Source of the DNA: Candidatus Bathyarchaeota archaeon
GTDB lineage: Archaea; Thermoproteota; Bathyarchaeia; Bathyarchaeales; Bathycorpusculaceae
Assembly (NCBI GenBank): GCA_020350385.1
Contig: CP070714.1
Span: 547,135 to 581,760 of the forward strand
Direction: 5' to 3'
DNA length: 34,626 nucleotides
Shown: positions 1 to 34,626 of the stretch, one piece after another
Layout: each line of letters starts with the position of its first letter
Numbering within the stretch: the first letter of the stretch is position 1
The notes under the pieces: model-generated
What the model saw: only the letters and a program-made list of their open reading frames with translations
What the model was told of the DNA's origin: nothing
The model's database searches: none
Program-made: the position numbers and the translations under genes

Positions 1-28
1 AAGATTATTCGCGGTTAGTTCCTTTTAG

Positions 29-151
29 TTATGATAGTTCACGTGGTAGTTTATTTGAGGTGTACCATTTCAAAATTTCTTTTACGGCATTGTCGGAGTA
101 GCCCACTTCATTAAGGGCAATTTTCAAATCTTCGGCTGTCTCAATATTCAT
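29..151 (-). CDS. Small 40-aa hypothetical protein
   Basis: This is a 40-codon frame from an ATG at 151 to a TAA at 29-31. The product begins MNIETAEDLKIALNEVGY and contains SDNAVKEILKWYTS, which looks like two short amphipathic helices. It is preceded by an SD-like GGTG at 158-161, 6 nt before the ATG, and by an AT-rich TATA-like stretch around 170-183. The SD, promoter-like element and non-random amino-acid make-up argue that it is translated. I do not recognise a family; a small DNA- or protein-binding helical peptide is only a guess. Confidence 0.5.
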   Translation of the reverse strand: MNIETAEDLKIALNEVGYSDNAVKEILKWYTSNKLPRELS

Positions 152-467
152 TAGTCACACCTGAAACCAAGTATAATAAATTTGTATTTATCTTTTTTTT
201 CCGAAATCGGAATATGTCAGAAACTCCACCTAAACGTCCTCAAAGTAGAATTAACGTCAATTAAGGCAAACCTATCTTGCAGCAAAACGTTCTTTGCGAA
301 GTTAAGGAGTTTCACTTGCACATTCATTCTCAGTTTAGGATAACAAATAGGATAAAACCGCGTACTTGTTCTTGTAGTTCGCCGCACAGATATTCCTATA
401 TTGCTCGTTGAATTTTTGTTTATAAAAGAGAGTTTGCAGAACGACTTAAAGGAAGGAGATTCGGCAA
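152..467. promoter_or_regulatory. Divergent intergenic region with TATA box for the kinase-like gene
   Basis: No gene is visible in this 316-bp gap. A TATA-like element (TTTATAAAAG, about 419-428) lies about 45 nt before the ATG at 468, followed by GGAAGGAGA (450-458) as the SD. The left end carries the promoter of the small minus-strand gene. The middle (200-360) shows nothing I can name. Confidence 0.45.
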
Positions 468-1490
468 ATGCTAGTTCAAAAGCAAGTTGTGGAAGCTTTG
501 ATGAAGCCTGAAGCTTACGACGAAGAGCCAGGTGAAATTGAACTAGTCCAGACTCACATATCCTTCGTATTCTTGACTAGAAACTTTGTTTACAAAGTGA
601 AGAAGGCTGTGGATCTAGGATTTCTAGACTTTACCACTCTCGAAAAGAGACGCTTCTTCTGCGAAAAAGAGTTAGAGCTTAACAGGCGGCTGTGCGGAGA
701 CATGTACTTGGAAGTTGTTCCAATCAACAGATCAAATACTATCAAGATAAAGGGTGAAGGGGAAACGGTTGAGTATGCAGTAAAGATGAAGAGAATCCCT
801 CAAAATAGAATGATGAGCAAACTTCTCGAAGAGAACAAAGTTAATGTCAAGCTTATTGAACAAATTGCAGAAATTATTGCAAATTTCCATTCTAAAGCAG
901 AAACAAGAAGGGCTAAAAGGAACCACAATTTGTTGCCGATGGTAGATCCCATAGTAGAAGCCAATTGGAAAGAGAATTTTGACCAGACCAAGGAGTTTGT
1001 CGGCAAGACTATATCAATGAAGAAATTTAAACTGATTCATGAAAGAATCGAAGATTTCATTGGGCGAAACTTGGGTATTTTTGAAACGAGAATGGCTGAA
1101 GGCAGAGTAAGGTATTGCCATGGCGATATTCATTCAGGGAATATTTTCATCGCGGATCGGATCTACATTTTCGACGCGATAGAGTTTAATGATAGAATCA
1201 GATATTCCGATGTGACCGCTGATGTCGGCTTTTTAGCAATGGATTTAGACTTTAGAAAACGAGGCGATCTCTCTGGAGCCTTTGTTAACAGGTATATCAA
1301 ATCTTCTGGAGACAAAGAGTTGACTTTACTTCTTCCGTTTTACAAATGTTATAGAGCGTATGTCAGAGGAAAAGTTATCAGCTTTAAACTCAAAGATCCT
1401 AGCATAAGTGATCTTGAAAAGGACGATGCAATGAAGGAGGCAAAGGCGTACTTTGAATTGGCTGGAATTTATGCCAAAACGTTATCTTAG
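468..1490 (+). CDS. COG2187-like aminoglycoside-phosphotransferase-fold kinase
   Basis: The 340-aa protein has a protein-kinase-like/APH fold. The catalytic loop HGDIHSGN is at residues 218-225, and the metal-binding aspartate follows in IFDAIEFND (D236). The N-terminal lobe keeps YKVKKAVDLGFLDFTTLEKR, typical of the COG2187 family. In many bacteria this domain is fused to a C-terminal P-loop kinase domain (COG0645). Here it stands alone and a COG0645-like protein is encoded separately at 2386-3027. The substrate is unknown. The start is supported by GGAGA 11 nt upstream. The stop overlaps the convergent PHP gene by 4 bp. Confidence 0.8.
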   Translation: MLVQKQVVEALMKPEAYDEEPGEIELVQTHISFVFLTRNFVYKVKKAVDLGFLDFTTLEKRRFFCEKELELNRRLCGDMYLEVVPINRSNTIKIKGEGETVEYAVKMKRIPQNRMMSKLLEENKVNVKLIEQIAEIIANFHSKAETRRAKRNHNLLPMVDPIVEANWKENFDQTKEFVGKTISMKKFKLIHERIEDFIGRNLGIFETRMAEGRVRYCHGDIHSGNIFIADRIYIFDAIEFNDRIRYSDVTADVGFLAMDLDFRKRGDLSGAFVNRYIKSSGDKELTLLLPFYKCYRAYVRGKVISFKLKDPSISDLEKDDAMKEAKAYFELAGIYAKTLS

Positions 1491-2368
1491 AAAAAGGAAA
1501 TAGATTTGAATTGATTGGCTACATATCTTGGAACTTCAACTGTTCCCATTAGGATTGGCTTTTGGTGGCAATCGCTGCCTCCAGTCATTATTAGTCCGTG
1601 TTTCTTTGCAAACTTTATGTAATGACTCGTTGTCTGGGCGTCGTTTCTGGAGTGCCAACATTCTACGCCGTCAATTTGTCTTAGCATTGACTCTTCTATT
1701 ACTTTGGTCTGCTCACTCAATGATTTGGTCAGCGTCACAAGCGAGGTTCCATGAGGATCGTTCGGATGCGCTAACACTATTGTTCCTCCAGCATTCCTCA
1801 CCAATCTCGACGCTTCTTCAACGTAAAGTGGATATTTGGGAACATTACACTTCACAAGATACTTATCAAAAGCTGCCTGCCTAGTTCTAACAATTCCCTT
1901 TCTCACCAAATAATCTGCTATGTGAGGCCTCCCAAGCACTCCGTCAACGGACGCCTGAATCTCCTCAAAGTCGTTCTTCGTTAACTCTTCAATCCCTTCC
2001 CCTGCAAATTCTGAATTAAGATTACGTAGAATCTTTTCTGCTCTTTCCTCACGATAACTCGCTATTTGTTGAAGCTTGTCACTTAATGCCTTATTTCTTG
2101 GATCAAATTGGTAACTCAAGAAATCTAACGATATGAACTTATTCTGATGATGCCTAGGATTCGAGAAAGTTACGTTTAATTCAACTCCAGAAATGTAGCG
2201 GACTCCAGCTGTTCCAGCCAAATCTATGGCTGTTTCTTGACAGCCAATCGAATCGTGATCTGTAATCGACATAAATCCAATGTTTCTGATCTTAGCTTCC
2301 TTAATAATTTCTTCAACAGTCAGAGCTCCGTCAGAACTTTTCGAGTGAATATGCAAATCTATTATCAT
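1487..2368 (-). CDS. PHP-domain metal-dependent phosphoesterase
   Basis: The 293-aa protein is of the PHP superfamily (COG0613 type). Metal ligands are visible in order: HIH (residues 6-8), an aspartate in SSDG, the SITDHDS segment near residue 40, GVELN near 63, a histidine in GRPHIADY, VLAHPND, and SDCH near the C terminus. Such enzymes hydrolyse phosphoesters such as nucleoside 3',5'-bisphosphates or 5' RNA ends, but the substrate cannot be read from sequence. It lies 17 nt behind the P-loop kinase gene on the same strand and is probably co-transcribed with it. A kinase and a phosphoesterase in one operon suggests a small phosphorylated substrate (inference). Confidence 0.85.
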   Translation of the reverse strand: MIIDLHIHSKSSDGALTVEEIIKEAKIRNIGFMSITDHDSIGCQETAIDLAGTAGVRYISGVELNVTFSNPRHHQNKFISLDFLSYQFDPRNKALSDKLQQIASYREERAEKILRNLNSEFAGEGIEELTKNDFEEIQASVDGVLGRPHIADYLVRKGIVRTRQAAFDKYLVKCNVPKYPLYVEEASRLVRNAGGTIVLAHPNDPHGTSLVTLTKSLSEQTKVIEESMLRQIDGVECWHSRNDAQTTSHYIKFAKKHGLIMTGGSDCHQKPILMGTVEVPRYVANQFKSISFF

Positions 2369-2385
2369 TATGAAACGATGTCCAA

Positions 2386-3027
2386 TTACCTTTTTTCCAT
2401 CCCGATGACGTACCAGTCCTCGGGAGAATCATGGCTCGTGTCGACCGTCAAATGCATTATTTGGAGCTGGGGATGCCGTTTTTTCAAGTCATCGAGGTCA
2501 ACTGGTTCGAATTTACTCTTGTTGGCAAGATATGCCTCCACGGTCAGCGCGTTTGACTCATAGTTTTCCTTAGTTCTTCTTTTGATTCTCGCAATGGACA
2601 CTTCTTGAGGACAGCTAGTTTGAAGTATAACAAAAGTTATGCTGTGCCTTGCAGCAATTTCAGCCGCACGCCTTCGCAGTTCTTGGGTGACAAAAGTAGC
2701 ATCTAAAATTATGCCTTTTCTACTCTTTCGAGCAAGATCTTCTGCTCGACGGAACATTTCGTCATAGACAGCCAGCCGTTTGCGCATATTCCCTGCAATT
2801 TTCGCGTCAAACACATCTTCATTCTTAAGAACGGCCAATCGAATCAAATCGCTCCTGAGAATGGGATAACCTTTGATCTTTGAGATTTCCTCTGAGGTCT
2901 CTGTTTTCCAAGTTCCTGGGAGCCCGCACGTAATCAGTAGAGTCCCGGACCCCAACTCAGTTTTAAAAAACTCGGCAAAAGGTTCCCTCAATTGCGCACA
3001 TCTCAAAATGAGATTCAAGCAAGGCAT
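2386..3027 (-). CDS. P-loop kinase of the COG0645/AAA_33 type
   Basis: The 213-aa nucleotide kinase-like protein has the P-loop GLPGTWKT at residues 35-42, followed by RSDLIR (substrate-side aspartate) and GIILDATFV (Walker B-like). The P-loop has Trp where most kinases have the Gly of GK[ST]. I start at the ATG at 3027 because GGAAAGG lies 7 nt upstream; a longer frame from 3066 has no such signal. In bacteria this domain is usually the C-terminal half of a fusion with the kinase-like domain found here at 468-1490. It is probably the first gene of a two-gene operon with the PHP phosphoesterase. Confidence 0.75.
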   Translation of the reverse strand: MPCLNLILRCAQLREPFAEFFKTELGSGTLLITCGLPGTWKTETSEEISKIKGYPILRSDLIRLAVLKNEDVFDAKIAGNMRKRLAVYDEMFRRAEDLARKSRKGIILDATFVTQELRRRAAEIAARHSITFVILQTSCPQEVSIARIKRRTKENYESNALTVEAYLANKSKFEPVDLDDLKKRHPQLQIMHLTVDTSHDSPEDWYVIGMEKR

Positions 3028-3221
3028 AATTAAACCTTTCCAGCAAGAAAAACCTATGAAAGGCAATAGGTGGATACAAACACACAGTTACACTGGAGAT
3101 TAACTAGTGCCTCAATAAACCGAGTTTTGAGTTTTATTTTTAAATGGTAAACGTTTTGTCACAAGGTTAAAGCAAAACTAAATAGTAAGTCAGCCTTTTT
3201 TCTAAAAGAAGAGGAAAAGAA

Positions 3222-4478
3222 ATGGAAGAATTTCAAGTTAAAGACAGGTCTCTAGCGTCACAGGGTCGTTTACAAATTGAATGGGCCTCAGCCCACATGC
3301 CCGTTTTAAACCAAATCAAGAGCAGATTCAGCAAGAAACAACCATTCAAAGATGTAATGATAGGAGCGTGCCTGCACGTAACGAAGGAAACTGCCGTCTT
3401 GGTAGATACATTAATGGCGGGAGGCGCCCAGGTCGCCTTATGCGGGTCCAACCCACTTTCCACACAGGATGATGTAGCCGCAGCGCTGGTGGAAAAAGGC
3501 ACGCACGTTTTTGCACAACGAGGACAAACAACTGAACAATACTATTATTGTATCCACAGAGTTTTAGACTACAAACCTGTGATAACCCTCGATGATGGGG
3601 CTGATCTTGTCGGCACATTACACAGCAAGCGAACAGGAGCATTAAAGAACGTTAAAGGCGGAACCGAAGAAACAACCACAGGTGTGCTACGGTTACGTGC
3701 AATGGAAAAGACAAAAAGCCTAAAGTACCCCATAATAGCTGTAAACGACGCTTACACAAAATACTTGTTTGACAACCGTTACGGAACGGGCCAAAGCACA
3801 ATTGACGGAATTTTAAGAGCTACAACCACCCTTTTGGCAGGCAAAACCTTTGTAGTTTGCGGATATGGATGGTGTTCAAGGGGCATAGCCATGCGAGCTC
3901 AAGGAATGGGCGCAAACGTAATAGTAACCGAAGTGAACCCCCTTAGAGCTTTAGAAGCAGTAATGAACGGCTTGCGCGTTATGCCAATAGCTGAAGCGGC
4001 AGTCATAGGCGACATATTTGTAACCGCCACAGGCGACATTAACATCATAAGAAAGGAGCACATGCAAAAAATGAAAGACGGCGCCATAATCGCAAACAGC
4101 GGCCACTTCAACGTGGAAATAAGCCTACAGGATTTAGAAGACTTATCAACAGTGAAAAAAACAATGAGACCTAACCTAGAAGAGTATACTCTAAAAGATG
4201 GAAGAAGACTTTACCTTTTGGCCGAAGGAAGGCTGGTAAATTTAGCCGCGGCTGAAGGCCACCCGTCTGAAGTTATGGATATGTCTTTCGCAAATCAAGC
4301 ATTATGCGCGGAGTATTTGACTAAAACTGCGAAAATGCCGCCAAAAGTTTACACTGTTCCCAAAGGCATAGATAAAACCATTGCTGAACTGAAGCTCAAA
4401 GCCATGGGAATAGAGATCGACGAACTCACATCTGAACAGAAAGAGTATTTAACAACGTGGAAAATGGGAACAACATAG
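3222..4478 (+). CDS. ahcY: Adenosylhomocysteinase (S-adenosylhomocysteine hydrolase)
   Basis: The 418-aa enzyme cleaves S-adenosylhomocysteine to adenosine and homocysteine in the methyl cycle. Recognisable parts are [10 protein letters not shown] (residue 48 on), [10 protein letters not shown] (146 on), the substrate segment [19 protein letters not shown] with the conserved lysine and aspartate, and the NAD+-binding GYGWCSRG at 214-221. The length fits archaeal and bacterial forms lacking the long insertion. An SD-like AGAGGAAAAG lies just before the ATG, and a TATA-like TTTTTAAATGG sits near 3137-3147. The upstream region is shared with the divergent kinase gene. Confidence 0.95.
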
Positions 4479-4554
4479 GAAGAGTACATCGGCAATTATG
4501 GTAAACTTTAAATGGTTTGAGGGTATAAACTTGGTTTATAAGTGGTGAAACGAG

Positions 4555-4911
4555 ATGAGTAAAGATCAAGCAATAGGTGGAGCAATATTCATCGTGTGTC
4601 TGCTTGTCGCTATATTTTACCTGGTAACACTGTTCTGGCCACAGCTGTTTATAGACGTAATCGGATATGTAGGACTAACTACCACTGTCGCTGACGTCAA
4701 ATTCTGGATAATCGCCATACCAGTATTCGTAGCGTTCATGGCCGTGTTGTTCATAGGCGCATGGATTGGCTGGACAATGGCAACGACACCACCGCCAAAA
4801 CCAATAGAAGAAATCACTACCGAGATAGAAGAGAGAAAAGAAGAAATGAAAGTAGAGGAACCAGCGGAAACGAAGATGCCAGAAGCCTCGGAAGAAGAGA
4901 GAGAACCTTAA
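4555..4911 (+). CDS. Small two-TM protein with a charged C-terminal tail
   Basis: The 118-aa protein has two predicted membrane helices (about residues 7-28 and 50-75) and a hydrophilic tail (76-118) that starts with TTPPPKP and is rich in Glu, Lys and Pro. GGTGA precedes the ATG by 7 nt. I do not recognise a family. The layout (short hairpin in the membrane, acidic tail) would suit an adaptor or subunit rather than an enzyme. A TATA-like GGTTTATAAG (4534-4543) is too close to the ATG for an SD-led transcript, so ACTTTAAATGG further up (4504-4514) may be the promoter. Confidence 0.6.
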   Translation: MSKDQAIGGAIFIVCLLVAIFYLVTLFWPQLFIDVIGYVGLTTTVADVKFWIIAIPVFVAFMAVLFIGAWIGWTMATTPPPKPIEEITTEIEERKEEMKVEEPAETKMPEASEEEREP

Positions 4912-5102
4912 GACAAAAGCGCCCCAATACAGCAACTAAATATTCCTAATTCTATAGTTTTTCTAATTTCAGAAAACTTCTGATTTTCAAATAACGTTTG
5001 TTGCAATCCAAAGATTTTAAAACCGAAATATAATGCAACATTGACTACAGTGCATAAAACAAACACTGTTAAAAGAAGATGTGCTCATCATGGAAGACTG
5101 CC
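4912..5102. other. Convergent intergenic spacer with a stem-loop
   Basis: The spacer between two convergent genes holds an inverted repeat, ACAGTG at 5047-5052 and CACTGT at 5064-5069, with an 11-nt loop. No coding frame is supported. The stem may end one of the converging transcripts, but no long T-run follows on either strand. Confidence 0.3.
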
Positions 5103-5477
5103 CTACTTCATTTTCTTGAGCATACATTCAACTATGTCCTTGCACATCATACATTCGTCCGGAATCTTCTCCTTTGACGACCGTTCACTTAAATAACCAA
5201 GGTGGTAACCGCACTCAGAAGGTTTTTCAGGGGTTTCAGCCGGCTCTTCCGCATATGCCTCCTTCTTCGCTTCAGTCTCTTTTGGTTCATCACACGAAAC
5301 TGTTAAGACATCCTCAAGGATTATTTCTGTCAGGCAGTATGGGCACGCGTTATATGACCCTTCGGGGTCTTGTTGCAGATTCAAAGCTCTAAGGGGCTTA
5401 GCGAAAACTTTGCCGCAAGAAACGTTCGGACAAGTAAATGCATTACTTTTTTTGGGTTTCTCTTCAATCTGGGAGAT
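5103..5477 (-). CDS. Cysteine-rich zinc-binding protein with apparent ATC start
   Basis: The 124-aa protein has two zinc-ribbon half-sites near the N terminus (TCPNVSCGKVF and ACPYCLTEI), a Glu/Pro-rich linker, then ECGYHLGYL and ECMMCKDIVEC near the end. The frame is open upstream to a TAA (5487-5489) with no ATG, GTG or TTG before the first cysteines; the first conventional start (TTG, 5384) would remove the first half-site. A strong SD, AGGAGGG (5484-5490), sits exactly 6 nt before an ATC at 5475-5477, and a TATA-like ACTATAAACATG lies at 5512-5523. I therefore place the start at ATC. Function unknown; possibly nucleic-acid or partner binding. Confidence 0.65.
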   Translation of the reverse strand: MSQIEEKPKKSNAFTCPNVSCGKVFAKPLRALNLQQDPEGSYNACPYCLTEIILEDVLTVSCDEPKETEAKKEAYAEEPAETPEKPSECGYHLGYLSERSSKEKIPDECMMCKDIVECMLKKMK

Positions 5478-5511
5478 AGCTTACCCTCCTGTCAAAAGTA
5501 ATTACTAGTTA

Positions 5512-5523
5512 CATGTTTATAGT
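5512..5523 (-). promoter_or_regulatory. TATA box for the zinc-binding protein gene
   Basis: ACTATAAACATG on the minus strand lies about 22-33 nt upstream of the SD, giving a predicted transcript start near 5494 and a leader of about 17 nt. Confidence 0.45.
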
Positions 5524-5551
5524 ATTAATGAATTTAAAATAAACATCCAAA

Positions 5552-6151
5552 CTATTCAGTATTGCATAGATGTTTTGGAGAAGTGAGCTTTTTGAGGTCT
5601 TCGACGCCTTCAGCGTAACCCGAAGCTATCAAGAGGTCACCCAGTTGAATTATTGTGTCAGACTTGGGACGCAAACTTTTTTCGCCGCGTTTTATTGCTA
5701 GAACCCACATACCTGTCTCTTCGTGTACTCGCGCTTCTTTCAGAGTTTTGTTTATGAGTGGAGAATTCTCGGTTACGCAAGCTTGGGCAACGGTTTCTTC
5801 AGCTTCCCTTATGGCTAGTTTCAAAACTGGATGCGGTTCGATACCTCTAAGGACGACCTCTGCCATCTCAGCCGCAGCATCTGCAATTTTTTCGGTTGCC
5901 ACGCCCAATCTAATTAGCCCTAAAAAGCCAGATGCCTCTTCTTTCCTAAAACCACTTGTTAAAGCCAGAAGCTCAAAATCTGTATGCAACTTATCCATAT
6001 ACTCTTCGAGGCGCTCTACTTCCTCAGCCAAGTCTCCACTGTTTAACATGAGTGATGAATAAGCCAGATCGATCATCAATTCAGAGGTATTTTTGAGCTC
6101 AACGAACCGTGTAACTATCTCTTCGAAAATTTCTTGTTTATGCTCTATCAT
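5552..6151 (-). CDS. PhoU/TrkA-C domain protein (COG3273 type), copy 2
   Basis: The 199-aa soluble protein has a PhoU-like helical region (about 1-105, with LKNTSELMIDLAYSSLML and GVATEKIADAAAEMAEV) and a C-terminal RCK_C/TrkA-C domain (about 110-190, with GMWVLAIKRGEKSL and IQLGDLLIASG). RCK_C domains bind small ligands and gate ion transport in cation channels and transporters. It follows its paralogue by 2 nt and belongs to the operon led by the SLC41-like permease, so it is probably a regulatory subunit of that transporter. No membrane segment is visible. Confidence 0.8.
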   Translation of the reverse strand: MIEHKQEIFEEIVTRFVELKNTSELMIDLAYSSLMLNSGDLAEEVERLEEYMDKLHTDFELLALTSGFRKEEASGFLGLIRLGVATEKIADAAAEMAEVVLRGIEPHPVLKLAIREAEETVAQACVTENSPLINKTLKEARVHEETGMWVLAIKRGEKSLRPKSDTIIQLGDLLIASGYAEGVEDLKKLTSPKHLCNTE

Positions 6152-6153
6152 TG

Positions 6154-6762
6154 TTAGCCCTCCAATTTCGTAAGTCTTCCTTCGGCTATGTCTTTAAACT
6201 CTTTAATACCCATGGGGGCTCCCCGCGTTATGAGAATGTCCCCAAGAAAAACACGCTCAGCAACATCAGGGTCTAAAATCCAATCTCTATTTCGGCGGAT
6301 GGCGATTATGTCAACGCCCATCCTTGCAGCTAAATCAAGTTCGCCTATCTTTTTCCCTACTATCACGGACCCTTCCTTGACGGTTGCCTTCATGAGGCGC
6401 TCTTCAACTTTTTCGAAAATCTCGCCAACTATCGGGTGTATGCTAATATTACGCGTTACTATGGCGGCGATGTCAGCGGCGGCATCTGAAATTTTGTCTG
6501 CGGCAGCAGCCACAGTAGAAACGCCTATCAAGGTCTCTGCGTCTTTAGCGTCTCTAGCTGCAATCATTATTTCCATGTCTAAAAGATAAGCTAAAGTGTC
6601 AATGCGGCTTTCAAGTTCAATAACGTCTTCGGCAAGTTCTTTGTCATTGAATAAAGCGGCGGAATAAGCCAAGTCAATCATAAGCTCGGAGAGGTTCTTC
6701 ATTTCCAACAGAAGATCGCGGACTGGAATAGGTTTGTATTTAACCTTTTCAAATTGTGGCAT
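6154..6762 (-). CDS. PhoU/TrkA-C domain protein (COG3273 type), copy 1
   Basis: The 202-aa paralogue of the next gene has the same order: PhoU-like helices (LLEMKNLSELMIDLAYSAALF; AAAADKISDAAADIAAIV) and a C-terminal TrkA-C domain (GVDIIAIRRNRDWILDP; FLGDILITRG). The two copies are clearly related but divergent, so they may form a heteromer. The gene starts 67 nt after the permease stop and ends 2 nt before copy 2. A role as ligand-sensing gate or regulator of the permease is inferred from domain type and position. Confidence 0.8.
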   Translation of the reverse strand: MPQFEKVKYKPIPVRDLLLEMKNLSELMIDLAYSAALFNDKELAEDVIELESRIDTLAYLLDMEIMIAARDAKDAETLIGVSTVAAAADKISDAAADIAAIVTRNISIHPIVGEIFEKVEERLMKATVKEGSVIVGKKIGELDLAARMGVDIIAIRRNRDWILDPDVAERVFLGDILITRGAPMGIKEFKDIAEGRLTKLEG

Positions 6763-6829
6763 GCTTTTGAGAGGCGCTCCCCAATAAGATAGTGGTCATG
6801 AAATATTTTAATTATACTCTTTTGCGAGG

Positions 6830-8029
6830 TCATCCTATCAAAAGTAAAGCCACAAGCAAAGCAAAGGAGGTGACGCTGTCGGCGAAGGAACTTTCAACGG
6901 GAATAACAAAATTGTCTGGATCTAATCCTCTTTTGAAAGTCAGGATTGAAACTGCATAAGACAAAACCGTTATTGAGGCAACGGCAAGAACGTTGGCAAC
7001 CAGCAAGACCAAAATAAGACTTTGAAAAGAGGATAATGAAAACAACCCATGTATTGACACAGACAAAACTGCTAAGACAACAAACATAATAATTGAAGCA
7101 GTCCAAGCACTGAAGATGTTCTTTGCGTGGCGCTTCATTGAAGAGAATGAAGGAGCAAGCAAACCCAAAGCAAGTTTGGTTGTGGCGGTAGAACCAACAA
7201 CTGAACCAACATTACCAATCATGCCAATCAAAGCAGGGTAAACAGTGTAAATTTCTACACGGTCCTCCACAAAATGGCTAATTCCATTAAGAACTGTTCC
7301 AGTTACGTTAACCATGAAGGCTACAAGCAGCATGGTAACCACAGACTCCTTGAGGGTTTTAGTAAACTCCACTTCGTGCAAGTTTTTAGACAAGATATAA
7401 AGAACAAGGAAAACAGGAATCAAACAAGCGATACCAATAAACCACTGACCCAAGGCGCCAACGAAAAACAAATTGAGCACGGCAACATAACAGAGAGTGA
7501 TAAAAATGTCGGCGATAGTTGACATTACAGGATACACAACTACGTCAGGGTCCAATCCTTTCTCAAAGGAAACAAAGGCTACTTTAATAGTTACAAAGGA
7601 AAGCAACAAGCCTAAACCCATAGTTGCTACAACAACTGACAAAATACCAGGAAAATGAGCCAACGTTATTCCCCAAAAAAGTTGACCAAAAACTAGAGAT
7701 ATAGCACAAATTGTAACGCTAGTGGCTAAGGTTAAAACTATCAAAGCTTCGATCAATTTGTAAAAAATCTTCGTGTTTCCAAAAAATCTAGGATAAACTG
7801 TACCGAGGTGCAGTCCAGTGCTTAGGCGGCCGCTTAGCAAACCGCTACCAACCCCTTTAGCGCTAATAAGTGCAGGGTAAAGGGCCATAGCCCATGGTGA
7901 AAGTCTAAAAATGCCAAGTTGAGAAGCTACCATGAAACCAGCAAACAATCCTCCTAAACCAAAAGCATAGGTTAAGGTGGTCTCTTTGAGCATTTCCGAG
8001 AATTTTTTTGAAATGCCCGCATCTGACAT
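6830..8029 (-). CDS. SLC41/MgtE-like divalent cation permease (COG1824 type)
   Basis: The 399-aa integral membrane protein is made of two related halves. Each has an MgtE-type signature: ALYPALISAKGVGSGLLSGR early and VYPALIGMIGNVGSVVGSTA in the second half, each followed later by a GLDPD segment (EKGLDPDVVVYPVMSTIAD and KRGLDPDNFVIPVESSFAD). It has about ten hydrophobic segments and no cytosolic CBS domains. The predicted role is Mg2+ or other divalent cation transport, with regulation left to the two PhoU/TrkA-C proteins behind it. GGAGGAGG lies 9 nt before the ATG, and a TATA-like TTTTATATTC lies at 8060-8069. Confidence 0.85.
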   Translation of the reverse strand: MSDAGISKKFSEMLKETTLTYAFGLGGLFAGFMVASQLGIFRLSPWAMALYPALISAKGVGSGLLSGRLSTGLHLGTVYPRFFGNTKIFYKLIEALIVLTLATSVTICAISLVFGQLFWGITLAHFPGILSVVVATMGLGLLLSFVTIKVAFVSFEKGLDPDVVVYPVMSTIADIFITLCYVAVLNLFFVGALGQWFIGIACLIPVFLVLYILSKNLHEVEFTKTLKESVVTMLLVAFMVNVTGTVLNGISHFVEDRVEIYTVYPALIGMIGNVGSVVGSTATTKLALGLLAPSFSSMKRHAKNIFSAWTASIIMFVVLAVLSVSIHGLFSLSSFQSLILVLLVANVLAVASITVLSYAVSILTFKRGLDPDNFVIPVESSFADSVTSFALLVALLLIG

Positions 8030-8056
8030 CCGCTATTGCCTCCTCCGGGTTATCAG

Positions 8057-8070
8057 AGAATATAAAAGAG
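8057..8070 (-). promoter_or_regulatory. TATA box of the cation-transport operon
   Basis: CTCTTTTATATTCTC on the minus strand sits about 30-40 nt before the ATG at 8029. It gives a short leader that carries the GGAGGAGG ribosome site, so the operon does not need a promoter further upstream. Confidence 0.45.
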
Positions 8071-8111
8071 AACAATGGTGGAAAAACTGGGGAAAACAGT
8101 TTTCTCCGTAA

Positions 8112-8240
8112 TTAATTGATTTGAGACAAGATCTTGGCGTTTTGTATGGCGCTGGCGCTAGAAGGGCGTTGAATCGAGGATGGGAAATGTGGACTACTTT
8201 CATATTTTTCCCCTTGCAACTGTTGTTCGTTTTCAGCCAT
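8112..8240 (-). CDS. Possible 42-aa small protein
   Basis: The frame from an ATG at 8240 encodes a hydrophilic peptide beginning MAENEQQLQGEKYESSP and rich in Ser, Gln and Pro. GAGGTG lies 7 nt before the ATG, which is the main support. The frame is open further upstream to a GTG at 8303, also with an AGGAG near it, giving 63 aa. There is no recognisable domain. It could equally be chance or a gene remnant. Confidence 0.25.
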   Translation of the reverse strand: MAENEQQLQGEKYESSPHFPSSIQRPSSASAIQNAKILSQIN

Positions 8241-8303
8241 CCACAGGCACCTCTTTAATAACATGTGCGCTTGTGGGCCGCCAAGTACCACTTCAACTTG
8301 CAC

Positions 8304-8694
8304 TCCTAACTTTTTATTGAGAAGTTGTATATTGCTTAAATAAGTTTCTGAGAGGTTAGTTCGAATCCATACTACACTTCAAAACCATCCTAATTGTTCA
8401 GAGGTGAAATATCTTTGCGACTGGCGCAGATTGTGAATTCAAATGTATTTAGTATGGATCAAAATTGATAACAGCTTGCCATAGATTGAACTTGAAGGAG
8501 CATTCCAAGCCAAAGCTACGGCTCATAAGGCATTAAAGGAGAGGCGAAGCAAAGTCAAAATCAAGACCGCCAAAATGCCGAAACAAGAAAAACAGATTAA
8601 AGTTATAATAAGAGTAGGATATTGAAGCAGTGTAATGGTCCTTTTTGCTAAGGTTGCTAGGTAACAAACAAGGCAGTAATCTATCTGCAACTTT
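8304..8694. other. 390-bp little-coding spacer
   Basis: No intact gene is seen. The only coding-like signal is the plus-strand segment at 8485-8625 (see separate entry). The radical SAM gene ends at 8695 and points into this spacer. No long hairpin or tRNA was found. Confidence 0.4.
8485..8625 (+). pseudogene. Possible C-terminal gene remnant
   Basis: A 46-codon frame without a start codon at its head reads IELEGAFQAKATAHKALKER, then a lysine-rich stretch ending KQIKVIIRVGY and a TGA. It follows directly after an in-frame TAG at 8482-8484. The composition looks like a genuine protein C terminus rather than random AT-rich DNA, yet no 5' part is found in any frame nearby. Family not recognised. 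Confidence 0.3.
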
Positions 8695-10893
8695 TTAATG
8701 CGACTTCTTTGGTTGATAAACGCACCACGGGTCTTCAGTCAAATAGTCTCCTTTCAACTCTGTAGGTTCATGAAGATCGCCGCAATAGTCAATAAAATCA
8801 CTTGAAAGCCCATACGCACGTGCACGGCAACCCCCGCATAAACCGCGATAATCGCACGCGCCACATTTGCCTTTCAAAGCGTTAAAGTCGCGCAAGGATT
8901 TGAACATGCCTGAATTGAACCATATTTCTCTGAACGACTTTTCGCGTATGTTGCCAAGTTTAATTGGAAGATACGGACATGGAGTGATGTCGCCGTTGGG
9001 ATAAACGCGGCAATAGTACAATCCAGCGATGCAGCCTCGAATCCACTGTCTCATTTCCAGATTCATGCCCTTTGCAATTCGCATGAATTGGGGTGCGCAT
9101 GAAGGCCGTACATTAAGTTTGTGCTTGGCAGCTTTTGCGAAAGTGGTCTTAATCATGTCTTCGTATTTAGCGGGAGATATGTCGGCGATTTTTGCGCCCC
9201 TTCCAGTTGGCACTAGAAAGAAGAGGTGGAAGTTTTCCACGCCAAGTCTTTCAGCCAGCGACATAATATCATCGATTTGGTCATAATTTCGCTGAGTTAC
9301 CGTTGTGTTCACTTGTACAAGCACGTCGTTTTCTCTCAAGGCCTTAATAGCTCGAACCGCCTTTTCCCAAGAGCCGCCCACACTCCTGAACTCGTCATGC
9401 TGCTCTGGAATGTTTGAATCCAAGCTAATTGAAACGGTTTCTATACTTGCTTCCTTGAGATTTTTTGCCGCAACATCATCAATGAGGCTTCCGTTGCTTC
9501 CTAGCCCCATCTTCAAACCTTTCTCAGCGCCGTAGCTAATGAGCTCGTAGATATCTTTGCGTAAAAGGGGCTCGCCACCACTTAATATAAGGAGGGGCCT
9601 ACTGACTTCACATATTTGGTCTATCAGCCTCTTCGATTCTTCAGTGTTTAGTTCGTTTTCAAGTTGCTGCGTGGTGGCGTTTATGTAACAATGAGGGCAT
9701 TTCAAGTTGCATTTTCGAGTAAGGTTCCAAGATATGACGAGCGGAATAAACTTTTCTGACGTCAATGAAGTAGGTGAGTATGCGAGCTTAAGATAAAATT
9801 CGCATTTTCCATGAGTAGCCATCCGTTGAGGTTGCCACAGTGCAAACGTAAAAGGGAGAACAGTGTTCAACATAGCCTTTGCGTGAGCATAACAAAAATG
9901 AACGCAAAAGAGAGAGCCCACCGCATTGCTTATGCCTAATTTTTCAGCAATGTACTGGTAGCTCCCGAAGATTGGGCAGTTTAAAAACTGCATACGGCCA
10001 TCAAGTTTTGCCAAGTCCATCGTGTAATTGATGAAATGGTCACTCAACATTATCGTCTGCAGTTTTTCCCTTCGCATTCCAACTTTGAGAGTGACGGTAA
10101 GGGCTATATTTACAGTTTCTTCGCCGAACTTTTCTTGCACCCGCTTAATTGCATCCTGAAGACGGGATACTCCTATCGTTTTGGTCAGTTCCGCAGTGAT
10201 CAAAAAGCCTTTAATGGTTTCATACTCTTGTCTCAAACGCATTTCGACAATGTGTCGCGACCAGTCCCGAAACAAGTATTCAAGGTGCTTAATTGCTTCA
10301 GGATTCTTATCACTAAGCAGGTGTTCTAATGCTTTGGTTTTTTCAATTAGTTTGGTGAAAGTGCCGATTTTTTCGGCGGTGCTCAAACTTGCTTTGCTGA
10401 CCACTTCTTGTGGATTCAGATTCAGCGGCACAATTTCTTTTGTAAGCCAAGCCACATCAGAGGCAAAATCACCGTAAAATCTCCACAGTTGCCCTACTAT
10501 GTCAGGCAGATCGGCACATAATTCTTCTAGGAGAACGCTTGTTTCCGTTTCCATTTTGGTGACCATAGCCATGTGGTACAAGAGGGATCCTGCCATTCCA
10601 GGATCAGTGCGCTTGCCAGCGGAAACTCCGTAAAAAACCTCAGAGAACAAACGCTTTACCTCATCAAAATCTTCGTGGTCTATGGCGGCCAAGATTTGAT
10701 TCAGTTTTTCTCGCTTTTCACGTAATAGCAAGGCCCATTTGTGACAGTGCTTTTCATTGAACTTTGTTAAAGCGGCCACCAACCTAGAGTTTATCATACA
10801 AATATTTAGTAAAATAGTTAGTGGTTTGAAAGCATTCTCAAAGAGAAAGCGCATGTCAGCAGATAAGCTATTAAGCATGCCCGAGTAAGACAT
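8695..10893 (-). CDS. Radical SAM/SPASM protein with ATC-hydrolase-like N-terminal region
   Basis: The 732-aa protein has a C-terminal radical SAM half starting at about residue 384: C395, C399 and C402 form the CxxxCxxC cluster site (CNLKCPHCY), followed by LSGGEPLLR. A SPASM-type domain follows (C621, C628, C639, then KCGACDYRGLCGGCRARAY and a final WCVYQ). The SPASM part resembles the NirJ/AhbD haem-pathway group, but this is not proof of substrate. Residues 1-250 are helical and unrecognised. Residues 270-370 (CPIFGSYQYIAEKLG, SLFCVHFCYAHAKAM, HGKCEFYLKL) look like the L-2-amino-thiazoline-4-carboxylate hydrolase-type domain. The start at 10893 is uncertain, with no clear SD. Confidence 0.75.
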   Translation of the reverse strand: MSYSGMLNSLSADMRFLFENAFKPLTILLNICMINSRLVAALTKFNEKHCHKWALLLREKREKLNQILAAIDHEDFDEVKRLFSEVFYGVSAGKRTDPGMAGSLLYHMAMVTKMETETSVLLEELCADLPDIVGQLWRFYGDFASDVAWLTKEIVPLNLNPQEVVSKASLSTAEKIGTFTKLIEKTKALEHLLSDKNPEAIKHLEYLFRDWSRHIVEMRLRQEYETIKGFLITAELTKTIGVSRLQDAIKRVQEKFGEETVNIALTVTLKVGMRREKLQTIMLSDHFINYTMDLAKLDGRMQFLNCPIFGSYQYIAEKLGISNAVGSLFCVHFCYAHAKAMLNTVLPFTFALWQPQRMATHGKCEFYLKLAYSPTSLTSEKFIPLVISWNLTRKCNLKCPHCYINATTQQLENELNTEESKRLIDQICEVSRPLLILSGGEPLLRKDIYELISYGAEKGLKMGLGSNGSLIDDVAAKNLKEASIETVSISLDSNIPEQHDEFRSVGGSWEKAVRAIKALRENDVLVQVNTTVTQRNYDQIDDIMSLAERLGVENFHLFFLVPTGRGAKIADISPAKYEDMIKTTFAKAAKHKLNVRPSCAPQFMRIAKGMNLEMRQWIRGCIAGLYYCRVYPNGDITPCPYLPIKLGNIREKSFREIWFNSGMFKSLRDFNALKGKCGACDYRGLCGGCRARAYGLSSDFIDYCGDLHEPTELKGDYLTEDPWCVYQPKKSH

Positions 10894-10921
10894 TAGCCTA
10901 CGTCGTGAGGGAGAAGAGCTG

Positions 10922-11227
10922 ATTTACGCGTTAATAGGTTTTTTGACAATGCTTGGCGTACTTGTCGGCATCGGCATAAATCAACCAAGAGGAATAAGCA
11001 TTAAAAGGTGGTGCTACGGCTACCTCACCATCTCCATAATGTTCGACATACTCGTAGTGTTGGCATTGTTGAACCAGTACGCTTGGCTCATGGAAACACT
11101 GCTCGGGCTTTCAGCAGGTGCAGCCACAGGCCTAGCCATCCACGTAGCTCACCACATATTGGAAGAAGATGAGCATGACGAAAAAGCAGAGACAAAAAAA
11201 GAAAAACCTTTGATCTTTGGTTTTTAA
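10922..11227 (+). CDS. Small membrane protein, start codon unusual
   Basis: This small protein has two or three hydrophobic segments (IYALIGFLTMLGVLVGIGI; TISIMFDILVVLALL; LLGLSAGAATGLAIHVAHHI) and a charged tail ending KEKPLIFGF. The conventional starts (TTG 10943, ATG 10949) have weak or no SD and would cut the first membrane helix in half. GAGGGAG at 10907-10913 points to CTG (10919) or ATT (10922), which restores the full helix. I place the start at ATT with low certainty. The gene is divergent from the radical SAM gene, 28 bp away. No family recognised. Confidence 0.5.
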   Translation: MYALIGFLTMLGVLVGIGINQPRGISIKRWCYGYLTISIMFDILVVLALLNQYAWLMETLLGLSAGAATGLAIHVAHHILEEDEHDEKAETKKEKPLIFGF

Positions 11228-11239
11228 TGTCTTAAAGAA

Positions 11240-11368
11240 TGGCGCCGGGGAAGGGATTCGAACCCCTGCGAGCCAAAGGCCCACTGGCTTACTTGTCTTT
11301 TGCATAGCCCTCTTCATTGCGCTATGGGGATCTCGAGGCCAGCGCGATAACCACTCCGCCACCCCGGC
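11240..11368 (-). tRNA. tRNA-Ser(CGA) with a 42-nt intron
   Basis: The acceptor stem GCCGGGG (11368-11362) pairs with CCCCGGC, then discriminator G and a genomically encoded CCA (11240-11242). The D arm, a long variable arm typical of tRNA-Ser (TGGGCC...GGCTCG) and the T arm with GGGGTTCGAATCCC are all present. The anticodon stem CTGGC/GCCAG encloses the loop CTCGAG+A, giving anticodon CGA at 11335-11333, which reads UCG. The stem halves are separated by an intron after position 37. Mature length with CCA is 87 nt. A TATA-like TTTTAGA lies at about 11391-11397. Confidence 0.92.
11290..11331 (-). other. tRNA intron at 37/38
   Basis: The 42-nt insert after G37 of tRNA-Ser is the canonical archaeal intron position. 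It contains an internal stem, CATAGC with GCTATG, consistent with the bulge-helix-bulge form cut by the archaeal splicing endonuclease. One A at each border makes the exact boundary ambiguous by one nucleotide. Confidence 0.85.
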
Positions 11369-11450
11369 TTAATTAGAGATTTGCGCCACAGTCTAAAAGA
11401 GTTTTCATTTCGACTTCAGAAGTGAGGGGAAAAGTAGAATGTGTTTTCTG

Positions 11451-12422
11451 TTAAACGACAAGGTCTGTCAAATCCACGCTATGTTCGTAAATCTGCCTTA
11501 AAAAGGACGCCGTAGCCAATATTTGTGGCATCACCTCGACAGGTTGATCCTTCGCAGCCTTTTCGACATCCACGAATATTGTTTCGATTTTCCCATGCAT
11601 GTTCCGCACATTTTCAGCCAAGGCAATATCTTTGTTTGCAAACGATTTCAAGGCTTGTTCGTAAGCATCAAAACAAATTGCCTGCAAACCAGCTAATAGC
11701 TTTTGCACTTCTTCAGAGGGCTTAATCCCGTTTAGTTCTATTGTCTTGGCGGCTATTTGCACGCACGCATCGCCTATAGCTTCAACCAAACTCGCGGCCA
11801 ACCGGTAGTCTAAACACTCAATTGGAGTTATCCCAAGTTTCTCGCTCAATCTGGGAGTCTGAATTATTGTGCGTAGAATTCTAACCAACAAGAAATAGAG
11901 CCTATTGCTCTCATCATCGCGGGCGATAACGCTTTTAGCCAGCTGCAAATCTGCGTTGATGAAGGAGTTGGCGGCATCGCGGTTCATTCCTGCAACTATA
12001 GCATAGTTTCGTCGTAAAATCTTCAGTGGTGGAAAACCAGAAGGCTCCAATAAACACTGGAGAACTATCTGAGAGTAGCTCTCCTCAACAATTTCCAATC
12101 CAATCAGAGAGCCTACAGTTGTCTTAACGACGTTTCTAACGTCGAGGTCGATACTCGCGTTTGCTTCGATGCGAATTATATCAAAACCTAGGAGATAGCG
12201 CCCAATAATTTCGCGGCTCAAATATGATCCAGTATTCAAGTTGGCGACCTTCGGCAACGGCTCAGCATTATACTTAGGGTTTATGAGAAGTTTACCCTCG
12301 CTAGTTTCATCAAGAGCAACCAAAGTACCTTTTCTCAAACCTTGCTGTTCAGCCCAAGACTTTGGTAAACAAACAAAAAATGTGCCGGTGGGCGTTCGTT
12401 GCACTTTGCGTAATTCACCCAT
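11451..12422 (-). CDS. AbrB/SpoVT-PhoU-type phosphate uptake regulator
   Basis: The 323-aa protein has an N-terminal AbrB-type DNA-binding domain (MGELRKVQRTPTGTFFVCLP, KSWAEQQGLRKGTLV, residues 1-45) and a long helical PhoU-like region (about 110-320, with SLVEAIGDACVQIAAKTIEL and RQIYEHSVDLTDL). Archaeal proteins of this layout (COG0704) are thought to regulate phosphate uptake genes. I use the ATG at 12422, which has GAGGGG 10 nt upstream (12433-12438); the frame can extend to a TTG at 12440 inside that SD. No phosphate transporter gene is seen in the window. Confidence 0.82.
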   Translation of the reverse strand: MGELRKVQRTPTGTFFVCLPKSWAEQQGLRKGTLVALDETSEGKLLINPKYNAEPLPKVANLNTGSYLSREIIGRYLLGFDIIRIEANASIDLDVRNVVKTTVGSLIGLEIVEESYSQIVLQCLLEPSGFPPLKILRRNYAIVAGMNRDAANSFINADLQLAKSVIARDDESNRLYFLLVRILRTIIQTPRLSEKLGITPIECLDYRLAASLVEAIGDACVQIAAKTIELNGIKPSEEVQKLLAGLQAICFDAYEQALKSFANKDIALAENVRNMHGKIETIFVDVEKAAKDQPVEVMPQILATASFLRQIYEHSVDLTDLVV

Positions 12423-12479
12423 TACAATTGTACCCCTCAACGTGATAAGTTTGGAAATAACATATCTAAATAATCAATC

Positions 12480-12490
12480 GCGTATATAAA
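12480..12490 (+). promoter_or_regulatory. TATA box upstream of the DUF429-like pseudogene
   Basis: GCGTATATAAAC lies about 30-40 nt before the first coding-like position of the decayed gene and looks intact, so the dead gene may still be transcribed and could serve DP1 downstream. Confidence 0.4.
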
Positions 12491-12514
12491 CTTGAAAACA
12501 TATGTTAGAATACA

Positions 12515-13087
12515 ATGACAAATATGTGATTAGTATAGATTTAGGGGGTTAAGCAGAAATCCGAGTGGATAGGCACAGCAAAAAGGTAATGCTGTAAAAA
12601 CCGCTTTAGTCCATAGAGATAGCGAAGTTTTAGAAAACACAGCAAGGAATCTCTTGCGCGCATAACCATAGACGCGCCTTTGAGCCTCCCAAAAGAGGAC
12701 TAGTTTTTTAGAAAAAACAGAGAAATGATAAGAAGAATATACAGAGTGTTTCCTCCTAATCTCCCTGTCATGAAGAAACTCGCTTTACGAGCAATAAGAT
12801 TGAATAGGCTAATAGAGGAGAAGAGTTATAAAACAGTTGAAGTGCATCAACATCAACCCGAAAAGCCCTGAAAATACCATTAGAAGATTGGAATGTAATC
12901 CAAGAGATCTTAAATCCTTGGACTGAAAGGAGAACTAGAAACGCACCCTTTGGCTAGGCATGAAACCGACGCAGTTACAGCTGCCTTAACACCAGTTCTC
13001 CACCTGAAAAGTCAAACTTAGAGGATAGGTGATAACGAGAAGGGTTACACAACATTTCAAAGAAGAGAGACTGGAGACCCCAAGTAG
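12515..13087 (+). pseudogene. Decayed DUF429-like (RNase H-fold nuclease type) gene
   Basis: Pieces in changing frames spell a recognisable protein in order: KYVISIDLGG (12520 on), LSRNPSG, TALVHRDSEVLENT, TIDAPLSLPKED, then REMIRRIYRVFPPNLPVMKK and LALRAIRLNRLIEEKSYKTV, then LGLKGELETHPLARHETDAV, TAALTPVLHLKSQT and IGDNEKG. This matches the order of the DUF429 family as I remember it. Stops at 12550-12552, 12570-12572, 12701-12703, 12869-12871 and 13019-13021, plus several frame changes, show it is dead. Its tail overlaps an apparent N-terminal extension of DP1 (13029-13088), which is therefore not real DP1 coding sequence. Confidence 0.7.
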
Positions 13088-13088
13088 C

Positions 13089-14642
13089 ATGAGTGAAAGA
13101 GAAAAACTTCAAAAAGCCGTTGAAACAACGATTGCAGCAGGATACCAATTAAACAGCGAGGCGTTTGAATTTTTGTACAAAGCTGCTGCTACGGATGACC
13201 CAACCGCGTTAATGAATAAAGCGCTACAAAAAATAGAAGAATTACGAATGAAACCATTGTTCATCGACAGAAGCTTGTTGGAAATGGTGCTCAAACAACC
13301 AGAAACCATAGAAGAAGGACAAGTTCAACCCCAGGAAAAAAGCTTGGAGTCGCCACAGCAATATTTGACTCAAGGGAAAGACTTTTTCCACCCTTACGCA
13401 AAGGAGGTAGAAGCAAACATTAATGTGATAGAGGACCCCACAAACAAGCTCAGTTCCAACGGAACAATCGAAGAATATCTTCACTACTTTAAAGACAGAT
13501 TTAAACGAATTGAACGCTTGCTAAGACAAAGAATTGATGTTAAAGCCGCAACTCCGATATTAGAAGCGTTAAAATCGCCAGCCAAAACAAAACTGAAGAT
13601 AATCTGCATGGTGACTGAAAAACGAGAATCAAAACGGAATATAATTTTAAGAGTTGAAGACCCACAAGCACGTGCCACTATTCTAGTTGCCCACAACGCG
13701 CCAGAAAAACTACATAAAAAAGTCCAGCTGCTTCTTCCTGACCAAGTCGTATGTTTAGCTGTGGTAAAAACAAGAAGTACTCTTTTCCTAGCTGAGGACA
13801 TAATTTTTCCAGAAGTAGGCGAGAAACCTCGGCGTAGAGCTCCGGAACCCGTTTACGCGGTGCTCACTTCAGACATGCATGTTGGCAGTACAAAGTTCAA
13901 CAGAGAGGCTTTTAACCGTTTCATTTTATGGCTTAATGGCAAGTACGGAACCGGCAGAATGAAGGAAATGGCCGGTCACGTAAAATACGTTTTAGTTGCA
14001 GGCGACATAGTTGATGGCATTGGAGTTTACCCCAATCAAGTGGAGGAACTAGTAATAAAAGATGTACACAAACAGTACATGCTTGCCGCAAAACTGATTG
14101 AACAAATCCCAGACTACGTTGAAGTCATAATTTCGCCTGGAAACCATGACGCCTCGAGGAAAGCGTTACCTCAACCAGCGATATCGGAAGACTTTCTTAT
14201 AACTCTTCAAGAGTCTAGAAGAGTGCTGTCCCTTGGCGATCCCTGTTTGATAAGCCTTCACAATGTGGAGGTTTTGATGTACCATGGTCGCAGTCTGGAC
14301 GACATAATAGCCACCGCGCCCAGCTTGGACCACGAACACCCTGAGAAAGCCATGAAACTGCTTCTACAAAGTCGTCATTTAGCACCTTTATACGGCGGCA
14401 AAACGATGTTGTCGCCGGAAAATCGGGATTTGCTTGTGATAGAGCGAGTTCCAGACGTTTTTCATGCTGGTCACGTCCATGTAGTGGGCTGTTGTAACTA
14501 TCGGGGGGTATTAATTGTAAATTCGGGCGGCTGGCAAGAGCAAACAGAGTATATGCAAAAGCTCGGGTTGATTCCAACACCTGGAAAAGTGCCAGTGGTG
14601 AACTTACAAACACTAGAAACCACGATTCTTTCGTTCATTTAA
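13089..14642 (+). CDS. polB: DNA polymerase D small subunit DP1 (exonuclease subunit)
   Basis: The 517-aa subunit of the archaeal replicative polymerase PolD provides the Mre11-like 3'-5' proofreading exonuclease. From the chosen ATG, it has an OB-fold region at about 165-240, then phosphoesterase motifs SDMHVG (261-266), AGDIVDG (304-310), GNHD (351-354), MYHGR (398-402) and AGHVHVVG (460-467), all with expected His and Asp residues. I start at ATG 13089 because the frame upstream lies in the tail of the DUF429 pseudogene. GGAG lies about 11 nt upstream. It converges on orc1/cdc6 and lies beside the putative origin, as replication genes often do in archaea. Confidence 0.95.
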   Translation: MSEREKLQKAVETTIAAGYQLNSEAFEFLYKAAATDDPTALMNKALQKIEELRMKPLFIDRSLLEMVLKQPETIEEGQVQPQEKSLESPQQYLTQGKDFFHPYAKEVEANINVIEDPTNKLSSNGTIEEYLHYFKDRFKRIERLLRQRIDVKAATPILEALKSPAKTKLKIICMVTEKRESKRNIILRVEDPQARATILVAHNAPEKLHKKVQLLLPDQVVCLAVVKTRSTLFLAEDIIFPEVGEKPRRRAPEPVYAVLTSDMHVGSTKFNREAFNRFILWLNGKYGTGRMKEMAGHVKYVLVAGDIVDGIGVYPNQVEELVIKDVHKQYMLAAKLIEQIPDYVEVIISPGNHDASRKALPQPAISEDFLITLQESRRVLSLGDPCLISLHNVEVLMYHGRSLDDIIATAPSLDHEHPEKAMKLLLQSRHLAPLYGGKTMLSPENRDLLVIERVPDVFHAGHVHVVGCCNYRGVLIVNSGGWQEQTEYMQKLGLIPTPGKVPVVNLQTLETTILSFI

Positions 14643-14825
14643 GGAAAACCCACAGGCAATTACGTTAGCTCACCTTACTTTTTTGTTGCTAGAGGTCATT
14701 AGCAACATAATTAACTTGCCAAAAAAATTGTTGGGCCCTTGAAGTTAAAACGTGTAAAGGGTCTTTCAGAGAGTTGGGGGGCGGTACACAGAAAGTCGTT
14801 GTGTTATTGGTTTCTGAAAACTCCT
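14643..14825. terminator. Convergent spacer with T-run terminator for DP1
   Basis: T6 at 14679-14684, 37 nt after the DP1 stop, is a typical archaeal oligo-T terminator for the plus strand. The rest of the 183-bp spacer between DP1 and orc1/cdc6 shows no gene. Confidence 0.4.
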
Positions 14826-16091
14826 TCAACTCTTGCTTTTTGCCTTTTTTGAGGAAAGTTTGTTTATAAGCAAGCGCCCTATTCTGCAATCATTTCCAAA
14901 AACATCCTTAATTAATGTACGGGATATTTCCAGCCTTATCTTCTTCGTGCGGCCGTAACGCCCCATACTCACCACCTTCGCGTTTAAAATGCCCATTGAA
15001 TCAAGCTCATTAACCAAGGTGCCCAGACGTCGTTGTGTAAGAAGTCCAGTTCCTAATTCACCACAGAGTTCGTTGTAAACATCGTATATCTCCCCGGTGG
15101 TAGCGTTCGACTTGTTCAAGCTATAAACGCTTAAAACTACTAACTTAGAATGCAGAGTTAGGTTCTTAAGGGCTTCCACAACTCTATTATGTTCAATGTG
15201 TCTTTCAGCCTCTCTAACATGTTCTTCCGTGATTGTTTTTTCCCCTTGGCGCTCGGCAACTTCCCCGGCCACACGTAATAAATCTAAAGCACGGCGGGCA
15301 TCTCCATGTTCCGCAGCGGCTAAAGCAGAGCAGATATTCAAAGCAGCTTCGGAGAGAGACCCTTCATGAAAGGATAGTTTTGAACGCTCAAGAAGAATAT
15401 TGTGCAATTCACTTGCATCATACGGTCTGAAGACCAGCTCTTCCTCGCTGAGAGAACTGAAAACCCGGGAATCAAGAAGTTCCTTCAATCGAAGATCGTT
15501 TGAAATGCCGATGATTGACACTTTGCTTTTACTCAGGGTTTCATTTATTCTGGTTAATTCGTAAAGAAGCCTGTCGCCGCGATTTTTAATTAAAGCATCT
15601 ACCTCATCCAAAACCACAATGAGATTTATTCTTGATGCCTCTAAACCTCTTCGAAATCTATCGAAAACTTCATCTACGGATAAACCAGTGAAAGGCACCG
15701 GCACTCCCACGTTTTGGCTGAGGCTTGCAAAGACGCGGTATTCGGAGCCTGTCATCCGGCAGTTCACGTAGGAAAACTTGACTAATGCATTATACTCTTT
15801 TGCTTTGGACTCCAAGTGACTTAGCACATATTTAGTTACAGCAGTCTTTCCAGTGCCAGTGTTCCCATAAATGAAAATATTGGAACACCGTGCATCCTTC
15901 AGAACTGGTGCGACTGTTGCGCCCAGAAGCCGTATTTGGTCCTCTCTATGAGGCAGTTTTTCAGGAATATAGTCGTGTCGTAAAACCTCTCGGTCTTTGA
16001 AAAGTTGAGCACTGTTCACGAAATTTTCGAAGACATCATCAAGAATTTTTGTATTTCCCATTATAGTCCCTGCTGTTTTAAGAGGCACCAT
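14826..16091 (-). CDS. cdc6: Orc1/Cdc6 replication initiator
   Basis: The AAA+ origin-binding protein is 421 aa. It shows LRHDYIPEKLPHREDQI (38-54), Walker A GNTGTGKT (76-83), Walker B VVLDEVD (159-165), sensor 1 in IIGISND (about 194-200), sensor 2 in HGDARRALDLL, and a C-terminal winged helix (about 310-400, TGEIYDVYNELC and LVNELDSMGIL) that contacts ORB DNA. Start choice: the ATG at 16091 lies close to a TATA box (about 16121-16129) and would be nearly leaderless; an ATG at 16061 has a weak AGGGA upstream. It faces the AT-rich origin candidate and converges with DP1. Confidence 0.95.
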   Translation of the reverse strand: MVPLKTAGTIMGNTKILDDVFENFVNSAQLFKDREVLRHDYIPEKLPHREDQIRLLGATVAPVLKDARCSNIFIYGNTGTGKTAVTKYVLSHLESKAKEYNALVKFSYVNCRMTGSEYRVFASLSQNVGVPVPFTGLSVDEVFDRFRRGLEASRINLIVVLDEVDALIKNRGDRLLYELTRINETLSKSKVSIIGISNDLRLKELLDSRVFSSLSEEELVFRPYDASELHNILLERSKLSFHEGSLSEAALNICSALAAAEHGDARRALDLLRVAGEVAERQGEKTITEEHVREAERHIEHNRVVEALKNLTLHSKLVVLSVYSLNKSNATTGEIYDVYNELCGELGTGLLTQRRLGTLVNELDSMGILNAKVVSMGRYGRTKKIRLEISRTLIKDVFGNDCRIGRLLINKLSSKKAKSKS

Positions 16092-16117
16092 CGTTATTTC
16101 GAGTTGAGCAGATAAAC

Positions 16118-16131
16118 TATACAGTATAAAA
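16118..16131 (-). promoter_or_regulatory. TATA box of orc1/cdc6
   Basis: GTTTTTTATACTGT on the minus strand lies about 30 nt before the ATG at 16091, predicting a very short leader. It sits at the edge of the origin, so initiator binding to the origin could also control this promoter (inference). Confidence 0.5.
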
Positions 16132-16204
16132 AACTAGTTTTGAAGCACAATAATCCTAAAAGATAATGAGACTTAATGACAATATTTGATTAAATAGGGA
16201 CAGG

Positions 16205-16231
16205 CACACACCCAAAGGTTTCCACTGGAAA
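16205..16231 (-). repeat. ORB-like element 1
   Basis: A perfect dyad TTTCCACTGGAAA at 16219-16231 is preceded on the plus strand by CACACACCCAAAGG. Read on the minus strand this is the dyad followed by CCTTTGGGTGTG, matching the ORB dyad plus G-string. It is the best copy of the three. The G-string points away from the AT-rich core. Confidence 0.75.
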
Positions 16232-16390
16232 TATAATTAGGTAAAAAAATAATTTGATTTCCTTTTAATAGGAAATATACTCTGATAGGTTAGATCGACT
16301 ATAACTATAATAATAATTGTTGTTAAAATTTTTAGATACTTATTCTGGGAAAATTTTTACAACTCCTATAATTATCTTTTTATTCTTTCT
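16232..16390. other. AT-rich candidate unwinding element
   Basis: About 160 bp of almost pure A and T with runs such as AATAATAATTG and AAAATTTTTA, flanked by outward-pointing ORB-like elements. It contains a loose TTTCC/GGAAA inverted repeat at about 16258-16275. This is the expected position for the duplex unwinding element. Confidence 0.6.
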
Positions 16391-16413
16391 TTCGACAGGA
16401 AATAAAGGGGTGT
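16391..16413 (+). repeat. ORB-like element 2
   Basis: TTCGACAGGAAATAAAGGGG followed by TGT: a weakened dyad (TTCxxxxxGAA) with a very good G-string AAAGGGGTGT, in the opposite orientation to element 1. Confidence 0.65.
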
Positions 16414-16653
16414 CCGTCTCTGATGAAATTCTTTACCTGTTCAATGGTACAGGAACTATTACTTAGTTTATTCCTTTCTCTAGAAAAACAGCTGCTTTAC
16501 TATATTTCTAATTTTGGAGCGTTTCCTTTTTCTTGTTTTACTGTTCTTCCTTCACTTTTTTGTGAACATCATGTGAAATTGCATTAAAATTGTTGCTTAC
16601 TGTCGTTCTTTTCTGTAAAATTACCCTCTTCTTGTTTTTTTCCTGTGAATGAG

Positions 16654-16678
16654 GCGCCCCTAGGCTTCTACTGGAAAT
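16654..16678 (-). repeat. ORB-like element 3
   Basis: On the minus strand TTTCCAGTAGAAGCCTAGGG followed by GCG: a slightly imperfect dyad with a G-string, same orientation as element 1. Confidence 0.65.
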
Positions 16679-16874
16679 GTGAAATCAGATAGCAACGATA
16701 ATTTTCAGACTATTTCAAATTATTGTGAAGCTTGTAATCTTAAATAAGCTGCTTTTCTTAGCTTTTTACTCTTTTTCGAGCTTCTCCTGTCTTTTAGCTT
16801 TTTTATCCTTCACCATAACAGCTATAAGTTGTGAAGTGTAAAGCTTGTGGACATCAACTAAGGTTTATACTGGA

Positions 16875-17306
16875 ATGCCCGCTCGAAAAATGCGCGTAGA
16901 ACTGTTCGATAATGAAGGCAATCGATACACGATAGCCTTCGAGGGTCAAATTACTCGAGATAAGGCTCTCCGCCTGTTAGATCTCGTAGAATTGTTAGGT
17001 GGTATGCCGGGCGAAGGAGCAGCTCATGGAGCTGGTAACGTCTTGGCACGTAATAATCTTTCACGATTCGAAAAGGTTCGTTTAATTATTAAAAACAGTT
17101 TTCCGCTAATTTGGTTCTCTTCAAAGGATGTTCAGTCCGTTTATGAACAGGAGCTTAGGGAACGAATTGGCCTTAGTACCGTTTCAACTTACCTCGCGAG
17201 AATGGTAAATAGAGAGCTGCTTTTGAGAACTGGAAGGGCTAACAACTTGAAATACAAAGTTGCACCGGATATCCCCCAAGCCGCAATAAAGCAGCAGCTG
17301 AAATAG
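16875..17306 (+). CDS. Origin-adjacent winged-helix-type protein
   Basis: From the ATG at 16875 this is 143 aa. The N-terminal 45 residues look like a small beta-rich domain (MRVELFDNEGNRYTIAFEG) followed by a helix (TRDKALRLLDLVELLGG). The C-terminal half (about 60-135) reads like a winged helix: FEKVRLIIKNSFPLIWFSSK, VSTYLARMVNRELLLRTG. The frame also runs upstream to a TTG at 16845, but a TATA-like GCTATAAGTT (16821-16830) favours 16875. A degenerate ORB-like GGTTTATACTGGAA (16862-16875) touches the start. Sulfolobus WhiP is a winged-helix protein beside an origin; this one is much smaller, so the parallel is positional only. Confidence 0.7.
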   Translation: MPARKMRVELFDNEGNRYTIAFEGQITRDKALRLLDLVELLGGMPGEGAAHGAGNVLARNNLSRFEKVRLIIKNSFPLIWFSSKDVQSVYEQELRERIGLSTVSTYLARMVNRELLLRTGRANNLKYKVAPDIPQAAIKQQLK

Positions 17307-17464
17307 AGTAAATAAGGATTTATTTTTAATAAATAATTGTGAATCGCTTTCTAAATTCTTTCAATCACACTAAGATGCAGTACTGCGCTAAAGATAGAAA
17401 ACTTGCATTATTAGGTGATCGCCTCAAACAATTAAGTAGCCAGGGGGCGCTTTCCTAAGAATAG
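17307..17464. other. Convergent spacer
   Basis: A 158-bp AT-rich gap between convergent genes. A T-rich stretch just after the stop (TTTATTTTTAAT, about 17320-17331) may end the plus-strand transcript. Nothing else is seen. Confidence 0.3.
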
Positions 17465-18178
17465 TCACGTTTGCTCACTTTCAGCCTTTTTCAAGAGTTT
17501 TGCCATTTCTTTCTTAACGCTGTACTTGAAAGGGATTTTACCTGTCTCTCTTTCCACATAGCCCTTTTCATACAGTTTCTTCATAAGTCTTGCAGTGTGC
17601 TCTCTGCTGAGATGTACTATATCTTTAATTTCAGGTGCAGTTTTAGCTCCTTCCATCGAAAGTAATTCCAAAACCGTCACTTCCGTATCAGTTAGTGCAG
17701 CCATTGCTTTGTCTCTTTTTATGGGTATTACCGGCTCGCTTTTCCCTTCAGGTTCCAAAAAGAACTTTTGTGCCTGCTCTTCTAACCTAGAGATTCTTGC
17801 TTTTAGAGTTTCATGTGACGCCTCGGCATCCCGCGTCTTATCATCAACCTTTGTTACCCTGGCTACCATACCTGTACTGTTTTCATTGATGGCTTTGATT
17901 TGGCTTTCAAAAGACGTTATTTTCTTTTCTATTTTTCCCACCCGTTTAAGCCCAGCGTCTGCCTTGGACGTGATGCCTTCCACTCTATACGCCATTATCT
18001 CTAGCTTGTCAACTTCTCTTTTAAGTTCTCTATTGAAACTCAGGACGATATCTTCGACCGCTTCTTTTGCTTTCTCGTATTCTTTTTTGGCCTTGCGAAT
18101 TTGTTTGTAATACTCGACTGAAGCGCCTATGGTTGCAGCTAGTAGAACGCCTATGAGTACTAGCAGAAAGTCAGTCAT
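17465..18178 (-). CDS. Membrane-anchored coiled-coil protein with C-terminal HTH
   Basis: This 237-aa protein has three parts: an N-terminal membrane helix (about 3-21, FLLVLIGVLLAATIGASVEY), a long heptad-like coiled coil (about 25-140, rich in Lys, Glu and Ile), and a MarR/ArsR-like winged helix (about 160-235, LTDTEVTVLELLSMEGAKTA, LSREHTARLMKKLYEKGYVE). I use the ATG at 18178 with AAGTGA upstream; a GTG at 18187 is possible. A DNA-binding domain held at the membrane by a coiled coil suggests a membrane-tethered regulator or nucleoid anchor (inference). Its promoter region carries copies of the TGTGA-type motif, so it may regulate itself. Confidence 0.75.
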   Translation of the reverse strand: MTDFLLVLIGVLLAATIGASVEYYKQIRKAKKEYEKAKEAVEDIVLSFNRELKREVDKLEIMAYRVEGITSKADAGLKRVGKIEKKITSFESQIKAINENSTGMVARVTKVDDKTRDAEASHETLKARISRLEEQAQKFFLEPEGKSEPVIPIKRDKAMAALTDTEVTVLELLSMEGAKTAPEIKDIVHLSREHTARLMKKLYEKGYVERETGKIPFKYSVKKEMAKLLKKAESEQT

Positions 18179-18187
18179 AATAGTCAC

Positions 18188-18461
18188 TTCTGTGATTTGT
18201 ACGTGATTTAAACAGTTGCATCACACATCACAGTTTCCCATGGAAAATTTAAGTTTTGCGGTGTTATTGTTCAAAAATCTCGCATGACGTCACACATCAC
18301 AGTTTAGGGTGGATGACTTTCTTTCCTGTCTTGATACTTGGTTGCCGCGGCAATCTTCCATTTTAAGGCTTCTTTTTACAAATTAAGCTTTTATTATGCG
18401 TTATTCCCTGCTGTATTTTTCAAGCAAAAACATTAGGTAATCCTTAGTGTGATTTGTGACG
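18188..18461. promoter_or_regulatory. Intergenic region with repeated TGTGA-type operator motifs
   Basis: Four related sites occur in 274 bp: 18191-18209 (plus, TGTGATTTGTACGTGATTT), 18216-18236 (minus, contains TGTGATGTGTGATGCAA), 18281-18305 (minus, contains TGTGATGTGTGACGTCA) and 18448-18466 (plus, TGTGATTTGTGACGTCACA). The exact 16-mer TCACACATCACAGTTT occurs twice (18221-18236 and 18290-18305). The last site is a near-palindrome and overlaps the end of the upstream gene's terminator region. These look like binding sites for one regulator. Confidence 0.65.
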
Positions 18462-18941
18462 TCACACTACGCGTCCTGATGGACTGGAAAGCCGTTTTAG
18501 GCTTGTTTCGAGCTCTTCGCGTATGATTTCTATGACTTTTATTTGAGCTTTCATTTTTTCGCCCTTGTCTGGTATGTCTTTGTGAGCTTCGACGTATTCA
18601 TGCAGTTTGTTTGCAATTTCAAGATAGGGGTCAAGAGTTGTGCTTTCGAAGACGCCTAGATATCCTAACAGTAATACTGTGTATATTGATTTTATAACGT
18701 TTCCTTTAGACTGTTTTAGTGTTCTATTAAAGGAACCTCGGCTTATTTTTGCCTTTGTTAGCCTTAATCTGGCCTTTTCATCGTACTTTAACTGTTTTCC
18801 TGATATATTTTCGGCTAAAATGTCTATGAGAAGTGTTTCAAGCTGTATTTTTGTTAATTGGCTGTTCTTGGAGAGTATTTTTACAATGGGGTCATTTAAA
18901 GCCCCATTTAACCACGCCTGAACGCTTTCTTTTAGTCTCAA
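18462..18941 (-). CDS. Unknown helical protein, possibly DNA-binding
   Basis: This 159-aa mostly helical protein is basic in the middle. The segment from about 60 to 95 (KARLRLTKAKISRGSFNRTL, KQSKGNVIKSIYTVLLLGYL) looks like a helix-turn-helix followed by a hydrophobic helix. The end is a charged helix (MKAQIKVIEIIREELETSLK). The start is a TTG at 18941 with a strong SD, AGGAGA at 18949-18954, 7 nt upstream, and a TATA box (TATATAAAA, 18996-19004). I do not recognise the family. It shares its surroundings with the membrane-tethered HTH protein and the TGTGA motifs. Confidence 0.7.
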   Translation of the reverse strand: MRLKESVQAWLNGALNDPIVKILSKNSQLTKIQLETLLIDILAENISGKQLKYDEKARLRLTKAKISRGSFNRTLKQSKGNVIKSIYTVLLLGYLGVFESTTLDPYLEIANKLHEYVEAHKDIPDKGEKMKAQIKVIEIIREELETSLKRLSSPSGRVV

Positions 18942-18995
18942 AGTAGTTTCTCCTGCGTAGTCTTAAATGGATACGCTTTTGTATACTAGCTCAAC

Positions 18996-19004
18996 TTTTA
19001 TATA
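18996..19004 (-). promoter_or_regulatory. TATA box for the unknown helical protein
   Basis: TATATAAAA on the minus strand lies about 55 nt before the TTG start, predicting a leader of about 30 nt containing the AGGAGA ribosome site. Confidence 0.55.
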
Positions 19005-19576
19005 TGTTGGGCTTCATCTGACCTTACTAAATATGACCAGCTAACATCCTTTCGCGTAAAATGACCATCCTAGAGAGTCTAAAACGAACTAGAACCTCCA
19101 AAATTCATTGTTTCGAACTTTAAACTAAAATTGGATTGCCAATTCCCAAAAGCCCCAAGGAAAGCCGTCTTTCCACAATGCGTTATCATGCTCAATATTT
19201 TATGATAAAGGCAATACTCAATACATTTTGCTTAGCCGCAAGACTTCACATTTTTACCTTTATTTTTACTGAGCTTTGTTGCACTTAGCAGATATGATTA
19301 GTTGGAAATCTGGAATACAAGTTTTTTGCTTTCAGTTAATTTTCTGCAGGGTCACTTTGAAGATAGGTTAAATTAATCTTTGTTCTAGTTCAGTGGAAAA
19401 CGGTGTTGGCGTATTATAGGGATGTGACATCACTTGTCACAGTGGAATCACGCGTGATTGCTTCTAAATTCTTTGATATCACAACAGATCGTGATGCCAC
19501 TGTGATTTATGTAGAAATGCCATAATACTTGCGCACCTTTGATATCGTATACAAAATGGCTGCCCATCAACTGCGT
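19005..19576. other. 570-bp gene-free region with hairpins and palindromes
   Basis: No coding frame is convincing. Two perfect short hairpins lie close together: AATTGG/CCAATT at 19129-19144 and GGAAAG/CTTTCC at 19159-19174. At the nitrilase end is a cluster of TGTGA-type palindromes (19423-19510, separate entry). The region may hold an RNA gene or a long regulatory leader, but I cannot show either. Confidence 0.4.
19423..19510. promoter_or_regulatory. Cluster of TGTGA/TCACA palindromes
   Basis: The cluster contains TGTGACATCACTTGTCACA (19423-19441), the perfect 14-bp palindrome AATCACGCGTGATT (19446-19459), ATCAC and GTGAT half-sites at 19478-19482 and 19491-19495, and TGTGATTTAT at 19501-19510. 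The first is the same family as the motifs at 18.19-18.47 kb. A TATA-like CCTATAATACG lies just beside it (about 19409-19419) on the minus strand. Confidence 0.55.
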
Positions 19577-20410
19577 CTAGAACAATTCCGCGTGTTTTTT
19601 TAGTTCGTCAAAAAGTTCCGGGCGCAAGTCCCTAAGGGTGGGGACAAAAGTTTCCACAGGTCTAATCTCTCTATAATCAACTTCGCAGATGACAAAGTCT
19701 TCTTCATCATTCTTTGCTTTCACAAGAACTTCCCCTGTTGGGCTTATCAGTCTACTTCCTCCCCAGAATTGCAGTCCATCCTCCACGCCTACCAAGTTAA
19801 CATAAGCAAGGAAGACTGTGTTTTCCAAAGCTCTCGCCGCCGTCAAAATCTCGAAGTACCTTCTGCGAACAGCGGGCGAAGCCGATATAGACACAATCAA
19901 TTCAGCTCCTTTCAATCGCGAAAGGCGACATACTTCTGGGAAGAAAAGGTCGTAGCATATACATAGTCCTATATTTCCTAGTTCCGTGTTAAATGCGGCA
20001 GTCTGATAGCCTTGGCGGAAATACCTTTTCTCTTCGAAGACACTGTGCGTGGGAAGGTACATTTTTCGATATTTGCCGATGCCCCCCTGAGGTCCTACAA
20101 AGACAGCTGTGTTGAATACTGTAGCTTTCGTTTTTTCGCTTAGTTCAGGCATGCCAAAAATGATGTACATCCCTGTTCTTTTTGCCAGATCCTCTATTCT
20201 TTTGGTTGATGGCCCGGGTATTATTTCAGCCAGTTCGTAGATTTGATCTCTGACGACGTAGCCGGTCAATGAAAGTTCTGGAAAAATCACAAGGTCGGCC
20301 GCTTGTTCTTTTGCCTTTATGGTGAACTCTTCGATTCTTCGCAGGTTTTTTTCCTTGTTTTCGCGTTTACTACTTATCTGTGCAAGGACTAACTTGATTT
20401 TTTCTTTCAT
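19577..20410 (-). CDS. Carbon-nitrogen hydrolase (nitrilase superfamily)
   Basis: The 277-aa amidase-type enzyme has the catalytic triad E45 (FPELSLTGY), K116 (KYRKMYLPT) and C152 (CICYDLFFPEV). I use the ATG at 20410 because GGAAGG lies 7 nt upstream; the frame extends to a TTG at 20431 that overlaps the nadE stop. It follows nadE by 17 nt on the same strand. In many organisms a glutaminase domain of this superfamily is fused to the N terminus of NAD synthetase, so this protein may supply ammonia to the adjacent NadE. Other amidase or omega-amidase roles are possible. Confidence 0.88.
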   Translation of the reverse strand: MKEKIKLVLAQISSKRENKEKNLRRIEEFTIKAKEQAADLVIFPELSLTGYVVRDQIYELAEIIPGPSTKRIEDLAKRTGMYIIFGMPELSEKTKATVFNTAVFVGPQGGIGKYRKMYLPTHSVFEEKRYFRQGYQTAAFNTELGNIGLCICYDLFFPEVCRLSRLKGAELIVSISASPAVRRRYFEILTAARALENTVFLAYVNLVGVEDGLQFWGGSRLISPTGEVLVKAKNDEEDFVICEVDYREIRPVETFVPTLRDLRPELFDELKKHAELF

Positions 20411-20427
20411 TCTTTGCCTTCCTAATT

Positions 20428-21327
20428 TCAATACGTGTGCCGAGGAAGCCTAAAATCAGCGCCTACAGTTCTGTATTCGATTTTTGTCGTCAGAGGCATT
20501 CGTCTCTTATGCTCTGCTGAGAGCCATTTGCTTTTCACTTTTTCAATTAGCGCCTTCTCAACGTTTAGCTGTTGGGCTATTTCTTCTGTGGTCATGAACC
20601 GTTCAAGCCCGTAAAGGATGAGGTCAAGCGTTTCGTATTTGATGCCAAGTTCTGTTTCCGCAAGTTGGTTGGGCCAAAGGGCAGGCGTGGAGGGTTTTGC
20701 TGCAAGTTTGGCTGGAAATCCCAAATGTTCAGCGAGTTTTCGAACTTGAGTTTTGTACAAGTCTATTATTGGTGATATGTCGGCGGCCGCATCTCCCCAC
20801 TTAGTGAAGTATCCCATCATGGTTTCTGACTTGTCCGAGCTTCCGCAAACTATTCTGTTGAGTTTATTTGCGTAGTAGTAGAGGTAAATCATTCGGGTTC
20901 TTGCTTTGATGTTGCCTTTGCAAAGATTGTCTGCTTGGTCAAATATGGGTATTGTTTTGTAAAAACTTTCTAAGACAGATGTGATGTCACATATTTGCAT
21001 TTTCAAACCGAATTTCTTTGCAACAAACTTTGCGTCATCAATGTCTTTGGAGTTGTGTGTTTCATTTTCTGGGAGAATAAGCCCTATAACTCGATTCCCT
21101 CCAATTGAGAGGCTAGAAAGTGCTGCTACTGTGCTACTATCGATTCCGCCTGACAGGCCGAGAACTATGCCGTCTGCTCCAGCTTTTTCGATGTATTCTT
21201 TGATGAAACGTCTGATTCTCTTCTCAACTTCAGGTAAATCCAGTTCTAAGACAGAAGGGAGCAACTTCAATTGTGTATCCCATCCCTGCTTTTCTATGGT
21301 CGCAGGCAAGTATTTAAGGGCAAGCAT
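20428..21327 (-). CDS. nadE: NAD+ synthetase
   Basis: The 299-aa enzyme adenylates and amidates nicotinate adenine dinucleotide to NAD+. The ATP-pyrophosphatase P-loop SGGIDSS is at residues 59-65, with further NadE signatures IKARTRMIYLYYYAN, GSSDKSE and YFTKWGDAAADISPI. It lacks a glutaminase domain, so it uses ammonia directly or from a partner; the downstream nitrilase is a candidate. The C terminus (EHKRRMPLTTK) is standard. It is divergent from elf1 with 44 bp between starts. The NAD kinase is also in this window (31890-32735). Confidence 0.93.
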   Translation of the reverse strand: MLALKYLPATIEKQGWDTQLKLLPSVLELDLPEVEKRIRRFIKEYIEKAGADGIVLGLSGGIDSSTVAALSSLSIGGNRVIGLILPENETHNSKDIDDAKFVAKKFGLKMQICDITSVLESFYKTIPIFDQADNLCKGNIKARTRMIYLYYYANKLNRIVCGSSDKSETMMGYFTKWGDAAADISPIIDLYKTQVRKLAEHLGFPAKLAAKPSTPALWPNQLAETELGIKYETLDLILYGLERFMTTEEIAQQLNVEKALIEKVKSKWLSAEHKRRMPLTTKIEYRTVGADFRLPRHTY

Positions 21328-21371
21328 AAATACTAAAGGGTCCTAAATCTACGCCGTAGAAGGCTGTTGTA

Positions 21372-21638
21372 ATGGGGAGAAGAAGGAAAAGAGTAGTTCG
21401 TATCCCTAAGAAGCGTTTGCCTAAGTTCTTTTCTTGCCCTAAATGTGGGAAAGAAACTGTTAGAGTTGAACTTTTCAGAGATGAAAGTCGCGCTGTGGCG
21501 GGTTGTAGTAGCTGTGGCTTTCAGGAAGAATTCCAAGTTAAGCCTGCTCAAGGTGAAGTTGACGTTTACTGCATGCTCACCGATAGAGTTTATAGCCCTT
21601 CAAAAAGAACATCTATAACAAACGCTAAGAATGCTTAG
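21372..21638 (+). CDS. Transcription elongation factor Elf1-like zinc-ribbon protein
   Basis: The 88-aa protein has a basic N terminus (MGRRRKRVVRIPKKRLPKFF) and a four-cysteine zinc ribbon, CPKCGKETV and CSSCGFQ (C22, C25 and the second pair near 45-48). This is the Elf1 arrangement (COG4888) that contacts elongating RNA polymerase. The last codons overlap or abut the next gene's ribosome site, so it is probably co-transcribed with GGGP synthase. Confidence 0.88.
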   Translation: MGRRRKRVVRIPKKRLPKFFSCPKCGKETVRVELFRDESRAVAGCSSCGFQEEFQVKPAQGEVDVYCMLTDRVYSPSKRTSITNAKNA

Positions 21639-21655
21639 TTACGGGGGGTCTAAGA

Positions 21656-22408
21656 ACGGTTCGGCGTGTTGAAAAATATCTTCTCGAGAAAATCAAGGCG
21701 GAGGGCTCGATTCACATGACCCTTGTAGACCCTGAAAAGATAACGCCCCCTCTAGCTGCACGAGTTGCTAAAAACTCAAAAGTCAGCGGAACTTCTGCCA
21801 TAATGATTGGAGGCTCAACTTTTGTTTCGCAGGCTCACCTTGATGGCGTCGTCAAAGCCATTAAACGTGCCGTCAAGATTCCAATAATTCTTTTCCCGAA
21901 CAACATAACGGGAATAAGTCGTTACGCAGATGCTATATGGTTCATGTCTCTTCTGAACTCTGTAGATCCTTACTTCCTTATAGGCGCTCAAATCTTAGGC
22001 GCCCCTCTAGTGAAAAAGTATGGTTTAGAACCGATTTCTATGGGTTACATAATTTTAGGCGAAGGCGGTACCGCTGGCATCATTGGCAAAGCCATCCCCG
22101 TGCCATACAAAAAACCAGAACTCGCAGCTGCACACGCTCTTGCTGGACAGTACCTTGGCATGCACTTCATTTATCTTGAAGGCGGCTCTGGGGCGAAAAA
22201 GCCTGTGCCCCCGGAAATGATCCGAACGGTTAAGAATTTCATCGAAATCCCACTCATAATAGGTGGAGGAGTAAAAACCAAGGCGCAAGCTTTAGCCGCA
22301 GCCTCAGCAGGAGCAGACATCATAGTCACTGGGAACGTCATCGAAAGCACTAGTTCTAAACAAAAAGTTTCTGAAATCATTAATGGCGTTAAAGGAACTG
22401 AGCCCTGA
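21656..22408 (+). CDS. Geranylgeranylglyceryl phosphate synthase, apparent ACG start
   Basis: The enzyme joins geranylgeranyl diphosphate to sn-glycerol-1-phosphate, the first committed step of archaeal ether lipids. TIM-barrel motifs are visible: MTLVDPEK, IMIGGST, IILFPNN, FIYLEGGSGA, LIIGGGVKT and GADIIVTGN. The first conventional start (ATG 21716) begins inside the conserved MTLVDPEK strand; the 20 codons before it (RRVEKYLLEKIKAEGSIH) are typical family sequence. The frame is open to a TAA at 21626-21628 and has no ATG, GTG or TTG there. GGGGGGT (21643-21649) lies 6 nt before an ACG at 21656, taken here as the start. A G6 indel with an ATG at 21631 is the alternative. Confidence 0.88.
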   Translation, partial: TVRRVEKYLLEKIKAEGSIHMTLVDPEKITPPLAARVAKNSKVSGTSAIMIGGSTFVSQAHLDGVVKAIKRAVKIPIILFPNNITGISRYADAIWFMSLLNSVDPYFLIGAQILGAPLVKKYGLEPISMGYIILGEGGTAGIIGKAIPVPYKKPELAAAHALAGQYLGMHFIYLEGGSGAKKPVPPEMIRTVKNFIEIPLIIGGGVKTKAQALAAASAGADIIVTGNVIESTSSKQKVSEIINGVKGTEP

Positions 22409-22529
22409 TAGTTTGCCCTTTTTGAATTGAATCCGCCGAAGTGGCTTCTTCGCTGGGGGCTTTTTTCGATTTTTATGTTAGAAAGCCAAAATAAATGCGT
22501 TGTTAACAATGTTTGGAGGGAACCGCTAC
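22409..22529 (+). promoter_or_regulatory. Spacer with possible terminator and DP2 leader
   Basis: A GAAG/CTTC hairpin (about 22438-22448) is followed by GGGGGCTTTTTTCG (22455-22468), which may end the GGGP synthase transcript. Further on, an AAAATAAATG stretch (about 22488-22497) and GGAGGG (22515-22520) prepare translation of DP2. Confidence 0.35.
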
Positions 22530-25500
22530 TTGAACAGCAAAATGAGCGCAGACTATCAAAATTACGTCGAAACCATGGAGACCCAGCTCAACCAATTGTA
22601 TGCCATAAGTGAGAGCGCCAGGTCAAGAGGGCTTGACCCGTCGTTAAAGACAGAATGTATCATTGCAAAAGACATAGCTGACCTCGTAGAGGGGCTTGTA
22701 GGACCAAAAGAGGTTGCGGTTAGCATCCGTGAATTAAGTGCGAAACTGCAACGGGAAGAAATAGCCTTTAAAGTTGCCGAAGAAATTATTTACGGCAAAT
22801 TCGGGCACATGGAACCAGAAACCGCGGCGGAACAAGCTATACGCACTGCCCTCGCAATATTCACTGAGGGTCTCACAGCAGCTCCAATCCAAGGAGTAGC
22901 TCAAGTAAAAATAAAGGCTAACTTTGATCGAACTAGGTACCTTGCCATATACTTTGCAGGACCAATAAGGGCTGCTGGAGGAACAGATCAAGCGTTGACT
23001 CTTGTTGTTGGAGATTTTGTGCGCCGCCTGCTGGGACTTGACCGATACAAGCCCACGACAGAAGAAATCTCCCGTTTTCTTGAAGAACTAAGATTATATG
23101 AACGCTCAGTGGGGCGCTTCCAATATCATGTTTCAGATGAGGAGGCCAAAAAAGCGCTTCATTGGCTTCCCGTCGAGGTCACTGGCACAGAATCTGATCC
23201 AATAGAAGTTTCTTCCTTCAGAAATCTTCAAAGGGTAGAGACCAACCGTGTAAGAGGCGGAGCCTTGAGAGTCGTTAACGACGGTGTTGTAGGGCGCGCT
23301 CCCAAAGTTCTGAATATTATAGAAAAGCTTGGCTTTCAAGGCTGGGATTGGCTTAGAGAATTTCGCAAGAAATCAGAAAAGAAGTCTGCTGGATTCATGG
23401 ACGACGTAATCGCTGGACGCCCCATTTTCTCCTTCCCTTCCAGACGCGGAGGCTTCAGGCTTAGGTATGGTCGATCACGAAACACAGGGCTTTCAGCGGT
23501 GGGAATTCACCCAGCCACAATGCTTGTGGTGGAACGTTTTCTGGCTGCTGGCACGCAAATGCGCTTAGAACTCCCTGGGAAAGGCGGTGTCGTAGTGCCG
23601 GTGGACGTTCTCGAGCCCTCCATTGTTTTATTGAAGGATGGCTCAGTAGTTCGTGTTTCCCTTGAAAACTTTAAACGCGTAAAGGGCAAGATTGAGAAAA
23701 TTCTGTTTTTAGGCGACATTCTGATCAGTTTCGGCGATTTCCTTTACACTAGCAAAACGCTTTCTCCTTCGGGGTATGTTGAAGAATGGTGGGCAAAAGA
23801 CTTAAAGAAGGCCCTCACGGAAAGATTCGGCGGAAACATCTTAAAAGCCGCTGAAACCGTCAGGCTTTCGGAGGGAAAACTAGGTGCTTTTTTAGAGGCC
23901 CCCTTTTATAACAAGCCTACTGTCAAAGAAGCAATACTGCTGTCCATACACTTTAATGTGCCTATGCATCCGAATTTCACATTCTTCTGGTCAAACCTGT
24001 CGTCAATTCAAGAGGTTGTGATGTTGCGAAAATGGCTTTCAGACGCCGAAGTAATGCTTGACGCTGATACTATTCACAAAATTGTTGGAACAATGGAACC
24101 GAACGTGGCTCAAGCTTTGAGAAAAATTTTTGCGCCGCACAGGCTTTTAGACGGCAAGATCGCTCTGGAAAGAGAAGATGCATGCGCTTTTGCTTTCTGT
24201 CTTGGCTATGGAACTTCTAGAATTGTAAAAGATAGCCAAGCGGAATCCGTGTTGAAGGCGGTTAGTTTCCTTTCCGGCGTGGAGGTCAAGGAGAAGGCGC
24301 CTACGTTTGTGGGTGCGCGTATGGGTCGGCCTGAAAAGGCGAAGAGAAGAGAGATGAAGCCTCTGGTTCACGTTCTTTTTCCAGTAAGCTTAGCTGGAGG
24401 CTCTCGCCGAAATCTTTTGGAAGCGGCAAAAAAAGGATTGGTGTTCGTTGATGTTGTCAAGCGCGAGTGTCCTAACTGCAAGACTTTCACTTTCAAGGTG
24501 AAGTGCGCTGAGTGTGGATGGGAAACGATCGCTCAGAAGAGTTGTCCGCGTTGTGGTAGGACTTTAAAGATTAACCGTTGCCCAACTTGTAAATCTGGCG
24601 CTGTGGCGTACCAGAGGCAGGCAATTAACGTTAAGGACTTGATTGAAGATGCGTGCCGTTTGCTCGGTGTTTCTGTTCCAAAAATCTTGAAGGGAGTTAA
24701 AGGATTAACTAATGAGGATAAGACCCCTGAAATTATCGAAAAGGGTATTTTGCGAGCAAAACACGATTTATCAGTTTACAAGGATGGAACAATTCGATTC
24801 GACACCACTAATACACCCTTAACGCATTTTAAGCCTTCTGAAGTCGAAGTAACCGTTGAAAAGCTTAGGCAACTCGGTTACTCCTACGACGCATACGGTG
24901 CATCTTTAACTAATCCCAACCAGATATGTGAACTTAAAATTCAAGACGTCGTCATCCCACGGAAAGCAGCAAAGTACTTCGTTCAGGTCTCACACTTCAT
25001 AGATGAACTCCTAGCCAAAGTCTACAAACTTCCAAGTTACTACAACATCAAAAGCCCCCATGACCTAGTTGGACACTTGATTATGGGCTTGGCTCCCCAC
25101 ACCTGCGTCAGCATCTTGGGACGCATCGTTGGATTTACTGATCTCAATGTTTGCTACGCCCATCCTATCTGGCACTCAGCCAAACGGCGAGACTGCGATG
25201 GCGATGAGGACACTATTATGCTAGCGTTGGATATGCTTCTTAACTTTTCTCGTAGGTACCTGCCAGCACAGATAGGCGGAATAATGGATGCTCCTTTACT
25301 GCTGATTCCTTTTGTTAACACCAAGGAAGTACAGCGGCAAGCTCATGATTTTGACGTTAGTGGAGCGTACCCTCTTGAATTTTACGAAAAGACTTTGGAA
25401 AGAGCCGAAGCTAAGCAAGTCAGCTCCATTATGGACCTTGTCAGCCACAGGCTTGGAACTGAAGGGCAGTTTGAAGGGTTCAAATTTACCACGCCTGCTT

Positions 25501-25946
25501 CAGACATAAACCTCGGGAATTCAGTAAGCTCTTACAAGCAATTTAAGTCGATGATTGAAAAATTAAACGCGCAACTGGAGTTAGGAGAAAAAATTGATGC
25601 TGTGGATGTGAGACACGTCGCTTTGAAGGTTTTGACAACTCATTTCCTTCGAGATATTGCTGGCAACTTACGTGCTTTCTCAACACAGGGTTTTAGGTGC
25701 AAATCATGTAACCAGCGTTTCCGCCGTTTACCTTTGCGCGGTAAGTGTCCCTTCTGTGGTGGATCCTTAACTCTAACGGTTTATCGCGGCGGTATAGAAA
25801 AGTATCTTGAAGCAGCCCAACAGTTGATTGATAAGTATGGGTTACCAAATTATTACGCTCAGCGAATTGCATTGATAAAAGACGAAATCACATCCCTATT
25901 CGATAATAAAAAGCCAAAGCAAGTCAGCCTTGTAGACTTCACCTAA
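22530..25946 (+). CDS. polC: DNA polymerase D large subunit DP2 (catalytic)
   Basis: The 1138-aa catalytic subunit of PolD has a double-psi beta-barrel active site of the RNA polymerase type. Conserved parts include IYFAGPIRAAGGTDQAL, FPSRRGGFRLRYGRSRNTG, the zinc modules ECPNCKTF...CAECGWE...CPRCGR...CPTCKSG (about 645-690), the catalytic RRDCDGDEDT (D888, D890, D892), and a late zinc finger (RCKSCNQRF...CPFCGG). The C terminus, KQVSLVDFT, fits a PCNA-interacting box (QxxLxxF). No intein is seen at the usual site. GGAGGG lies 9 nt before the TTG at 22530, so I start there rather than at TTG 22500 or ATG 22542. Confidence 0.96.
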   Translation: MNSKMSADYQNYVETMETQLNQLYAISESARSRGLDPSLKTECIIAKDIADLVEGLVGPKEVAVSIRELSAKLQREEIAFKVAEEIIYGKFGHMEPETAAEQAIRTALAIFTEGLTAAPIQGVAQVKIKANFDRTRYLAIYFAGPIRAAGGTDQALTLVVGDFVRRLLGLDRYKPTTEEISRFLEELRLYERSVGRFQYHVSDEEAKKALHWLPVEVTGTESDPIEVSSFRNLQRVETNRVRGGALRVVNDGVVGRAPKVLNIIEKLGFQGWDWLREFRKKSEKKSAGFMDDVIAGRPIFSFPSRRGGFRLRYGRSRNTGLSAVGIHPATMLVVERFLAAGTQMRLELPGKGGVVVPVDVLEPSIVLLKDGSVVRVSLENFKRVKGKIEKILFLGDILISFGDFLYTSKTLSPSGYVEEWWAKDLKKALTERFGGNILKAAETVRLSEGKLGAFLEAPFYNKPTVKEAILLSIHFNVPMHPNFTFFWSNLSSIQEVVMLRKWLSDAEVMLDADTIHKIVGTMEPNVAQALRKIFAPHRLLDGKIALEREDACAFAFCLGYGTSRIVKDSQAESVLKAVSFLSGVEVKEKAPTFVGARMGRPEKAKRREMKPLVHVLFPVSLAGGSRRNLLEAAKKGLVFVDVVKRECPNCKTFTFKVKCAECGWETIAQKSCPRCGRTLKINRCPTCKSGAVAYQRQAINVKDLIEDACRLLGVSVPKILKGVKGLTNEDKTPEIIEKGILRAKHDLSVYKDGTIRFDTTNTPLTHFKPSEVEVTVEKLRQLGYSYDAYGASLTNPNQICELKIQDVVIPRKAAKYFVQVSHFIDELLAKVYKLPSYYNIKSPHDLVGHLIMGLAPHTCVSILGRIVGFTDLNVCYAHPIWHSAKRRDCDGDEDTIMLALDMLLNFSRRYLPAQIGGIMDAPLLLIPFVNTKEVQRQAHDFDVSGAYPLEFYEKTLERAEAKQVSSIMDLVSHRLGTEGQFEGFKFTTPASDINLGNSVSSYKQFKSMIEKLNAQLELGEKIDAVDVRHVALKVLTTHFLRDIAGNLRAFSTQGFRCKSCNQRFRRLPLRGKCPFCGGSLTLTVYRGGIEKYLEAAQQLIDKYGLPNYYAQRIALIKDEITSLFDNKKPKQVSLVDFT

Positions 25947-25994
25947 AACTAAAGCTTTTCAACGTAAACAACAATTATCATTTGGTGAAACAGT

Positions 25995-26258
25995 ATCAAA
26001 GAAATTTTTCATCCTAACGCCTACTTGGAGCACGTGAAAAACGTAAAAAGGGGGCTCAAAACCAGAACCAAAATCCTAAATGCGTTAGAAAAGCGGTCCT
26101 CTAACGCAGCAGCAATTGCCAAGGAAAAATCGCTGTCATATGGCGTTGTACTGCATCATTTGCGACTCCTTGAAAAAGAAGGAATAGTCAATCGAAAAGG
26201 TAAGCGACCTTATTCTTGGGTGTTAACAGGCTTAGGGCAGAAGCGCTTGATCGGTTAG
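25995..26258 (+). CDS. Small winged-helix regulator, apparent ATC start
   Basis: This 87-aa ArsR-like winged-helix protein reads KRGLKTRTKILNALEKRSSN, AIAKEKSLSYGVVLHHLRLL and EKEGIVNRKGKRPYSWVLTG. The first conventional start is TTG 26025 with no SD. The frame stays open upstream to a TGA at 25986-25988, and GGTGA (25984-25988) lies 6 nt before ATC at 25995, adding KEIFHPNAYL, which reads as real protein. I place the start at ATC with caution. The stop overlaps the convergent MazG-like gene by 4 bp. Confidence 0.68.
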   Translation: MKEIFHPNAYLEHVKNVKRGLKTRTKILNALEKRSSNAAAIAKEKSLSYGVVLHHLRLLEKEGIVNRKGKRPYSWVLTGLGQKRLIG

Positions 26259-26542
26259 AAAACGCATTGGCATGGTGACTGTTGGCATTTTGGGCATTTA
26301 TGATTGTACTTTTTAATTACGGCTTTTTCAAGATCAATTCCTGCTAGGTTCGCAAGTGACGCGAGCCACGCAACGACATCTGCGAACTCTTTTTCAGTCG
26401 CTTCCTTGCCGTTTTCTTTAAGTGCTTCTCCTAACTCTCTGAGTTCGTCCGCAAGCCACTCATATGTTCCTTTTATCCCGCGTTTAGCGTCTCTATGAAA
26501 GTATAGGCGTCGCATCATTTGCTGGAATTCATGTATGTGCAT
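26255..26542 (-). CDS. MazG-like nucleotide pyrophosphohydrolase with Cys-rich tail
   Basis: The 95-aa protein has the all-alpha NTP pyrophosphatase fold: EWLADELRELGEALKENG and KEFADVVAWLASLANLAGID carry the expected ExxE and ExxxD metal-binding pairs. The C terminus, KCPKCQQSPCQC, is a compact four-cysteine group, probably a metal site. The ATG at 26542 has GGTGA 5 nt upstream; a GTG at 26551 overlaps that SD. The predicted role is hydrolysis of NTP or dNTP to NMP and pyrophosphate, as in house-cleaning; substrate unknown. Confidence 0.8.
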   Translation of the reverse strand: MHIHEFQQMMRRLYFHRDAKRGIKGTYEWLADELRELGEALKENGKEATEKEFADVVAWLASLANLAGIDLEKAVIKKYNHKCPKCQQSPCQCVF

Positions 26543-26731
26543 CTTACTCACCAGTTTCGCTTTATTGTTTATGCTCTTCCAGGTTTAAAATTTCGACGCG
26601 CTTTCGTAACAAATAATTTCTCAAATGGCGCTATTATTATCCAATCAAGGAATCAGAAGAGTGCGCAACATTAATAATACAGAAAAAATTATAGGATTAC
26701 ATCACTTCGATTAACAAAACGGTAAACTGAG

Positions 26732-26902
26732 ATGAGCAAGAAAAAGAAAGAAAGCAGTCCAATGCCAGCGGCGAGCGCAGGACTACTGCGATTTTTCGAG
26801 GAAGAAACCGAAGGCATTAAGATTAGACCAGAGCTTCTCGTAATATTTGCGGTAGCTCTAGTAATAATTTCTGTTCTAGCCCAAGCGTTTTTCCCCGCCT
26901 AA
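26732..26902 (+). CDS. Preprotein translocase subunit Sec61-beta
   Basis: A 56-aa protein: basic N terminus (MSKKKKESSPMPAASAGLLR), the FFEEETEGIKIRPE segment, and one membrane helix (about 35-54, LLVIFAVALVIISVLAQAFF). This is the classic archaeal Sec61-beta pattern, the small subunit of the SecY translocon, with its helix near the C terminus. A GGTAAACTGAG leader precedes the ATG. It is short enough to be missed by length-filtered gene calling. It lies downstream of DP2 and GGGP synthase, a grouping seen in other archaea. Confidence 0.88.
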   Translation: MSKKKKESSPMPAASAGLLRFFEEETEGIKIRPELLVIFAVALVIISVLAQAFFPA

Positions 26903-26926
26903 GGCTGTTTTAGGCGTCTTTTACAG

Positions 26927-27205
26927 TCATGGAGAATGCAAGACTTCTATTCTTTGAACTGAATTAAGATGGAGAAATAACTCACTCCTTTCTTCTCGGC
27001 TTGCGACTTGAGGTATGGGCTGAGCAATCGTTGATCTCAAAACAACAGCTTCAGCGTTAGAAAGCCAGATTCCAGAGGGTTTATGAGTCACAGCAACTAG
27101 AGTGCCTTCAAAACCGTAGGCTGGATCCAGAACAACCCTGATTTTCTTGCCCAAATTTCTTTCGAGCATGAGGAATATGGAAGGGGGCAATTCTTGCTCT
27201 GGCAT
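26927..27205 (-). CDS. LSm/Sm-like domain protein
   Basis: The 92-aa protein has a small beta-barrel that reads like an Sm fold: LERNLGKKIRVVLDPAYGFE, GTLVAVTHKPSGIWLSNAEA, a charged loop (SREERSE), then LFLHLNSVQRIEVL as the closing strand. Archaeal Sm-like proteins form rings that bind U-rich RNA. The Sm1 core is recognisable but the loop after strand 3 is longer than usual, so this may be a divergent paralogue rather than the main SmAP. It converges with Sec61-beta. Confidence 0.65.
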   Translation of the reverse strand: MPEQELPPSIFLMLERNLGKKIRVVLDPAYGFEGTLVAVTHKPSGIWLSNAEAVVLRSTIAQPIPQVASREERSELFLHLNSVQRIEVLHSP

Positions 27206-27463
27206 AGACTTAACTTCGCAGAATCTCTATAATTAATGCTTTAAAGATAAAGCAATTGCCCCCCGTAATGAATATTAAATCCATGGCTCACATGTTGGTG
27301 TAGCATTATGCCTTGCTTTGTTTTTTGATTTTCTCATGTTAAAACATTAACGTACTTTTCATCAGATTGTACAAGAACATGTTTTAACGGTCGCAAAGAA
27401 TAACTCCTTAACTTAGCTAGACTTTAATAGTCATATCCAAGTTCATTAGGAACCCAAATTGAG
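27206..27463. other. Spacer with a 10-bp inverted repeat
   Basis: The 258-bp gap between divergent genes contains GTTAAAACAT (27338-27347) and its exact complement ATGTTTTAAC (27379-27388), separated by 31 nt. No small gene is supported. The repeat could be an operator pair or a transcript hairpin for the DUF2070 gene. Confidence 0.4.
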
Positions 27464-29293
27464 ATGGTAGACATGGCGACTGAGGATTCACTCAATCACT
27501 CCATAAATATTGCGTTGAAGCATTACTCTTCCATGTTTTTCCTCCCATCATTCCGAAAGGCAGTCATAGCTGTAGCCTTACTCTGCATAGGCGTGGTGGG
27601 CCTTTCCACTTTCGCCCTTTTCCTTTCGGTTGAAGGACTGATCAGCAGCCTCTTTTTCGGCTTTTCCCTTTTTGCCGCGACCCTCCTCTTTGATTACGTA
27701 ACGAGCAAAATAGTTTTTGGAAATGACCCAATCTATGTTTTGAGAAGAACAGTGGCGCTTTCCCTCTTCTGCTGGATTCTCTGGCTGTTTTTCATCATCC
27801 TTGGGGTTATCTTCGGCACTATTTTCGATTTGTGGTGGTGGATTAAACTTTGCCTTTTGGGCTTTGCAGCCGTGCTGACTTTTCGTAGTGTTGTGTTTAT
27901 TTCAACTTCATCGGTAACAATCTTGCGGCGTTTATTGGCTTCTTTGCTTCAGCCCCTTCTTAGTATAGCCGTGTTTGTGGTTTTTTGGATGAGTCTTGAC
28001 AATGCAATCCCTCTCCAAGTTCTGCCTTTTTTTATTATTTCGCCTATAATTGGAATCTCTACTGCTTACTTGTTTACTTTCCTCATAGATCGTTTGGGGC
28101 AACGCACGTATGGTATACCTTCCATGCCCCTTTTTAGAGCGTTCATGCTCAACTGGGTGGCTGGTCTAAACGCACCCTTCGAAGAATTTCTCGAAAAACT
28201 GGGTGAAAATGAGGACATTGAAGTTACCCTTTTAATGTTCGATTCTCATAAGCCTAAGGCCGCGATTATAGTTCCGCTTGTTCATCCAGGCCCCTTTAAG
28301 AACATTGGAAGCAGCCTCCTGCCATCTATGCTTAAACATGAATTTGAAAAAGAATTTGGCTGTGACACCTGTGTTCCTCTAGGAATTCTCGGGCATGAGC
28401 TTGACTTAGCCTCACAAGCCCAGAACCATAAAATAATAAGTCACGTGATAAACTCTGCAAAATTCACCGCCTCTGCCAATAAAGCAACACCCTTCGTCAA
28501 AGTCACTGAAGGCTTCGCAACTGCCTCATGCCAAGTTTTTGGAAAAATTGCCCTTCTTTCGTTTACGCTTGCCCCAAAAACCACCGAAGATCTGCCGCAA
28601 CAGTTGGGTCACCTAGTTCGTGAAGAGGCAGAAAAACACGGACTTAACTGCAGTATCGTAGTAAACGCCCATAACAGTATCGACGACACGATTGATGTAG
28701 AAGCGTCTTTAGAAACATTGTGCGCGGTGGCTTCCCAATGCCTTGAAAAAGCCGTTTCCCTGCCCTCTTACCCGTTTGAGGCTGGTGCTGCTACCGTTTT
28801 CCCTGAGGAATTTGGTTTGAAAGACGGTATTGGCCCTGGCGGAATCACTGCGGTCGTGGTGAAGGTTGCTGAACAGAAAACCGCCTATTTAGTTATTGAC
28901 GGAAATAACATGGTTTCTGGATTACGTGAAGAAATCCTTTCAGCTCTTAAGGCTATAGGTTTTCACGCGAGCGAAGTTTTTACAACCGACACGCACGCAG
29001 TAAGCGCCGTAGTATTGGGAAGCCGAGGTTACCACCCTGTCGGCGAAGTCATGAACCATGCGACGCTAATTAGTTACATTCAGGAAGTCACAAAAACAGC
29101 AGCATCAACCTTGGAACACTGTAAAGCGGGGTGCATGCACATGATTGTGCCCAAGGTCAGAGTAATTGGCAAGGCTCGGCTAGAATCATTGTCGACACTT
29201 GTTGACAAGGCTCTTCAAAGGGCGAAGCAGACAGTAGTTCCAATTTTTGGGCTTGAAGGGCTGACTTTGATGTTGCTTCTGGCACTTTTATAA
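27464..29293 (+). CDS. DUF2070 family membrane protein
   Basis: The 609-aa archaeal protein has about seven N-terminal membrane helices (residues 30-210) and a large soluble C-terminal region (about 225-590), ending in a final hydrophobic segment. The soluble part has conserved-looking polar motifs: MFDSHKPKA, VPLVHPGPFKN, GILGHELDLA, VVNAHNSIDD, FPEEFGLKDGIGPGG, FTTDTHAV and GSRGYHPVGE. The repeated His and Asp suggest a metal-dependent hydrolase or ligand site facing the cytoplasm (inference). The family has no known function to my knowledge. An alternative ATG lies 9 nt downstream. Confidence 0.85.
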   Translation: MVDMATEDSLNHSINIALKHYSSMFFLPSFRKAVIAVALLCIGVVGLSTFALFLSVEGLISSLFFGFSLFAATLLFDYVTSKIVFGNDPIYVLRRTVALSLFCWILWLFFIILGVIFGTIFDLWWWIKLCLLGFAAVLTFRSVVFISTSSVTILRRLLASLLQPLLSIAVFVVFWMSLDNAIPLQVLPFFIISPIIGISTAYLFTFLIDRLGQRTYGIPSMPLFRAFMLNWVAGLNAPFEEFLEKLGENEDIEVTLLMFDSHKPKAAIIVPLVHPGPFKNIGSSLLPSMLKHEFEKEFGCDTCVPLGILGHELDLASQAQNHKIISHVINSAKFTASANKATPFVKVTEGFATASCQVFGKIALLSFTLAPKTTEDLPQQLGHLVREEAEKHGLNCSIVVNAHNSIDDTIDVEASLETLCAVASQCLEKAVSLPSYPFEAGAATVFPEEFGLKDGIGPGGITAVVVKVAEQKTAYLVIDGNNMVSGLREEILSALKAIGFHASEVFTTDTHAVSAVVLGSRGYHPVGEVMNHATLISYIQEVTKTAASTLEHCKAGCMHMIVPKVRVIGKARLESLSTLVDKALQRAKQTVVPIFGLEGLTLMLLLALL

Positions 29294-29374
29294 GCCAAAG
29301 CCTGTCGCTTTCCTTTTTTACGTAAAGATTAATATTACCTATTTGCCTAGTCGCTTTCTCTGGAGTAGGGCAGA

Positions 29375-30712
29375 ATGAGGGATTATCCAAAAATAATCGT
29401 TTCTCCACCTGGTCCCAAAGCCAGAGAGCTCGTAAAAAAAGATGCACGATTCATTTCGCCTTCATATTCAAGGTACTACCCTCTTGTCGTGGAGTCGGCT
29501 AAAGATTGCATATTAAAAGATGTTGATGGAAACGAGTACATAGACCTCAACTCTGGCATCGCGTGCATGAACGTTGGCCATACTCACCCCCGAGTGGTAG
29601 ACGCCATCAAGAACCAATGCGACCGTTTTCTACATTACTCCAACACAGACTTCTACTACAGAGAAGTAATCAACTTAGCAGAGAAACTGGCTGAAATAGC
29701 CCCTGGCGACTTCGAAAAGAAAATTTATTTTGGCAACAGCGGCACAGAAGCTGTTGAGGCAGGCGTCAAGCTTGCTAAATGGCACACTCGCAAACAGCTG
29801 TTCATAGGTTTCATCAGCGCTTTTCACGGTCGCACAATAGGTGCCTTGTCTTTTACTGCCAGCAAACCCATGCAGAGGCGGCACTTCTTTTCCTTAATGC
29901 CCGGCGTAGCTCACGTTCCCTACGCTTACTGCTATCGTTGTCCCTTCAAGTTTACTTATCCAGAGTGTAACTACTGGTGTGTGGGCTTCATTGACGAGTT
30001 CGTTCTGCAGAAGTACATGCCGACAGAAAATGTGGCGGCGATTGTAATTGAACCAATCCAAGGTGAGGGTGGCTATGTAGTTCCTCCGCCAGACTACTTC
30101 CAGAGGCTGAAAAAACTCGCTGATAAATATGGTCTCTTGCTTATCGATGATGAGGTGCAGTCTGGCATCGGAAGGACTGGCAAATGGTTTGCCATCGAAC
30201 ACTGGAACGTTGAACCCGACATCATCTGTAGCTCAAAAGCCTTAGCCTCGGGATTGCCAATAGGCGCCACCATTTCCAAAGCGAAAATCATGGATTGGAC
30301 TGGGGGCTCTCACGCGAGCACCTTCGGCGGAAATCCCTTGTCGTGTGCCGCTGCAGTAGCTGTTTTAGAAACTATAAAAGAGGAAAAGTTGCTTGCCAAC
30401 GCAAACAAGCAGGGCGCTCACGCCTTAAAAAGACTTGTGGAATTAAGAGAACGCAGCGAGATAGTTGGCGACGTCAGAGGGAAGGGCTTGATGATTGGCG
30501 TTGAGCTTGTTGAGGATAAGGCAAGCAAGAAGCCCGCTTCTAAGAAAGCTACTCAGGTGATTATGCGCGCGTGGAAGCGTGGAGTAGCTATCGTAACTTG
30601 TGGTACCTCAACAATCAGGATAGTGCCACCGCTCACGATACAGAGAGAATTGTTGGACGTAGCGTTAGATATTGTTGAAGACACGATAGCCGAGGTAGCG
30701 AAAGAAGCTTAG
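29375..30712 (+). CDS. Class III pyridoxal-phosphate aminotransferase
   Basis: The 445-aa enzyme is of the 4-aminobutyrate/acetylornithine aminotransferase class. The PLP lysine is K288 (CSSKALASG); D258 lies in LLIDDEVQSG; the phosphate-binding region is NSGTEAVEA (121-129); HASTFGGNPLSCAA is typical. Residues 186-202 (CYRCPFKFTYPECNYWC) hold four cysteines, an insertion seen in archaeal relatives of broad-substrate amino-acid racemases and omega-aminotransferases; it may bind metal. No lysine or arginine pathway genes adjoin it, so the substrate is open. GGAG precedes the ATG. Confidence 0.9.
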   Translation: MRDYPKIIVSPPGPKARELVKKDARFISPSYSRYYPLVVESAKDCILKDVDGNEYIDLNSGIACMNVGHTHPRVVDAIKNQCDRFLHYSNTDFYYREVINLAEKLAEIAPGDFEKKIYFGNSGTEAVEAGVKLAKWHTRKQLFIGFISAFHGRTIGALSFTASKPMQRRHFFSLMPGVAHVPYAYCYRCPFKFTYPECNYWCVGFIDEFVLQKYMPTENVAAIVIEPIQGEGGYVVPPPDYFQRLKKLADKYGLLLIDDEVQSGIGRTGKWFAIEHWNVEPDIICSSKALASGLPIGATISKAKIMDWTGGSHASTFGGNPLSCAAAVAVLETIKEEKLLANANKQGAHALKRLVELRERSEIVGDVRGKGLMIGVELVEDKASKKPASKKATQVIMRAWKRGVAIVTCGTSTIRIVPPLTIQRELLDVALDIVEDTIAEVAKEA

Positions 30713-30735
30713 ACAGTATACCAGATATAGGCTTT

Positions 30736-31310
30736 TCAGAAATCGCTTGGTTTAGCTATTACTTCTCTTATTCTCAGATCGAAGAATCTTGCAGCGTTAG
30801 CGGGTTTAATTCGGAGAGCCGTGTCCGCGCCTTTTCCAGTTCCTGCAACCGCAACAACATCTTTGCCGGCAGGGATTAATCCCGCGTCTGCAGCCATAAG
30901 CGTTATTTCCACGCATACCTTTGTTCCTTCCCCCATGAGTCTAAGCGTGTTAGCGATTAGCTCCAGCGGTTCCAATGTGCCGAATTTTTTGCGAATCGCT
31001 CTCTCCACGCTACTCAAGGCATGGGTCGCAGTGAGAATTTTCCCTCCATTAGCCAGAATTTCTTTTTTGAACTCCTCTTTTAACTCGAATTTTCCTGGTG
31101 CTTGAAATCCGCAGCAGTGCGTTACCACCACGGTGTTTTTGCCTTTGAAGGCTTTAGCGGCTTCGGCTCCTGTTTCACCCGTGTTTGTGGCGACAATTAC
31201 GTTTTCGATATTTTTTTGCTGATGTATTCTTTAACGATTTTTAAGAGAGCTTTTGTATTTTGTGCGCCTGCCGTTCTGAAATAGATTGCCCGTTTGTCAT
31301 GTGAATCCAT
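30736..31310 (-). CDS. COG1751 pyruvate-kinase-alpha/beta-like protein, frameshifted
   Basis: Translation from the ATG at 31310 (AAAGG upstream) gives MDSHDKRAIYFRTAGAQNTK and ALLKIVKEYISKK, then meets a TAA. At an A7 run (31211-31217) a -1 shift joins it to the second frame: NIENVIVATNTGETGAEAAK, AFKGKNTVVVTHCCGF and on to ERAIRKKFGTLEPLELIANT, AGLIPAGKDVVAVAGTGKGA and the end at 30736. The joined protein (about 190 aa) matches the whole COG1751 family (pyruvate kinase C-terminal-like domain, unknown function). It is either a homopolymer sequencing error, a recent mutation, or programmed slippage. Confidence 0.8.
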
Positions 31311-31334
31311 ATGGCCTTTCCTCTTTCTGGCTTC

Positions 31335-31856
31335 TTAACTTGTGCCTTTTAGGTTTTTAGCTGTTCTCCGAGCCTTCCTTTTCAGCGCTGTCCCGCAGAC
31401 TGCGCATTTTGTTGAATTGTAATCAGCCGCATATTCTCTGCGGCAAGCTGGACAGTATCTAACCCACTCCAGAAGACGACGAATGCCAAACGTTGCAAGA
31501 GACACAAACTCCATCCCCATTTGCGTGGCAACGTTCTGTATTGAATAATCATCTGTTACGATTTGGGGAGTGCAGCCTGCTGCCTTAAGCTCTAAAGCTA
31601 AAGCCAAGATTTGCATGTCGGTTTCTGACAGGAAAAAGGAGTCGCCAACCCTGTTCGCGGAAGCTTTCGCTTTATTCCAGAAGTCTTCAGAAGGCGCCTT
31701 TACTTTTAGTTTTCCGTTTTCCACGGCTGTTTTAAACCGTATCCATGGCATTGAGCTATTTCTTATCTCCTCCTTGACTTTGGGCACTGTAGCTTGGTCT
31801 TCACTTACAGAAAAAGGATCAAATCCTGCTAGAAAGGCGGAAGTATCTAATACCAT
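31335..31856 (-). CDS. nob1: rRNA endonuclease Nob1 (PIN domain plus zinc ribbon)
   Basis: The 173-aa protein has an N-terminal PIN nuclease with acidic residues in VLDTSAF (D4), LSETDMQILAL and VTDDYSIQN, and a C-terminal zinc ribbon (CPACRREY...CAVCGTAL). This is the Nob1 layout; it matures the 3' end of 16S rRNA in the small ribosomal subunit. It lies 33 nt behind the NAD kinase gene on the same strand, and 24 nt before the COG1751 gene, so the three probably form one operon. Confidence 0.9.
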   Translation of the reverse strand: MVLDTSAFLAGFDPFSVSEDQATVPKVKEEIRNSSMPWIRFKTAVENGKLKVKAPSEDFWNKAKASANRVGDSFFLSETDMQILALALELKAAGCTPQIVTDDYSIQNVATQMGMEFVSLATFGIRRLLEWVRYCPACRREYAADYNSTKCAVCGTALKRKARRTAKNLKGTS

Positions 31857-31889
31857 GACTCGTTTGCATGGATTGTTTTTCTGGATTTT

Positions 31890-32735
31890 TCATCCCGTTC
31901 CCTTAAACAGCAATCGGCTTCGCAATCGATTATAGAAATTGTCCTTAAACCTGATGAACGAAGTCACATTTTTGGAGCGTGTAACTGTCAACGCAGTAGC
32001 TTTTCCTGTTACAAATCGGTAATTTCCGTCAATTAAGACAAGCATTTTCTTCGGTCTGATGGCCTTGATCGTGACGTTAGCGTCAGCTGGAAAGACAATT
32101 GAGCGGAACACTGTTAGGGAACAAATGGGAGTTAGAACGAACGCATCTACTTCCTTATCTAAAACTGGTCCCCCTGCCGAGAGCGAATAGCCAGTGGAAC
32201 CCGTCTGCGTAGATACTATCAACCCGTCTGCTTGGCACTTCAGAATCGGTTTTTCGTCCTTGAATATTTGCGTGTAAAGTATTTTTGAGGGTTCTCCAGC
32301 AGAAATAACAACATCGTTTAAAGCGTCAGGGGGTATTTCCCCACCTGTGGATACCGCAAGCTTGCTACATTTCTCAATCTTGTACTCGCCGTTTAGGCAT
32401 TTTTCCACGGCGGCGAATGCATCTTTCGGTTCTACTTCAGTCAGAAATCCCCGCACACCCATGTTAATGGCTAATATTAGCGGTTCAGGTTTAGGAACTG
32501 CAATGCAAGTTCTCAGAATTGTTCCGTCTCCGCCTATTGTTATTATGAAATCCGTTTTCATGCTCGCAAGCGGGACAAGTTTTCCTTGGGTGTTCATTTT
32601 TCCCGTGAGGGTATCTTCCATGTAAACTTCCAAACCCTTGGTTTTAAGATACTCTGCCATTTCTTCCGCGAGTTTTATTGCCTGTTTCCTGTCGTAACGG
32701 GCGACTAATCCCACACTTTTGAACACTATTTTCAC
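31890..32735 (-). CDS. nadK: NAD kinase
   Basis: The 281-aa enzyme phosphorylates NAD+ to NADP+. The diagnostic GGDGT is at residues 68-72, followed by ALNDVVI (usually LNEVVI; here Asp replaces Glu) and QTGSTGYSLSAGGPVLD. The start has GGTGA 4 nt upstream. The N-terminal region starts KSVGLVARYDRKQAIKLAEE, standard for archaeal NAD kinases. A 6-bp palindrome (32741-32758) sits just before the gene and could be an operator. Confidence 0.94.
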   Translation of the reverse strand: MKIVFKSVGLVARYDRKQAIKLAEEMAEYLKTKGLEVYMEDTLTGKMNTQGKLVPLASMKTDFIITIGGDGTILRTCIAVPKPEPLILAINMGVRGFLTEVEPKDAFAAVEKCLNGEYKIEKCSKLAVSTGGEIPPDALNDVVISAGEPSKILYTQIFKDEKPILKCQADGLIVSTQTGSTGYSLSAGGPVLDKEVDAFVLTPICSLTVFRSIVFPADANVTIKAIRPKKMLVLIDGNYRFVTGKATALTVTRSKNVTSFIRFKDNFYNRLRSRLLFKGTG

Positions 32736-32740
32736 CGCTT

Positions 32741-32758
32741 AGGTAAATAGCGTTACCT
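32741..32758. promoter_or_regulatory. Palindromic operator-like site between nadK and aIF5A
   Basis: AGGTAA-N6-TTACCT is a perfect inverted repeat 6 nt before the nadK ATG and just below the TATA-like sequence CTATATATGG (32763-32772). The position, between promoter and start, is where a repressor would act. Confidence 0.45.
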
Positions 32759-32772
32759 TAATCTATATATGG
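32759..32772. promoter_or_regulatory. TATA element serving aIF5A and possibly nadK
   Basis: TAATCTATATATGG contains a self-complementary TATATA core between two divergent genes. On the plus strand it lies about 45-55 nt before the aIF5A ATG; on the minus strand about 25-35 nt before nadK. Confidence 0.45.
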
Positions 32773-32816
32773 GTGTTGTTTAAGATTGCTTTGAATAGAC
32801 AACCTTTGGTGAGTGT

Positions 32817-33209
32817 ATGAGCAGACCCATTGATGTTGGACGTTTACGCGTTGGAGGCTATATTATTATCGATAATGAGCCGTGCCGCATAGTGGACATA
32901 ACCAAATCAAAACCTGGAAAACACGGTTCCGCCAAAGCAAGAGTAGTGGCCATCGGCGTTTTCGACGGCGTCAAAAGAAGCTTCGTCAAACCCGTTGACA
33001 GCAACGCGGAAATCCCTATTATCGACAAGAGACCAGGCCAAGTGTTCACTGTTAACCCAAACAGCGTCCAAATCATGGACCTGGAAACATATGAGTATGT
33101 TGATGCTCCTTTTCCCGAGGAAGAAGATCTGAAAGCCAAGCTTATTGTAGGCGCTGAGATCGAGTACTGGAAAATACTTGGCAGAATCAAAATCGTCAGA
33201 GCCAAATAA
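32817..33209 (+). CDS. eif5a: Translation initiation factor aIF5A
   Basis: The 130-aa factor has an N-terminal SH3-like domain with the modification loop SKPGKHGSAKA, where K35 is the lysine converted to hypusine (or deoxyhypusine), and a C-terminal OB fold (about 72-130). It helps ribosomes at stalling sequences such as polyproline. GGTGA lies 5 nt before the ATG. Deoxyhypusine synthase is not in the window. It is followed by srp54 on the same strand, but that gene has its own TATA box. Confidence 0.95.
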   Translation: MSRPIDVGRLRVGGYIIIDNEPCRIVDITKSKPGKHGSAKARVVAIGVFDGVKRSFVKPVDSNAEIPIIDKRPGQVFTVNPNSVQIMDLETYEYVDAPFPEEEDLKAKLIVGAEIEYWKILGRIKIVRAK

Positions 33210-33346
33210 TCCCGCACTTTACCTATGTTATCTTTCTGCCAAAGTTTATTTCCCAATCCAGTTTGATCATGAGGCCAATGAAACATGAAGAATCGTCTGA
33301 ATTGTGACGATAGCCAATATGGACTAAAGCTTCGCGTTTCAACTGC

Positions 33347-33361
33347 AATATATATTTAAAG
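33347..33361 (+). promoter_or_regulatory. TATA box of srp54
   Basis: AATATATATTTAAAG lies about 35-45 nt before the srp54 ATG, with GGAGAAAG as the ribosome site at 33384-33391. Confidence 0.55.
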
Positions 33362-33393
33362 ACGTTTAAGATGTTCTAAGGCTGGAGAAAGAA

Positions 33394-34626
33394 ATGGCGT
33401 TAGACCGCTTGGGGGCCTCTCTTTACGAAGCCTTAAAAAAGGTTTTCAGAGCATCCGTGGTGGACGAAGCTACAGTTAAGGAACTCGTTCGCGACATTCA
33501 AAGAGCGCTCCTTCAAGCAGATGTTAATGTTCAACTTGTTCTCGGCATATCCAAGCGAATAGAGGAAAGAGCCCTAAAAGAGAAGGTTCCTCCAGGCATC
33601 TCAAGGCGAGAGCACTTGACAAAAGTCGTCTACGAAGAATTAACTCGTTTCGTGGGCGATAAGCCTGTTCCAATAAGAATTGAGCCTGGAAAAAAGAAAA
33701 TAATAATGCTCGTTGGGATTCAAGGCTCTGGAAAAACCACGGCAGCAGCCAAACTCGCCCGGTACTTCCAGAAAAGGGGACTAAAACCTGCGATGATCTG
33801 CGCGGACACTTACCGCCCTGGAGCCTATGCGCAACTCCAACAATTAGCAAACCAGCTAAACGTTCCAGCATATGGCGACTTGAAGGCAAAGGACCCAGTC
33901 AAAGTGGTTTTCGAAGGATTAAAGCAGTTCAGCGACAAAGACATAATAATCGTTGACACCGCTGGGCGTCACAAAGAGGAGCAAAAACTAATCAAAGAAA
34001 TGAAAATTCTTGAGAGAAAGATCAAACCTGACGAGGTCATGATGGTTATTGATGGCACAATCGGGCAGCAAGCACTGATCCAAGCCAGGGCCTTCCATGA
34101 AGCAACACCCATAGGCGCAATTTTAGTCACCAAATTAGACGGATCTGCCAGAGGCGGCGGAGCTCTTTCCGCGGTTGCAGCGACCGGCGCGCCCATAAGA
34201 TTCATCGGCACAGGCGAGAAAACCGAAGATATCGAATCCTTCATCCCTTCTCGCTTCGTCGGGCGCCTCTTAGGCATGGGCGACCTGGAAACTCTTCTCG
34301 AGAAAGTTCGCGAAGCCGAAATTAAAGTTCCCAAAAAGAAAGCAAAGGCGATACTCAGCGGCAAGTTCACTCTAACCGACATGTACGAACAATTCGAAGC
34401 AGTCAAAGGCATGGGGCCATTCAGGAAAATCCTCAAAATGCTTCGTGGAATGTCTTACGACGTGCCCGAGGGCACGCTGAACACGGCTGAAGAACGCCTT
34501 GAAAAATGGCGCGTAATAATCCAATCCATGCAACCTGAAGAGAAAGATAACCCTAAAATTTTAAACTCTTCAAGAGTAAGACGCGTAGCACGCGGTTCGG
34601 GAACAAGCGAAAGAGATGTCAAAGAC
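33394..34626 (+). CDS. srp54: Signal recognition particle GTPase SRP54 (3' end outside window)
   Basis: The first 411 codons are present with no stop before the window edge. The N domain spans about 1-95, the G domain about 96-300, with G1 GIQGSGKTT (108-116), DTAGR and TKLDGSARGGG. The M domain that binds 7S RNA and signal peptides begins near 320 (FTLTDMYEQFEAVKGMGPFR, ILKMLRGM) and reaches SSRVRRVARGSGTSERDV near the end, so only about 30-40 residues are missing. The usual length is about 445. The start has GGAGAAAG just upstream. Confidence 0.95.
   Translation, partial: MALDRLGASLYEALKKVFRASVVDEATVKELVRDIQRALLQADVNVQLVLGISKRIEERALKEKVPPGISRREHLTKVVYEELTRFVGDKPVPIRIEPGKKKIIMLVGIQGSGKTTAAAKLARYFQKRGLKPAMICADTYRPGAYAQLQQLANQLNVPAYGDLKAKDPVKVVFEGLKQFSDKDIIIVDTAGRHKEEQKLIKEMKILERKIKPDEVMMVIDGTIGQQALIQARAFHEATPIGAILVTKLDGSARGGGALSAVAATGAPIRFIGTGEKTEDIESFIPSRFVGRLLGMGDLETLLEKVREAEIKVPKKKAKAILSGKFTLTDMYEQFEAVKGMGPFRKILKMLRGMSYDVPEGTLNTAEERLEKWRVIIQSMQPEEKDNPKILNSSRVRRVARGSGTSERDVKD

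Follow-up and report, generated by a model that had tools for sequence, protein, structure and literature searches.

In Sulfolobus, the origin oriC1 consists of an inverted pair of ORBs around an AT-rich element, beside the Orc1-1 gene and with a third ORB outside the pair (PMC12141716). The ORB motif common to archaea has been given as TCCA[CG]T[TG]GAAA[TC][GA]AAGGGGT (Ori-Finder 2, PMC4164010). In Nitrosopumilus maritimus a single origin has been mapped, according to the work cited in PMC4010727.

The locus described here belongs to a Candidatus Bathyarchaeota archaeon and lies in a window of 34,626 nucleotides, the whole stretch of DNA that was analysed, within a genome assembled as a single contig of 868,956 bp that is 76% complete. 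By Orc1, the closest named relatives are mostly Candidatus Bathyarchaeota MAGs, with identity of up to 87%. The region between positions 16092 and 16874 has clustered ORBs, an adjacent Orc1-1 gene, an AT-rich element inside inverted ORBs, and conservation in relatives, features by which oriC1-type origins are recognized, and on this basis it is very probably the chromosomal replication origin of this archaeon, of oriC1 type and dependent on Orc1-1. Its resemblance to Sulfolobus oriC1 (ORB2-DUE-ORB3) extends to the inverted ORBs, the AT-rich core, the outer ORB, and a short conserved motif in the core (PMC12141716), but the core spans about 150 bp by itself as compared to 130 bp for the whole ORB3-DUE-ORB2 stretch in Sulfolobus, and its motif is AAATATACTCT, whereas the Sulfolobus ucm reads ATTATACAAAC in a published oligonucleotide. 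An outer zone of TTMACA repeats (TTCACA or TTAACA) and a divergent winged-helix gene go beyond the Sulfolobus oriC1 layout. The oriC of Pyrococcus is similar in that it is a lone origin with ORBs, located immediately upstream of cdc6 (PMC4010727), and as described it is set apart from the present locus by the extra repeat zone and winged-helix gene found here.

Genes surrounding the locus

No convincing gene was found within 16092-16874, which is bounded by orc1/cdc6 on one side and on the other by a gene on the plus strand whose conserved coding start is at about 16875. An initial sequence-only reading of this DNA had named Orc1/Cdc6 and DP1 as the neighbors of a putative origin, and Pfam matches bear out both assignments:

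14826 to 16091, minus strand: orc1/cdc6, Orc1-1 type (Pfam Cdc6_lid, 1e-25; Cdc6_C, 1e-24)
13029 to 14642, plus strand: DP1, the small subunit of DNA polymerase D, adjoining orc1 (Pfam DNA_pol_E_B, 3e-17)
22500 to 25946, plus strand: DP2, the large subunit of DNA polymerase D, 5 kb beyond (Pfam, E = 9.7e-132)

The best PDB relative of the window's Orc1 is 2qby_A, Cdc6 homolog 1 (E = 1.4e-110). Conserved coding begins at the second ATG (16061) and the matches of many relatives start at residue 11, so this ATG is probably the true start of orc1. DP1 is convergent with orc1 and adjoins it in 39 of 41 relatives. In Pyrococcus, cdc6 is located near DP1 and DP2. Elsewhere in the window, an Rfam tRNA match on the minus strand at 11243-11368 spans 126 bases with a score of 47.5 bits and is not reported by ARAGORN, which suggests an intron-containing tRNA.

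ORB sites and the AT-rich core

Between these genes the following elements were recognized:

16097 to 16109, minus strand: GCTCAACTCGAAA, a degenerate ORB-like dyad at the promoter or start of orc1, its position conserved in relatives
16204 to 16235, minus strand: ORB A, with dyad TTTCCAGTGGAAA at 16219-16231 and a G-string facing orc1 (model R1, whole genome, E = 4.9e-5)
16236 to 16386, no strand: AT-rich core between inverted ORBs A and B, about 150 bp, 80% A+T against a window mean of 57%
16273 to 16283, plus strand: block AAATATACTCT within the core, conserved according to the conservation profile (on the orc1 strand it reads AGAGTATATTT)
16387 to 16419, plus strand: ORB B, the inverted partner (TTTCGACAGGAAATAAAGGGGTGTC), dyad at 16390-16402, G-string away from orc1 (R1, E = 6.4e-5)
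16651 to 16679, minus strand: ORB C, the outer site, oriented like A, dyad at 16665-16677 (R1, E = 2.4e-4)

The three ORB-like sites of dyad plus G-string that had been proposed for this gene-free region are thus all present in the orientations described, and the two said to point outward from an AT-rich core are ORB A and ORB B. The exact sequence TTTCCANTGGAAA occurs once in the 869-kb genome, at ORB A. A relaxed dyad pattern allowing 2 mismatches has 130 matches there, which means that a dyad is not specific unless a G-string accompanies it. Because the loose dyad is too common to prove anything alone, an ORB sequence model was built from relatives. This model, R1, has 36 positions and derives from 57 ORBs of relatives with the window left out; its E-values are rough because of how it was constructed, which does not affect the ranking. 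At E ≤ 10 on the whole genome R1 returned exactly 3 matches, ORBs A, B, and C, and nothing elsewhere, and in 12 relatives every match with E < 0.02 was directly upstream of orc1-1. The Bathyarchaeal ORB agrees with the common archaeal motif, the one departure being an A that is frequent in the second half. A fourth ORB-like match at 16856-16877, which came from a simple repeat search, was rejected as it lacks a G-string and shows no conservation.

ORB counts were made over 61 loci, mostly of the same family. ORB A was found in 55 of these, at −152 to −103 from the orc1 start, ORB B in 52, and ORB C in 56; 45 loci have all 3, and in 16 one or more failed the strict filter. The A-B distance is 174 ± 6 bp and the B-C distance 258 ± 18 bp over these loci, and the order, orientation, and spacing of the sites are kept in relatives, in line with the conservation that the sequence-only reading would lead one to expect. 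Several further families within the order share this layout. That all 3 sites match by chance in an AT-rich sequence, as the 130 relaxed matches might suggest, is refuted by the specificity of the independent model and by this deep conservation, and its probability can be regarded as negligible. One of the 61 loci, L044, comes from a distant record with the title Euryarchaeota and has an orc1 49% identical, 3 good ORBs upstream, no winged-helix gene found, and no excess of TTMACA.

In relatives the core averages 78% A+T, compared to 60% for the loci, and it is a candidate duplex unwinding element. Inside it, GAGTATA/TATACTC is found in 44 of 60 family loci, where 0.07 would be expected per locus. 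By its position, the AAATATACTCT block is a possible counterpart of the Sulfolobus ucm. The block adjoins a short palindrome, TTTCCTATTAAAAGGAAA.

Skew and the position of the probable origin

Sites of this kind beside orc1 could instead be operators by which Orc1 controls its own gene, with replication starting elsewhere. The conserved ORB-like dyad at the orc1 start fits such control and is a possible autoregulatory site, although a weak one, having no match by model R1. Three strong ORBs lying 100 to 590 bp upstream are more than autoregulation calls for, as are an inverted pair, a core of 80% A+T, and a fixed spacing of 174 bp, and the genome contains no second cluster of ORBs.

Skew was assessed from twenty 20-kb stretches sampled per genome, with steps ranked among the 20 positions. 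In G048, a relative with a single contig of 2.15 Mb, the steps in GC skew and in gene strand at orc1-1 both rank first of 20, which speaks against replication starting elsewhere. The GC skew step at orc1-1 also ranks first of 20 in a second relative, G006 (gene strand rank 4), and second of 20 in a third, G285, which has no gene-strand step (rank 16). The window's own genome, a 76%-complete assembly, has no skew inflection at the locus (ranks 9 and 11 of 20), as operators alone would predict. The ranks therefore support an origin in relatives and are silent in the window's genome; the inflection anticipated by the sequence-only reading failed to appear in its own contig (rank 9 of 20) and was found in the 3 relatives (GC ranks 1, 1, and 2 of 20). 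Taken with the arrangement of the sites, we consider a purely autoregulatory role very unlikely.

A second Orc1/Cdc6 paralog, orc1-2, is encoded at G000:C1:155486-156604. Upstream of orc1-2 in 20 relatives there were no ORBs, no repeats, and no conserved intergenic block like that of orc1-1, and a second origin at orc1-2 was rejected on these grounds; in the window's genome about 100 bases just upstream of orc1-2 are masked as N.

In an origin at 16092-16874, Orc1-1 from the neighboring gene would bind ORB A and ORB B on either side of the AT-rich core. By analogy to Sulfolobus oriC1, the bound pair would guide MCM helicase to the core, and the duplex would open there. The ORB-like dyad at the start of orc1 and ORB C would probably serve as additional Orc1 sites, modulating initiation as well as the expression of orc1.

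A second class of repeats and a winged-helix gene

The outer half of the origin also holds short sites of a different class, TTCACA (TTAACA in other lineages), and leads up to a divergently transcribed gene:

16561 to 16566, minus strand: TTCACA repeat 1, conserved column block
16572 to 16577, minus strand: TTCACA repeat 2, conserved column block
16644 to 16649, minus strand: TTCACA repeat 3, just past the G-string of ORB C, conserved columns
16678 to 16683, minus strand: TTCACA repeat 4, abutting ORB C, not a conserved column
16724 to 16729, minus strand: TTCACA repeat 5, conserved columns
16830 to 16835, minus strand: TTCACA repeat 6, near the winged-helix gene promoter, conserved columns
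16875 to 17306, plus strand: unnamed protein of 143 amino acids with an N-terminal beta-beta-helix part and a winged helix at the C-terminus, its gene transcribed away from orc1 on the far side of the origin

Column-wise conservation places the TTCACA blocks upstream of orc1, between about −760 and −455, where their position is conserved. Relatives have a mean of 6.3 TTCACA per 800 bp, a 12-fold excess over the 0.50 in flanking DNA. The window has 6 copies, all on one strand, where its own genome would predict 0.53 (Poisson, approximately 2e-5), and no stretch of equal size in 400 kb sampled from this genome has more than 5. Close TTCACA pairs occur 4 times in the genome, 2 of them at the origin. 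TTCACA is also carried by families f2, f4, f6, f7, f22, f26, and f38, and is replaced by TTAACA in the Bathyarchaeal family f9 and the ammonia-oxidizing families f18 and f48 (5 to 11 copies vs. about 1 expected). Archaeal AmoA was found in f18, f48, and f45, and f45 has 10 TTAACA upstream of orc1. Families f11 and f15 are marginal for the repeats.

The gene for the 143-amino acid protein was located by tblastn at the matching place in family loci and is found in 187 of 299 genomes of the phylum, with one match per genome among the matches listed. It is the divergent neighbor of orc1 in f2, f4, f6, f7, f9, f11, f15, f18, f22, f26, f38, and f48. In genomes G062 and G230, the gene and orc1 are near opposite ends of a single contig, as would be expected if the two are linked across a circular junction. 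Comparative sequence evidence thus indicates that the second repeat set and the winged-helix gene recur at orc1 across a large part of the phylum.

For the window's copy no Pfam or NCBIfam family scored above the cut-off, with only weak Pfam matches to winged helices, and sequence comparison with the PDB gave no convincing chain. A structure model of moderate confidence (mean pLDDT 72) retrieved only generic winged-helix regulators in a fold search of the PDB, the best at E = 6e-3. Adjoining this gene, a minus-strand gene at 17465-18187 encodes an apparent N-terminal membrane segment, a long coiled coil, and a C-terminal MarR/TrmB-like winged helix.

Several described origins have partial likenesses to this arrangement. 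At Sulfolobus oriC3 a winged-helix gene, that of WhiP, adjoins the origin (PMC4010727, PMC4164010), a likeness of gene position; here, however, the winged-helix gene shares its origin with orc1 and ORBs. The Sulfolobus ucm is also a second, non-Orc1 element in an archaeal origin, but its own binder, UBP, has beta-hairpins and binds inside the core, while the repeats here are many, are outside the core, and have a winged-helix protein as their candidate partner. The downstream ORB cluster of Haloarcula hispanica oriC2 likewise consists of extra repeats, with a proposed regulatory role (PMC4010727), but those extras are ORBs and TTMACA is a different motif.

What may bind the repeats

With conserved copies in the promoter of the winged-helix gene, one of them paired with an inverted GGTGAA, the TTCACA repeats might simply be operators of this divergent gene, unrelated to replication. 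The copies, however, extend as far as about 300 bp away from that gene and lie on both sides of ORB C. Operators should also travel with their gene, and in f23, f27, and f37, where the winged-helix gene is away from orc1, the region upstream of orc1 keeps 5 to 6 TTCACA (a count reached in 0 of 200 shuffles) and there are only 0 to 1 copies upstream of the moved gene. We therefore consider it unlikely that the repeats serve only as operators of this gene.

Gene and repeats were also compared for co-occurrence family by family, uncorrected for phylogeny. L265, L266, and L044, which have orc1-1 and ORBs and in which no winged-helix gene was found, have 0 to 1 repeat copies, as expected by chance. 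The link between protein and repeats is imperfect, since f19 and f41 have a clear winged-helix match and lack the repeats at orc1. These 2 families favor a reading in which another protein binds the repeats, such as Orc1-1, Orc1-2, or a nucleoid protein like Sulfolobus UBP, and the linkage to the winged-helix gene has some other cause. Covariation is compatible with this as well. Three columns of the winged-helix protein covary with the TTCACA/TTAACA difference, vs. 2.9 expected, which is chance level. T102 in the recognition helix and G120 in the wing change in both TTAACA clades, and the TTCACA genome L060 has A102; covariation was accordingly dropped as evidence for binding. Against a different binder, the repeat does not resemble the ORB and is absent from genomes that have ORBs but lack the winged-helix gene. 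Nor is Orc1-2 general: the ammonia oxidizers G062, G230, and G244 match Orc1 once each, and all have TTAACA arrays at the origin. Binding by another protein is a real possibility that we rate as somewhat improbable.

The winged-helix protein as the binder of TTMACA is the best single guess, although one that falls short of even odds. On this reading it is the likeliest protein to bind TTCACA; as an accessory factor at the origin it would either promote initiation or hold it back, and it would probably control its own promoter as well. Tentatively, and again at less than an even chance, we propose that the 143-amino acid protein serves as a second factor for origin recognition, long established in Bathyarchaeia and ammonia-oxidizing archaea, which binds TTMACA and works with Orc1-1, the repeat having switched between TTCACA and TTAACA at least 2 times. 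The sequence-only reading of the locus as an origin is supported, but was incomplete in that it missed the TTCACA repeats, the conserved core block, and the winged-helix gene.

Implications for archaeal replication

The open-access literature, to which the search was mostly confined, contained no report of a Bathyarchaeal origin, of these repeats, or of the winged-helix gene. An origin is hereby defined for a large and essentially uncultured class of archaea, at the confidence given above, and it could be used for autonomously replicating plasmids and enable peak-to-trough estimates of growth from metagenomes. The conserved protein and the repeats are shared with origins of ammonia-oxidizing archaea, and since some of these are in culture, the idea of a second factor can be tested at the bench. 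If it is true, origins in this branch of the archaea would be two-initiator systems, or would combine an initiator with a gatekeeper.
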